This document shows, in pieces, positions 1 through 52,428 of a stretch of 52,428 bases of DNA. The notes beneath the pieces were generated by a model. It did no database searches and had not been told where the DNA came from. It saw nothing but the letters and a program-made list of their open reading frames with translations. The stretch covers positions 1 through 52,428 of the forward strand of contig SHZY01000020.1 in the NCBI GenBank assembly GCA_009692065.1. Reading direction: 5' to 3'. The first letter of the stretch is position 1, and every line of letters begins with the position of its first letter. The stretch is from Gemmataceae bacterium. GTDB lineage: Bacteria > Planctomycetota > Planctomycetia > Gemmatales > Gemmataceae. A program made the translations under genes and the position numbers.

Positions 1-56
1 TCAGTGGTGGCGATCCACAGCCCTTGCTCTTCGCGTTTTCGTTTGCCCAGAGCCAT
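1..56 (-). CDS. Transposase N-terminus, IS1182-like (partial)
   Basis: An ATG at 54-56 (minus strand) opens a frame that runs off the left edge; a strong Shine-Dalgarno AAGGAG lies about 6 nt upstream. The 18 visible residues begin MALGKRKREEQGLWIATT, which resembles from memory the start of IS1182-type transposases found in planctomycete genomes. Only the N-terminus is visible, so no DDE residue can be checked and a complete element cannot be claimed. Confidence 0.5.
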   Translation of the reverse strand, partial: MALGKRKREEQGLWIATT

Positions 57-158
57 CGTGACTCCTTGGTCTTCGGTACGTTGATATCCCCAACATCTGG
101 GCAACAGCATACCATGCCTGTCAAGAGGCGTTTTTCAACGGGCTGCTAAAGGGGGTGT

Positions 159-671
159 TTAATTTGACGTGACCCAATTTATGGCGGACATGGTCCCCAC
201 AACCGCAAGCCCCAGGACCACAACGACGACCGCCAGGCAGCCGAAACCGATCCGTTTTCCACTTAGCCCTTCCCACCCCTCGTAGGTTCTCCTGATCGGC
301 ACAGGAAGCTCTTCCGGAAGTCCCAGCCGTTCAAGGTCCGCACTCACTGGTGGCGGGTAATCGTCCCTGCGTGCCAGGCGGGCTGCTTTCGGGAACGTGG
401 AATACAATTGAAGCGGTGTTGCTCGTGTGAAGCGACCTAGAAATAGCGATATGGCCTTCTCGTAGGATGTCTCTCGTCGGCCCGAAAGAAAAAGGTGCTT
501 GCCTGCCTCAAGAAGATCTCCCATCTGCAATAGGACCAATCCTAGTCGCTCAAAAATGGCTTGATCATATCCCCGCCCTCGGATTCCGCCTTGCAGGATC
601 TCTTTGGCACGCCAAAGCTCACCTTCGCGCACAGCTTTTTCGGCGCGATCAAGCAAGGAATCAACAGCCAT
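159..671 (-). CDS. DUF6584-like protein with C-terminal membrane anchor
   Basis: This 170-residue protein starts MAVDSLLDRAEKAVREGELW. The alpha-helical, TPR-like N-terminal half (about residues 1-100) matches the pattern I associate with DUF6584, a family of unknown role. Residues 140-163 (FGCLAVVVVVLGLAVVGTMS) form one clear membrane-spanning helix, so the soluble part is probably tethered to the cytoplasmic membrane. The stop is TAA. It is transcribed towards the transposase edge, alone, with no strong ribosome binding site in front of the ATG. Function is unknown. Confidence 0.8.
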   Translation of the reverse strand: MAVDSLLDRAEKAVREGELWRAKEILQGGIRGRGYDQAIFERLGLVLLQMGDLLEAGKHLFLSGRRETSYEKAISLFLGRFTRATPLQLYSTFPKAARLARRDDYPPPVSADLERLGLPEELPVPIRRTYEGWEGLSGKRIGFGCLAVVVVVLGLAVVGTMSAINWVTSN

Positions 672-760
672 AGTAGATGCCCGTTACGTTCGACGATTCA
701 TCACTTGGTCGCGAGGCAACACGCTGAATTATCGCACATCCGATTGCACCCGTCAACGAA

Positions 761-794
761 ACGAGGCGGCCAAGCATTCGCCTGGCCGCCTCGT
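761..794. terminator. Hairpin downstream of the DUF1549/DUF1553 gene
   Basis: The arms ACGAGGCGGCCA (761-772) and TGGCCGCCTCGT (783-794) are perfect reverse complements around a 10-nt loop. The hairpin lies about 60 nt past the stop of the minus-strand gene at 854. A short T-rich stretch follows on the minus strand, so a transcription terminator is the likely role. Confidence 0.6.
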
Positions 795-853
795 GTTGTG
801 GTATATCCAAATCCCAACGGCTCACTTCGTTCGCCATTGGGCTTCCGGGTTTC

Positions 854-3364
854 TTAATGCCGGAACAGGAACTCCTTCGAGTTGATCAGCGCCCAGTGCA
901 CGTCTTCCCAGGCTCGGCGGCGGTCGGTCGCGGCACTCACGTGGCCCAGCATGGCGCTTTCCTCGGTCACGGTCGGCGTGCGCGACAGTGTCGTGAGGAA
1001 CAGGTCGGCCACGATTTCCTTGTCGGTCTTCTTGGCAGCAATCAGCTTGCCGATGCGGTTGTTGGCGTTCCGCAGGCGGTCGTTGACGGCCGGGCCGTTG
1101 ATGAGCTGCAAGGCTTGCGCGAGGTTCGAATCGCCTTCGCGTTCGCACTCGCAGGCCAGTTCGCGGGCCGGTTGGCCGAAGGTCTTGAGGAACGGGTGGT
1201 TGACCTCGCCGTCCGGCAGCTGCACCGAGCGGGTGCCGAGCGGATGGCCGGCGAACTTCTCCGGCACCTCGGTCACCTGGCACAAGGCGTCGAAGAGCTG
1301 CTCGGCCGTCAACAGCTTGGTGACGGCGTGCGAGAAGTACTTGTTGTCGTCCTTGTTGAACTCGTTGGTCTGAGCGCTGAGCTGATAGGTCCGCGAGTTC
1401 ATGATGGTGCGGAGCAGGTGCTTGGCGTCCCACTTCTTGTCAACGAAATCCTTGGACAGGGCGTTCAAGAGATCGTCGTTGGCGCTCGGGTTGGAGTCGC
1501 GGAAGTCATCGACCGGATCGACGATGCCGCGGCCCATCAAGTGGAACCAGATGCGGTTGACAATCGACTTCGGCACGAACGGGTTATCGCCCTGGGACAT
1601 CCATTTGCCGAGCGATTCACGGCGATCGCGGCCCGGAGCAATGTCGGGGAAGGCGCCCCCCATGAACTTCGGGGCCATCGCCTTGCCGGTACGCGGATTA
1701 TTGAGTTCGCCGGCGCGATCGACGTAGACGTATTCAGCGCCGTTCTTGAGCTTCGGATCGCCGGCATCAACCGGGTCGGTGCGATACTTTACGCGGTTGA
1801 AGAACGCGGCCATGCTGTAGTAATCGTCCTGCGTCCAGCGCTCGAACGGATGGTTGTGGCACTTGGCGCATTGCATGCGGATGCCGAAGAAGAGCTGGGC
1901 GGTCGTCTCCGCCAGCGTGGTCGGATCGCGCGAGATGCGGTAGTAGTTGGCCGCCGGGTTGGAGTAGGTGCTGCCGCCGGAGGTAATGACTTCGTAAACG
2001 ATCTGATCAAAGCCGGTGTTCTTGTCAACGTGATTGCGGAGCCATTTCTGGAAGACGTGCGTCCCCTTGACCTGGATCGTCTTGCGGGTCGAGCGGAACA
2101 CATCGGACCACTTGAGCGTCCAGAAGTCGGCGTATTCGGGGCGATCGAGAAGTTCGTCGATCAGCTTGGCCCGCTTGTCGGCTGCCTTGCTGGTCAGGAA
2201 CGCGCTCACTTCTTGCTGGTTGGGTAGAATGCCGCACACGTCGAGGTAGGCGCGGCGGACGAATTCCTGATCGCTGCAAACCTCCGATGGCTGGATGTTG
2301 AGCATCTTCAGCTTCGCGAAGGTGTGCTTGTCAACGTAGTTGCTTTCCGGCGGGTTCGACCATTTGAAGCCGAGCTTCGGTTCCAGGTAGGTGAGCCGCA
2401 CGGGCACGAGTTCCATGAGGTAGCGGCACAGGATCGCGACTTCGCCGGACTGGGAGAATTCGACGAGGCCGGTCGCACTGACCGAAGCGATGGCCGGTTC
2501 GCTGGACGAGAAGACGGTGAGGCGGGTCACGTCGCGCGAGGAGCCATCGGAGAACGAGGCCATCACCGAAAGCTGCTGATAGTGACCCGGCGAGTTGAGG
2601 ATGCGGGCGCCGGGCAGAACGTCAACCTTGGTGACCGAGGGCAACGTCGGCGCATCGTCGTTGAGGCCTTCGGACATCCACGTCGAAATCGTTTGGGCCG
2701 GCACGCTGGTCGAGGGGAAGCGCGAGCCGCCTTCATGGGCGACCTGGCCGAGCGATTTGAGCATGACCAGGCTGGCGTGCGGATTCTGGCGATCGACGCG
2801 GCGACCGAGCACATTGCGCGTCAGTTCCACGAAGTCGGAACCTGGATCGTAGCCACGTAGGCTGAGCTTGAATCCATTCTTGCCGGAGGGCGTTCCATGG
2901 CAGGCGCCGGAGTTGCAACCGCCGACGTTGAGGGAGGCGATCACGTCATTGCGGAAACTCACCGGAATCGGCTTGTCCATGTTGACCACCTGGACGGGTA
3001 GCTTGACGCTTTGCCCGCCGGCGGAGATGGTCAGCGTACCCGCGCCGTTTTTCTTCGCGGTAATAAATCGTTCGCTATCGATGCCGACGAGTGCATCGGC
3101 GCCGTCGAGCTTGATGTCGGCAAGGTGGGTCAGATCGCGCACGGTGCCGTCGGCGTAAACGCCGGTGACGACCGGCTGCGCGGTGGCGCGGGCCCCCGTC
3201 AGCGTCAGCTTGTCAGGCTGCACCTTGAGTTCCTTGGGAGTGCCGATGAGCTTGGCGCGAACGGCCGGGTCGGTCGGCACGTCGGCGGCGCGGGCCGCCA
3301 GGGTCGCGACACACAAAAGACTCAGTGCGAATCCGTAGCGGATCAACGGGATGCGAGTAACCAT
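854..3364 (-). CDS. DUF1549/DUF1553 (PSCyt2/PSD1) secreted cytochrome-like protein
   Basis: An 836-residue secreted protein of the planctomycete DUF1549/DUF1553 type. The start at 3364 is chosen because GGAGG sits 9 nt upstream and the frame then opens with a signal peptide ending near ARAADVP; an upstream in-frame ATG at 3538 lacks this. Two Ig-like (Big_2) segments lie near residues 45-130 and 240-330. CNSGACHG occurs near residue 150, and a CAKCH haem-type motif near residue 500 within the DUF1549 block. The DUF1553 block (VNRIWFHLMGRGIVDPVDDF) fills the C-terminus. The family is abundant in planctomycetes; its reaction is not established, and electron transfer in the periplasm is an inference. 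Confidence 0.93.
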   Translation of the reverse strand: MVTRIPLIRYGFALSLLCVATLAARAADVPTDPAVRAKLIGTPKELKVQPDKLTLTGARATAQPVVTGVYADGTVRDLTHLADIKLDGADALVGIDSERFITAKKNGAGTLTISAGGQSVKLPVQVVNMDKPIPVSFRNDVIASLNVGGCNSGACHGTPSGKNGFKLSLRGYDPGSDFVELTRNVLGRRVDRQNPHASLVMLKSLGQVAHEGGSRFPSTSVPAQTISTWMSEGLNDDAPTLPSVTKVDVLPGARILNSPGHYQQLSVMASFSDGSSRDVTRLTVFSSSEPAIASVSATGLVEFSQSGEVAILCRYLMELVPVRLTYLEPKLGFKWSNPPESNYVDKHTFAKLKMLNIQPSEVCSDQEFVRRAYLDVCGILPNQQEVSAFLTSKAADKRAKLIDELLDRPEYADFWTLKWSDVFRSTRKTIQVKGTHVFQKWLRNHVDKNTGFDQIVYEVITSGGSTYSNPAANYYRISRDPTTLAETTAQLFFGIRMQCAKCHNHPFERWTQDDYYSMAAFFNRVKYRTDPVDAGDPKLKNGAEYVYVDRAGELNNPRTGKAMAPKFMGGAFPDIAPGRDRRESLGKWMSQGDNPFVPKSIVNRIWFHLMGRGIVDPVDDFRDSNPSANDDLLNALSKDFVDKKWDAKHLLRTIMNSRTYQLSAQTNEFNKDDNKYFSHAVTKLLTAEQLFDALCQVTEVPEKFAGHPLGTRSVQLPDGEVNHPFLKTFGQPARELACECEREGDSNLAQALQLINGPAVNDRLRNANNRIGKLIAAKKTDKEIVADLFLTTLSRTPTVTEESAMLGHVSAATDRRRAWEDVHWALINSKEFLFRH

Positions 3365-3447
3365 CGAAAGGTGCCTCCAAGGGCTGTGTACGGGTGAGGT
3401 CAAATTCGAAAATCGCCAAGAATGGCTGAATGCCTCCTCATATTGAT

Positions 3448-3465
3448 CCCGCCGCAAACGGCGGG
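3448..3465. repeat. Family F short palindrome
   Basis: CCCGCCG-CAAA-CGGCGGG is a perfect 7-bp stem with a 4-nt loop. A near-identical unit occurs at 32346-32363, so this is a dispersed element and not a chance hairpin. Confidence 0.6.
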
Positions 3466-3593
3466 CTATATGCGAAGTCAAATCCGGCCACTCGCCTTCA
3501 GGAAGGTTCGAGGAATTCCACCGGGAAGGAACTAACATTCATAAGTGTAACGACTTCTTGCAACCGATGCGACAGGAAAACCGGAAATTTTTC

Positions 3594-3649
3594 AAGCCGC
3601 TCGCGCTTAGCACCTGCCGAGCGTGGCGAGCGCCAAGCCGCAAGCGGCC
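3594..3649. repeat. Family B palindrome (diverged)
   Basis: The left arm AAGCCGCTCGCGCTTAGC and right arm GCGCCAAGCCGCAAGCGGC match the family B pattern seen intact at 19309-19370, with several mismatches. It lies upstream of the kinase. Confidence 0.6.
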
Positions 3650-3762
3650 AATCAGGAAACTCTCATGAACGATTTCGGTCTATCCCTCGTCGTATTACCA
3701 GGAATCGCCCGCGCGGGAGATCATAGAACCTGGTCTCCGGTGCGTCCGAAAAGAGGCGTAGC

Positions 3763-4887
3763 ATGACTCCCACCATGGTCGATCGCGATACGTTCTTGCA
3801 GAACCTTCGCATCAGAAAATTATTGACGACACAGCAATTTCGCACCGTCATCGACAAGCTCGGCCATCTGCAAGAAACACGCGGGATCGCCAAGGCCCTG
3901 GCCTCCTGGAGGCTGCTCACGAAGTTCCAGGCCAAGATGCTGCTGGCGGGCCGCAACACTGGGTTCTTCCTGGGTCCGTACAAGATTCTCGATCAGCTCG
4001 GCCAGGGGGGCATGGGGCGTGTTTACAAGGCAGTGCATCAGACGATGAACCGCGTCGTCGCCCTCAAGGTGCTGTCGCCGCAGGTCGTGGACTCGGCCCG
4101 CGCGCAAGAGCTTTTTCTGCGTGAAGTGCAGGCCGCCGCCCAACTCAGCCATCCAAATATCGTGATGGCGTATGACGCCAACGAGTTCGAAGGTCGACAC
4201 TATCTGTCGATGGAATTCGTGGACGGGCCCAACCTCGAGCGCTACGTCAAGAAGCAAGGCCCGTTGCCGATCGGGTTGGCGTGCGAGATCATCTTTCAGG
4301 CCGCCAACGGCTTGCAGTACGCGCATGAAAAGGGGATGGTCCATCGCGACATCAAGCCCGCGAACCTGCTGCTTCAGCAAGAGCCGGGGCGCAACACGAT
4401 TCAGGTCAAGATTCTCGATTTCGGCCTGGCCCGCTTGCAGATGGCAGACAACGGGCCCTGCAAAACGATCATCGCACGCGAAAACACGGTGATGGGCACG
4501 CCCGACTTCGTGTCGCCGGAGCAATCGAAAAGCCTGCACGACGTCGATATCCGGTCGGACTTGTACAGCCTGGGATGTACGTTTTACTTCTTACTGACGG
4601 GCCAGGTCCCCTTCCAGGGAGGAAACACCGTGGACAAGCTGATCCGGCATAATTCGGAGGAGCCGGCGCCGATCGAGCAGGTGCGACCCGACGTCCCCGA
4701 GCATGTCGCGGACATCTTGCGAAAGTTGCTGGCAAAGAAACCGCAAGACCGCTTCCAGACGCCGGACGAGTTGATGGACGTTCTTGCGCCGCATGCCGCT
4801 CCCAGCGTGATGGATTGGCCGATCGCCGCGTCCAGGACGAGTGAGCACATGAGCCAGAACAACATTGACCTCGGCGAGGAGATCTAG
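3763..4887 (+). CDS. Serine/threonine protein kinase, cut before its membrane anchor
   Basis: A 374-residue Hanks-type kinase. The glycine-rich loop GQGGMGRVYKA is near residue 80, the catalytic lysine is in VALKVL, the catalytic loop HRDIKPAN is near residue 193, DFGLA near 219, and the activation segment GTPDFVSPEQ near 245. A roughly 70-residue N-terminal extension precedes the kinase fold. GAGG lies about 8 nt before the ATG. The frame ends in TAG at 4885-4887, but the same frame continues for 61 codons encoding a membrane helix (see next entry). Planctomycete kinases normally keep a C-terminal anchor, so this product is probably a truncated soluble form unless the TAG is read through or is an error. 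Confidence 0.92.
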   Translation: MTPTMVDRDTFLQNLRIRKLLTTQQFRTVIDKLGHLQETRGIAKALASWRLLTKFQAKMLLAGRNTGFFLGPYKILDQLGQGGMGRVYKAVHQTMNRVVALKVLSPQVVDSARAQELFLREVQAAAQLSHPNIVMAYDANEFEGRHYLSMEFVDGPNLERYVKKQGPLPIGLACEIIFQAANGLQYAHEKGMVHRDIKPANLLLQQEPGRNTIQVKILDFGLARLQMADNGPCKTIIARENTVMGTPDFVSPEQSKSLHDVDIRSDLYSLGCTFYFLLTGQVPFQGGNTVDKLIRHNSEEPAPIEQVRPDVPEHVADILRKLLAKKPQDRFQTPDELMDVLAPHAAPSVMDWPIAASRTSEHMSQNNIDLGEEI

Positions 4888-5073
4888 GTCGATACAGAGC
4901 CCCGTGCTCAGTCGGCCACGCAGATCAACGATGTCGATTCGGTGCTGGATTGGGTGGGCACGCGCCAGAAGAGCCGGCTGGTGCGGCGAGTCGCGATCTC
5001 GGCCTCGGTCATTCTCATGGGTGTGGTGGCGCTGGGCGCCGCGGCGTGGATGATGCTTGATCCGTGGTGGTGA
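4888..5073 (+). other. In-frame continuation of the kinase: transmembrane segment beyond TAG
   Basis: Directly after the TAG the kinase frame runs 61 sense codons to TGA at 5071-5073. It reads VDTEPRAQSATQINDVDSVL, then a basic stretch (QKSRLVRR), then a hydrophobic helix VAISASVILMGVVALGAAAW and a short tail. Basic residues before a single helix are the topology of a cytoplasmic kinase anchored at its C-terminus. Codon choice is coding-like throughout. This strongly suggests that the original gene ended at 5073. Confidence 0.75.
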
Positions 5074-5087
5074 GTGGAAAATCAAGC

Positions 5088-5132
5088 AAGCCACAGGATG
5101 AGTTCGCCGCAGGCGGGCGATTCCTGGGGCTT
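5088..5132. repeat. Family E palindrome
   Basis: Arms AAGCC(A/C)CAGGATGAGT... and ...CTGGGGCTT surround the core CGCCGCAGGCGGGCG. A second copy with the same core lies at 31140-31184. It occupies the gap between the convergent kinase and phosphatase genes. Confidence 0.65.
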
Positions 5133-5146
5133 GCAGAAGTTCAGCG

Positions 5147-5620
5147 TCACGGTACATCCGACTCCATCCGCATCTTGCACCTGCGCGCGAATTCCACCAC
5201 CGCGTCGGCCTGCTCATCCGTTTCGATCGACCCCGGCCGCAGCCGCCGCACGCGTGTGATGGCATCGCGCGCGGACAGTCCGTGCTCAACGAGCCAGCAG
5301 GCGATCATCGTGCCGGTGCGCCCCAGTCCTGCCATGCAGTGGATCGCGACGCCGAACTCGTTCGCTTTTGCTTTTTGCACTGCGACGAGGCACTGGTCGA
5401 TCTGCGGCTGCTTCGGCGGCTGCATGTCGACGATCGGAATGTGCATCGAGAACAGCCCCGCTTCGTTGATCCACGAGCGCCGCGGCGCATCCTCGGTCAG
5501 GCAGATGACGAGTTGAATCCCCTCGGCGCGCAGCCACTGGTATTCCTCGGCGGCCAACGGCTGGGCCATGCCGGCGAGATGGGGCGGATCGATCCAGGAG
5601 AATCCGTCAGGGGAAGGCAT
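5147..5620 (-). CDS. Dual-specificity / tyrosine protein phosphatase
   Basis: A 157-residue cytosolic phosphatase of the DUSP23-like type. The active-site loop HCMAGLGRTG (CX5R) lies near residue 95, giving the cysteine nucleophile and the phosphate-binding arginine, and PIVDMQPPK upstream is a plausible general-acid region with Asp. Length fits a minimal single-domain enzyme. It starts 9 nt after the stop of the release-factor-like gene, so the two are probably co-transcribed. It lies next to, and converges on, a Ser/Thr kinase gene; a functional link is possible but not shown. Confidence 0.9.
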   Translation of the reverse strand: MPSPDGFSWIDPPHLAGMAQPLAAEEYQWLRAEGIQLVICLTEDAPRRSWINEAGLFSMHIPIVDMQPPKQPQIDQCLVAVQKAKANEFGVAIHCMAGLGRTGTMIACWLVEHGLSARDAITRVRRLRPGSIETDEQADAVVEFARRCKMRMESDVP

Positions 5621-5629
5621 GTCGGGAAG

Positions 5630-6160
5630 TTAGCGATCGGTTTTGAGAGGTTTGTGGCCGAAACGCTGGCGCAGCTGGTTCGCTTGCTCCCAGACCTTCG
5701 GTTCGGTTTCAAGGAAGTCTATGAGGGCGCCGGTAGAAATGCCAAGCGATTCGGCTGCGGCGCTGACGCGTGCTTCGGTTGCTTCGAGCACGTCCAGTAC
5801 CAGCCCGACCGCGGGCCAGAAACGCACATCCTTGCGGCCCACTTCGAGCTTGCCGGCAGAAGAACGTACCGAGGTGAGTTCCGCGCGCTGGGAAACGGAA
5901 CTCAGCCCCTCGGCACGCACTGATTCACGCAGCTTGAGAAAGAACGCCTGGCGCAGACGCTTGAGTGCCTTGACCCGGTTCGCATGCTGCGATCGACTTT
6001 CCTCCGCGATCACGATCAACACGCTCGGCAAATGGCGGATGCGCACCGCCGAGCTGGTCTTGTTGCGTTTCTGCCCGCCCGGACCCGAGGCGCGATAGGT
6101 ATCAACCTCGCACTGGGCGAGGAGTTCGCTGTCGTTCAGGGCGGTCCAGTCGCTTCGCAT
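5630..6160 (-). CDS. Peptide chain release factor-like protein (GGQ domain)
   Basis: A 176-residue protein with the GGQ peptidyl-tRNA hydrolysis motif at residues 28-30 ([11 protein letters not shown]) followed by SAVRIRH, as in class I release factor domain 3. It lacks the codon-recognition domains of RF1/RF2, so it resembles stand-alone rescue-type hydrolases such as ArfB/YaeJ. Family planctomycete members carry a similar C-terminal helical extension. The start at 6160 is preferred because upstream in-frame codons fall in a palindromic repeat (6181-6231). It is followed by the phosphatase gene. Ribosome rescue is the inferred role. Confidence 0.85.
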
Positions 6161-6180
6161 GGGATCGTCGCGCCTTTTGC

Positions 6181-6231
6181 AGTTTAGCGCTCGCAAGGCG
6201 CCACGCGAGCGCCAAGCCGCAAGCGGCAAAC
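6181..6231. repeat. Family A/B hybrid palindrome
   Basis: AGTTTAGCGCTCGCAAGGCG is a family A left arm, while the right side CGCGAGCGCCAAGCCGCAAG ends as family B. The hybrid shows that the two families share a common core. It separates the Gfo/Idh/MocA gene from the release-factor-like gene. Confidence 0.7.
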
Positions 6232-6239
6232 AGCTCCTT

Positions 6240-7691
6240 CTACGCTTCGAACCGCCACGGCGCCCGCCGCGCCCGACCCAGGTGCCCATTGGCCGCCGCC
6301 GCGTTTTCGCCGGTGAAGCGCTCCTCGCGCGGGTCCCAGTTCAGGGTCGTGTTCTGGAAAAACCGCGTCGCGATCACGCCGAGATGGCAAACCGACACCG
6401 AGTGATGGCCGATGCCTGCATGGCAGATCGGCTGCTCACGCGAACGGACGCAGGTGAGGAAGTTGTTCATGTGATGATTGCCCGGCGCATTCACTCGCGG
6501 CAAGCGCGTGGCGCTCACCGGCAGCGGATCGTCGAGCAAGCTTCGATCGCTGGCCTGAATGGTTGAGCGGCTCACCCAGATCCACTTGTTGTCCTCGCCC
6601 TCGAACAGGATGCCGTTGCCCGCGACATTGTTATTTTCGCGGATCGGCCAACCCTGCGCGGGGCCGCTGCGGCAGATGAGCCGCGTCCCTTCGCCACCGT
6701 TCGGGCCATTGCCATAGGTGTAGATCACTTCGAAGGTCGGATGGCAGTTGTAGCTGTTGGCGTTATTGGCGGGCGCCGTGCCGGTGCCGCGGATGCTGAT
6801 GGGACCGCTCTCGTCCATGCCAAGCGCCCATTGGGCGATGTCGTTGTGATGGGCGCCCCAGTCGGTCATCTTGCCGCCGGAGTATTCGTACCACCAGCGG
6901 AACTCATAATGGCAGCGTTCGGGCACGAACTCGACGTTGGCGGTCGGTCCGAGCCAGAAGTTCCAGTCGAGGCCTTCAAGGACGGGACGCACCTCGAACG
7001 GCCCGCCCACCGGGTTGGCGCCGATCAACGTGGTGACCCGGCTGACACGGCCAACGCGGCCATTGCGAATCAGCTCGGCGGCAAGGCGGAAGCGGCCGCC
7101 GTACTCGGTGCGCTGCTGCGTGCCGACCTGAAAGATCTTGCGTGTCTCGCGCGCCGTGCGCGCCACCAGCTTACTTTCCTCAATCGTGAGCGTCATCGGC
7201 TTTTCGCAGTACACATCCTTGCCGGCTTGCATCGCGGCGATAGCGACCTGGGCATGCCAGTGATCGGGGGTGCCGATAGTGACCGCGTTGATATCGCGAT
7301 TCTCCAGTAGCCGGCGATAATCGGCGAACATCGCACACTCCAGGCTGCCGCCGCGCTGGGCGGTGCGAACCAGGTTCTGCGCGAACTCGCCATTGACGCG
7401 ATCGACGTCGCAAACGGCCATCATCTGCACGCCGTTCTCGGCCATGGCGGCCTGCATGATATGCACACCGCGCTCGCCGCGAAGGGGCCCGGCGCCGCGG
7501 CGAATGCGATTGGTGCCGGTGCCGATGGCGCCCATGACGATGCGATCGTTGGCGCCGGGCTGCTGAGCGGGCTGGGTTGCTTGAGCGCCCAGGACGGTTT
7601 CCTTGGCGAACCACATCGGCAAGCCGGTCGCCGCCAGGCCGCCGATCGAGTTGGCGAGGAATCCGCGCCGCGACATATTTCCACGTTTCAT
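6240..7691 (-). CDS. Gfo/Idh/MocA family oxidoreductase, TAT-exported
   Basis: A 483-residue NAD(P)-dependent sugar-type oxidoreductase. GGGAGG lies 8 nt before the ATG at 7691. The N-terminus holds the twin-arginine motif SRRGFLAN followed by a hydrophobic stretch, so the protein is folded before export. The Rossmann part carries [13 protein letters not shown] (about residues 54-66) and CEKPMTL, the EKP motif typical of the family. GTPDHWHAQ and [11 protein letters not shown] are also characteristic. Substrate is unknown; planctomycetes hold many such paralogues, often linked to polysaccharide breakdown. No sugar operon surrounds it here. Confidence 0.93.
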
Positions 7692-7914
7692 GATGCGTAC
7701 CTCCCGGAGAGAAAGGGGCAATGACAATTTTTGACGATGGTAAGGTGGATTGTATGCCGAGGCAAGCAAGAAGTTGCCGATTTTTGCAGAAGATCGGCGG
7801 TGGATGTTAAGATGGAACACCGGCAAAACTGCTCTCCCAAATTTGCCCGGCTCCCGCTATCATTTCCACCCTGATAAGGATAACGCAACCATGCCATCGA
7901 CACGGAGGTTGATC

Positions 7915-8952
7915 ATGTTGGCACGAACAGCGAATTGGCAAATCCTGGCAATCTCGGCAGTCTTGCTCGCCGTCACCCAAGCACCCGCCCAGACCACGCC
8001 GCCCCCCAAGACGCCGGCCACTCCCGCCAGCAGCAGCGGCAGCGCCCAGATTATTCCCGTCAGTCTTTCGAACGACCATGTCGCCGCCACCGTCAACGGC
8101 GAAAAAATCCTGGTCGGCGAGGTCAAGAAAATCCTCGACCAGCGCCCCTACCCCGTGGCACTGACCGAAGAGCAGAAGAAACAACTACGTCAATCGGCCG
8201 TCGACGTCCTCGTCGAAGACGTCCTGATGAGGCAATACCTGACCAAACACGTGCCCCAGGTAGGGCAGGCCGAGTTTAGCAAGGAAGTGGAAACGCTTCA
8301 GGCCGAGCTGAAAAAACAGATGAAGACGCTGCCGGAATTCCTGAAGGAGGGCGGCCAAACACAGGAGCAACTAAGCAAAGATATCGTCGCCCGGCTGCAA
8401 TGGAAGGCGATGCTCGTCCGCTTCTATCCCGACGACAAGGCCAAGGGATACTACGAATCCAACAAGATGTTCTTCGACAAGGTCTTCGTGCGCGCGAGCC
8501 ATATCCTTATCAAGCTGCCGGCGAATCCGAGCAAGGACCAGCGCGACAAGGCCGTGCAGCAAATGCTCGTCTGGCGGCAAGAAATCCTGACGGGCAAGGC
8601 GACCTTCGAGGCCATCGCCAAGCAGCACTCGGCCTGCCCCAGCAAGGACGCCACGGACAAGGACAAGAAACCAACGCCCGGCGACATCGGCCAATTCCCC
8701 TACAAGTTCGTGGTGGTGCCCGAGTTCGCGAAGACTGCCTTCAGCATGAAGAAAAACGAGCTCAGCGACGTGGTGCAAACCGTGTTCGGCCTGCACCTGA
8801 TCCTGGTGACTGACCGCACCGCGGGCGAACCGTCGACCTTTGATGCCGTCAAGGAAACCGTCCGCGAAGTTTGGGCCCAGGACGACGACCTGTACCAGCG
8901 CGTCCTTGGTGAGCAGCGCAAGAACGGCTCGATCAAGGTGGAATTACCATGA
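7915..8952 (+). CDS. Parvulin-type peptidyl-prolyl isomerase (SurA/PrsA-like)
   Basis: A 345-residue exported foldase. The start at 7915 is chosen because GGAGG lies 6 nt upstream and a signal peptide (LAISAVLLAVTQAPAQ) follows; an ATG at 7891 in the same frame is an alternative. A SurA-N-like helical region (VAATVNGEKILVGEV to about residue 190) precedes the parvulin domain, marked by RASHILIK, PGDIGQF and FGLHLILVTDR. It would assist folding of exported or outer-membrane proteins in the periplasm. It is organised like the parvulin at 38202-39242, which suggests paralogy. A palindrome lies between its stop and the convergent GNAT gene. Confidence 0.92.
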   Translation: MLARTANWQILAISAVLLAVTQAPAQTTPPPKTPATPASSSGSAQIIPVSLSNDHVAATVNGEKILVGEVKKILDQRPYPVALTEEQKKQLRQSAVDVLVEDVLMRQYLTKHVPQVGQAEFSKEVETLQAELKKQMKTLPEFLKEGGQTQEQLSKDIVARLQWKAMLVRFYPDDKAKGYYESNKMFFDKVFVRASHILIKLPANPSKDQRDKAVQQMLVWRQEILTGKATFEAIAKQHSACPSKDATDKDKKPTPGDIGQFPYKFVVVPEFAKTAFSMKKNELSDVVQTVFGLHLILVTDRTAGEPSTFDAVKETVREVWAQDDDLYQRVLGEQRKNGSIKVELP

Positions 8953-8960
8953 TCAATTCT

Positions 8961-8999
8961 TCGTTTAGCGCCCGCATGGCATCTTGCGGGCGCTAAACA
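8961..8999. repeat. Family A palindrome
   Basis: TCGTTTAGCGCCCGCATGGC pairs with ATCTTGCGGGCGCTAAAC-. It fills the short gap between the convergent parvulin and GNAT genes and could act as a bidirectional terminator. Confidence 0.8.
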
Positions 9000-9006
9000 A
9001 GGATAA

Positions 9007-9465
9007 TCAAACGCCAAACACTTCTTCCATCACCTGATACCGCGTCATTACCATGCCCATCTTGCGATAGGTCGCCTGCGCGACCTGATTGTCGTGCTCC
9101 ACATAGAGCCGCACGCCGATGACGTTCGCCTCCGCCCGTGCCGATTGCAAAACATGCTGGTAGAGTTTGCGAAACACTCCTTGCCGGCGCGCCGACGCAG
9201 CGACATAGACACTCTGGATCCACCAGAAATTGCCATTGCGCCAATCGCTCCATTCGAGCGTAATGCCAAGTTGGCCGACGACCTGCTCGTCGGACTCTGC
9301 TACAAAGTAGCTGCCCTTGTGCGAATCGCTCAACATCGCAAGGACGCCCGATTGCAGGATCGCCGGATCGAGATCCTTCCCCTCGGTCTCCCGTGCCATC
9401 TGGCGATTGAAGTCGCAGATTACCTCGGCGTCAGCGCGAGTTGCTCGTCGAATGATCAGGTTCAT
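9007..9465 (-). CDS. GNAT family N-acetyltransferase
   Basis: A 152-residue acetyl-CoA-dependent acyltransferase. MNLIIRRATRADAEVICDFN is a typical GNAT first strand and helix. The acetyl-CoA loop appears as SVYVAASARRQGVFRKLY, matching the V-x-x-x-x-R-x-x-G motif A, and NQVAQATYRKMGMV is the late C-terminal strand-helix. A start at 9486 would add seven residues with no better ribosome binding site. It is divergent from apt. The substrate cannot be predicted. Confidence 0.88.
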   Translation of the reverse strand: MNLIIRRATRADAEVICDFNRQMARETEGKDLDPAILQSGVLAMLSDSHKGSYFVAESDEQVVGQLGITLEWSDWRNGNFWWIQSVYVAASARRQGVFRKLYQHVLQSARAEANVIGVRLYVEHDNQVAQATYRKMGMVMTRYQVMEEVFGV

Positions 9466-9514
9466 GAGAGCCCTGCTTTCATACAATTTTCAATGACTAA
9501 CAGGAGCGCGAACG

Positions 9515-10027
9515 ATGGATCTCAGCAAGTATATCCGCAACATTCCCGATTTTCCCAAGCCTGGGATCTTGTTCAAGGATATTACGCCGTTGCTAGCCGA
9601 ACCCGATGCGTTTCAGGCGGCGATTCATCAACTCATGTTGCGCTATGAGCACCAGCCCATCGACGCGATCTCCGCCGCCGAGGCGCGGGGTTTCCTGTTC
9701 GCCGCCCCGCTCGCGTACCTGATGAAGAAGCCGCTCGTGCCGCTGCGCAAGCCGGGCAAGCTGCCGTATCAGACGCACAAGCTGCAATACGATCTGGAGT
9801 ACGGCCAGGCCGAATTGCATGTCCACATCGACGGCTTCGAGCCGGGCGCTCGCGTCCTCTTGATCGATGATTTGCTCGCCACCGGCGGCACCCTGGAAGC
9901 GGCGTGCAAATTGATCGGGCAGGCGGGGGCACAGGTAGCTGGGTGCGCAGTGCTGGTCGAATTGTCGTTCCTGAATGGCCGCGAGAAGCTGCGGCCGCAT
10001 GACGTGTTCAGTTTGATACGGTATTGA
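9515..10027 (+). CDS. apt: Adenine phosphoribosyltransferase
   Basis: A 170-residue cytosolic enzyme converting adenine and PRPP to AMP (purine salvage). MDLSKYIRNIPDFPKPGILF is the classic Apt N-terminus, and VLLIDDLLATGGT (about residues 113-125) is the PRPP-binding loop. AGGAG lies about 9 nt before the ATG. It heads a same-strand run apt-hisI-hisG, but a perfect 42-bp palindrome separates it from hisI, so co-transcription is uncertain. Confidence 0.97.
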   Translation: MDLSKYIRNIPDFPKPGILFKDITPLLAEPDAFQAAIHQLMLRYEHQPIDAISAAEARGFLFAAPLAYLMKKPLVPLRKPGKLPYQTHKLQYDLEYGQAELHVHIDGFEPGARVLLIDDLLATGGTLEAACKLIGQAGAQVAGCAVLVELSFLNGREKLRPHDVFSLIRY

Positions 10028-10035
10028 TGTATTGA

Positions 10036-10077
10036 TTCGTTTAGCGCCCGCGTGGCGCCACGCGGGCGCTAAACGAA
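10036..10077. repeat. Family A palindrome (perfect, 42 bp)
   Basis: TTCGTTTAGCGCCCGCGTGG is followed by its exact reverse complement around a GGCGCC centre. This is the best-preserved copy and serves as the family reference. It lies between apt and hisI. Confidence 0.9.
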
Positions 10078-10089
10078 GAGGGAAATGAC

Positions 10090-10464
10090 ATGTTGGTCGA
10101 TTTCGAAAAATCCGCCGGCCTCGTGCCGGCTATCGCCCAGGACCACCAGACCGGCGAGGTTCTGATGATGGCGTACATGAACAAGGAAGCGTTCGAGGAA
10201 ACCATTCGCACCAAACGCGCCGTCTACTTCAGCCGCAGCCGCAATAAACTGTGGCGCAAGGGCGAAGAGTCCGGCAATTTGCAGGAAGTGAAGGAGATCT
10301 TCCTCGATTGCGACAACGACACGATCTTGCTGAAGGTGCACCAGATCGGCGGCGCGGCGTGCCACGAAGGATACAAGAGCTGCTTTTTCCGCCGCCTTGA
10401 TGGCAACGAATTGACGACGATCGGCGCGCGAGTGTTTGATCCCAAACAGGTTTACAAGAAGTAA
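10090..10464 (+). CDS. hisI: Phosphoribosyl-AMP cyclohydrolase
   Basis: A 124-residue single-domain HisI, the third step of histidine synthesis (PR-AMP ring opening). The metal-binding DCDND motif is at about residue 73 and the zinc cysteines/histidine are in ACHEGYKSC at about residue 89. EVLMMAYMN and [15 protein letters not shown] are hallmark segments. No HisE domain is fused. The ribosome binding site GAGGGAAATG directly follows the upstream palindrome. hisG follows 68 nt downstream, past another palindrome. Confidence 0.97.
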
Positions 10465-10465
10465 G

Positions 10466-10517
10466 CCGCTTGCGATTAGTGCCCGCATGGCGCCACGCGG
10501 GCGCTAAACGCAAGCGG
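10466..10517. repeat. Family A palindrome with family B ends
   Basis: The outer arms CCGCTTGCG and CGCAAGCGG (family B) enclose a family A core (TTAGTGCCCGCATGG and CGCGGGCGCTAA). It lies between hisI and hisG. Confidence 0.85.
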
Positions 10518-10532
10518 GTTGGATAAAATCCC

Positions 10533-11423
10533 ATGTCCCAACAACTCCGTCTCGGCATCCCCGCTGGTTCCTTGCAAGAGGCGACCGCGGAACTGTTTCG
10601 CAGCGCCGGCTTCAAGATCACGTTCGCGAGCCGCAGCTACTATCCGGCGATCGACGATCCGGAGATTCACTGCACGCTGATTCGCGCGCAGGAGATGCCG
10701 CGCTACGTGCAGGACGGATCGCTCGATTGCGGCCTGACCGGGCACGACTGGGTACTCGAAAACGAAGCGAAGGTGACGCAGCTCGCGGAGTTGGTGTTCT
10801 CGAAGGTCAGCCGCCGGCCGGTGCGCTGGGTGCTCGCGGTGCCGAACGATTCGCCGATCAAGAGCGTGAAGGACCTGCAGGGCAAGCGCATCGCCACGGA
10901 GCTGGTCGGTGTGACGAAGCGGTACCTTGCCGAGCACGGCGTGTCGGCCAACGTTGAATTCAGCTGGGGCGCGACGGAAGTGAAGCCGCCTCGCTTTGCC
11001 GACGCCATCGTAGACGTCACGGAAACAGGCAGCTCCCTCAAGGCGAACAATCTGCGCATCGTTGCCGAGTTGATGCAATCGACGACCCGTTTCATCGCCA
11101 ACGACAAGGCATGCGCCGACACCTGGAAAAAGCAGAAGATGGACGATATCATCCTCATGCTCAAAGGCGCGATGGCTGCGGAAGGCATGGCCGGCTTGAA
11201 GATGAACGTCCGCGTCGGCGATAAGGACAAGGTGCTCGCGTTCCTGAAAGCGCACCCGCGCACCGCGCTCAACAGCCCGACGCTGTCGCCGCTCGCCGAT
11301 GCCGAGTGGCTGGCGATGGAAATCATCATCGACGAAGACATCGTCCGCCACATCATGCCGCAACTGTATGCGGTTGGAGCACGTGGCATCGTCGAGTATC
11401 CGATCAACAAGATTATCTTGTAA
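10533..11423 (+). CDS. hisG: ATP phosphoribosyltransferase, long form
   Basis: A 296-residue HisG, committing ATP and PRPP to histidine synthesis. [14 protein letters not shown] and [14 protein letters not shown] belong to the catalytic periplasmic-binding-like fold; [17 protein letters not shown] is the PRPP-binding segment (about residues 165-181). The extra C-terminal domain (about residues 220-296, ending [13 protein letters not shown]) is the ACT-like regulatory domain of the long, HisZ-independent form, which is feedback-inhibited by histidine in characterised members. It lies downstream of hisI on the same strand. Confidence 0.97.
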
Positions 11424-11433
11424 AAACAAGTGA

Positions 11434-11508
11434 TCCACGGGGAGCACGGGGGACACGGGGGAAGAGCAGAGAAATTCAACACTGCATTTCCCCCGTGCCC
11501 CCCGTGGT
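11434..11508. repeat. Family D inverted repeat
   Basis: CCACGGGGAGCACGGGGGAC on the left pairs imperfectly with CCCCCGTGCCCCCCGTGG on the right across a 30-nt A/T-richer loop. It sits between hisG and the lipoprotein gene. Only this copy of the family is visible in the window. Confidence 0.65.
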
Positions 11509-11613
11509 TCAATTTCCGCTTGACAGATCGTGCCCTCTCCGGTAAACTCCCGCCCTCAAACTCTAACCATGGCCGCGCTCCAGGCGGCGCAAGGCACGCA
11601 ATCAGGGAGATTT

Positions 11614-11979
11614 ATGCGTTACGGCGCGATGGTGGTAGGTCTGGTGGTGCTCATGATGACGGGCTGCTCCAGCGCTCGCTTGGTCAGCTCTTCAGGCAGC
11701 GGCGGCTGCGTTGCCGTCTCAGATAGCTCAGACCGTTGGCCTAGCTACAACATGTCCAAGGCCCGCGAGCTGATGAGCAAACAGTGCCCCGGCGGCTACA
11801 AGGTTATTCGCGAAGAAGAAGTCGTGGTCGGCCAGACGACAACCAACAACACCCAGCGCGACACCACGGAAGTGCCTATCGTCAAGGGCCTAGTCAACGG
11901 CGTCCAGGAAACGACGCGTCAGAGCACGGAAGTCCACGATCGCACCGAATGGCGCATCTGGTTTCAGAAGAACCAATAA
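11614..11979 (+). CDS. Small lipoprotein of unknown function
   Basis: A 121-residue protein. The start at 11614 follows GGGAGA by about 4-8 nt and yields a short lipoprotein signal MRYGAMVVGLVVLMMTGC, with the lipidated cysteine at residue 18. The mature part is polar and Thr/Glu-rich (QTTTNNTQRDTTEVP) with two further cysteines. It should be anchored to a membrane facing the periplasm. Upstream in-frame codons (from 11530) lack a signal. No family recognised. Confidence 0.75.
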   Translation: MRYGAMVVGLVVLMMTGCSSARLVSSSGSGGCVAVSDSSDRWPSYNMSKARELMSKQCPGGYKVIREEEVVVGQTTTNNTQRDTTEVPIVKGLVNGVQETTRQSTEVHDRTEWRIWFQKNQ

Positions 11980-12020
11980 TCATTTTGTGAAACCGCGCCG
12001 GCGCGGTATCTTCATGTTCA

Positions 12021-12098
12021 GCCGCTTGCCGTTTAGCGCCCGCAGAGAAGCATCGGTTGTCAACGATGCCATCCTGTAAGCGCGAAGCCGCAAGCGGC
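12021..12098. repeat. Family A/B palindrome with inner hairpin
   Basis: The outer arms GCCGCTTGCCGTTTAGCGCC and GCGCGAAGCCGCAAGCGGC enclose a second, inner inverted repeat (GATGGCATCGTTG / CATCGGTTGTCAACGATG region). It lies directly upstream of the PVC dehydrogenase gene. Confidence 0.75.
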
Positions 12099-12115
12099 GA
12101 AACACGGAGCCTACC

Positions 12116-15112
12116 ATGCGCCGCGCCATCGTAATTTCGTTCGTTGCCATCTTCGCTATCACCGCCAGCGCCCAGCAGCCGCCGCAACTTCCGCAAAAAG
12201 GCAGCGGCCCCGGCAAGCCGCTCGAACCCAAGGAGGCACAGAAGCTCTTCAAGATCGACGACGGCCTGCGCATCGAACTCGTCGCATGCGAGCCGCAGAT
12301 CGAGAGCCCCGTTGCCATGCAATTCGACCCCGACGGTCGTCTCTGGGTCGTCGAGATGCGCGATTATCCCAACGGGCCCAAGAAAGGCGAACCCGCCCAA
12401 GGCCGTATCCGCATCCTGGAGGACAAGGATGGCGACGGTTTCTTCGAGACCTCCACGATCTGGGCCGACAACCTGCTTTTCGCGAATGGATTGCTGCTGT
12501 GGAAAGACGGCGCCATCGTCACCATGGCGCCGAAGATCACGCACCTGCGTGACACGAAGAGCGTCGGCAAGGCGGACAAGGAAGATATCCTTTACGTCGG
12601 TTTCGCCGAGCAAAACCCGCAGCTCCGCGTCAGCCATCCGATCCTCGGCCTCGACGGCTGGATCTACTGCGCCAACGGATTGCGCGGCGGCAAGGCGACG
12701 GCCTTCGACTCGAAGGACAAACGGCACCCGGTCGTTGACCTGAGCGGCATGGACTTCCGCTTCGATCCCGTCAACCGTTTCCAATACGAAGCCATCACCG
12801 GCCCCGGCCAGTTCGGCAACACCTTCGACGCCTGGGGCAATCGCTTCATCTGCGACAATCGCCATCACCTGCGCCACGTCGTCATGGAGAGTCGCTACGT
12901 CAAACGCAATCCGTATCTCGCGGCCCCGGCCCTCGTCGAAGACATCAGCATTCTCGAAGACGGCCCCCTCTCAAGCGGCGGCAAGGTCTATCCGCTCTCG
13001 AAGAACTGGACCACGTCAAGCCTGCACGAAGGCCGCTTCACCGCGGCCTGCGGCGTTTTCATCTATCACGGGAAACTACTCGATACGAGCCGCGACCGTA
13101 AGGGGGCGTTTTACGATGGCGCCGCCTTCACCTGCGAGCCCACCGGCAACCTCGTCCACATGGAAATCCTCACCCCCAAGGGCGCCACCTTCGAATCGCG
13201 GCCGCACAAAAAGGGCGTCGAGTTCCTGGCGACCACCGACGACTGGTTCCGCCCGGTGTTCCTGACGCACGGGCCGGAGGGGGCGATGTACGTGGTCGAT
13301 ATGTATCGCGCGGTGATCGAGCATCCCGAATTCATGCCGCCGGAGCTGAAGAACCGCCCCGACCTGTGGGCCGGCAAGGACAAGGGCCGCATCTGGCGCA
13401 TCGTGCCGAAGGACCACGTGACGAAGACGCCGCGGCCGAACCTGGGGAAGGCGCCGATCGCGGAGCTGGTGAAGACGCTGGAGCACGAGGAGCCGTGGTA
13501 TCGCACGACGGCCCAACGGCTCTTGCTGGAAAAAAACGACCAGGCGATGATCGAGCCGCTGACGAAGCTGCTGGACACGACGAAAAGCCCGCACGCGAAG
13601 ATTTTGGCAACGTGGATGCTGGAGCGGCAGGGGAAGTTTGGCGATGAGCAACTTGTCCAGATGTTTGCATATGAACATTCGCGCGTGCGTGAACACGCCG
13701 CTCGGATCGCAGAGCCCCGCTGGGAGAACGACTTTGAGTTCGTCGAACGCTGTATTAAAGAGATGAACTACGAAAAGGACCGCCGGGCAATGTTTCAGGC
13801 GATACTCTCTACGGGTGGCATCAAGGACAAACGCGTGAGAGGGTATGGGGTCCGACTGGCCGTGGTGTCCAAGGGTGATCGCTGGGCCTATTTGGCCGCG
13901 CAAAGCTGCTTGCCGCAATTCACAGACGGACTTTTTGCTGCGCTGCTGAGGGACTCAAGCGAAAACACAATCCCTTTGCAAGTAATGCGGGAGACAGCCG
14001 CGTTGGTCGCGGTGCAAAACAGAGAAGATATGCCATTCCCGGCTCTATTCAAAATAGTTTTGGACCATGGTGGCGAATCAAAGTGGGCTTGCCTTGCGGG
14101 ATTCGCCGATGGCCTGGAACGGCGTGGCAAAACGCTCGTTTCGATGTCGACCGAAATGTCTGGCACGCAAAAAGATTCTTACGTCAGGGAGCTGAATAGC
14201 ACGTTGTCCGACGCGAAGGAGCACGTACGGGACGCGAAACAACCGAAGGAAAACCGATTTCTCTATTTGCGCGTCCTCAGCCACGCCCCATGGACGGCTG
14301 CTAAGCAATCTCTTGTCCCGCTCGTTGAAAAAGAACCCTCACAAGAACTGCGCATCGCCGCCCTGCGTGCCCTCGCCACCCAGCAGGACAAGGAAGTACC
14401 AACGCTCCTGATGAAACTCTGGGCCAGCGCCGCCCCGAGCGTGCGGCGCGAAATCCTCGAAGCGATGCTGCGGCAGCCGGCGCGTGTCGAGGTGCTGCTC
14501 GATGAGATCGAAGCCAAACGTATGAAAGCCAGCGAGCTCGATCCATTGCGCACCCGGCAACTGATGAACCACGCCAATGTCGCGATCAAGGATCGCGCCA
14601 AGAAACTGCTCGCCGGCAATGTGCCGGCCGATCGTGCCAAGGTGCTCGGCGAATATCAGGCCGCCTTGAAGCTCAAGGGGGACGCCAAGCATGGCCGCGA
14701 TATCTTCAAGAAGCACTGCGCCACCTGCCATCGCGTCGCCGGCGTCGGCATCGACGTCGGGCCCGACATCGCCGATACGCGCACCAAGACGCTTGAAGCA
14801 ATGCTCAATGATATCATCGTGCCGAATGCGGCCATCGATGCGAACTACGTCAACTATGTCGTCTCGACGAAGGATGGCCGCATCTTGACGGGCTTGCTGA
14901 CCGCGGAGACGGCGTCGAGCATCACGCTGATTCGGGCGGAGAAGCAGACCGACGTGATCTTGCGTAAGGACGTGGACGAGATCGCCTCGACCGGGATTTC
15001 GCTGATGCCGGAGGGGCTGGAGAAGGAAATGAGCGTGCAGCACATGGCGGATCTGCTGCGGTTCTTGAAGGACTGGCGATACCTGGATGGGTCGGTGCCG
15101 ACCGGGAAATGA
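12116..15112 (+). CDS. PVC-type membrane-bound dehydrogenase with HEAT repeats and CxxCH
   Basis: A 998-residue secreted protein. A signal peptide (IVISFVAIFAITASAQ) follows a GGAG ribosome binding site. Residues about 45-430 form an NHL/sugar-dehydrogenase-like propeller (VAMQFDPDGRLWVVEMRDYP), the middle is HEAT-like, and CATCH at about residue 867 opens a C-terminal cytochrome c-type domain (GRDIFKKHCATCHRVAGVG). This domain order matches planctomycete/verrucomicrobial PVC dehydrogenases, presumed periplasmic electron-transfer enzymes with unknown substrates. The segment at about 13660-14340 is visibly poorer in G/C at third positions than its flanks. Confidence 0.94.
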   Translation: MRRAIVISFVAIFAITASAQQPPQLPQKGSGPGKPLEPKEAQKLFKIDDGLRIELVACEPQIESPVAMQFDPDGRLWVVEMRDYPNGPKKGEPAQGRIRILEDKDGDGFFETSTIWADNLLFANGLLLWKDGAIVTMAPKITHLRDTKSVGKADKEDILYVGFAEQNPQLRVSHPILGLDGWIYCANGLRGGKATAFDSKDKRHPVVDLSGMDFRFDPVNRFQYEAITGPGQFGNTFDAWGNRFICDNRHHLRHVVMESRYVKRNPYLAAPALVEDISILEDGPLSSGGKVYPLSKNWTTSSLHEGRFTAACGVFIYHGKLLDTSRDRKGAFYDGAAFTCEPTGNLVHMEILTPKGATFESRPHKKGVEFLATTDDWFRPVFLTHGPEGAMYVVDMYRAVIEHPEFMPPELKNRPDLWAGKDKGRIWRIVPKDHVTKTPRPNLGKAPIAELVKTLEHEEPWYRTTAQRLLLEKNDQAMIEPLTKLLDTTKSPHAKILATWMLERQGKFGDEQLVQMFAYEHSRVREHAARIAEPRWENDFEFVERCIKEMNYEKDRRAMFQAILSTGGIKDKRVRGYGVRLAVVSKGDRWAYLAAQSCLPQFTDGLFAALLRDSSENTIPLQVMRETAALVAVQNREDMPFPALFKIVLDHGGESKWACLAGFADGLERRGKTLVSMSTEMSGTQKDSYVRELNSTLSDAKEHVRDAKQPKENRFLYLRVLSHAPWTAAKQSLVPLVEKEPSQELRIAALRALATQQDKEVPTLLMKLWASAAPSVRREILEAMLRQPARVEVLLDEIEAKRMKASELDPLRTRQLMNHANVAIKDRAKKLLAGNVPADRAKVLGEYQAALKLKGDAKHGRDIFKKHCATCHRVAGVGIDVGPDIADTRTKTLEAMLNDIIVPNAAIDANYVNYVVSTKDGRILTGLLTAETASSITLIRAEKQTDVILRKDVDEIASTGISLMPEGLEKEMSVQHMADLLRFLKDWRYLDGSVPTGK

Positions 15113-15118
15113 CGGTCT

Positions 15119-15193
15119 TCGTTTAGCGCCCACGGGGCGGCGCCGGTGTGCGCGGCAATCCGCGATTGCACGGGCCGCGCGGGCGCTAAACGA
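15119..15193. repeat. Family A palindrome with expanded centre
   Basis: CGTTTAGCGCCCACGGG and CGCGGGCGCTAAACG flank an enlarged centre (GGCGCCGGTGTGCGCGGCAA and its partner). It separates the PVC dehydrogenase from the tricorn protease gene. Confidence 0.75.
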
Positions 15194-15269
15194 GGAAATC
15201 GGTTTTGCGTTTGCGTTTGCGGGTTGATACGATGAAATAATTGATTCGCAACCCCGCAGGACCCCACCC

Positions 15270-18200
15270 ATGACCCGCACCCTCCTCGCGTCGTTCCTCA
15301 TTCTCGTCACGTCAACTTTGCAGGCCCAAGAGCCGATCCGCTTTGCACGCTCGCCGGCACTATCGCCCGACGGCAAGACGGTTGCGTTCAGCTATCTGGG
15401 CGATCTGTGGACCGTCGATGCCAAGGGGGGCGTCGCTCACCAATTGACGCGACATGAGAAGCACGACTTCAACCCGATCTACAGCCCCGATGGGCAATGG
15501 ATCGCGTTTTCATCGAATCGCCATGGGCAATATGATGTCTTCGTCGTCCCCGTGAAGGGCGGCAGGCCGAAGCGGTTGACGTTCGACTCCGCGGACGATC
15601 ACGTCACCGGCTGGTCGCCGGATAGCCAAAACGTGCTCTTCATGTCGGGACGTGAGATCGATCTGCCGTTCCGCACCGAGTTGTTCACGGTCCCCGTCAC
15701 GGGAGGCCAGCCGAAGCGCATCAGCGTCTGGGAGGGCCGCGACGGCGCGTATTCACCCAAGGGGGATTTGATCGCTCACGTCCGTGGGCCCGGCAGATGG
15801 TATCGCCGCGGCTATCACGGCTCCGCCAATGACGACATCTGGCTTTGCAATGCCGACGGCTCGAACAATCGCCAGATCACCACGCACAAAGGGCAGGACA
15901 TTTACCCGATGTGGTCGGCCGACGGCAAGTCGCTTTTCTATGTCAGCGATGTAACGGGCGGGCAGGCGAATATCGTCAAGAAGAACGTCGGGCGGCATAT
16001 CGGGGAAGAATTGGGCGGAGGACCACTTCTCTTGCCCGTCGCAGTCACCCATCACAAGGACGACTTCGTCCGTCGGGCGCGCATCAGCGCCAACGGACAA
16101 TCGATCGTCTACGAGTGCGGCTTCGACATCTGGATTCATTCGATCAAGGACGGCAAGAGCCGCAAGCTGAATATCGAGGTCAACGCCGACGATCAGACGA
16201 ATACGGAGACGCTGAAGACATTCACGACCGGCACAAGCGAGTTCGCCTGGTCGCCCGATGAAAAGCATGTCGCATTCGTCGTGCACGGCGAGATCTTCTT
16301 GATGCCGCGCAACGGCGGCAAGGCGAAACGGCTCACCAATCATCCCGCGTTCGATCACGGCATCGCCTGGTCGCCCGACGGCAAGCAGATACTCTTCCTG
16401 TCCGACCGCAGCGGCCATGAAGACATTTATTCCCTGGAGCCGGACGATCCGGATCATCCCAGTTTGCTCGACGCCCATCGCTACAAGATCAAGCAGCTCA
16501 CCGACACGCCCGAGGCGGAGTTCGGCGTGATGTTTTCGCCCGACGGCAAGCATGTCACCTTCGTACGCGCGGGCAAACTCATGCAGATGGACCCCGACGG
16601 CGGCAACCAGAAGACGCTCGTCTCCGATGGACAAATCTTCGATTACGAATGGTCGCCCGATAGCCGCTGGATTTGCTACGCGCGGGCAGACGGGTCGTTT
16701 GCCAGCGAGTTGTTCATCATCCCTGCCACCGGGGCGACGGCCAAGGAGCCGGCGCGCAACATCACGCGCTTTGCGACCTACAACGGCGGCGTCACCTGGA
16801 GCCAAACGGGGAACAAGCTCGGCTTCGTCAGCACGCGCAAAGGGGGCGCCAACAGCGTCAATGTCCTGTCGCTGCAAAAGCCGTTGGCGGCAGGGGCGTT
16901 TCCCAACAAGGAGATCGACTGGGAGAATATCCACCTGCGCGTCAAGCAACCCGCGCCGGGCATGATCAGCCAGGAATGCGTCATCTCGAACGACGGCACG
17001 AAGGTCGCCTTCCGCGCGGAGGTGGACGGCAGCGAGGATCTTTGGATCGCCAATGCCGACGGCGGCTCCGTCACACGCCTGACCACCGGCAACCTCAAAC
17101 CGACGCAGATTCAGTGGTCGCGCTTCTTCTTCGGGCAAATCTACTTCCGCGACGGCAATGGGAACTGCCGGGCCATCATGATCGGCGGCCCTGCCCTCTC
17201 GGAACCGAACACGCTCAAGTTCACCGCCAAGATGACGGTTCGCCAGGACGAGGTGTTCCTGGAGATGTTCGATCAAGGCTGGCGTGCCCTCCATGAAAAC
17301 TTCTACGACGCCAACTTCCATGGCGCCAACTGGAAGGCGATCCTCGCCAAGTATCGGCCCGTCGTTCAGCACTGTGCCATGAAGGAGGATCTCTACACCC
17401 TCATCGCGCTCATGCTCGGCGAACTCAACGCGTCGCACCTGGGCATCACAGGCAACCTCGGATCGCCCGATCAGCAGACCGCCAATCTGGGCCTGATCTT
17501 CGATCACAAGCATCCGGGATCCGAGCTGAAAATCGTCGAGATCTTGAAGGGAGGCCCCGCCGATCAGCGCGGCATCAACCTCAAGGCCGGCGACCGTATC
17601 GTCGCCATCGACCGCGTGGAACTGACGCCGCAGACCAACGTCTCGAAGCTGCTCAACGACAAGGCCGGCGAGGTGGTGGCTCTGAAAGTCACCAACGCGG
17701 ACGGGGGCAGCCCGCGCCGCGTCGAGATCCGCGCCGAGACCCGGGCGAAGCTCAACGACCCCATGTATGAGCGATGGATCGCCCGCAATGCCCAGCGCGT
17801 CAATGAGCTGAGCAAGGGCAAGCTCGGCTACATCCACATCCCCAACATGCAGGAGCCGGGCCTGGAGCGATTCGTCCGCGCGCTCTACTCCGAGAATTTC
17901 GACAAGGAAGGCATCGTCCTCGATGTCCGCTACAACGGCGGCGGTTTCACGCACGACCAGGTGCTCAACTACCTGACCGGCAAGGAGCACACCCTCTTCG
18001 TCCATCGCGACGGCACCTCCGGCCTGGTCTTCCGTTCCTACGATCGCAAATGGCACAAGCCGCTCACGCTCCTGATCAACAACCGCTCCTTCTCGGATGC
18101 CGAGATCTTCCCGGCCGCCTTCCGCACTCTGGGCCTGGGCAAGCTCGTGGGCGAGCCGACCGGCGGCCTGGTCATCGGCACGCGCGGCATCACGCTCATC

Positions 18201-18431
18201 GACGGCTCGACCTTTAGCACGCCGCGCATCGGCATCCATACCATCAAGGGGGTCAACATGGAAAAAGAAGGCGTGATGCCCGACATCACGCTGGTCGCGC
18301 ATCCGGACGACCTGGCCCGCGGGCACGACGCGCAGTTGGAAAAAGCGGTCGAGGTGCTGCGCGAGGAGGTGATCGCCTGGAAGAAGACGCGGCCGCCGGC
18401 GGTTGGGGCGAGCGGGGCGACGAATCCGTGA
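15270..18431 (+). CDS. Tricorn-type S41 protease with WD40-like propellers and PDZ domain
   Basis: A 1053-residue protein with a signal peptide (LLASFLILVTSTLQAQ). Residues about 25-620 hold repeated propeller blades (ALSPDGKTVAFS, IAWSPDGKQILFLSDRSG), then a core domain, a PDZ domain (about 735-830, GGPADQRGINLKAGDRIVAI), and a C-terminal S41 peptidase with the nucleophilic serine in NNRSFSDAE (about residue 940) and GEPTGG. This is the order of tricorn proteases, which form large peptide-degrading assemblies in archaea; the signal peptide implies a periplasmic site here. AGGA precedes the ATG. Confidence 0.95.
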   Translation: MTRTLLASFLILVTSTLQAQEPIRFARSPALSPDGKTVAFSYLGDLWTVDAKGGVAHQLTRHEKHDFNPIYSPDGQWIAFSSNRHGQYDVFVVPVKGGRPKRLTFDSADDHVTGWSPDSQNVLFMSGREIDLPFRTELFTVPVTGGQPKRISVWEGRDGAYSPKGDLIAHVRGPGRWYRRGYHGSANDDIWLCNADGSNNRQITTHKGQDIYPMWSADGKSLFYVSDVTGGQANIVKKNVGRHIGEELGGGPLLLPVAVTHHKDDFVRRARISANGQSIVYECGFDIWIHSIKDGKSRKLNIEVNADDQTNTETLKTFTTGTSEFAWSPDEKHVAFVVHGEIFLMPRNGGKAKRLTNHPAFDHGIAWSPDGKQILFLSDRSGHEDIYSLEPDDPDHPSLLDAHRYKIKQLTDTPEAEFGVMFSPDGKHVTFVRAGKLMQMDPDGGNQKTLVSDGQIFDYEWSPDSRWICYARADGSFASELFIIPATGATAKEPARNITRFATYNGGVTWSQTGNKLGFVSTRKGGANSVNVLSLQKPLAAGAFPNKEIDWENIHLRVKQPAPGMISQECVISNDGTKVAFRAEVDGSEDLWIANADGGSVTRLTTGNLKPTQIQWSRFFFGQIYFRDGNGNCRAIMIGGPALSEPNTLKFTAKMTVRQDEVFLEMFDQGWRALHENFYDANFHGANWKAILAKYRPVVQHCAMKEDLYTLIALMLGELNASHLGITGNLGSPDQQTANLGLIFDHKHPGSELKIVEILKGGPADQRGINLKAGDRIVAIDRVELTPQTNVSKLLNDKAGEVVALKVTNADGGSPRRVEIRAETRAKLNDPMYERWIARNAQRVNELSKGKLGYIHIPNMQEPGLERFVRALYSENFDKEGIVLDVRYNGGGFTHDQVLNYLTGKEHTLFVHRDGTSGLVFRSYDRKWHKPLTLLINNRSFSDAEIFPAAFRTLGLGKLVGEPTGGLVIGTRGITLIDGSTFSTPRIGIHTIKGVNMEKEGVMPDITLVAHPDDLARGHDAQLEKAVEVLREEVIAWKKTRPPAVGASGATNP

Positions 18432-18446
18432 TGCCGTCGCCGTTTA

Positions 18447-18484
18447 CGTTTAGCGCTCGCAAGGCGCCGCGCGAGCGCTAAACG
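18447..18484. repeat. Family A palindrome
   Basis: CGTTTAGCGCTCGCAAGGC pairs with GCCGCGCGAGCGCTAAACG. It lies 15 nt after the tricorn protease stop, where it could end transcription. Confidence 0.85.
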
Positions 18485-18584
18485 AAATCAAGAAAATCGC
18501 GGATTGCATCTGGCAAAAGTTTTCCTAAAACGAAATGCGGGTCGGTGACGGAACACCTGGTTGCTGGAACCGAATCTTCATTTC

Positions 18585-19298
18585 ATGGGTGTCATCGTGG
18601 TGCAACCACTGATCTTGCAATACTACCAATTACTGCCCGAACATCGCCTCGAAGAAGAGCCCGCCGACTGGCCCCGACAATACCGCAAGGCCCTGGTGAA
18701 ATTCAAGCGAGCTGTCGAAGCACGCTACAACGAATCGACGCTGGAACGGCTCTTGAGCGCGCCGAATGCAGACGTGCGTCAGGCGGCCATCCTCGGGCTG
18801 GGCTTGACCGCGTCCATCCAGGTCAACGCCGCGCTCGCCAGGTGCCTGCGCGACGAGGATCCCACCTCCCGCCAGCTGGCCGCGGACTCGCTGTGGGCCA
18901 TCTGGCAGCGTGCTGACACGCCCGAAAACAGCCAGGAGCTGCGCCGCCTGGTCCAGCTGGTCGCCGCCGAGGCCGGCGCGGAAGAAATCTTGGCTGGCTT
19001 CGACGCCCTGATCCGCAAGTCGCCGCGCTTTGCCGAGGCGTACAACCAGCGGGCCATCTTCCACTACCACCGCGATGATTACGCCCGGGCCGTCGCGGAT
19101 TGCGAGAAAGCCCTGCGGCTCAACCCGTGCCACTTCGGCGCCGCCAGCGGCATGGGCCAGTGCTTCATGAAGCTGAAGAAATTGCGGGCAGCGCTGCGTG
19201 TCTATCGCCGCGCGAACCGCATCAACCCGAACCTCGATACGGTGCGTGAGGCGATCCAATCACTGGAGCGGATGCTGGGGGAAGAGGGGAAAAGGTGA
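18585..19298 (+). CDS. HEAT/TPR repeat protein
   Basis: A 237-residue helical repeat protein from the ATG at 18585; a TTG at 18561 would add eight residues, and neither start has a strong ribosome binding site. HEAT-like helices (DVRQAAILGLGLTASIQVNA, SRQLAADSLWAIWQ) occupy about residues 55-110, and TPR units (AEAYNQRAIFHYHRDDYARA, FGAASGMGQCFMKLKKLRAA) residues about 145-215. No signal peptide is apparent. Such repeats mediate protein contacts; the partner is unknown. It converges with the EF-hand gene across a family B palindrome. Confidence 0.85.
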   Translation: MGVIVVQPLILQYYQLLPEHRLEEEPADWPRQYRKALVKFKRAVEARYNESTLERLLSAPNADVRQAAILGLGLTASIQVNAALARCLRDEDPTSRQLAADSLWAIWQRADTPENSQELRRLVQLVAAEAGAEEILAGFDALIRKSPRFAEAYNQRAIFHYHRDDYARAVADCEKALRLNPCHFGAASGMGQCFMKLKKLRAALRVYRRANRINPNLDTVREAIQSLERMLGEEGKR

Positions 19299-19308
19299 CC
19301 TGATTTTC

Positions 19309-19370
19309 TTCGCCGCTTGCGGCTTAGCGATCGCGTGTTGACTTGCGAGCGCTAAGCCGCAAGCGGCGAA
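19309..19370. repeat. Family B palindrome (reference copy)
   Basis: TTCGCCGCTTGCGGCTTAGC and GCTAAGCCGCAAGCGGCGAA are exact reverse complements around a 22-nt loop. It lies between convergent genes. Confidence 0.9.
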
Positions 19371-19374
19371 GTCG

Positions 19375-19683
19375 CTAATCGACGGATTTCTTTTTCCCAT
19401 TTTCCAGGTACTTGCGGAACTGCTCGATCGACAGGCCCTTCTTGTCCGTGTCGAGCTTTTCGAACGTCACGGTCAACTTCTCGCGGGCTTTCTCTTTGTC
19501 CTTGACGCGGTCAGCCATCTTGAGGAACTCGTCCTTCTGTAGTTTGGCGTCGCTGTTCGTGTCGAGCTTCTTGAAGATCGCCTCGACGTCGAGCTTGCCC
19601 TTCTTGGTGTCCTGCGCCCCGGCGCCGCCCATCAACAGCCCGATCGCCAACGCCACGAATAGCAATCCAGCAAGGCGTGCCAT
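19375..19683 (-). CDS. Secreted EF-hand protein
   Basis: A 102-residue protein with a signal peptide (LLFVALAIGLLMGGAGA) and two EF-hand-type calcium loops: DTNSDAKLQKDEF and DTDKKGLSIEQF. In both loops position 1 is Asp and the last position is Glu or a near equivalent, although the second loop is short of acidic ligands (KKG), so affinity may be low. GAGGAG precedes the ATG. Planctomycetes encode many such small EF-hand proteins; calcium-responsive binding in the periplasm is inferred. Confidence 0.88.
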   Translation of the reverse strand: MARLAGLLFVALAIGLLMGGAGAQDTKKGKLDVEAIFKKLDTNSDAKLQKDEFLKMADRVKDKEKAREKLTVTFEKLDTDKKGLSIEQFRKYLENGKKKSVD

Positions 19684-19848
19684 GAACTCTCCTCTTTTCG
19701 ATTCCGATCCCGTCCGACAAATTCGTTTCTATGTGGGCGTCGATCTGATAGACTCGACTTTGCACGGTGCGTGAAACCGCCCAGCGGCATTCGGCAAGTG
19801 CGACAACCGTATTGTAAGTAACAGCCCCAGTCAAAAGGAACGGCAACC

Positions 19849-21102
19849 ATGAAAAAAACCTTCAGCGGATTCCTGCTGGCAATCCTCGCCGGCCCGGCAC
19901 TTTCGACAAGCTGGGAAGCCCTTGCGGACGAACCAGCCAAGCCCTTCGTCAACTTTCGCATGCAGGAACTCTCCGAAAAACTGACCGTCGGCTACGCAGT
20001 CGTCCTCGTCGATGTCAACGGGGACGGCAAGAAGGACATCGTCGTCGTCGATTCGGCTCGTGTCATCTGGTTCGAGAACCCGAAATGGAAGATGCACACG
20101 ATTATCAAAGGCGTGACCAAGGCCGATAACGTCTGCATCGACGCCTACGACATCGACGGCGACGGCAAGCTCGACTTCGCCCTCGGCGCCTACTGGAACC
20201 CCGCCAACACCAAGGACTCCGGCACCCTCCAATGGCTCAAGCGCGGCGCCAACCTTGACGACCCGTGGACCGTCCATCCCATCGACACCGAGCCCACCAT
20301 CCATCGCATCCGCTTCGCCGATATCGATGGCAAAGGCAAGGCGTCGCTCATCTCCGTGCCGCTGATGGGCCGCGGGTCGAGCGCGAAGAACAACCACGTG
20401 GACGGCCTGCCCTTGAGGGTCACCGCCTATCGCATTCCGAAGGATCCGAGCAAGGGCCGCTGGGTCCCCGAGGTGCTCGACGAAAGTCTGCACGTCGCCC
20501 ACAACTTTCATCCGATTGACGTCGCCGGCACGAGCCGCAAGAATATTCTCGTGGCCAGTTACGAGGGCGTGAACCTGCTGCGATTCGACGAAGGCAAATG
20601 GAAGCGCGACCACATCGGCGCAGGCAACCAGGCGAACCCCAAGGGCAAGCGCGGCGCCAGCGAGATCAAGCAGGGCAAGCTCAAGAACGGCAAGAAGTTC
20701 ATCGCCACCATCGAACCCTGGCACGGCGATCAGGTTGTCGTCTACACGGAGCCGGCCGAGAAGGGCAAAATGTGGGACCGCCACGTCATCGACGATCAAC
20801 TCAAGTGGGGCCATGCGGTCTCGGTGGCTGACCTCGACGGCGGCGGCTCCGACGAGATCATCATCGGCGTGCGCGACGATCCCGCCAAGAACGACAAGGT
20901 GACCGATCGCCGCGGCGTGCGCATCTACAAGGTGCTCGACGACAAGGGGGCGAGATGGCAACGCCAGATCATCGACAACGGCGGCGTGGCGGTCGAAGAC
21001 CTCGCCGTCGCCGATTTGACCGGCGATGGCCGCATGCACATCGTCGCCGTTGGCCGGCAGACGCACAACGTGCGCATCTACTGGAATGAGACAAAGAAAT
21101 GA
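19849..21102 (+). CDS. Secreted VCBS/FG-GAP repeat propeller protein
   Basis: A 417-residue protein with a signal peptide (KKTFSGFLLAILAGPALSTS). It carries repeats of the form V-D-x-N-G-D-G-K-x-D (VLVDVNGDGKKDIVVVDSAR; AYDIDGDGKLDFALGAYW; VADLTGDGRMHIVAVG), i.e. FG-GAP/VCBS calcium-binding blades of a seven-bladed propeller. AAAGGAA lies before the ATG. It should be periplasmic or surface-located; ligand unknown. A diverged palindrome and a 237-bp tandem duplication follow its stop. Confidence 0.9.
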   Translation: MKKTFSGFLLAILAGPALSTSWEALADEPAKPFVNFRMQELSEKLTVGYAVVLVDVNGDGKKDIVVVDSARVIWFENPKWKMHTIIKGVTKADNVCIDAYDIDGDGKLDFALGAYWNPANTKDSGTLQWLKRGANLDDPWTVHPIDTEPTIHRIRFADIDGKGKASLISVPLMGRGSSAKNNHVDGLPLRVTAYRIPKDPSKGRWVPEVLDESLHVAHNFHPIDVAGTSRKNILVASYEGVNLLRFDEGKWKRDHIGAGNQANPKGKRGASEIKQGKLKNGKKFIATIEPWHGDQVVVYTEPAEKGKMWDRHVIDDQLKWGHAVSVADLDGGGSDEIIIGVRDDPAKNDKVTDRRGVRIYKVLDDKGARWQRQIIDNGGVAVEDLAVADLTGDGRMHIVAVGRQTHNVRIYWNETKK

Positions 21103-21109
21103 CCGCCCC

Positions 21110-21186
21110 GCCGCTTGCCGTCTAGGGCCCGCGCGGGTAGTCGGTTACAAAACCCAATTCGCAGCGATCGCGAAGCCGCCAGCGGC
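21110..21186. repeat. Family A/B palindrome (degenerate)
   Basis: GCCGCTTGCCGTCTAGGGCC on the left and GCGAAGCCGCCAGCGGC on the right are recognisable but mutated arms. Its right half lies inside the 237-bp duplicated unit and so occurs again at about 21400-21423. Confidence 0.55.
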
Positions 21187-21614
21187 GTGGACTACTTTGC
21201 TTTGAGTTTGAAATTGAACTCGTTATCGCCCGCCTTCAGCGTGATCTGCTTGCCTTGAACGCCGAGCGCGTTGAGCACGACCACCTCGTGCCAGGCCATC
21301 AGCGTCACCTCGGCGCCGGCCGGCACGCGCGGAATCTCAAAGCTGCCGTCCGGCCCGGTCAGCGCGAAATACGGATGTCGGTTACAAAACCCAATTCGCA
21401 GCGATCGCGAAGCCGCCAGCGGCGTGGACTACTTTGCTTTGAGTTTGAAATTGAACTCGTTATCGCCCGCCTCCAGCGTGATCTGCTTGCCTTGAACGCC
21501 GAGCGCGTTGAGCACGACCACCTCGTGCCAGGCCATCAGCGTCACCTCGGCGCCGGCCGGCACGCGCGGAATCTCAAAGCTGCCGTCCGGCCCGGTCAGC
21601 GCGAAATACGGATG
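21141..21614. repeat. 237-bp tandem duplication (two copies)
   Basis: Unit 1 is 21141-21377 and unit 2 is 21378-21614. I found one mismatch between them (T at 21236, C at 21473). Each unit holds half of a diverged palindrome plus the last 61 codons or so of the cupredoxin gene. Because 237 is divisible by three the extra copy keeps frame, but it lies beyond the gene's TAG at 21429-21431 and so is not translated as part of it. Confidence 0.95.
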
Positions 21615-21641
21615 ATCGAAGACAGCCACGTAGGCGCTCAT
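21429..21641 (-). CDS. Cupredoxin-like protein, C-terminal part after frameshift
   Basis: These 70 residues (MSAYVAVFDHPYFALTGPDG...) are the C-terminal third of the cupredoxin gene that starts at 22240. They match residues following FHTWMAG in the neighbouring intact paralogue (22272-23114), including DHPY(F/Y)A(L/I)T and PAGAE. The ATG at 21641 overlaps the TGA of the upstream frame as ATGA, so re-initiation by coupled translation is conceivable; alone this piece lacks the copper-ligand loop. It ends in TAG, followed by a second, untranslated copy of itself. Confidence 0.6.
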   Translation of the reverse strand: MSAYVAVFDHPYFALTGPDGSFEIPRVPAGAEVTLMAWHEVVVLNALGVQGKQITLEAGDNEFNFKLKAK

Positions 21642-22240
21642 CCAGGAGTGGAAGGGGAACCCAGCGTGATGGGCAACGGTTGCGCGTTGAGCGCACGCTC
21701 GGAATGGGCACCGGGTTTAATTACAAGATTGAACGATTCGTTGCGCAATGGATTCGTATTGCCGAGCACACAATGCACCAGCGGCGCACTGTTCTTCAGG
21801 ACGAACTTTTGCCCGGTCCTCACATACTTGGCGCCGTCGAAATAGTGTGGGAACGCGGCCGCCGCATGCGGCACAAAAGTGCAGAACGGATGGTCAATCG
21901 TTACGGTGTCCTTGCGGGTCTTGTCAGCATCCAGAATGGGGAAGTAAGTCCCCTGCGGCGGCTTGATCCAAACGAAGACGTTTGCAACGCCCCTTGTTTT
22001 CTTGTCGATCACCCAATCCTGCTTCACTTTTTGCTCGGCTGGCGCGGCCAAACAAGTTGTCTTGTTAGGATGCTTGGCCATATCGGGAACCAAATCGACG
22101 ACCGCCGGCAAATCGCCATCGAACGTAACCCTGCCGGTCAGCTTGCCCCAGCCCTTGGTGTCCAGCAGTTTTTTCGGCTGGGCGACGGCGGGTGATACGC
22201 CGAGTGCCAACACAAGTAGGAGCAACAGGCAGCGGCGCAT
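21638..22240 (-). pseudogene. Cupredoxin-like secreted protein, frameshifted near its copper site
   Basis: The start at 22240 has GAGGAGG 8 nt upstream and a signal peptide (RRCLLLLLVLALGVSPAVA). The frame follows the intact paralogue (LTGRVTFDGDLPAVVDLVPD; FVWIKPPQGTYFPI) and then shifts: after ITLG it reads SPSTPG-stop, whereas another frame gives the expected FHSWMSAY. One base added at about 21655-21658 restores full alignment, and adding G there rebuilds a Cys codon (TGC) exactly where the paralogue has its cysteine ligand. It lies 31 nt after the paralogue's stop, so they form an operon. A sequencing error is an alternative. Confidence 0.8.
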
Positions 22241-22271
22241 CGATCGATCCTCCTCAGCCCACAAGATCACG

Positions 22272-23114
22272 CTACTTCTCGACCGGCACTTTCAATTGAA
22301 AGTCAACCTTGAGGTTCTTGCCTGCGTTGACCGTGATGGGCCGGCCCGCCTTGCCTTCCTTGAATCCCCAGCCGGTTTCTTCGTGCCAGGAGACGATGTG
22401 GATCTCGGCCCCCGCGGGAACCATGGAAATCTCAAACGTGCCGTCCATATTCGTGATCGCGTAGTACGGATGATCAAAAACGAAATGTTTGCCCGCCATC
22501 CAGGTGTGAAAGTCACAGTTTAACAGGATGGGCAATGGCTGAGGGGCAAAGACTTTTTCAAGCTCCGTTTTCGCCGGGAGATTGATGTTAAAGCTGTTGG
22601 CGACCTTGAGTGGATGGCCGGTAGCACGGATATTGTGGGGTTTCGTGGCGCTGTTTTTGACTAGCACCTTTTGTCCCGTTTTCACAAACTCAGTGCCGTC
22701 ATAATAAACCGGATTGGACGCCGAGACTCGCGGCAAGAACGCGCAGTGCGGCTGATCAATCACGATGTCGTCCTGGCGCTTCTTGAACTTGGCAGGAATC
22801 GGGAAGTACTTGCCCGCGGGCGGCTTCACCCAGACAACCACATTGGCGATGGCCTTCGTCTTCGGATCGACGATCCAGTTCGTGTCGATTTTTTCCAGCG
22901 CGGTCGTCTTGGACGTCAGGCAGCACTCCTTGTCACGGTGGATTTTCATCTTCGGAAGAAGATCGACGATCTCCGGGAGCGCGCCCTCGAGTGTAACCTT
23001 GCCCGACACGCTGCCAAAGCCGGTGGTCTTCAATTCCTCTTGAGCGCAGCCCGCGTTCACACTGACGAACAGGCCAAAAAACGCCACGGCGGCTCCCATC
23101 AAGATGCGAAGCAT
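22272..23114 (-). CDS. Secreted cupredoxin-like (methylamine-utilisation-like) protein
   Basis: A 280-residue exported protein with a signal peptide (GAAVAFFGLFVSVNAGCAQ). The segment LLNCDFHTWMAG supplies Cys-x2-His-x2-Met, and KPHNIRATG supplies an upstream His, together the His-Cys-His-Met set of a type 1 copper site. A carboxypeptidase-regulatory-like beta domain (GTFEISMVPAGAEIHIVSWH) follows. Comparable planctomycete proteins are annotated as methylamine-utilisation or cupredoxin-domain proteins. Periplasmic electron transfer or copper binding is inferred. It is upstream of its frameshifted paralogue in the same operon. Confidence 0.85.
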   Translation of the reverse strand: MLRILMGAAVAFFGLFVSVNAGCAQEELKTTGFGSVSGKVTLEGALPEIVDLLPKMKIHRDKECCLTSKTTALEKIDTNWIVDPKTKAIANVVVWVKPPAGKYFPIPAKFKKRQDDIVIDQPHCAFLPRVSASNPVYYDGTEFVKTGQKVLVKNSATKPHNIRATGHPLKVANSFNINLPAKTELEKVFAPQPLPILLNCDFHTWMAGKHFVFDHPYYAITNMDGTFEISMVPAGAEIHIVSWHEETGWGFKEGKAGRPITVNAGKNLKVDFQLKVPVEK

Positions 23115-23343
23115 GGCAAGAGACTCCTGCGAAAAAAGGTGGGGGCGGTAGGCTCTTCATCAGTATATACGCGAGGCTGCCTGCAGCCAAGTTTGACACG
23201 TCCGAGCCTGAGCGTTTGGAGCAACACAACGAGTCCGTGTGGGTTGCCGTGACAGCATATGGCAATTGGCTTGTATACAAGAAGTTGGGGAGAAAAATGC
23301 TGTCACGCAGATTTGTGGGCTCCTTGGCAAGCCCTCAAATGAG

Positions 23344-23372
23344 GTACTCCGAATCCCAGAGGTTCGGAGTAC
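23344..23372. terminator. Hairpin downstream of the BBP7 gene
   Basis: GTACTCCGAA (23344-23353) and TTCGGAGTAC (23363-23372) are perfect reverse complements with a 9-nt loop, 32 nt past the stop of the minus-strand BBP7 gene. There is no clear T-run, so termination is probable but unproved. The rest of 23115-23403 holds no supported gene. Confidence 0.5.
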
Positions 23373-23403
23373 TTCACGTCTGGGCGTCCACAGACCGGAC
23401 GCA

Positions 23404-24990
23404 TCAATACTTCAGCTCGATGCCGACGTTGATGCCGTGGGCCCAGAATTCGGTGCGGTTGCCGGCGTAAGCGGGCCGTGCAACCGGGGCGGCCGAATTG
23501 AAAGTGGTACCGGTCGGCACCTGGGTGAGGTCAACGCGGTGGTCGATCTGGTCGCCTGCGCGCTGGATGCGGTTCCAGTAGAGGAAGTTGTAGCTGGCCA
23601 TCACGCGGATGCAGGAGGTGATCTGGTAGCCACTGGTGACGGTCAACTCGGGAAGGAGGCCGAGGACGGCGCTGGTATGCCGGCCGCTGTTGGTCGCCTG
23701 CGCCAGTACCCCGCCGGGAACGACGATGCCGGCGCCGTTGACGAGGAGGGCCGAGGAGCCGTCGATGATGGCAACCTCGTGGTTGGCGCCGACGCCGAGC
23801 TTGGCGCTCACGCCCATGTCGAATCGCCGCCACGCCCAGTCGCCGCGAATGCCGATCTGGCCACCGAGGAATCGGTTGGTGATGTTGAACGAGTCGTTGA
23901 TCTGGATATTCGCGCCGGCCGGCTGGCCAACGCCGTTGAACGGGAACGTGCCGGCGCCGCCGGGAAGCACGGTGATGTTTTGGCTCATCGCCAGCGTGTC
24001 GTTCAGGTAGGCGTAGCGGACGCCGAAGATGGAATCGAGCGACCAGCCGTTGATGCGCAACAGATTGCGGGCCAGGTTCAGTTCCAGCCCATGAAAATCC
24101 ATGACATTGTTGACCGCAACACTCCCGGCGAAATTGTTGGGCAAGGCGATTACGAGGGCCCGCTCGTCGGGCGCCTGGATCGGCTGCGCCAAAAAGTTAT
24201 TGCCGTTGGCGTCGGAGGTAAAGCTGTACTGTCGGCTGGTCTTGCCAACCCAGAACCCAGTGATTTCGAGGGACGTCAGACGCTCGGGATCGCGCCACCA
24301 GCCGAAGGTCGCGTGCATGCCGGAGAATTCGCGGGGGCCGATCGCGCCATCGCCCACCTCGACGATGGTGCCGTTTTGGCCAAAGATGCCGGTAGCGCCC
24401 GAGGTCACGAGCGCCGGCGTTCTATCGCGGCGAACCCACCAGTGGATGAAGTTCGCTTGCGTCCAGGCCCAGCCGTTGTCATGCCGGGCCGCCGACGGGT
24501 AGCGCCGGCCTTCGTAGGCGGTGTACGGCTCGCTGGGCTCCAAAAAGAACGAGGCTTCCACGATCCGCCCGAGCGACTCGACCACCGTCCGTGGCGCCGG
24601 CTGGGGACGAAGTGTCTCACGCGGTGAATTGGGTGCGTTGTCCGGTAGGACGAGGTAGGGCTCGCCGGCGTTGCTGGACGGTGCGCCCACCGGCGGCGCA
24701 GGCAACGAACGAGACGACCCGCTCGGCGCCCAGGCCTCGGGCGGCGAACCGGCGTAGGGCATGTACGGTGCAGGCGAACCATTGGACGGAACGCGAGGCA
24801 ACAGCATCGGCTGGCCGTACGGGAAACCTGGCGCGACACCTGCCGACGGCGGTGGATCGTAGCGCGGCAGCGGATAACCTGAGTATCCGTTCATGGGTGG
24901 ATTGATGTTGGGGTTCGGCACTTGGGCCGAGACGCCCATGCCGCTCAACATCGTCCCACAGATCGCCAGCCAGGCATATTTTCGCATCAT
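23404..24990 (-). CDS. BBP7 family outer-membrane beta-barrel protein
   Basis: A 528-residue protein with a signal peptide (KYAWLAICGTMLSGMGVSAQ), then a Pro/Ser-rich linker to about residue 140, then a region of alternating hydrophobic strands with aromatic girdles (FIHWWVRRDRTPALVT; FGVRYAYLNDT; MASYNFLYWNRIQRAGDQID). The last residues GINVGIELKY end on an aromatic residue as barrel proteins do. The WVRRDRTPALVT and YWNRIQRAGDQID motifs are characteristic of the planctomycete BBP7 family. It should be integral to the outer membrane; pore or structural role is unknown. GGAAGGGAG precedes tandem ATG codons. Confidence 0.92.
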   Translation of the reverse strand: MMRKYAWLAICGTMLSGMGVSAQVPNPNINPPMNGYSGYPLPRYDPPPSAGVAPGFPYGQPMLLPRVPSNGSPAPYMPYAGSPPEAWAPSGSSRSLPAPPVGAPSSNAGEPYLVLPDNAPNSPRETLRPQPAPRTVVESLGRIVEASFFLEPSEPYTAYEGRRYPSAARHDNGWAWTQANFIHWWVRRDRTPALVTSGATGIFGQNGTIVEVGDGAIGPREFSGMHATFGWWRDPERLTSLEITGFWVGKTSRQYSFTSDANGNNFLAQPIQAPDERALVIALPNNFAGSVAVNNVMDFHGLELNLARNLLRINGWSLDSIFGVRYAYLNDTLAMSQNITVLPGGAGTFPFNGVGQPAGANIQINDSFNITNRFLGGQIGIRGDWAWRRFDMGVSAKLGVGANHEVAIIDGSSALLVNGAGIVVPGGVLAQATNSGRHTSAVLGLLPELTVTSGYQITSCIRVMASYNFLYWNRIQRAGDQIDHRVDLTQVPTGTTFNSAAPVARPAYAGNRTEFWAHGINVGIELKY

Positions 24991-25321
24991 ACCAAGACTC
25001 CCTTCCGACTGAGAAACCGTAGTTGGGATCGGCCTGCCGCGCCGTTGCGCATGATACTTTCCGCATCGTTGGCATTGATGCGCAACCAGCTAAAGCCGAT
25101 ACATCCGCCAAATCTTCGCGCAAGCGCCCATACTGACCTGCATAGCTGCGGAGCTCGCTCCGCGTGAACGGCGCGCGCCCCTCCCACCCGGGGCATGCCC
25201 CCGACTCGATGAACGTGGGACACTCGACGGCACCAAGAAAACCAAATCTGTTTGTCCCCGCTTGCAATCTTTTTTTTTGAGTTATGTCAAGAATTTACGA
25301 CTATGGCACGGTGGGCCATGA
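24991..25321. other. Intergenic region upstream of BBP7, no gene seen
   Basis: These 331 bp hold the presumed BBP7 promoter (minus strand) and a T10-type homopolymer near 25269-25278. I see no supported coding frame, known repeat family or RNA gene. The boundary at about 25321 is where the truncated coiled-coil frame begins. Confidence 0.4.
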
Positions 25322-25735
25322 ATAAGCCCGACTAAGACGAAAAATGACCTGGAATGCTACGAAGCGGAGCTGAATGAGTTCCGCCGGCATCTGGAAACGG
25401 ACCGCGTCAAGCTCAACAAGGAAGTCGAGGACTTGCGCGATCGCAACCAGGAACTCGACGCGGTGATCCGCGAGATGGAAATGGAGCTGTCCAAGGAACG
25501 CGCCGAATTGGGCCAGAAACGCATGAGGCTCGAACGAGTCCGCATGGAAGTAAAGGGCGACACGGAACGCTTGCAGCGTGAACTGGCCGTGCGCGACTCG
25601 ATGGCCCCCGTACAAAAACTGCGCGATGAGTTGAATGGGAAACAACCGCCTGCACCCCAGTCCGACAAGCCGCTCAACGATCGACTTCGCGGCATTCGCA
25701 ATCAGCTTTCAGACACGCCGACGGCCGCGTCGTAG
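25322..25735 (+). pseudogene. Coiled-coil protein, 5'-truncated
   Basis: An open frame of 137 codons reads as a continuous charged coiled coil (NDLECYEAELNEFRRHLETD; ELSKERAELGQKRMRLERVR) from just after a TGA at 25319-25321 and ends in TAG. No ATG or GTG with a ribosome binding site exists near its beginning; the first candidate (TTG at 25433) lies in the middle of the heptads. The coil therefore looks cut off at its N-terminus. Similar coils occur in planctomycete FHA/scaffold-type proteins, but no family can be assigned. A short start from TTG 25433 (100 residues) remains possible. Confidence 0.55.
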
Positions 25736-25749
25736 CGACGAACCAGAGT

Positions 25750-25819
25750 CGCGAGAAAACGCAAAAGACGCAAAGAGGAATTCTTGCTGTTCCCTTTGCG
25801 TCTTTTGCGTTTTCTCGCG
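25750..25819. repeat. Family C inverted repeat (26-bp perfect arms)
   Basis: CGCGAGAAAACGCAAAAGAC... (25750-25775) pairs perfectly with its reverse complement at 25794-25819. The ACGCAAA/TTTGCGT theme recurs at 47969-48049. It lies between the convergent coiled-coil remnant and DUF2007 gene. Confidence 0.85.
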
Positions 25820-25827
25820 GCGAGAAT

Positions 25828-26160
25828 TTACTTCGGTTTCTTCTTGATGTCCGTGGACGGCTTCAATTCCTGGATCGCCTCGCTTGTCGAATCCTTCGCC
25901 GCGGCCTTGGCCTTCTTGGCGGCCACGCGTTCTCTCTTCCGCTCGATCTTGTCGCGTCGAATCTGCTTCAGCAGCTGGCGAGCTTTCTTGGTATCGCTGG
26001 CGTGGGTCAAAATATCGATGGCCAGAACGCCCGCCAAGCCGGCCTGGCCTTCACCGCCGATCTGGCAGGCAATGCCGGCCGACTGCAAGGCGCCGCGGAT
26101 GATCTCCGCCTCGGTGGGACTTTGCACCGTGCAGACCAGGATCAAATCTTGATCGTCCAT
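25828..26160 (-). CDS. DUF2007-type small signal-transducing-like protein
   Basis: A 110-residue cytosolic protein. Residues 1-75 (LILVCTVQSPTEAEIIRGAL, SAGIACQIGGEGQ, DILTHASDTKKARQLLKQI) show the beta-alpha-beta pattern of DUF2007, a ferredoxin-like fold of unknown function. The C-terminal 40 residues are Lys/Ala-rich (KRERVAAKKAKAAAK) and probably disordered. The ribosome binding site is weak. It lies 71 nt downstream of the double-HMA gene on the same strand and may share its transcript. Confidence 0.8.
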   Translation of the reverse strand: MDDQDLILVCTVQSPTEAEIIRGALQSAGIACQIGGEGQAGLAGVLAIDILTHASDTKKARQLLKQIRRDKIERKRERVAAKKAKAAAKDSTSEAIQELKPSTDIKKKPK

Positions 26161-26231
26161 GAGGCATCTCAGAAAAACGACACCCGCGAAACGTCCGCTC
26201 TGGGCGGACGATTCGCGCGGCTTGATCGGCG

Positions 26232-26765
26232 TTACTTTTGGATAGTGCCGTTGAAGCCGGCCTTGCGCAGAGCTTGCAGCACGGCACTCGCTTCGAGATT
26301 GCCGCCTTCGATGAGGACCGTGCGCTGCGCGCCGGTGCCTTCGAAGCTCACCTTGGAGTCCGCGAAAAGCCCTTTGATTTCCTTATGGCAAAGGCCGCAA
26401 CAGGCGTGGACGTTTTTCACGGTAACGGATTCGACCTTGTCCCCCTTCTTGACTCCCCCGACGGCAACTTTGAGTTCCTTGCCGTCGTCGGTCGCCTTGC
26501 CGTAGAAGCCACCCTCAAAGATCGCCTTGACCCCGGCCTTGGCGGCAGCCTCGTCCTTGGCGGTGAAGGTCACCGTCTTGGTCTTGGCGTCCGCCATCGC
26601 TCCCGACACGCCGTCTACCTTTTCCAGAATCTTGCCGACAGCCTTGACGCACGCCCCACAGCAAATGTGCGGGCCTTTGACTTCGACGCTGCCGGCACCC
26701 ACCGGCTCGGCGCTCATGGCAACGATCGCCAGCACGCCGAACAACGCACCAAATAGACAACGCAT
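26232..26765 (-). CDS. Secreted protein with two HMA-like metal-binding domains
   Basis: A 177-residue protein; GGAGG lies 7 nt before the ATG and the N-terminus is a signal peptide (LFGALFGVLAIVAMSAEPVGA). Two ferredoxin-like repeats follow: VKGPHICCGACVKAVGKILE (about residues 29-48) and VKNVHACCGLCHKEIKGLFA (about 117-136). Both carry CCG-x-C in the loop where heavy-metal-associated domains carry CxxC, so copper or zinc binding outside the cytoplasm is plausible. The tandem arrangement with a signal peptide is unlike cytosolic CopZ. No transporter gene is adjacent. Confidence 0.85.
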   Translation of the reverse strand: MRCLFGALFGVLAIVAMSAEPVGAGSVEVKGPHICCGACVKAVGKILEKVDGVSGAMADAKTKTVTFTAKDEAAAKAGVKAIFEGGFYGKATDDGKELKVAVGGVKKGDKVESVTVKNVHACCGLCHKEIKGLFADSKVSFEGTGAQRTVLIEGGNLEASAVLQALRKAGFNGTIQK

Positions 26766-26894
26766 GGACGGTCCTCCAAAATTACGAGAGAGAGGCTATA
26801 CAGAATCCGAGACTACCAGAAATGGCGGCGGATGCAAGAGGCTGTATTTGCGGAAACTAGAAATGCGCCATTGCGCCGCAAGCAGTGAATATGA

Positions 26895-28326
26895 TCAGAT
26901 CGTCCAGCGCGAGCCGCGCCCGTTGCCCGAGCGTTCGAGATCTTCGTCGTCGCCTTGATTGGACCACGCGCTCAGACGACGGATGATGTCGGTAGCCTGC
27001 CGGCTGCTAATCGGCGGAAGCGGTTGTCACAAGCCGATGCCCAGATCGATACCGAGCCGTCGCTGTACCACGTCGGCCGTTCCCAGGGCGATTTCGCGGT
27101 TCGGCAACCTGACCAGATCTTTCAAGCCGATACAAGCAACCCCTCGCAGCGGCGACTCCTGCTCTTGCGACAGAATGGTCTCACAGGCGATGAGCCGAAG
27201 AGTCGCAGGAGTGCCGCCGTCGAGCATTTGTTCCAGCAGGTCATGATGAAGCTCCCGGTGAAATTGCAAAATGCGGCCCAATTCCAGGCGTAGGATCGCC
27301 GGCGTCTGCGGATCGGCCAGCAGCTGGCGCAGGATCGCGACAAGGGCGTGGGATCGGCTTGCTCGTACATCAGGCGATTGTAATGGGCCCCGAGCGTTTC
27401 CGCGGCCCGGGCACAGATCAAGCCTTTCTCGGCACACCAGGCCGTCAGGTCCTGGACCACGTCAGGCAAGAGCACCTGGCCGTCCGGCACCAACGGGCCG
27501 TCGTCCTTGAAGAGCGGATCGGACATGGTGCGGCGAATCGCGAAGCGGATCCAGCCCCAGTGATGCTCGCTATCCCACATCAGCGATTCGACCGCCGCGC
27601 GGCGCACCTCTCGATTTGGGTCGTTGAGGAACCGAGCCATCGCCTCGATCATCATGCGGTCATCCATGTTTCCGAGCGCCAGGACGGCCGGGGCCGCGGA
27701 ACGTTGTGCGATTTGCATGACCAGCTCGGCCTGCCCCGGGCGCCAATCCTTGCGAAATTGAAGCGCCGCCAGTGCCGCCACGCGGACTTCCACGCGCGGA
27801 TGCTGCAGTAGAACCAAGGCGGGGGCGGCGTCATGGGCCAAGGCGGCGCAGAATGCCTTCACCTCGGGGAGCGCTCGGCATTGCGACAGGTCCGCCGGCC
27901 AATCCTGCCGACTCGCCAACCGATCCGCCAATCTATGGGCGCGCCGCAGCACTGGCGCACCGGACTCGATAAGCGATTGATATCCCAACACCAGGATGGG
28001 GATGCCGATCAGCACCCCTTTGGAAAGATGGGTGAACCAGCCTATACTCGTATCGCCATACCACAGCCAGGCAACTGCGGTCAAATACGAGGTCACAAGG
28101 GACGGGCCGATCGGCTGGTTCCAACTCCGATTGGAAAAGAACGTCAAAAAGCAGATACCAGCTGAAAGGCCAGGCCGCCGACCAGGATCCAGGGCTTTTG
28201 GTCCCAAATCCGCAAGGCGGCTGCAAGTAGCACAGCGGCGGGTAAAAGCAAGATCATGGCGCGGCCCGCCCCGACGAACAACGCGTCGAAGAACATCGAC
28301 GAACGAGTCGGCCTTAATGCTGCCAT
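26895..28326 (-). pseudogene. HEAT-repeat membrane protein with two frameshifts and a nonsense codon
   Basis: The start at 28326 has GAGG 6 nt upstream. Membrane helices (AMILLLPAAVLLAAALRIW, WILVGGLAFQLVSAF) are followed by a shift in a T5 run at about 28145-28149; one extra T restores the next helix region (LTFFSNRSWNQPIGPSLVTS). HEAT repeats continue (VEVRVAALAALQFRKDW; REVRRAAVESLMWD) to a second shift at about 27344-27349, after which the -1 frame continues as VAILRQLLADPQTPAILRLE. A TGA at 27027-27029 is followed in frame by 43 more sense codons (RQATDIIRRLSAWSNQGDDE) to TGA at 26895. The longest intact piece is 27122 to about 28160. Function unknown. Confidence 0.8.
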
Positions 28327-28413
28327 CGCCATCCTCGAGATACGGTCCAAGTGTTTAGAATGATTGCCTGGACGAAGCGCTTGCCGTGACAAGTATGGGA
28401 TACGTGTGTTTGA

Positions 28414-28650
28414 AAGGCCAACCGAAGTGCAAAGAAAAAGCCTAAGTTCTCCACAGGGGAGGAAACTCAGGCTTTGCTAACGAGAGCCGAACCGGCTCTC
28501 AATCACGCCTTCTGGGAATATGACTCCTAGTCGCTGAAGGATCACCTCAGCCAGCTGGGATTCCGCTTCCCAAAGAAACGCGAAAAGTACGACTACGGTC
28601 AGCAATTCCGCGTCGACCGCGACGGGGAAGCACTGGTGCCGGACGAGTAG
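28414..28650 (+). pseudogene. Unidentified coding remnant with in-frame TAG
   Basis: One plus-strand frame reads ETQALLTRAEPALNHAFWEY, a TAG at 28528-28530, then SLKDHLSQLGFRFPKKREKY and on to VPDE before TAG at 28648-28650. Third codon positions after the internal TAG are almost all G or C, as in real genes here. No start codon is evident, and the 3' end overlaps the tail of the minus-strand thioredoxin-fold gene. It is probably the end of a decayed gene; no family is recognised. Confidence 0.4.
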
Positions 28651-29132
28651 GAGCCGTTGGGCGGGTAAAAACTGTAGCGCCCGCTCGACGTGGTCGAGGT
28701 CGAACGCACAATCAGGGCAGGATCGGCATAGTGCCGCAGCTGGCTGGTGAGCTCGGCTTCGCTCAAGGTTCCATCATGGAAGAACGCCTGAGTGTCGCCG
28801 GCCCGATCGCTGAGGACAAGGCCTTTGCGGGAGGAAATACCCAGCTCGCCGATCAGGCGTTTGTGGTCCGCCCTGTCCGCGTCGAGGTATACAAGGGTGT
28901 ATTCGGCAGCAAGTATCTTCCTGATGTCGCTGGAAAAAGCTCCATCCTGCACTATCTGCTGAAAGCCGGCTGCACCGGCTCCAACGAAGACAGCAAGAGG
29001 CTTTTTCACCTTCTGCCCGTGATCCCGAGCTTCCAGGTAGCTGTTCTTCCAGGCCAAATCCTGAGCTGACACAGGCCCGGCGAACGCTGTCAACAAGCCG
29101 GCAAAGGCGAAAAAACCAACCGAGGTGTGCAT
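28599..29132 (-). CDS. Secreted thioredoxin-fold-like protein without CxxC
   Basis: A 177-residue protein with a signal peptide (FFAFAGLLTAFAGPVSAQD) after GGAGG. The body (KKPLAVFVGAGAAGFQQIVQ; EYTLVYLDADRADHKRLIGE; GLVLSDRAG) follows a thioredoxin-like beta-alpha-beta order, but the active-site CxxC is missing, so it cannot be a redox thioredoxin. The C-terminal 25 residues are Ser/Thr/Tyr-rich and overlap an opposite-strand remnant, so the tail may be secondary. Related planctomycete proteins have no assigned role. Confidence 0.72.
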   Translation of the reverse strand: MHTSVGFFAFAGLLTAFAGPVSAQDLAWKNSYLEARDHGQKVKKPLAVFVGAGAAGFQQIVQDGAFSSDIRKILAAEYTLVYLDADRADHKRLIGELGISSRKGLVLSDRAGDTQAFFHDGTLSEAELTSQLRHYADPALIVRSTSTTSSGRYSFYPPNGSYSSGTSASPSRSTRNC

Positions 29133-29167
29133 CCAAAGTCCTCCTATACGAGCACCTCAAAAAAAGC

Positions 29168-29186
29168 GACCGGGACAGTCCCGGTC
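29168..29186. repeat. Short perfect hairpin GACCGGGACA...
   Basis: GACCGGGAC-A-GTCCCGGTC is a perfect 9-bp inverted repeat with a 1-nt centre, about 35 nt upstream of the 28599-29132 gene on its strand. It may be a repeat unit or protein-binding site. The surrounding 29133-29525 (393 bp) contains no other supported feature. Confidence 0.45.
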
Positions 29187-29525
29187 ATCACAAGAGCGAT
29201 CCTTCCTACCTGCTGAAGTTGCTGAACGCAACTTAAATTTTCTCCATCCTTCTAAAAGCCCTCATTCTTTGGATCGTATACAGTTTGACCTATTTTACAA
29301 ATGGAACGCGTACTGGCCAGTGCATGGTCCGAATTCTCGGCATACCGCGTCCGCTGAGCCTTCTCGGCATTATCCCTACGCCTTTCCCTGTCTGTATTTC
29401 TGCGTAACTCCAACAGACAATTCCCTTTATAATCTGCGGCAATCCCAGCCTTTGGCGTTTCTGAAGGGTAAACTTGCGGCAGCGGAAGGACCTCGCACAT
29501 AGCTAGAGCGCAAGGAGACGCAATC

Positions 29526-29852
29526 ATGAACCGATGGATTTGGGGGCTGCTCGCCCTGGGATTGGCTACGATTGGATTCTTTGGCAGCGAATCGACCGCA
29601 CAGGCACAATACTATCAGCCTTACAACCAAAGCTATCAGCTGAACCGCCTGTACTATTACCCCTACTATTACTTCCCGCACAACTATTGGCCCGCCATGG
29701 GTCCGCGCTGGCCGGAAGGACCGGGACAGCCCTACATGAGGCCGCCGGCCTATCAGGCCTACCCGGCGTTCCGGGAACCAGGCTGGCGCTACGAAATGTG
29801 GGAACCGCAGCGCTACTACCGCGGAAGCCATTTTTGGCTGGATGTGTTCTGA
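29526..29852 (+). CDS. Small secreted Tyr/Pro-rich protein
   Basis: A 108-residue protein with AAGGAG before the ATG and a signal peptide (WIWGLLALGLATIGFFGS...AQA). The mature part is extremely rich in tyrosine and proline (AQYYQPYNQSYQLNRLYYYP) with no cysteines. Such composition suggests a structural envelope or surface protein; there is no recognised domain. It converges with the PQQ-like gene across a family A palindrome. Confidence 0.75.
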   Translation: MNRWIWGLLALGLATIGFFGSESTAQAQYYQPYNQSYQLNRLYYYPYYYFPHNYWPAMGPRWPEGPGQPYMRPPAYQAYPAFREPGWRYEMWEPQRYYRGSHFWLDVF

Positions 29853-29864
29853 CCCGTTTTTCTT

Positions 29865-29902
29865 CGTTTAGCGCCCGCAGGATGCCCTGCGAGCGCTAAA
29901 CG
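29865..29902. repeat. Family A palindrome
   Basis: CGTTTAGCGCCCGCAGGATG pairs with CCCTGCGAGCGCTAAACG. It fills the gap between two convergent genes (stops at 29852 and 29912). Confidence 0.85.
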
Positions 29903-29911
29903 TAAACGGAA

Positions 29912-31126
29912 TCACTTCTCACCAATGCAAAACAGGTGCTTCTCCCCGCGCAAGAAAATCTGCCCATTCGAGATCGCCGGCGACGCGATAATCTGCTCCC
30001 CCATCACGTTATCCGCCAGCAAGTCGAAGCTCGGACCGGCCCGCACCACCTTCACGCTGCCTTCCTTCGTCGCAATGTAGATCCGCCCCGCCGCACCCAC
30101 GGGCGACGCATGGAACTGCTCCCCTAGCCGTTCCTTCCAAACCTGTACACCCGTTCGTGCTTCAAAGCACGTGACAAAGTTCCGATCGCCCGGCAAATAG
30201 ATGTAGTCGCCGTAGCCGAGCGGCGACGGCAGGAAAGCGTTCGCCTTCTTGTTCTTCCAGACGAGGTGCGACTTGGTCAAATCGCCGCGGCTGCCGTCCA
30301 GCTTGATCGCCATCGTGTTCTCACCGGAGCACGCAAACACGGTGTCGCCCAGCACGACCGGGCTCGGAATGCACTGGAAGTGCATGCCGTCCACCCGCCA
30401 CAGTTCCTGCCCTTTCTCCGCATCGTAACTGCGGACGAAGTTGGTGCCGAAGGTGATGATCTCGGTGCGATCCTTCACCTTGACCGCCAGCGGACTGGAC
30501 CAGTTGACGGAGCCGGGCCGATCGGTCTTCCAGCGGTTGGCGCCGGTCTTGGCATCGACGGCCAGCAAATACGATTGGCTCCAGTGATCGACCTGAACGA
30601 GCAACATATCGCCGACGAGAATCGGCGAGGTCCCCATCCCCCAGCGATTGCGAAACGGCCCGTACTCCTCGGCAAGCGAGCGAATCCAGGCCGGCTTGCC
30701 ATCGAAATCGAGAGCGACCAGATCGCCGGTGCCGAACAGGACGTAAACCAGCTTGCCATCGGTCGCCGGCGTGGGCACCGCCATGCCGCCGGGTGGATAC
30801 AGATCGGTCGGCGCGGAGCCAAACAGCCGGGTGTGCCAGAGCAGCTTGCCGTCGGCGCGGGCGTAGCAGTGAACGTGCAGCCGATCGTTCAGCGGACCAT
30901 CGGACGCGGTGATGAAGATGCAGTCATCCCAGACGATCGGCTGGCTGACCCCCGCGCCTGGCAACTCGACCTTCCAGCGCACATTCTTGGTGGCGGACCA
31001 GGACAGCGGCAGGTTCTTCTCCTCGGAGATGCCGCGATTGCCGGGGCCACGCCATTGCGGCCAGTTGTCCGCGTAGGCCGGCGCGGACATGGATATGAAC
31101 AGCAGCAGAGTGAAGACCGGTTTCAT
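29912..31126 (-). CDS. PQQ-like beta-propeller secreted protein
   Basis: A 404-residue exported propeller. The start at 31126 gives a signal peptide (FTLLLFISMSAPAYA) directly before DNWPQWRGPGNRGI, the hallmark opening of planctomycete PQQ-like proteins. Repeated blade motifs (YARADGKLLWHTRLFG, LAVDAKTGANRWKTDR, SYDAEKGQELWRVDG, FEARTGVQVWKERLGE) mark seven or eight blades. Residues needed for PQQ catalysis are not evident, so a structural or binding role is more likely than alcohol oxidation. The next upstream gene (31192) is on the same strand, with a family E palindrome between. Confidence 0.92.
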   Translation of the reverse strand: MKPVFTLLLFISMSAPAYADNWPQWRGPGNRGISEEKNLPLSWSATKNVRWKVELPGAGVSQPIVWDDCIFITASDGPLNDRLHVHCYARADGKLLWHTRLFGSAPTDLYPPGGMAVPTPATDGKLVYVLFGTGDLVALDFDGKPAWIRSLAEEYGPFRNRWGMGTSPILVGDMLLVQVDHWSQSYLLAVDAKTGANRWKTDRPGSVNWSSPLAVKVKDRTEIITFGTNFVRSYDAEKGQELWRVDGMHFQCIPSPVVLGDTVFACSGENTMAIKLDGSRGDLTKSHLVWKNKKANAFLPSPLGYGDYIYLPGDRNFVTCFEARTGVQVWKERLGEQFHASPVGAAGRIYIATKEGSVKVVRAGPSFDLLADNVMGEQIIASPAISNGQIFLRGEKHLFCIGEK

Positions 31127-31139
31127 GGTAATACCCCCC

Positions 31140-31184
31140 AAGCCCCAGGATGAGTCCGCCGCAGGCGGGCGATTCGCGGGGCTT
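31140..31184. repeat. Family E palindrome
   Basis: AAGCCCCAGGATGAGTCC and ...CGGGGCTT flank the core CGCCGCAGGCGGGCG. It differs from the copy at 5088-5132 at only a few positions. Confidence 0.7.
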
Positions 31185-31191
31185 GGCGCCA

Positions 31192-32322
31192 TCATTTCTT
31201 CAGTGTGATACCCTTGCCCGTCGCATCCACCACGCGCAAAATGAACTCCCAGTTCGGCTCCGTGTTCGGCGCAGCTGATTGGCAGATCTTCACCAGCACC
31301 GTGTTCTTGCCTTCTTTCAATTCAACGGGGAAGCGGTGCCGATCGTGGCGGACGCCGTTGCGCCATTCCTCGAAGCCGAAAACCTTGACGCCGTTGACCC
31401 AGACGGTGAAGTTGTCATCGGCCGCCCCGCGCATCTCGGCCTTGAGCGATTTCTCGACGGAAAACTCGGTGTAAGCAAAGGCGATGGCGTCGTCGGCATT
31501 GCCGAGCGCGCTCTTGTCGGCCAGGTTGACGAGGGCCTGATGCCGATCGCGTGATGTCGGCGCCGGCTCCTTGACGTTGAAACGTTTCCAGCGGACTTTC
31601 CCCTTTTGGCCATCGAGTTCCTCGCTCAGATCGACTTTCTTTTCCGGCGGATAGGAGAGACGAACACCCTTTTGGCCGTTGCTGTCAAAGGGGCCAATGA
31701 GGTGCCAGTCCATGAGGAAGCCAAGATGCGCGCCGACCGACACCTTGACGCCGCCGGCTTCGAGGCCGACGGCCGCATCGCGGGCCTGCATCATGTCGCG
31801 CGATTTTTCGAACGCCTGGCGAAACAGATTGCCGGCAATCAGCGTATTCCCTGCCTTGGCCGACGTGCGCGCCTTGTCGAGCACGAGAGCGACGGCCTCA
31901 AAGCGGAATTCGGGATCGTCGAGCGCATCGACGAACAGATGATCGCGCGTGCCGGGCTGGAGCCGTTCGACCAGTTCGAGCGCGAAGCGGCGTGCCCTAC
32001 CCTGCTTGGCGGGATCCTTGACGAATGCCAGAATCTTGGCCGAGTCGATGTTCTTGCCGCCAGTCTTCATCTCGCGCTCGACGACACGATCGAAGGCGAG
32101 CCGCAGCCAGTTGGCGGCAACAGTGTCCTTGGTGTTCATGCCTTCAAGGAGCGCCGGTAAGACGTCTGCCTTCGCCTGGCTGAGCCGATCCCACGCCGCC
32201 CGGCCAGGGACACTGCCGCGGCCCTGCCTGACGATGGTGTCGATGTCTTGCTGAAAACTGACGCCGCCCGCGAGCGCGATGGTAGCCGATAGGAAAATCA
32301 GGCCGCCCAGCAATAACCGCAT
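31192..32322 (-). CDS. Secreted protein with galactose-binding-like C-terminus, unknown function
   Basis: A 376-residue protein; GAGG precedes the ATG and the N-terminus is a signal peptide (RLLLGGLIFLSATIALAGG). Residues 20-195 are helical, HEAT-like. Residues about 205-376 (GFLMDWHLIGPFDSNGQKGV; AADDNFTVWVNGVKVFGFEE; ELKEGKNTVLVKICQSA) have the jelly-roll strand pattern of carbohydrate-binding or sialate-esterase-like beta domains common in planctomycetes. It lies upstream of the PQQ-like gene on the same strand. Function unknown. Confidence 0.85.
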   Translation of the reverse strand: MRLLLGGLIFLSATIALAGGVSFQQDIDTIVRQGRGSVPGRAAWDRLSQAKADVLPALLEGMNTKDTVAANWLRLAFDRVVEREMKTGGKNIDSAKILAFVKDPAKQGRARRFALELVERLQPGTRDHLFVDALDDPEFRFEAVALVLDKARTSAKAGNTLIAGNLFRQAFEKSRDMMQARDAAVGLEAGGVKVSVGAHLGFLMDWHLIGPFDSNGQKGVRLSYPPEKKVDLSEELDGQKGKVRWKRFNVKEPAPTSRDRHQALVNLADKSALGNADDAIAFAYTEFSVEKSLKAEMRGAADDNFTVWVNGVKVFGFEEWRNGVRHDRHRFPVELKEGKNTVLVKICQSAAPNTEPNWEFILRVVDATGKGITLKK

Positions 32323-32345
32323 GATCTACCTCGTTCCTCAGATAG

Positions 32346-32363
32346 CCCGCCGTTTACGGCGGG
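32346..32363. repeat. Family F short palindrome
   Basis: CCCGCCG-TTTA-CGGCGGG is the second copy of the short hairpin at 3448-3465. It lies between two minus-strand genes. Confidence 0.6.
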
Positions 32364-32374
32364 TTCGCCCCCTG

Positions 32375-33805
32375 TCAGCGTCGTTCCGCGTGCCAGAGGC
32401 GGAACTCCAGGCGGTCATTGTCGGCGGTGGGAACGTTCCCGTCCAGAGCCGTACCGCCGTAGTCGCCGTTGGGACCGACCGAATAAATCACGATACCGCT
32501 CTTGGTGGCACGCAAGCGCAGCGGCTTGCCGTCGTAAGGATCGGTCGGCACTTCATCGAGCAGGTTGGCGGCAACGAGATCGGCAAGCGCCGCGGGCCAG
32601 TGTTTATGTTGAAGCCGGTAACGTTCGGCCGCCAACGCGGCGATCGCGCAGCCGCACAGGGCCCGGCTCGCTTTCAGCGTGGCGAAGCGTTCGAACTTTG
32701 GCGCCAGCTGCCTGGCCAGCAATGGAGCGTGGGCCAGCGTGGCTTCCAGTTCCCGCAGCGGCACTTCAGGGCTGTCCCCGGATAGCTTGACGATCTCGAC
32801 CGCCTCGGTCAAATAACGGAGCAGCCAGGCATGGGCTGGTTTGAATTCATGCCTCGAGAGATAACCCGCCACCTCCTCCTTGACACCAGGCGGGACACCC
32901 CAGGTCTGCGCCCCGAGTTGCCTTAATTCGGCAGCGCTGATCTTGCCGGCCTCGACATGGGAAAAAATTTCGTGGATCATGGCGCGCTCGCCTCGCACCG
33001 CAATCAACAGCGCGGGGTGCTTGAATTCCTCATACAACAGCTTCTGCATCTCCGCCAGTGCCTTGTCCTTGACCTGCCCATGCGCAAGCGTTCGCTCCAC
33101 CTGACGAATTGCGTTCCTATTTTCACCGGCCCGAACGGATTGGGTGACGTCGATGGGTTCGTCGCCGAAGGACCGCGCGATGTTGAGGCTGGCCCGACAG
33201 CAAACCCACGCGCTATCGAAGTCACCAGCGTGGAGATGCTGCATCCCGTCATAGGAAAGCAACCGAACGATGAAGCGGCCACGATCCACATGTGGCAGAT
33301 TAATTTCGAGAGGCTTCGACATGTCAACGTGATGTCGCCCGGTCGGCAACTCGGCAACCTTGTGTGCGTCGGCAAGCGGCGCCGCCAACGGCTTCAGCGC
33401 GGCTCGCAGCAACTCAGCTTGCTCCACCGTCACCCGCACGTGGGGAGGAATCTTGTCCAGATGCTCGTAAACCGCCTTAAGCTCCGCTCCGCCGGTCGAT
33501 CCGGCGTTGCGTATAGCGAACCCCGTGCTGCCTGCCTTGTTGATATGGACCGCCGAGTTCTTGTCGTCCGGTACCAGGGCTCGTCTGGCTTCCAGTTCGC
33601 CGAGTCGCCAGCCGGGATCGAGACGGTCCGCCTCCGCGATCGCGTCCTGCAAGGCCTGCTCGGCGACGTGCCAGCGATAGTAGAAAATCCCGGCCACCGT
33701 GAGAACGACCAAGCCGATACCCGCGACACCGATGAGAAATGGGCGACGCCAGAGCCGGCTGGGTCGCACGGCGGGGGCCGACGGGTTGGTCGTGGGATTG
33801 GTCAT
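32375..33805 (-). CDS. Membrane-anchored protein of unknown function
   Basis: A 476-residue protein from the ATG at 33805. One membrane helix lies at about residues 22-43 (FLIGVAGIGLVVLTVAGIFY) after a basic segment, so the large remainder is periplasmic. The C-terminal stretch (HWPAALADLVAANLLDEVPT DPYDGKPLR, split here) resembles the C-terminus of pseudopilin-like GspG proteins and recurs in planctomycete proteins of this kind. No catalytic motif is visible. Codon use is typical of the window. Confidence 0.8.
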   Translation of the reverse strand: MTNPTTNPSAPAVRPSRLWRRPFLIGVAGIGLVVLTVAGIFYYRWHVAEQALQDAIAEADRLDPGWRLGELEARRALVPDDKNSAVHINKAGSTGFAIRNAGSTGGAELKAVYEHLDKIPPHVRVTVEQAELLRAALKPLAAPLADAHKVAELPTGRHHVDMSKPLEINLPHVDRGRFIVRLLSYDGMQHLHAGDFDSAWVCCRASLNIARSFGDEPIDVTQSVRAGENRNAIRQVERTLAHGQVKDKALAEMQKLLYEEFKHPALLIAVRGERAMIHEIFSHVEAGKISAAELRQLGAQTWGVPPGVKEEVAGYLSRHEFKPAHAWLLRYLTEAVEIVKLSGDSPEVPLRELEATLAHAPLLARQLAPKFERFATLKASRALCGCAIAALAAERYRLQHKHWPAALADLVAANLLDEVPTDPYDGKPLRLRATKSGIVIYSVGPNGDYGGTALDGNVPTADNDRLEFRLWHAERR

Positions 33806-33854
33806 GGCGAAGGTCCTGGTTGACCGCTTACTTCGTGCGCGGCTCTGAAAATGT

Positions 33855-34715
33855 TCACAGCCATTCCAGGCGCACCGGCACGGCGGCGAGCGCGAACATC
33901 GCCTTCTTCCAGCGCGGCACGCGGATGCGGGCGCTGAACACATCGTAGTCGCGCCGCTCGATCTCTGCAAGCAAACCGTGATAGGTGCGCGCCATCATCA
34001 GAAACACCGCCTGCCCCGCCGGCGACAACCGCGGCACCAACCGCCAGCCGCTGGCATAATACGCCCGCGCCCGTTCAACCTCGAAGCGCATCAGCTCGCG
34101 AAATCCGGCGTCGCAAACACCGTGCTTCAAGCGTTCCGCATCATAGCCAAATCGCGCGAGGTCTTCCTGCGGCAGATAGACACGGCCGCTGGCTGCGTCC
34201 TCACCGAGGTCGCGCAGAATATTCGTGAGCTGGAACGCGATGCCGGCGTCCTCGGCAAAGCGCGTCGCATCCGCTCCGTGAAAGCCCCAGATGTGGATGC
34301 ACGACAGTCCCACCACCGACGCGACGTGCCAGCAGTAATTCCGCAAGTCGGCGAAGGTCCGGTACGCGGTCGGTTCCAGGTCCATTTCGACGCCGTCGAT
34401 CACGGCTTCGAGGTATTTTGGGGGGACGTGGTAACATTCCACGGTATGGGTCAACGCTGGATGCGACGGGTGCTGAAACGTACCTGCGAGCGCTAAACGA
34501 AGACCGGCGCGCCACGCCGTTAGCCGTTCGCGCTTGACGGGGATCGGCATCGGCTCGTCGCTGAGATCGTCGGCAATGCGCATGAATGTATACAGGGCGC
34601 ACATCGAACGCCGCTGCGGCGCCGGCAGAAGGAGAAATGCCGGGTAAAAGTTGCCCGCTTCGCGCCGGGCGATCTCTTCGCAGTAGCGATAGGAACGGGC
34701 TAGCGCTGCGTTCAT
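33855..34715 (-). CDS. hpnD: Presqualene diphosphate synthase HpnD
   Basis: A 286-residue trans-isoprenyl diphosphate synthase. The first Asp-rich motif is FMRIADDLSDE (about residue 45) and the second is LTNILRDLGEDAASGRVYLP (about residue 165). DGVEMDL is typical of HpnD. In the three-step bacterial route HpnD makes presqualene diphosphate from two farnesyl diphosphates. Its ATG overlaps the hpnC stop as ATGA, so the pair is translationally coupled. No hpnE is visible in the window. Codons near 34483-34500 coincide with half of a family A palindrome (encoding LRLALAG). Confidence 0.93.
   Translation of the reverse strand: MNAALARSYRYCEEIARREAGNFYPAFLLLPAPQRRSMCALYTFMRIADDLSDEPMPIPVKRERLTAWRAGLRLALAGTFQHPSHPALTHTVECYHVPPKYLEAVIDGVEMDLEPTAYRTFADLRNYCWHVASVVGLSCIHIWGFHGADATRFAEDAGIAFQLTNILRDLGEDAASGRVYLPQEDLARFGYDAERLKHGVCDAGFRELMRFEVERARAYYASGWRLVPRLSPAGQAVFLMMARTYHGLLAEIERRDYDVFSARIRVPRWKKAMFALAAVPVRLEWL
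34483..34500. repeat. Half of a family A palindrome inside hpnD
   Basis: CTGCGAGCGCTAAACGAAGA (34484-34503) is identical to the right arm seen in intergenic copies such as 29886-29902. The other arm is absent. It is read in frame within hpnD. Confidence 0.55.
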
Positions 34716-35653
34716 GGTGTTTTGGTCCGTCCATTCCAAAATGAACGAACCCAGTTCCGCCACAGCACGCCGCCCACGAGCGCGATCTTTTCCCACTTCT
34801 GCAACACGGGCCGCGTCTGCCACACGTTGTAGCCAAGCGTTTCGATTTTCTGCAAGATTCCGAGCCCGCCGCGCGCGAACAGCTCGATGTCGGCCCGCAC
34901 TTCCTCGGGCACCAGCGCGATCAAAGGCATGCCGGCCTCGAATAGACCACGCGCACGCTCGACTTCGAAGCGCATTAATTCCGCGAAGGCCGGCGTGAAC
35001 CGCCGCGCCTCGAGGTCGGCGTCGGCGTAGCCGAATCGTTGTCGATCCTCGCCCGGAAGATAGACGCGGCCGATGTCCAGATCGCGGGCCACGTCTTGCC
35101 AAAAGTTCGCGAGCTGCAACCCCGTGCAGATCGCGTCCGACAGCGGCGTAGTACGTTCATCGTGGCATTCACACAGATACAACACGAGATGACCGACCGG
35201 GTTGGCTGAATAGCGGCAATAGCCTAGCACTTGCTGGTAGGTGTCGTAGCGATTGACGGCCTGGTCTTGCTCGAACGCGAGCAGCAGATCGAGAAACGGC
35301 GTCGGCGGAATGCGAAAACGCGTGATCGTGTTCCGCAGGGCGATCATGACAGGATGGCGCGGCTCGCCGTCGTAGCAGCGCAGCAACTCCTCGCGCCACC
35401 ACTGCAAGAGATCGAGCGCGTGCTGGCCGCCGCCGGTTTCATCGCCAAGGTCGTCGGCCCAGCGGCAGTAGGCATAGATGTTATGAAAGTGCGGAATCAA
35501 CCGGCGCGGCAGCAGCAGCGTCGCCACCGAAAAATTCTCGTAGTGCGTGCGCGCAAGCCGAGAGCAGTACGCCTGCGCTTGCAGGCGCGTGACCGTGTCA
35601 TAGCGTGCTAGCGGTCCCCAGCGCGCCAGCTCCTGCGTGAAACCGTTGTGCAT
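34712..35653 (-). CDS. hpnC: Hydroxysqualene synthase HpnC
   Basis: A 313-residue squalene-synthase-fold enzyme. YAYCRWADDLGDE (about residue 62) and LQLANFWQDVARDLDIGRVY (about residue 180) are the two diphosphate/Mg-binding motifs. HpnC converts presqualene diphosphate to hydroxysqualene, the step after HpnD. The product feeds hopanoid or sterol synthesis. It is the first gene of the hpnC-hpnD pair, and its stop overlaps the hpnD start. Confidence 0.93.
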   Translation of the reverse strand: MHNGFTQELARWGPLARYDTVTRLQAQAYCSRLARTHYENFSVATLLLPRRLIPHFHNIYAYCRWADDLGDETGGGQHALDLLQWWREELLRCYDGEPRHPVMIALRNTITRFRIPPTPFLDLLLAFEQDQAVNRYDTYQQVLGYCRYSANPVGHLVLYLCECHDERTTPLSDAICTGLQLANFWQDVARDLDIGRVYLPGEDRQRFGYADADLEARRFTPAFAELMRFEVERARGLFEAGMPLIALVPEEVRADIELFARGGLGILQKIETLGYNVWQTRPVLQKWEKIALVGGVLWRNWVRSFWNGRTKTP

Positions 35654-35677
35654 TTCTGTATTGTATTTCCCTTCATT

Positions 35678-35754
35678 GCCGCTTGCGGCTTAGCTCCTGC
35701 TCAAAACAACCTTTTACGATAGTTTCCACTCGCGAGCGCTAAGCCGCAAGCGGC
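35678..35754. repeat. Family B palindrome
   Basis: GCCGCTTGCGGCTTAGC and GCTAAGCCGCAAGCGGC are perfect arms around a 43-nt loop. It lies between the divergent hpnC and blaI genes, just upstream of the blaI promoter. Confidence 0.88.
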
Positions 35755-35770
35755 TTGTGGAATTTTCCTC

Positions 35771-35818
35771 TTGACTTCTCAGTCATTCTGTCTTACTATG
35801 CTCTCAGTCATTCTGTCT
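35771..35818 (+). promoter_or_regulatory. blaI promoter with two direct operator repeats
   Basis: TTGACT (35771-35776) and TACTAT (35794-35799) are separated by exactly 17 bp, a near-consensus sigma70-type promoter. The 17-bp repeat TCTCAGTCATTCTGTCT fills the whole spacer (35777-35793) and recurs identically at 35802-35818, just after the -10 box. Each repeat contains an imperfect CAG...CTG dyad. This arrangement would block RNA polymerase when a BlaI-type repressor binds; the repressor assignment is inferred from the adjacent gene. Confidence 0.75.
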
Positions 35819-35833
35819 GGGAGAGGCATTACC

Positions 35834-36247
35834 ATGGCACGCACGCCACAGGATATCACCGACGCGGAACTCGATGTGCTCCAGCTACTCTGGAAGCATG
35901 GCCCGCTGCCGATTCGCCGGCTCACCGACTTGCTCTACGGCGACAGCAAGACATCGCAGTACGCCACAGTCCAAAAACTGCTGGAACGGCTCGAAAGCAA
36001 GGAATGCGTTGCCCGCAACCGCACGGCAAACGTCCACGTCTTCTCCGCCACCATCGAACGCGATGAGCTGGTGGGCCGGCGCTTACGCGCGGTCGCCGAG
36101 GACCTGTGCGACGGCTCCTGGACGCCGCTCCTGACCAATCTCGTGCAAACGAAAAAATTTTCGGAACAGGATCGGCGGATGCTGAGACATCTGATCGATG
36201 ATCATGAGGCCGGCACGCCGAAAAAAGATCGGCGCGAAAGGAAATGA
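35834..36247 (+). CDS. BlaI/MecI/CopY family transcriptional repressor
   Basis: A 137-residue winged-helix repressor. MARTPQDITDAELDVLQLLW is the classic family start, with the DNA-recognition helix region SQYATVQKLLERLESKECVA at about residues 38-57. It should bind as a dimer to the repeats at 35777-35818 and repress its own operon. In the family, relief comes from proteolysis triggered by the partner M56 membrane protein, here encoded 1 nt downstream. GGAGAGG precedes the ATG at 35834. Confidence 0.93.
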   Translation: MARTPQDITDAELDVLQLLWKHGPLPIRRLTDLLYGDSKTSQYATVQKLLERLESKECVARNRTANVHVFSATIERDELVGRRLRAVAEDLCDGSWTPLLTNLVQTKKFSEQDRRMLRHLIDDHEAGTPKKDRRERK

Positions 36248-36248
36248 C

Positions 36249-38006
36249 ATGCACGCGGTCCTCGAAATTGTGTTGAGCAACCTGCTCGTCGCGGGCCTTT
36301 TGGCGTTGCTCGCGGCAGTCGTCGGTCTCTGGGACCGACGGCCTGCGATCACGCATGCCCTGTGGCTGCTCGTCATGCTCAAGCTGGTCACGCCGCCCTT
36401 GTTTGAATGCCCAATTCCCTGGCCCGAATCGCCCTTGCTGCAGCAACAACCCAGCGCACAAGTGAAGCAGCAGTTCGTCGTGAACGAGGCTCCCGTGCCG
36501 GTGGAGGAAAACGACGGGCCCGCCGCGCCGACACCAGAAGCTCTGCCGCAGCCGGCGGAACGCGAAGAGCAAGTCGATCCGCTCGTCGTTGTGCCGGCTG
36601 ACGTTGAACAACCGATTGCCGCACCCGCCAAGGTGGAGAATGCGGCCGTGCAGATTTTGCCGCCTCTTGCGGACGCAGGTAGCGTTTGGGAATGGTCAAC
36701 CGTGGTGCTATTCGCCTGGCTCGCGGGCTCGTGCCTTTGGCTGACGCTGGCACTGATCCGTCTCCACCGCTTCAGCCGACTGTTGCGCTTCGCGCAACCG
36801 GCGCCGACGTATGTGCAAGATCTGGCACGACGGTTGGCCGACGATCTGCAGGTGCGCTGCCCCGAGGTAGGTGTGCTGCCCGGCAACATGTCGCCGATGC
36901 TCTGGGCGCTGGATCGCACGCCGAAACTGCTGCTCCCCGCGGGATTGCTCGAACGCCTGTCGGAGCAACAACTGGCGACGCTCCTCGCCCACGAACTGGC
37001 GCACTGGCGGCGGCGCGATGATCGTGTTCGCTGGCTCGAGCTGGTGGTGCTGACTCTTTACTGGTGGTGTCCGCTCGCCTGGTGGGCACGCCGCGAATTG
37101 CATCAGGCCGAGGAGGAGTGCTGCGACGCCTGGGTGGTGTCGCTGGCCCCTGGGTCGGCCAAGGACTATGCGTTGGCTTTGGTGGAAACGGTGGAATTTC
37201 TCTCCGCCACGCCGGCTTCCTTGCCACCGTTGGCAAGTGGGCTCGGACGTGTGCGACTTCTCAAAAGGAGACTGACGATGATTCTGCAAGGCAAAACCCC
37301 GCGGTCGTTGACCTTCACCGGTCTCGCCGCCGTCGCAGGTGTCGGCCTGCTGGCGCTCCCGCTGATCTTCAGCCGATCGCTCGACAGCCAGGTCGCGGCC
37401 CAGCAAGACCAGAAAAAACCAGACCGCAGGAAGGACGACGCCGGCGGCAAGCAGCCGGCCGAGCAAGGCCGTGACGAAATTCAGCGGCTCCAGGAACAAA
37501 TTCAGCGCCAGCAGCAAGAACTGCAGCAGATGATGCAGCGCCTGCAGCAGCTTCAGGGCGGCGGCGGCGGTCAGCCGGGCCAGAAGGGCCAACAGGGCCA
37601 GCAAGGCGGCGATAAGAAAAAAGGCGGCGGGCCCGGATTCCCCGGTGGACCCGGTGGCGGCGGCGGACGACCTGGCTTCGGCGGCCCTCCGGGCGGCTTC
37701 GGCGGCAACCCCTTTGATCGCATCAACGAACTCGAACGAAAGCTCGACATGGTCCTGCAGGAACTCCGCGCTCTGCGCAACGAGATGAGGCCAGGCGGCA
37801 AGGGCCCAGGCCCGAAGGGTCCCGGCGCGGGCGGCGGCGATCGGCCGTTCGATCCAAACAATCCGCCGCGCGGCAAGGACGGCAAGCAAGCTAACCCGCG
37901 ACCGGGCGGCAACCCGAACCCCGACGGCGGCAGGTTCGACCCGAACAATCGGCCCACGCCGCCGACCCCGCCCGCCAAGCCGGGCAAGCCGCGCGATGAC
38001 GAATAA
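36249..38006 (+). CDS. M56 (BlaR1/MecR1-like) membrane metallopeptidase with Gln/Gly-rich tail
   Basis: A 585-residue partner of the BlaI-type repressor. Membrane helices are at about residues 5-27, 37-55 and 155-180; the zinc motif HELAH is at about 247 with EEECCDAW downstream. A fourth helix (GLAAVAGVGLLALPLIF) follows at about 357-373. The penicillin-binding sensor domain of BlaR1 is absent. Instead there is a Gln-rich coil (QEQIQRQQQELQQMMQRLQQ), a Gly/Pro-rich tract, a second coil (INELERKLDMVLQELRALRN) and a Pro/Asn-rich end. The signal sensed is therefore not beta-lactam by homology. Start at 36249 is one base after the blaI stop. Confidence 0.9.
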   Translation: MHAVLEIVLSNLLVAGLLALLAAVVGLWDRRPAITHALWLLVMLKLVTPPLFECPIPWPESPLLQQQPSAQVKQQFVVNEAPVPVEENDGPAAPTPEALPQPAEREEQVDPLVVVPADVEQPIAAPAKVENAAVQILPPLADAGSVWEWSTVVLFAWLAGSCLWLTLALIRLHRFSRLLRFAQPAPTYVQDLARRLADDLQVRCPEVGVLPGNMSPMLWALDRTPKLLLPAGLLERLSEQQLATLLAHELAHWRRRDDRVRWLELVVLTLYWWCPLAWWARRELHQAEEECCDAWVVSLAPGSAKDYALALVETVEFLSATPASLPPLASGLGRVRLLKRRLTMILQGKTPRSLTFTGLAAVAGVGLLALPLIFSRSLDSQVAAQQDQKKPDRRKDDAGGKQPAEQGRDEIQRLQEQIQRQQQELQQMMQRLQQLQGGGGGQPGQKGQQGQQGGDKKKGGGPGFPGGPGGGGGRPGFGGPPGGFGGNPFDRINELERKLDMVLQELRALRNEMRPGGKGPGPKGPGAGGGDRPFDPNNPPRGKDGKQANPRPGGNPNPDGGRFDPNNRPTPPTPPAKPGKPRDDE

Positions 38007-38035
38007 CTGACACGCGGTACCGTTCAATTCTCAAC

Positions 38036-38068
38036 GGCCCCCGGCTCCAACCGTGGGCCATTGTTTTT
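38036..38068 (+). terminator. Rho-independent terminator after the M56 gene
   Basis: GGCCCCCGG and CCGTGGGCC form a GC-rich stem with a 6-nt loop, followed by ATTGTTTTT. This is the classic form and lies 30 nt after the stop of the M56 gene. Confidence 0.75.
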
Positions 38069-38201
38069 CTGCCCACAGCCCACTGACTACTAACTTCCTC
38101 TCGACGCCATTTCCAGGATTAGTTACACTTTTCTCCTTCACGGATGCCGCGGACGCTTTGCCGCGGAGAAACCGTCTCAAGTAAGACGAGGAGAACCGAC
38201 C

Positions 38202-39242
38202 ATGTCCGCTCGATTACCCTACCTGTTGATTGCTTACGCCGCTTTGCTATTTGCCGGCATCACCACTGCCCAGCCTGTGCAGGTCCCGCCGCCGAAGGCC
38301 GAGACGCCGCCTGCACGTGACGTTGTCGCCGCGCGCGTCAACGGCCAACCGATCCCGGAGCTTGCCGTCTTTCGCAGCTTGACGCGCGTCCCGCTTGACC
38401 GGCGCGAGGAGGCCCGCAAGGATGTGCTGACCTTTCTCATCGATAACATGATCGTCGATCAATACTTGCTCCAGATCCAAACGCAGCTCAAGATCCAGGT
38501 CGAAGCCAAGGAGGTCGAAGAGCATTTCCTGAAGGTCAAGAAGGAAGCGGCCGACATGGGCAACGACTTCGACAAGTTGCTCAAGGAGTTGATGATCACC
38601 GAATCCGAGATGCGCATCGAGCTCACCTCCGCTCTGCGCTGGGACAAGTTCGTCCTCAAACAGGGCCCGGATGCCGTGCTGCAAGACTACTTCAAGAACA
38701 ACCTCGGCATGTTCAACGGCAGCGAGACGAAAGCACGCCACATTCTGCTGCCCGCGCCCGACAGCAAGACGGCGGATGTTGTCGGCAAGCTGACGGCGAT
38801 CAAGAAAAAGATCGAGGCTGAAGTCGCGGTGGCGCTCGTCAAGCTGCCGGCCGGCACCGATGCGATCACCCGCGAAAAGGCCCGCGCCAAGACGCTGGAA
38901 GACGCATTTGCCGAGGCGGCCACAAAGGAATCCACCTGCCCCTCGAAGAAGGACGGCGGCGATCTCGGCTTCTTCCCGCGCGTCGGCGCCGGCGCCATGG
39001 TGGAGCCATTCGCCAAGGCCGCCTTCGCGCTCAAGCCCTATCAGATGAGCGAACCGGTCGCCACCGACTTCGGCTACCACCTGATTCTCGCCATCGATTC
39101 CAAGCCCGGCCGGGATGTGAAATTCGAGGACCCGAAGGTCAAGGCGTTCGTGCAAGAAGTCTACGCCGACCGCCTGCGCGAAGCGGTGCTGACCAGCTAC
39201 AAGGCGAAATCGAAGATTGAGATTGTCGAACGCAAGAAATGA
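38202..39242 (+). CDS. Parvulin-type peptidyl-prolyl isomerase (SurA-like)
   Basis: A 346-residue exported foldase. GAGGAG precedes the ATG; the signal peptide is LLIAYAALLFAGITTAQ. A SurA-N-like region (VAARVNGQPIPELAVFRSLT to about residue 165) precedes the parvulin domain, with KARHILLP, GGDLGFFPR and FGYHLILAID. The inserted segment between HILL and GGDLG is long (KKKIEAEVAVALVKLPAGTD). It resembles the parvulin at 7915-8952 in length and order. Periplasmic folding assistance is inferred. Confidence 0.92.
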   Translation: MSARLPYLLIAYAALLFAGITTAQPVQVPPPKAETPPARDVVAARVNGQPIPELAVFRSLTRVPLDRREEARKDVLTFLIDNMIVDQYLLQIQTQLKIQVEAKEVEEHFLKVKKEAADMGNDFDKLLKELMITESEMRIELTSALRWDKFVLKQGPDAVLQDYFKNNLGMFNGSETKARHILLPAPDSKTADVVGKLTAIKKKIEAEVAVALVKLPAGTDAITREKARAKTLEDAFAEAATKESTCPSKKDGGDLGFFPRVGAGAMVEPFAKAAFALKPYQMSEPVATDFGYHLILAIDSKPGRDVKFEDPKVKAFVQEVYADRLREAVLTSYKAKSKIEIVERKK

Positions 39243-39259
39243 CCGGACTCCCGTATCTG

Positions 39260-39295
39260 TTTAGCGCCCGCATGGCGCCATGCGGGCGCTAAACG
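39260..39295. repeat. Family A palindrome (perfect, 36 bp)
   Basis: GTTTAGCGCCCGCATGGC is followed by its exact reverse complement. It lies between convergent genes (stops at 39242 and 39309). Confidence 0.9.
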
Positions 39296-39308
39296 AATAC
39301 CAGAAACC

Positions 39309-40604
<1,296 letters not shown>

Positions 40605-40715
40605 CCGTAATGAGGAGAGGGATCGCTAGCCACGAGCGCAAGCGACCGGGAACTTTTGATGCCGTCACTCTACCAAGCGCGGGGAAATGAGGCTAGGCGG
40701 ATCGGCGGCGGTGTA

Positions 40716-40814
40716 GAATTCCCGGCGAGCCGAACCCGTAAGGGGCCGGATACCGGCACCAGTTGCTGGGCACTCAACCCGGCCCCTTACAGGGCTCGTC
40801 TCGCCGGAGAATTC
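40716..40814. repeat. Family H long inverted repeat (99 bp)
   Basis: GAATTCCCGGCGAGCCGAAC... on the left pairs with ...ACGAGCCCTGTAAGGGGCCGG read from the other strand on the right; GAATTC, CCGGCGAG and GTAAGGGGCCGG are shared by both arms. The right end overlaps the first bases of the SDR stop codon (40813-40815). The remaining 40605-40715 shows nothing recognisable. Confidence 0.85.
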
Positions 40815-41712
40815 AGAAACTCCCCCGCAACCCCTGCCCATAATCCGGATACCGCAACTCCACGCCCAATTCCTCCTTCATGCGGCGGTTGTTGATGCGG
40901 CGATTGGCGCGCTCGTGCGGTGGCAGCCCCCTCACCCCCGGCCCCTCTCCCCCGGAAGGGAGAGGGGAGAAATGCGGAGCCGGAGCGTCGAGCGCCTTCG
41001 CCAGGGCGGCGTAGAAGTAGCGGCGGCGGACCGGGTGATCGTCGCACACGTTATAGATGCGGCCCGGCTGGCCATGCCCTTCGGCGGCCAACACGGCGAG
41101 GCCGCCGTCCTCGACGTGGATCAGGTTGAGCCATTTATCCGCGTCGCCCACGATCGGCTCCCCCTTCTCGATTGTTTGGCGCCGAAGCAAGCGGCCGGGG
41201 CCGTAGATGCCGGCGAAACGCAGCACGATCGCGCTCGGCAACTTCGCCCGCAGCACCGCTTCCGCGTCCAGTACAATCTGCCCCGATGGCTCGGCGGGCT
41301 CCGTCGGTGAGGCCTCATCGACCCAGCCGCCGTCCGTCTGGCCGTAGACGCTGGAGCTGCTGACGTAGATGAAGCGCCCGGGTGCCCGCCCCCTCACCCC
41401 CGGCCCCTCTCCCCCGGAGGGGAGAGGGGAGAAGAGGGCGGACAGCAAATTCGCGAGGCCATCGACGTAGACCGACCGCATGGTCGCGCCGGACGTGCGG
41501 TCGAAACCGATCGCGTAGAGGACGGTATCGACTTTCGGCAACGCGCGCAGGCTGGCGGGATCGAGCACGTCGCAGACGATCGGCTCGACGTCGGCAGGCA
41601 AATGGGCGGCATCGCGCGTGGCGGCAAATACACGCCGGCCTTGCTGACGCCACAGAGCGGCGACGTGGCGGCCGAGATAGCCGCAGCCGAGGATCAGGTG
41701 GGAGGATGGCAT
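40813..41712 (-). CDS. SDR/NAD-dependent epimerase-like protein with two in-frame repeat inserts
   Basis: A 299-residue extended SDR. The Rossmann loop LGCGYLGRH is at residues 8-16, the dinucleotide strand VEPIVCDVLDPAS at about 44-56, and FIYVSSSSVYGQ holds the catalytic Ser/Tyr region. Two identical 15-residue segments FSPLPSGGEGPGVRG lie at residues 94-108 and 248-262; each is encoded by a 45-bp palindromic repeat (41389-41433, 40927-40971). They sit in predicted loops, so the fold can survive. The start at 41712 gives the canonical MPSSHLILGCG; longer in-frame extension to 42342 overlaps the next gene and is rejected. Confidence 0.9.
   Translation of the reverse strand: MPSSHLILGCGYLGRHVAALWRQQGRRVFAATRDAAHLPADVEPIVCDVLDPASLRALPKVDTVLYAIGFDRTSGATMRSVYVDGLANLLSALFSPLPSGGEGPGVRGRAPGRFIYVSSSSVYGQTDGGWVDEASPTEPAEPSGQIVLDAEAVLRAKLPSAIVLRFAGIYGPGRLLRRQTIEKGEPIVGDADKWLNLIHVEDGGLAVLAAEGHGQPGRIYNVCDDHPVRRRYFYAALAKALDAPAPHFSPLPSGGEGPGVRGLPPHERANRRINNRRMKEELGVELRYPDYGQGLRGSF
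40927..40971. repeat. Family G palindrome inside the SDR gene (copy near 3' end)
   Basis: A 45-bp unit beginning CCCCCTCACCCCCGGCCCCT and ending GGGAGAGGGGAGAA. It differs from the copy at 41389-41433 at one position and is read as 15 in-frame codons on the minus strand. Confidence 0.9.
41389..41433. repeat. Family G palindrome inside the SDR gene (copy near 5' end)
   Basis: The second 45-bp unit, in the same orientation and reading frame as the copy at 40927-40971. A shorter intergenic version of the hairpin core lies at 50965-50993. Confidence 0.9.
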
Positions 41713-41721
41713 GGGTTGTCC

Positions 41722-41761
41722 TCGTTTAGCGCCCGCGTGGCGCCATGCGAGCGCTAAACGA
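41722..41761. repeat. Family A palindrome
   Basis: TCGTTTAGCGCCCGCGTGGC pairs with GCCATGCGAGCGCTAAACGA. It lies between two minus-strand genes. Confidence 0.85.
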
Positions 41762-41767
41762 AGTCGG

Positions 41768-43441
41768 TCAGCGGCGCTGGACGGCGAACGGGCGCCCGCC
41801 GCAGGCGTGTTTCCAGCGTTCGTTGCCGGCGGCGTCGAATTCGTAGATGCAGCCATCGCCGTGGCTGGCGACCAGGGTGTGGCCATTGGCGAGACGTACG
41901 GCGCGATTGGGATTGGCGACGTTCTTCTCCCAGTAGACCTTGCCCGTGAAGTCCACCTCTTGCACCTTGCCGGTGCCGCCGAGGGCAACGAGGTATCGGC
42001 CATTGCGCAGGCGTTCGATGCTGCCCCAGGCGAGGCCGCCGCCGATCTTGGTTTTGGCGATGAGTTTGCCCGTCTCGTCGATCTCGCCGATTTCGCCGCA
42101 GGCATCGATCCAGATGTAATGGCCATCGAGCAGCTTGCGGGCGTGGTAGGTGTGCCCCTGGGTCGTGTAGGTAAAGATCGTTTTACCTTCGCGCGTGAAC
42201 TCGACGATGCTGCGATAGGTCGAGACGACGGTGTTGCCGTTGGGGAGACGCTGCACGCTGGTCGGGGCGATGCCGGCGTGCTTCCAACCGATGGCGCCGC
42301 GCGTGTCCATTTCGTAGATCTGGTTGCTGCGTGCGTCGGCAACGAGAAGTCGGCCGCCGGGGAGCCACTGGGCGTCGATGGGGTTTGGGGTCGCGATCTG
42401 CCAGCGGACTTCGCCCCCCTTGTTGATTTCGTAGAGCCGGCCGCCGCCGTCGGGGCGCTGGGTTTCAGCGATGAGCGTCAAACCGATCGCCTGATCGTCG
42501 AGGCGGAGCGACTTCCAGTCGATTTTTGCGTGGTTGGTCTTCCACCACGATTCCCAGGCGTCGCGGACCTTCTGCCCCTGGTTGTCCTTGACCGCGCCGA
42601 GCCAAACCGGCGGGGCGTTTTCGCCGGCGAGCTGGGCGAGCAAATCCTCGGCGCGCTGCGCCAGTTCGGTAGAGTCGGTGTTCAACAGGGCGATGAGCAC
42701 CGGCACCGCTTTCGCCTCGTGGGCCGCCAGCAGCGCCGCGGCCGCAAGGAAACGCACCTCGTGAGAGGAATCCTGCAAGCGTTCGACCACCTTGGCACGC
42801 TGCGAAGCGTCCTGGGAAGCGCCGACGATCCACACGGCGACGGCCCGGCGCTTGGCAGCCTTGTCGCCGAGCGCTTGCTCGAGCATTGGAATCGCTTTGC
42901 CATCGACCAACGCCAGCTTCTTCACGCTGTGGCGGATTTCTTCCTCGACCCAGCTTTCATCGACGAACGGCAGATAAGCAAGCAGCGTTTCGACGGCGCC
43001 GGGCGGGTTGCGTTCGACGAGCACGCGGCTCGCCGTCGCCGACAAGCCGAGCTTGGTGTTTTGGGCAATGACCTGGATGCAATAAAGGGCCCGGCGCGAG
43101 GTCTCGGCGTCCTTGTGTTTGGCGATTTCACGCAAGAAAGGGAGGGCGGAGCGGCCGGCGCGGATTAGCTCATCGGTGGCCTGGGTGCGCACCGGAAAAC
43201 GGCTGTCGCCCAGCTCGGCGGCGCGCTGCTTGAGGGCGGCCTGTTCCTGTTCGCTTGGCGTGCGGCGTTGGAAATAGGCGAGAAGTCCCGGGCCATCGAG
43301 CGCGATCCCCGCATGCTTCAGCGCCTGTTCATCTTGCGTGACGCCGCCGCCGAGCTTTTGCGATGGCGGATCGCCTGCCCAGGCCAGCCAGGCGGTGATG
43401 CCCAGGGCAATCACAACCGGTAGTGCACGGCTGCGAATCAT
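41768..43441 (-). CDS. Secreted HEAT-repeat plus beta-propeller protein
   Basis: A 557-residue protein with a signal peptide (ALPVVIALGITAWLAWAG). Residues about 70-265 are HEAT-like (AETSRRALYCIQVIAQ; AKRRAVAVWIVGASQDASQR; HEVRFLAAAALLAAHEAKAV). Residues about 300-557 form a PQQ/arylsulfotransferase-like propeller with repeating x-L-P-N-G-N-T and W-K-H-A-G motifs (IGWKHAGIAPTSVQRLPNGN; RAVRLANGHTLVASHGDG). It is presumably periplasmic. The combination suggests a binding scaffold; no enzyme motif is evident. Confidence 0.88.
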   Translation of the reverse strand: MIRSRALPVVIALGITAWLAWAGDPPSQKLGGGVTQDEQALKHAGIALDGPGLLAYFQRRTPSEQEQAALKQRAAELGDSRFPVRTQATDELIRAGRSALPFLREIAKHKDAETSRRALYCIQVIAQNTKLGLSATASRVLVERNPPGAVETLLAYLPFVDESWVEEEIRHSVKKLALVDGKAIPMLEQALGDKAAKRRAVAVWIVGASQDASQRAKVVERLQDSSHEVRFLAAAALLAAHEAKAVPVLIALLNTDSTELAQRAEDLLAQLAGENAPPVWLGAVKDNQGQKVRDAWESWWKTNHAKIDWKSLRLDDQAIGLTLIAETQRPDGGGRLYEINKGGEVRWQIATPNPIDAQWLPGGRLLVADARSNQIYEMDTRGAIGWKHAGIAPTSVQRLPNGNTVVSTYRSIVEFTREGKTIFTYTTQGHTYHARKLLDGHYIWIDACGEIGEIDETGKLIAKTKIGGGLAWGSIERLRNGRYLVALGGTGKVQEVDFTGKVYWEKNVANPNRAVRLANGHTLVASHGDGCIYEFDAAGNERWKHACGGRPFAVQRR

Positions 43442-43762
43442 GGTGGTCGTCCCCGTATGGATCAGGGGTCAGGAGCCAGCGATCAGGAGTCAGAATAAGG
43501 CGCATTTGCCGAAAGCAACGCTTACCCATCTTACTCCGGCAAAATGCCCGTTGATAGGAAATCCACGTAATCTTGAGAAAGAAGTTCCCATTTCGTGCCG
43601 ATTATGTTCAAATAATCGACACAATCGGACGGGTCGCATACAATGACGGCCAGTCTACAGCTACGATCTCAGGGTCGAGGTCGCGGATCGCAGGGAAGAA
43701 GCCGTCCCCGGGTCTCTTGCAGGAATGGCGTTTTTGGCTCTCATTCCGTGGAAATCGGTCTT
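43442..43762. other. Divergent intergenic region upstream of the KASIII gene
   Basis: These 321 bp separate the minus-strand HEAT/propeller gene from the plus-strand KASIII gene. Two related GATCAGG(G/A)GTCAG units lie near 43459-43493. An in-frame extension of the KASIII frame to 43643 encodes an Arg/Ser-rich stretch unlike the family and is judged non-coding. No promoter could be assigned with confidence. Confidence 0.4.
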
Positions 43763-44815
43763 ATGGATTACAACGCCGCCGTCACCGGTTGGGGTTGGTA
43801 CAGTCCGGCTCAGGTCCTGAGCAATCATGACCTTGAAAAGCTCGTCGATACCAACGATGAGTGGATCCATTCACGCACCGGCATCCGCGAACGCCGTATT
43901 GCCGCGCCGGGCGAAACGACCTCATCGATGGGGACAATCGCCGCACGGCAAGCTCTGGAAGAAGCGGGACTGTCGGCCCAGGACCTCGACCTGATCATCT
44001 GCACGACGACGACGCCCGACCATCTGGTCCCCGCCACCGCCTGCCTGATTCAAAGCAATCTCGGCGCCGACCGCGCGGCCGCGTTCGACCTCAACACCGC
44101 GTGCAGCGGTTTTATTTATGCGCTGGCAACCGGTTCGCAGTTCATCCAGGCCGGCGGGGCCAAGCGTATCTTGATTGTTGCCGGCGAGACGTTGAGCCGA
44201 TTCATGAACTGGGAGGACCGCGCCACTTGCATCCTGTTTGGCGACGGGGCGGCGGCCGTGGTCCTTGAGCCCACCACGCAGAGCGCCGGCGTCCTCACCA
44301 CCGTTCTCGGCTCGCGCGGCGATGTCGAGCAAGCGCTCATGATCGAAGCCGGCGGTTGTGCCAGGCCGGCCAGTGCCGAAACGATTGCGGAGAAGGCCCA
44401 CTGCGTGCGCATGCGCGGCAACGAAGTCTTCAAGATGGCGGTCCGCTGCATGTCGCAGGCCGCTCAAGAGGCACTTGCCAAGGCAGGGCTATCCATCAGC
44501 GACATGCGCGCGGTCATACCGCACCAGGCCAACCATCGCATTCTCACCGCGACGCAAGAGGCCCTCGGCGTTTCCGACCAGCAGATGTACATCAACATCG
44601 ATCGCTACGGCAACACGGGTGCGTCGTCCATTCCGATCGCGCTGGGGGAATATCTCCAGGCCAATGCGGTCGACGCCGGCGATCATTTCCTGTTCGTTGC
44701 GTTCGGCGGCGGTCTGACCTGGGGCGCCGCGGTTCTTCGCTGGGCCGACATCCCCGCCGTCAAGATGGAACGCCTCCAGCGCATGCTCAAGGACAAGCTC
44801 GCGCTTACAGGTTGA
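43763..44815 (+). CDS. fabH: Beta-ketoacyl-ACP synthase III
   Basis: A 350-residue KASIII starting fatty acid synthesis by condensing acetyl-CoA with malonyl-ACP. The catalytic Cys is in NTACSGF (about residue 114), His in VIPHQANHRI (about 253) and Asn in RYGNTGASS (about 283), the Cys-His-Asn triad. GDGAAAVVLEP is also typical. The start at 43763 gives the usual short N-terminus before ITGWGWYSP-type sequence (AAVTGWGWYSPAQVLSN). It is not within a fab operon here, so a specialised KASIII role is possible. A terminator hairpin follows. Confidence 0.94.
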   Translation: MDYNAAVTGWGWYSPAQVLSNHDLEKLVDTNDEWIHSRTGIRERRIAAPGETTSSMGTIAARQALEEAGLSAQDLDLIICTTTTPDHLVPATACLIQSNLGADRAAAFDLNTACSGFIYALATGSQFIQAGGAKRILIVAGETLSRFMNWEDRATCILFGDGAAAVVLEPTTQSAGVLTTVLGSRGDVEQALMIEAGGCARPASAETIAEKAHCVRMRGNEVFKMAVRCMSQAAQEALAKAGLSISDMRAVIPHQANHRILTATQEALGVSDQQMYINIDRYGNTGASSIPIALGEYLQANAVDAGDHFLFVAFGGGLTWGAAVLRWADIPAVKMERLQRMLKDKLALTG

Positions 44816-44835
44816 TTCGGCTGCGAACACCAAAC

Positions 44836-44869
44836 AGAAGCCTGAAGGACCGAAACCTTCGGGCTTCTT
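44836..44869 (+). terminator. Terminator hairpin after the KASIII gene
   Basis: AGAAGCCTGAAGG pairs with CCTTCGGGCTTCT (one G-T pair) around a 7-nt loop, followed by TGTGCATTT. It lies 21 nt past the stop codon. Confidence 0.7.
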
Positions 44870-44999
44870 GTGCATTTGCCGATCAAAAACTGCGCACGCC
44901 GCGCATTTTTTGGACCTCGGTTCCGCCTGCAGGCTCTGCACCCTCGTAAAAAACCAGCTGGCACGGCGTTTGCTCGGTTAGCCGCGGAGGAATCGTTTC

Positions 45000-46082
45000 A
45001 TGATGCAGGCCTGCAAAATTCTCCTGATGTGTTGCATCGTCGCGATCTCCGCATTTGCCGGCGAACCCAGGCCAACACAGGACTTGCAGCCCCGCACGCT
45101 CATTCTCCCCGCCCGCGACTTGACGCTGGATGAAGTTCTCAAGGAATTGGAAAAACAGACCGGCAATACGGTCGCCGATCTGCGCAGGACTAATCGCGAT
45201 AATCCGAAGCTGACGCTGACGACGAACACGTTCTGGAAAACGCTCGACGCGATCGGCGCGCAAACGAAGATCGGCTTCTCCGCGTATCAAGAGGGCGGCG
45301 GCGTGGCCCTGGTCGATGCGCCTTATCGCCGCCTCACCACCGTTTACCCGAGCGTGTTCCGCATTGCCCTCAAGCGCGTTGCCGTCAGTCGCGATGACGA
45401 GACGCAAACCCATTACGCTAATCTGACGCTCGATGCCGCCTGGGAGCCTCGCTTTCAGCCGCTGTTTCTGAATCTGGAAAGCGCGACGGTGATCGCCGGC
45501 AAGCGCACCGAGAAGCTGGAACGCCAGGCGATGCGCAGCGTGGCCGGGATGGGCGCAACGGAAATCGAACTGCGTCTGCCGGCGCCGGAGCGAGCCGTTC
45601 TGCAAATCGACTCGCTCAAGGGGGAATTAAAGGTGATCGGCGCGCCGAAGATGCTGGAGTTCGCCTTCGAAAAAATCGGCCCCGTCACCCCCAAGGCCCC
45701 GCGCGAGGCCAAATCGCAAGAAGGCGTCAAGGTCAGCGTCACTGAAGTGAAGCAACTTGCTACGCGCTGGACGGTGGACCTGCAGATCGTCAACCCGGCC
45801 GGCGCGATCATCCCGCTGGAGTCGTTCCAGTCGTGGCTCGACAACAATCGCCTATGGCTAACCTGGACCGATCCGCAGACCAAGAAGGTACGAACCCTGG
45901 AACCGGTCGGCGAGACGCAAGAAGGCAACAACCAGACGATGAAGATCCACTTCGATTTCACCGCCCGCGGCAACACGCCCTTGCCGGCCAAAAACGCAGA
46001 CGTCACGCTGCGTTATCGCACGCCGAACCGCGTGGCGGCGTTCACGGTGCCTTTTGGCTTCAAGGATCTTCCACTTCCATGA
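45000..46082 (+). CDS. Secreted protein of unknown function
   Basis: A 360-residue protein; GAGGAA precedes ATGATG and the N-terminus is a signal peptide (CKILLMCCIVAISAFAGEP). Residues 35-105 (LILPARDLTLDEVLKELEKQ TGN, split here; LTLTTNTFWKTLDAIGAQTK) resemble the secretin/TonB short N-terminal domain pattern found in many planctomycete proteins. The rest is beta-rich with no recognised motif. Its last 23 bp overlap the convergent crcB gene. Confidence 0.82.
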   Translation: MMQACKILLMCCIVAISAFAGEPRPTQDLQPRTLILPARDLTLDEVLKELEKQTGNTVADLRRTNRDNPKLTLTTNTFWKTLDAIGAQTKIGFSAYQEGGGVALVDAPYRRLTTVYPSVFRIALKRVAVSRDDETQTHYANLTLDAAWEPRFQPLFLNLESATVIAGKRTEKLERQAMRSVAGMGATEIELRLPAPERAVLQIDSLKGELKVIGAPKMLEFAFEKIGPVTPKAPREAKSQEGVKVSVTEVKQLATRWTVDLQIVNPAGAIIPLESFQSWLDNNRLWLTWTDPQTKKVRTLEPVGETQEGNNQTMKIHFDFTARGNTPLPAKNADVTLRYRTPNRVAAFTVPFGFKDLPLP

Positions 46083-46494
46083 CCGGCGGCTCATGCGGAC
46101 CCTTGGGATAAATCGATTCCATGCCCACGAGCGCGAGCCAGGTGACCAGGCAACCGATGACGACGCTGCCGACGACGTTGAGCAACGCCAGGCCAGGCTG
46201 ATGATGGCGACGAAACAGGTCGACGGTTTCGAGCGTGAAAGTCGAGAACGTTGTGTAGCCGCCACAGAAGCCGACGCCGAGCAGGATCCACCAATGCGGC
46301 AAGCGATTGTGGAACGGCAGCACGAACAAGCCGAGAAGCAGCGAGCCGCTCACATTGATGACGAAGGTGGCGAGCGGGAAATGCTCCGTCCAGCGATGCG
46401 ACGCGATCCAGACGCCGAGCCAGTAACGGGCGTTTGTGCCGACGGCGCCGCCGATGGTCAGCAGGACGATCGGATGCGTGAGGAAGGAAATCAT
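46060..46494 (-). CDS. crcB: Fluoride channel Fluc/CrcB
   Basis: A 144-residue four-helix membrane protein exporting fluoride as a dual-topology dimer. GGAVGTNARYWLG, FVINVSGSLLLGLF and the highly conserved GFCGGYTTFSTFTLE are diagnostic, including the polar TFST track and the central sodium-site region. GAGG precedes the ATG. No fluoride riboswitch is visible: the 65-bp upstream gap is taken up by a family A palindrome. It overlaps the convergent 45000-46082 gene by 23 bp. Confidence 0.95.
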   Translation of the reverse strand: MISFLTHPIVLLTIGGAVGTNARYWLGVWIASHRWTEHFPLATFVINVSGSLLLGLFVLPFHNRLPHWWILLGVGFCGGYTTFSTFTLETVDLFRRHHQPGLALLNVVGSVVIGCLVTWLALVGMESIYPKGPHEPPVMEVEDP

Positions 46495-46510
46495 CGTTGG
46501 CGTGCCTCAT

Positions 46511-46550
46511 TCGTTTAGCGTTCGCGCGGCGCCACGCGAACGCTAAACGA
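46511..46550. repeat. Family A palindrome
   Basis: TCGTTTAGCGTTCGCGCGGC pairs perfectly with GCCACGCGAACGCTAAACGA apart from the centre; the TTC/GAA change is compensated on both arms. It lies between the prenyltransferase-fold gene and crcB. Confidence 0.88.
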
Positions 46551-46559
46551 GGACCGCGG

Positions 46560-47492
46560 TCAATCCGAATACAAGAGCGCCAAACTCCCTAGCCCGTAAA
46601 ACGTGTACTCGACATCGGTCGCCTCGTCCCAGGCCCCACCGAGGAATCCGCCCTCGGGGCGTTCCAGCGATTCCACAAAGTGATACGCTTGGTCCAGGTT
46701 GATACGGCCAAGCGCGCCGAGCTGCGCGAGCGTCCAGCACCCTGTGAAGGTCGAGAGCAAATCGGCGAGCGGAATGCGATCGTTGGCGCGCAGGCCCCCT
46801 TCCATCGACGGCATCTCCGCAAGGTAATCGATCGTCGGCTCGAAGTCGGCTCCAGCCAGATCCACTCTGTTGAGCAGGTGCAGCAAGCCGATGGCCGCCG
46901 CGGTCGGATTGGTGCCGCTGCGGCGCATGGCTGCGACCTCGACGTAGCCGCCGTCCTCACGCCGGCGTGATTCGACGAACCGGAGCACGTCGTCCGGGTT
47001 CGGCAGAGATCGGCCCAGCATCTCGAAGCACAGGCCGACCAGGAAGGTGTGGTAAGTGCTACCCGAGGTCGCGCCGGGTGATTTGTTGTAGCCGTTATCG
47101 CTGGTGCGAAACATCACCAGGGTGTCGGCAACGCGGCTGGGCCAATCGGCGGCGCTATCGGCCAGCACGTCCACGCCGCCGGTCGCCTGCACCAGGGAGC
47201 AGGAATACAGGAACGAAAAAAAATCAACGACGCTCGTCTGGCGGGACAAACAATCGCGCAGGAAACCCGCCGCCCGCACGCCGATTTCCGGGGTCAGGGC
47301 ATCGAGCACCGCCAGTCCGCGCAGGGCAAAGCCGGTGTAGTAGAGATCCGATTCGCCTTCGCGCCCGGAAAACCCGCCATCGGCATTTTGCTTGGATACC
47401 AGATAGACCGCTTGCCGTTCGCGCAGCGACTTGGGAAGGCGTGCAATGCCTTCCGCCAGGCGCGTGGACAGATCTTGCAGGTATTGGCTCAT
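46560..47492 (-). CDS. Prenyltransferase/squalene-oxidase-repeat protein
   Basis: A 310-residue alpha/alpha toroid protein resembling the beta subunit of geranylgeranyl transferase. Repeats of the G-G-(F/Y)-x-G/E-V type recur: YLVSKQNADGGFSGREGESD, FVESRRREDGGYVEVAAMRR, FVESLERPEGGFLGGAWDEA. The zinc-ligand Asp/Cys/His set of true prenyltransferases appears only partly (DATDVEYTFYGL at the end holds Asp), so function is uncertain. Its ATG overlaps the stop of the thioesterase gene as ATGA, indicating coupled translation. Confidence 0.88.
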   Translation of the reverse strand: MSQYLQDLSTRLAEGIARLPKSLRERQAVYLVSKQNADGGFSGREGESDLYYTGFALRGLAVLDALTPEIGVRAAGFLRDCLSRQTSVVDFFSFLYSCSLVQATGGVDVLADSAADWPSRVADTLVMFRTSDNGYNKSPGATSGSTYHTFLVGLCFEMLGRSLPNPDDVLRFVESRRREDGGYVEVAAMRRSGTNPTAAAIGLLHLLNRVDLAGADFEPTIDYLAEMPSMEGGLRANDRIPLADLLSTFTGCWTLAQLGALGRINLDQAYHFVESLERPEGGFLGGAWDEATDVEYTFYGLGSLALLYSD

Positions 47493-47932
47493 GCGGTGTT
47501 TGGGTCCGATTGCAGCCGGGCGGCATAGCTCACCGGAATGGGGATGCCGACGATCTGGTTATCTCGGCTGACGCGCACGCAGCAGGACGCCACTTTGCCC
47601 CGCGCGATGACTGCGCCTCCGCAAGTGAACTCGAAGGAATAAGTCACCGATTTCGTGCCGATGCGCTCGATGCTGACGGCCACGTCGAGCACGTCCTCGA
47701 AGCGGGCCGGGCTGACGTAATCACACGACGCCGACACGCGCGGGAAACCAATCGCCTGGCCTTCCCAGTCGAGCTTTACCGACAAACCCCGGCTGCGCAA
47801 GAACTCACACTCGGCCGATTCCATGAAGCGAAAGAAGTTGGCAAAGTGGACGATGCCGGCCATATCGGTGTCGCCGAATTCGATGCGCCTGGTGGTGCGG
47901 AAAACGGGTTCTTGCGACGAAGGCATGGACAT
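47489..47932 (-). CDS. Acyl-CoA thioesterase (4HBT hotdog fold)
   Basis: A 147-residue hotdog-fold thioesterase. RIEFGDTDMAGIVHFANFFR holds the catalytic Asp of the 4-hydroxybenzoyl-CoA thioesterase/YbgC group (GDTDMAGIVHF), and PARFEDVLDVAVSIERIGTK is the second conserved strand. It hydrolyses an acyl-CoA of unknown chain. Starts at 47932 and 47926 are both possible. It is the first gene of a coupled pair with the prenyltransferase-fold protein. Confidence 0.9.
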   Translation of the reverse strand: MSMPSSQEPVFRTTRRIEFGDTDMAGIVHFANFFRFMESAECEFLRSRGLSVKLDWEGQAIGFPRVSASCDYVSPARFEDVLDVAVSIERIGTKSVTYSFEFTCGGAVIARGKVASCCVRVSRDNQIVGIPIPVSYAARLQSDPNTA

Positions 47933-47968
47933 TAAGGCATTGTATGCAATTGGCGAACGCGGAAGAAC

Positions 47969-48049
47969 CTCACGCAAAGGCGCAAAGGCGCAAAGAAAAC
48001 TGAGCGAGAATGCCGTTCAATCAAATCCATCTTTGCGCCTTTGCGTGAG
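47969..48049. repeat. Family C inverted repeat
   Basis: CTCACGCAAAGGCGCAAAG (47969-47987) pairs perfectly with CTTTGCGCCTTTGCGTGAG (48031-48049); the left arm is extended by a tandem GGCGCAAAG. It lies between the divergent thioesterase and threonine synthase genes. Confidence 0.85.
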
Positions 48050-48099
48050 ATTCACGCTTTCCATAACATTCCCGGAACGACAAAGACGAGGACCGCACC

Positions 48100-49320
48100 A
48101 TGTTCGTCACGCACCTGGAATCGACGATCGACGGCACGCGCTTCGACGCCGATCGCGTCTGGACCGTGCACCAGGGCCGGCCGCTCTGGGTGCGTTACGA
48201 TCTCGCGGCTGTCAAGAACGCGGTGAAGCCGAGTGATTTCGGGTCGCGCGTCAATTCGCTGTGGCGCTATCAGGAGTTGCTGCCGCTGCCAAAGGGTGTC
48301 GAGCCAGTGACCCTGGGAGAAGGCATGTCGCCGCTGCTAGCTTGCCCGCGGCTCGGCAAAGCACTGGGACTCTCGCGTTTGTACATCAAGGACGAATCGC
48401 AACTCCCGACCGGCAGCTTCAAGAGCCGAGGCATGGCCGCCGCGGTCAGCATGGCGAAGCATCTGGGCCTGAAGCGTCTCGCCGTGCCGACGGCCGGCAA
48501 TGCCGGCGGCGCCCTTGCGGCCTACGGCGCACGCGCTGGCATGGAGGTCTTCATCTTCATGCCCGACGACACCCCATTCATCAACCAGCTCGAAGCCTAC
48601 CTGTGCGGCGCCAAGGTCTTTCTCGTCAACGGCCTCATCAACGACTGCGGCAAGATCGTCCGCGAAGGAACCGACAAGCTCGGCTGGTTCGACATGTCCA
48701 CCTTGAAAGAGCCTTATCGTCTCGAAGGCAAAAAGACGATGGGCCTGGAGATCGCCGAGCAGTTCGCCTGGAAGCTGCCCGACGTCATCCTCTACCCGAC
48801 CGGCGGCGGCACCGGGCTCATCGGCATGTGGAAGGCGTTTCACGAACTGCAAACGCTCGATTGGCTCAAAGCGCCGAAGCTGCCGCGGCTCGTGAGCTGC
48901 CAGAGCGACGGCTGTGCGCCAATCGTTCGCGCCTTTGAAAAAGGGGAACGCTTCGCCGCGTTGTTTCCCAATGCGAACACCGTCGCCAGCGGCTTGCGGG
49001 TGCCGATGGCGGTCGGCGATTTCATGATGCTGGACGCGATCAAGGCATCGGGCGGCTGCGCGATCGCCGGGCGCGAGGAGACCATTGTGCCATGGATGCG
49101 CCGCGCCGCATCGCTCGAAGGCATCGCGATCTGTCCGGAAACGGCCGTCTGTTTCGATGCGCTCGAGAAGTTGATCTGCGATGGACGCATCGGGCGCGAT
49201 GAAGAGATCGTCGTTTTCAACACCGGGGCGGCGCAGAAGTACATCGAAGCGGTGAAGCTGGAGTTGCCGCGGATTGATAAGAATCAGACGGTGGATTACG
49301 ACAAGCTGGTTCACGTTTAG
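48100..49320 (+). CDS. thrC: Threonine synthase
   Basis: A 406-residue PLP enzyme making threonine from phosphohomoserine. The PLP lysine lies in TGSFKSRG (about residue 108), the phosphate-binding loop is YPTGGGTGLIG (about 228-238), and TLGEGMSPLLACP is the typical N-terminal substrate loop. The length and this loop fit the threonine synthase class and not threonine dehydratase. GAGG lies upstream of the ATG. The final codons GTT-TAG fall inside a family A palindrome, so the repeat provides the stop. Confidence 0.93.
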   Translation: MFVTHLESTIDGTRFDADRVWTVHQGRPLWVRYDLAAVKNAVKPSDFGSRVNSLWRYQELLPLPKGVEPVTLGEGMSPLLACPRLGKALGLSRLYIKDESQLPTGSFKSRGMAAAVSMAKHLGLKRLAVPTAGNAGGALAAYGARAGMEVFIFMPDDTPFINQLEAYLCGAKVFLVNGLINDCGKIVREGTDKLGWFDMSTLKEPYRLEGKKTMGLEIAEQFAWKLPDVILYPTGGGTGLIGMWKAFHELQTLDWLKAPKLPRLVSCQSDGCAPIVRAFEKGERFAALFPNANTVASGLRVPMAVGDFMMLDAIKASGGCAIAGREETIVPWMRRAASLEGIAICPETAVCFDALEKLICDGRIGRDEEIVVFNTGAAQKYIEAVKLELPRIDKNQTVDYDKLVHV

Positions 49321-49350
49321 CGCCCGCGTGACGTCTGCGGGCGCTAAACG
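49314..49350. repeat. Family A palindrome overlapping the thrC stop codon
   Basis: CGTTTAGCGCCCGCGTGACG pairs with TCTGCGGGCGCTAAACG. The TTTAG of its left arm contains the thrC stop TAG (49318-49320). It also separates thrC from the convergent gene ending at 49361. Confidence 0.88.
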
Positions 49351-49360
49351 GGGAACTGGG

Positions 49361-49870
49361 TTACTTTTGCAAGGGGACGGCCGGAGGTGCGGGCGCTGGC
49401 TCCTCGACCGGATCCCCATTGAAGTTCGGCGGGCACATTTTACCCATCAAGGCGGGCGGATTATTCTCCTGCGGACGCGGATTGACTGGCACCATTTCTC
49501 CCATGACGCAGACCGGTGGAAACAGCCAATTCTGAACTTGGTCAATGGGGTTCACAAAGCGCACCCCGCCATTCCCATTGCCGCGCACACTGGCCGCCGC
49601 GAAGGCGTCGAAGGTAAGCAGGCTGAACAGGGCCGCGACGACAGCCGCGGCCGCGCCACCAAGAAGGGCGAGGCGACGCTTGACAGCACGCCAGCCGACG
49701 GGGCAGTCCTTGGTCATCATGGTGCCGTCGGCGCGCTGGTAGAAGCGCACGCACAGGTGGCCTTCGTGTTCGAGGATGACGGCTTCCGCCTCGGTTTGCG
49801 ACATTTCGGAAAGATTGTAGACGTGCAGTGAGCACTGCCCGCAGAAACGGGAGGTGTCGTCGCCGGCCAT
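49361..49870 (-). CDS. Cysteine-rich N-terminal membrane protein, main frame after TGA
   Basis: A 169-residue frame. The N-terminal part (DDTSRFCGQCSLHVYNLSEM; EGHLCVRFYQRADGTMMTKD) is a conserved cysteine-containing module found in planctomycete and other bacterial envelope proteins. One membrane helix (LALLGGAAAAVVAALFSLLT) lies at about residues 67-87, and the C-terminus is Pro/Asn-rich. The natural start is probably at 49939: that ATG has AAAGG upstream, and its 20 codons lead in frame to a TGA (49877-49879) and then to this frame. The ATG at 49870 alone would give a slightly shortened protein. Confidence 0.7.
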   Translation of the reverse strand: MAGDDTSRFCGQCSLHVYNLSEMSQTEAEAVILEHEGHLCVRFYQRADGTMMTKDCPVGWRAVKRRLALLGGAAAAVVAALFSLLTFDAFAAASVRGNGNGGVRFVNPIDQVQNWLFPPVCVMGEMVPVNPRPQENNPPALMGKMCPPNFNGDPVEEPAPAPPAVPLQK

Positions 49871-49939
49871 GCCGTCTCAGGATGCGGTGCAGGGGGACGC
49901 GACCTTGACCAGGGCAAGCTGGATCTTGGTGGTGCTCAT
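49871..49939 (-). other. Probable true 5' end of the 49361 gene, cut by TGA
   Basis: From the ATG at 49939 the frame reads MSTTKIQLALVKVASPCTAS, then TGA at 49877-49879, then DG and the main frame. In homologues I recall, SPC is followed by a short run and W-D-x-M-x-G-D, so the TGA stands where Trp (TGG) is expected. A single G-to-A change would explain it. Confidence 0.65.
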
Positions 49940-50014
49940 ACTCGGCCTTTCCGAAAGCGGCTCGTGGCCTACAAGGAATAGACGGCGGATGGTCCCAAAT
50001 GGTTTTGCAGATTT

Positions 50015-50052
50015 CGTTTAGCGCCAGCATGGGGCCGCGCGGGCGCTAAACG
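50015..50052. repeat. Family A palindrome
   Basis: CGTTTAGCGCCAGCATGGGG pairs with CCGCGCGGGCGCTAAACG, with a few mismatches. It lies between the esterase and the 49361 gene. Confidence 0.82.
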
Positions 50053-50062
50053 GGGAGACGGA

Positions 50063-50944
50063 TCAATCCGCCTTCGCTATCGGCGTGTCGCGCCAGAGCC
50101 AGCGCATCGAGTCGGGCAGGATGGCGCCGCCGTGCTTGCCGTTGTGGGCCCCGTCGCCCCAGACGGTCTTATAATCGTACTTTTTGAACTTGAGCGACGA
50201 TTCCATTTGCAGATTGCCCAGCCACCAGTTGCCGTGCTCGTTGTTGAGATCGTTCGAGCCGTCCTGCAGGAAGACGCGGATGTTCTTGTTGGGCGTTTTG
50301 CGGATCATGCCGGGATAGCGATCTCCCCCACGGATATTGGCGAAGCTGCCGATGTGGCTCAGCACCTTGCTGAACATGTCGGGCCGTTCCCAGGCGACCG
50401 TGAAGGCGCAGATGCCGCCGGACGACGCGCCGCAGATGCCGCGAGCCGCGGCGTCCTTACGCAAGTTGTATTTCTGGCCGACGTGCGGCAAGATTTCCTT
50501 ATCAAGCATCTCCGAATATTGCGGCGACAACGAGTCATACTCGAAGCTGCGATTGCTGGCGGGTTTCTTCTTGCCATCGACTTTGTCGGGAAAGACGCCC
50601 GGATTGATGAAGATGCCGATCATCACCGGGATTTCCTTCTTGTGGATCAGGTTGTCCATGACGATGGTGGAGCGGTACTGCCCCTTGGGATTCTGATAGC
50701 CGCCGCCGTCCTGGAAGACCATGACGCAGGCGGGTACTTTGGGGTCATACTGTTTGGGGACGTAAACCCAGCAATCGCGGGTGGTGTGAGCGAAGACCTT
50801 GCTCTCCCACTTGAACGTGGTGACGTCGCCCTTCGGGACGCCCGATTGCTCTTTGGAGTCCGGGCCGAGTTCGTAGTCGTCCTTGGCCTGGACGGCGGCG
50901 ATGATGACGGCGAAACAGGCGAAGGTTGCGAAGAAGCGTTTCAT
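50063..50944 (-). CDS. Secreted esterase of the Fes/IroE/antigen-85-like type
   Basis: A 293-residue alpha/beta hydrolase with a signal peptide (FFATFACFAVIIAAVQA). VPACVMVFQDGGGYQNPKGQ is the oxyanion-hole region, and the nucleophile elbow GASSGG (G-x-S-x-G) is at about residue 171; a C-terminal His is available in DGAHNGKHGG. The pattern fits the putative esterase family (PF00756) that includes enterochelin esterases and feruloyl esterases. AAAGG precedes the ATG. Substrate is unknown; periplasmic location is inferred. Confidence 0.9.
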   Translation of the reverse strand: MKRFFATFACFAVIIAAVQAKDDYELGPDSKEQSGVPKGDVTTFKWESKVFAHTTRDCWVYVPKQYDPKVPACVMVFQDGGGYQNPKGQYRSTIVMDNLIHKKEIPVMIGIFINPGVFPDKVDGKKKPASNRSFEYDSLSPQYSEMLDKEILPHVGQKYNLRKDAAARGICGASSGGICAFTVAWERPDMFSKVLSHIGSFANIRGGDRYPGMIRKTPNKNIRVFLQDGSNDLNNEHGNWWLGNLQMESSLKFKKYDYKTVWGDGAHNGKHGGAILPDSMRWLWRDTPIAKAD

Positions 50945-50964
50945 GGTGGAGTACCTTTCGTGAA

Positions 50965-50993
50965 TTTCTCCCCTCCGGGGGAGAGGGGAGAAA
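50965..50993. repeat. Family G hairpin (intergenic)
   Basis: TTTCTCCCCTC pairs with GAGGGGAGAAA. It shares its core (CTCCCCTCCGGGGGAGAGGG) with the two 45-bp units inside the SDR gene, but lacks their CCCTCACCCCC end. It lies between the PQQ-like and esterase genes. Confidence 0.75.
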
Positions 50994-50996
50994 AAA

Positions 50997-51827
50997 TTAT
51001 TTCGCTAACGACACGCAAATCAATTCCTTATCATTCCGCGCGAACACACACTGCTGGGCGAACGCCGGATGGCTCCAGCAGACATCGCGACCAAAGGCCT
51101 TGCTGGTCGGCGTCTGCATCTGCCAGCGGCTGATCTCTTCATAGCCCTTGGGGCTGAGCTTGGCGATGATGAGATGCCCGGTTTCCGCGACGATGAAGAA
51201 GCGGTCCTCGTGCTTGACGAGGTGGGCGGTACCGCTCTGGGCCTCTTCCCCGACGACTGGCTTGTGCGATTCCCACTTGCGCTCGCCCGTCTTCATGTCG
51301 ACGCAGCGCAGTTCGCCGTCGGTGCAAACGCCGTAGATGTGGCCATTCTCCAGGAACGGCGTGTTGTTGATCGGGTAGACGGAGCTATCGCGATTGCCTT
51401 TCCACACCTGCCTGGCGCCGGGCTTGTCGCCATCGAGTTTGAAAAGTCCCCCCTTGCGCTGCCAGGCGCCAAGGAAGAGGTCGCCGTTGAGAACGCGCGG
51501 GGCCATGATCGAGGTGCCGTTGACGGTTTCCTGTTTGATCGACCAGTAGAGCTTGCCGGTTTGAGGATCGAGCCCGTTGATCGATTCGGGATGCCAGATG
51601 AGAAGCTGCCTGGCACCGCCGGCCTCGACGATCGTGGGCGGACTGTAGCCAGGCTCACCGGCGGAGAGTGCCTTCCACAGTTCCTTGCCGGTCTTCTTAT
51701 CGAATGCGACGACGACGCTGCCTTCGCCGCCGACCAGGCAGATAAGGCGTTCGCCATCAATGAGCGGATGGGCGGCGAAGCCCCAGAGCGGAGTCTTGGC
51801 GCCGTATTCCTTCTTGAAATCCAGCGA
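50997..51827 (-). pseudogene. PQQ-like propeller protein, C-terminal part beyond TAG
   Basis: This stretch continues the frame of the next entry without a shift: SLDFKKEYGAKTPLWGFAAH, then blades FDKKTGKELWKALSAGEPGY and LDPQTGKLYWSIKQETVNGT, to the stop at 50997. Only one ATG (51506) is available inside, lacking a signal peptide, so it cannot be exported if made alone. It belongs to the same gene as 51828-52409, which is split by TAG at 51828-51830. Confidence 0.8.
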
Positions 51828-52409
51828 CTATTGGATCTTGCCGGTTTTCGCGTCGAAGCAGATGAGATCGCCCTCGGCGCCGAGCGTGTAGACCTTACCG
51901 GCATCAACGACCGGCGTGCAGCGCGGGCCGTTGGGGTAGGACATGGTGTAGGTGGCTGGATAATCGTGCATCCATTTCTGCTGACCGATCTTGACGTCGA
52001 TGCACTGGACGCGTTCCTTGCCGACGAATTTCTTGCGTTTGAAGTTGTCGTCTTGCAAATCGGTATCGGAAACGAAATCGGTGACGAAGACGAGACCGTC
52101 GGCGACTGCGGGACCGGAGTAGCCGTTGGAAACTTTGGCGCGCCAGGCAACCTTGAGGCCATCCTTGGGAAAGGTGTCAAGGATGCCTTTTTCGCGCCAG
52201 ACGTTGTCCCGCTTCGGGCCCATCCATTGCGGCCAATCGTCGGCGCCGGCGGCGGAAATTGCGGTTGCTGCGATTAACAAGTGCTTGTCGGAAAAGCGGG
52301 AAAACCAGAAAACAATCGTTGTTTTTGCTACATCTTTCTCTCGAAGATCAACGTCGAAGAATGAGTGACGTGCGAGAATTCGCGGATTTATCGCGAATTC
52401 CGCCTTCAT
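51828..52409 (-). CDS. PQQ-like propeller protein, N-terminal part cut by TAG
   Basis: The frame holds the typical ADDWPQWMGPKRDNVWREKG opening and the first two or three blades (VQCIDVKIGQQKWMHDYPAT; LICFDAKTGKIQ) and then meets TAG at 51828-51830. The repeat pattern FDAKTGKIQ-W-SLDF predicts Trp at that place, so TGG to TAG is likely. The start is uncertain: the ATG at 52409 puts about 35 residues before the hydrophobic segment LLIAATAISAAGA, and the window ends 19 bp upstream. As annotated, only about 190 residues of a roughly 470-residue protein would be made. Confidence 0.75.
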   Translation of the reverse strand: MKAEFAINPRILARHSFFDVDLREKDVAKTTIVFWFSRFSDKHLLIAATAISAAGADDWPQWMGPKRDNVWREKGILDTFPKDGLKVAWRAKVSNGYSGPAVADGLVFVTDFVSDTDLQDDNFKRKKFVGKERVQCIDVKIGQQKWMHDYPATYTMSYPNGPRCTPVVDAGKVYTLGAEGDLICFDAKTGKIQ

Positions 52410-52428
52410 CTTCGAGGGAATTTGCCAT

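Follow-up and report, generated by a model that had tools for sequence, protein, structure and literature searches.

In-frame copies of a BoxC/PIT/TM-type palindromic repeat within protein-coding genes of a Gemmataceae bacterium

Introduction

Palindromes within coding sequence were described first from Rickettsia and subsequently for tagged repeats. Rickettsia palindromic elements (RPEs) are found in frame in unrelated conserved genes as well as between genes, sometimes twice in a single gene (PMC2229807, PMC3733652), and have a length of 105–146 bp (PMC2229807). Repetitive extragenic palindromes (REPs) of the GTAG/CGTC type are small palindromes that occur as singles and dimers in several phyla; some are intragenic, including copies in DNA polymerase I, and double insertions in one ORF have been recorded, O. 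terrae, a member of the PVC superphylum, being among the species concerned (PMC3733652). Intragenic palindromic repeats outside Rickettsia, double insertions and a PVC species included, are already on record for these other repeat families (PMC3733652). The QMITEs of Coxiella burnetii are small inverted-repeat elements that are sometimes in frame in ORFs (PMC5896051).

The BoxC/PIT/TM repeat is described as a sequence with the potential to form an intrastrand triplex; more than 260 genomes contain it, in many copies and with a patchy distribution (PMC4666352). Formation of the intrastrand triplex in vitro by the purine-rich strand is a feature of the family, and in E. coli K-12 the repeat comes in CC-loop and TT-loop types, some arranged as inverted pairs, with all of its copies (23/23) intergenic (PMC4666352). 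Here we describe copies of this repeat inside genes of a Gemmataceae bacterium, starting from a stretch of 52,428 nucleotides (the window) in which two of them lie within one gene of the SDR family.

The SDR gene and its two inserts

The features of the window that concern the repeat are as follows.

40813–41712, minus strand: gene of the SDR / NAD-dependent epimerase-dehydratase family, an intact ORF of 299 aa with an ATG start and two in-frame copies of the element.
41389–41433, minus strand: element copy 1 (BoxC/PIT/TM type, CC loop), 45 bp, encoding residues 94–108, FSPLPSGGEGPGVRG.
40927–40971, minus strand: element copy 2, 45 bp, encoding residues 248–262, a peptide identical to that of copy 1 (FSPLPSGGEGPGVRG).
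50965–50993, no strand assigned: intergenic hairpin-only relative of 29 bp, consisting of the hairpin half (TTTCTCCCCTCCGGGGGAGAGGGGAGAAA) without the third GGGTGAGGG block.

The first-pass annotation of this DNA had reported two 45-bp units with one mismatch that encode the same peptide at residues 94–108 and 248–262, and recomputation returned these coordinates exactly. The single difference between the copies is synonymous (CCC/CCT), the C/T change in copy 2 affecting the first loop-side base. A 43-mer of the unit has two matches in the window and none in 100 dinucleotide shuffles. The shorter intergenic hairpin listed at 50965–50993 is likewise present, as the hairpin half only, and is not among the 149 genome hits of the search model R1 described below. 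A separate hairpin (CGTTTAGCGCTCGC...GGGCGCTAAACG) lies at 41720–41760 of the window, immediately ahead of the SDR start codon.

The host protein matches the Pfam Epimerase family (E 2.4e-15) and has strong matches in six congeners (E 1e-104 or better). An AlphaFold2 model built from 54 sequences has a fold resembling that of SDR structures, 3ius and 3gpi among them, with a mean pLDDT of 93.5 that drops to 58 and 66 in the ten-residue blocks at units 1 and 2, respectively. Unit 1 is modelled as coil, following helix 78–94 and preceding strand 113–119, and unit 2 as coil between helix 230–240 and helix 276–282. The earlier prediction that both units occupy loops agrees with the low-confidence coil of the model (blocks of 58 and 66). 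Such inserts add seemingly harmless loops to proteins.

The protein was aligned with its 29 best matches among relatives with available loci, six congeners represented by draft genomes being included. Whether homologues elsewhere carry the segments had been raised as a challenge to the insertion reading; unit 1 is missing from 29 of 29 aligned orthologues, and in a codon-level comparison the flanking codons on both sides match the six congeners directly. On these two grounds unit 1 is, as judged from the alignment, a clean full-length insertion of 45 bp. At the site of unit 2 the same anchors enclose 15 residues here against 8 or 9 in the six congeners, a net gain of 6 or 7 residues, so that unit 2 is either an insertion accompanied by loss of a variable linker or a replacement of it. 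The proposal that the repeat was inserted twice in this gene accordingly stands for unit 1 and has to be widened for unit 2. Inspection of the SDR gene by eye revealed no target-site duplication.

In one congener (G005; locus L047, ~1905–1956) the SDR orthologue has an in-frame insert of another kind: a palindrome, nearly perfect (TCAGAGCCTGAAGCGTTAGCGAAGGA ... TCCTTCGCTTACGCTTCAGGCTCTGA), that lies just ahead of the APIILRF strand. The core of this palindrome is also present in the source genome, with both arms at L177 and one arm at L033, and it constitutes a second palindromic family that enters genes too.

Identity of the element

By their block sequence the SDR inserts are copies of the BoxC/PIT/TM 'intrastrand triplex' repeat (PMC4666352). 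The unit is laid out as a pyrimidine block followed by two purine blocks, and its blocks CCCCTCTCCCC / GGGGAGAGGGG / GGGGTGAGGGG match those of the E. coli BoxC/PIT/TM_ECO repeat. The family arrangement of CCCTCTCCC, a short loop, GGGAGAGGG, a second short loop and GGGTGAGGG was found in both window copies and in an alignment of 32 copies from the genome; the other family hallmark, many near-identical copies and inverted pairing of two loop types, was found as well (149 copies; 19 of 19 pairs convergent). Between copy 18 of E. coli (CCCTCGCCCCTCCGGGGAGAGGGCCGGGGTGAGGGG) and window copy 1 there is one substitution, along with three length differences of a single G each.

The element measures 45 bp in the SDR gene, and a second size class elsewhere is three bases shorter. 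The majority consensus of the 32-copy alignment has recurring ends, TTYCTCC...GGGGGC, and the consensus nTTnCTCCCCTCTCCCCTCCGGGGGAGAGGGGCCGGGGGTGAGGGGGC, read by eye, contains neither GTAG nor CGTC on either strand. When the DNA of the unit is folded as a hairpin only, its energy is little better than that of shuffles (z -0.8 to -1.7). RNAalifold paired the first block with the third when R1 was built, and R1 was used purely as a finder.

Copy number and position relative to genes

Within 3 mismatches of the 43-mer, 31 places were found in the whole source genome, a 255-contig draft, and none with the reversed control. Model R1, built from 32 copies, raised the count to at least 149, which is a lower bound as 150 candidates were scored with it. 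Position relative to genes was classified for 140 copies with flanks, nine weak copies being left out; coding was called on both 180-bp flanks with a codon model trained on the long ORFs of the fetched loci. Both flanks were coding on the same strand and in the same frame for 59 copies, on the same strand in another frame for 8 and on opposite strands for 6, while 54 copies had one coding side and 13 had neither. Two of the 59 same-frame copies sit right behind a stop, which leaves 57 copies in 55 ORFs; these are called in frame from codon statistics, backed for some of the hosts by Pfam matches and orthologues. Two ORFs other than the SDR gene hold two copies each. Because little of the gene remains downstream of SDR copy 2, the flank method scored this copy as 'one side', and since it was missed the in-frame count is an undercount, low rather than high.

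Random positions in the same loci were same-frame in 910 of 1476 cases and on the same strand in another frame in 38 of 1476. Same-frame calls are thus more frequent at random positions than at the element, which indicates that genes are hit less than chance expects. Where both flanks were coding on one strand, the frame was preserved in 59 of 67 copies. Strict-core lengths were similar in genes and elsewhere, just 19 and 23 copies matching the strict core. That intragenic copies have passed a filter, by which the frame is kept, no stop is introduced and the site is a variable loop, seems settled.

Host proteins and presence in relatives

Besides the SDR gene there are 54 host ORFs, 50 of which were scanned; 47 of the 50 belong to a Pfam family at E<=1e-5. 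The hosts include the following.

DNA polymerase I (polA), with the element between exonuclease domains; TrpE (trpE), with the element between domains.
TrpA (trpA); methionyl-tRNA formyltransferase (fmt); a LarC-type nickel insertion protein; a menaquinone-synthesis protein.
An AcrB-type transporter; a SpoU methylase; a glycosyltransferase; others.
Four DUF1501 and 12 PSD1 (DUF1553) proteins.

By our reading of the Pfam tables, the element falls within one domain envelope in 27 of 50 cases, and the rest lie in linkers or outside domains. Eight PSD1/DUF1553 ORFs are occupied at the same position (L015, L012, L026, L024, L036, L128, L140 and L151), after WLA.EF or a variant of it and ahead of a W in the next stretch; the element is read there in more than one frame and its right junctions differ. 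In L036 a whole inverted pair of ~114 bp is in frame. This shared site is an insertion hot spot or a place of repeated gene conversion.

Presence of the element differs among sister species. The TrpA element is found in the source genome (G000) and in G001 and is missing in seven others, and two solved TrpA chains are without it; the Fmt element is found in the source genome and in G003 and is missing in seven others. Among nine genomes the LarC element is confined to the source genome, as is the PolA element among seven, G001 being without it and the net gain in PolA relative to G001 being three residues. This uneven presence points to insertions of different ages in loops that were already variable. 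At SDR copy 2 and the TrpA, Fmt, LarC and PolA sites, relatives differ in how long the loop or linker is and fewer residues are gained on balance than the element encodes, and for this reason insertion and replacement are inseparable there. Among the LarC orthologues (L284–L291), G001 and G002 share in the same loop an insert that is not the element (...GLSAVGV...); this loop gathers unrelated insertions.

Paired copies and possible modes of spread

Among the 140 classified copies there are 19 neighbouring pairs within 300 bp, all 19 convergent, so that 38 of 140 copies (about a quarter) are paired. The gap is 18–19 bp in 7 of the 19 pairs and 28 to 180 bp in the others, and by our own reading 15 of the 19 combine one CC-loop unit with a TT- or TA-loop partner. 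Two inverted units at short distance, the arrangement of a REPIN, are thus present in 19 instances. REPINs are REPs linked to a RAYT.

It is possible, although we consider it somewhat unlikely, that the element is a REP or REPIN mobilized in trans by a RAYT-type (TnpA_REP, Y1 HUH) transposase. The convergent pairs, with their 18–19 bp gaps in 7 of 19 and mixed loop types in 15 of 19, resemble REPINs or BIMEs, and the lack of a visible target duplication at the SDR gene fits RAYT-type enzymes, for which such a duplication is not expected. Y1_Tnp occurs in 46 of the 59 genomes surveyed, and its hits correlate with motif counts across them (Spearman 0.47, p 2e-4), a correlation that may however reflect genome size or mobile-element load. 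Against mobilization by such an enzyme, the consensus carries no GTAG or CGTC tag; one genome (G049) lacks Y1_Tnp hits despite its 15 motifs, and conversely the motif is missing from nine genomes in which Y1_Tnp has at least four hits. In the 14 Y1_Tnp loci examined (3 in the source genome and 11 in relatives) the full motif was found near the transposase in none, a lone GGGTGAGGG at L039 being the nearest approach, and a cognate RAYT flanked by repeats was thus not found; on this count a RAYT adjoining the elements was rejected. A phage vehicle was rejected weakly, on 0 matches of an exact 42-mer in viral contigs, which as a single exact pattern is a weak test.

An enzyme-free origin, through replication or repair errors provoked by the hairpin or triplex (template switching, or ectopic templating from another copy), is also conceivable and is held just as tentatively. 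Such errors would also account for replaced loops. In keeping with them, SDR copy 2, TrpA and PolA gained on balance less than the length of the element, the PSD1 site is filled in eight ORFs in at least two frames with different right-hand junctions, and the surroundings of the motif are reported to be more variable in E. coli (PMC4666352). SDR copy 1, as a clean full-length insertion, speaks against them, and the recurring ends TTYCTCC...GGGGGC suggest a defined unit.

Reading frames and encoded peptides

The 57 in-frame copies use five of the six reading frames and never the TGA frame. Among the 40 sense copies, 20 encode the LPSPLRGRGAGGEG type and 20 the FSPLPSGGEGPGVRG type, and the absence of the TGA frame from all 40 has a naive chance of 9e-8; the 17 antisense copies are distributed over three frames as 6, 3 and 8. 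Sense copies outnumber antisense copies (40 vs 17, p 0.003), partly due to paralogous hosts. Absence of the peptide from other proteins had been put forward earlier as a ground for doubt; with 57 of 140 copies in frame in ORFs, 20 are in the frame of the SDR peptide.

Since five frames and both orientations are in use, the spreading unit is the DNA, and the peptide is whatever the frame yields; the SDR 15-mer is one of five peptides encoded by the same DNA in different hosts. That selection has instead spread the 15-residue peptide as a functional protein module, an idea to which its identical occurrence twice in the SDR protein lends some appeal, is very improbable and was rejected on the five frames in use: the same DNA gives five peptides, the host proteins share no common function, orthologues do without the unit-1 peptide and the predicted loops are of low confidence in the model. 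The peptide would then be a by-product rather than a selected function.

Distribution among genomes

The block pattern was sought in the source genome and 58 relatives; those of them with a name in an assembled-genome collection are mostly Gemmataceae and other Planctomycetota MAGs. It matched in 24 of the 59 genomes, with no match of the reversed control in any of the 59; counts within the genus were 67, 79, 57, 47, 0, 1 and 5. In the sister species G001, 20 of the 30 best copies were same-frame and open. The notion that the inserts are an assembly or binning artefact, for which the 255-contig state of the draft might speak, is scarcely credible given that frames are intact in 57 places, that the TrpA insert is common to one separate sister genome and the Fmt insert to another, that G001 has the same distribution, and that sequencing reads usually exceed a 45-bp repeat in length.

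Lineages were compared with a single motif scan and per-genome codon models, overlapping loci being counted once. Same-frame copies made up 32 of 74 in the source genome (G000), 16 of 27 in G001, 6 of 18 in G023 and 1 of 8 in G045, against 0 of 27 in G042, 0 of 13 in G049 and 0 of 34 in G034. These fractions are samples, the stretches of G042, G049, G045 and G023 being chosen among the listed hits, away from contig ends, and the loci of G001 and G034 being the 30 best-scoring places each. Taken together, 48 of 101 copies were same-frame in G000 and G001 vs 7 of 100 in the five other element-bearing genomes (p 4.5e-11, a value computed over clustered copies that are not independent, in genomes picked for many motifs). 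Out of 600 random positions, the codon models scored between 178 and 400 as same-frame in those five genomes, and the zeros in G042, G049 and G034 are therefore not due to blindness of the method. The coding habit is strong in the source genus and partial in G023, and is not general to the element.

In G034, a single-contig genome from another family (loci L333–L362), many copies are arranged in spaced like-oriented runs with ~80–400 bp between copies, and the DNA there is scored non-coding.

Discussion

The SDR inserts share with the BoxC/PIT/TM repeat the same three-block sequence, inverted pairing of two loop types, a high copy number and a patchy distribution; the difference is that in E. 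coli K-12 the repeat is reported to be always intergenic (23/23; PMC4666352), whereas in the source genome ORFs contain at least 57 of the 140 copies in frame. The parallel with the protein-coding palindromic elements of Rickettsia that the first-pass annotation had drawn holds, and extends far beyond one gene (57/140). Like RPEs, the element is a palindromic repeat in frame in diverse conserved genes, but it belongs to another phylum and its 45-bp unit falls outside the 105–146 bp reported for RPEs (PMC2229807), the in-frame pair in L036 measuring ~114 bp. The element works like an RPE and appears to be another family.

With GTAG/CGTC REPs it has in common single and paired small palindromes inside ORFs, a host in DNA polymerase I and double insertions, and it differs from them in that the tag was not found, no RAYT was seen adjoining its copies and the sequence family is another one (PMC3733652). 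Two inverted palindromes close together form one dispersed unit here as in REPINs (PMC3116915), but the link to a RAYT was not found in the 14 loci examined. QMITEs are of the MITE type, and their mid-ORF in-frame cases considered here are in hypothetical proteins rather than many conserved enzymes (PMC5896051). A literature search over titles and the starts of abstracts found no earlier report of BoxC/PIT/TM repeats in frame in genes, and a search on the peptide strings of the element gave no match. New here are the occurrence of BoxC/PIT/TM repeats in a coding mode, the scale on which this happens and the unevenness with which it is distributed over lineages.

In our view, the SDR inserts are very probably a dispersed BoxC/PIT/TM repeat, selfish and REP-like, whose copies survive in genes only in frame, free of stops and in flexible loops or linkers. 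The DNA would multiply as a selfish, REP-like element, inserting wherever possible and often losing or replacing neighbouring bases. Within genes, the survivors would be those copies that keep the frame, lack a stop and lie in flexible loops or linkers, where a translation rich in Pro, Gly, Glu and Arg may be tolerated as a disordered loop. In the source genus the element would reach, or survive in, genes, whereas in most other sampled element-bearing planctomycetes it appears mainly or only between them.

A broader reading, which we regard as a tentative and rather doubtful one, is that a triplex-forming palindrome, otherwise located between genes, has become in this genus a steady supply of new protein segments. 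Size classes three bases apart together with five open frames would make entry nearly harmless, conserved enzymes would gain loops of 14–15 residues lineage by lineage and, with the second, unrelated palindrome in the SDR of a congener, this would amount to an RPE-like system that arose by convergence, the driving force being a change, specific to the lineage, in the insertion or tolerance of palindromes.

With the element in frame in ~40% of the classified copies here and in none of those sampled in three other element-bearing planctomycete genomes, the contrast among genomes that share the same element offers a natural experiment on how mobile DNA is kept out of genes and on the origin of new protein loops. 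In such proteomes, peptides resembling PSPLPGGEG would best be read as translated repeats and not as domains. The case illustrates how mobile DNA may become protein.
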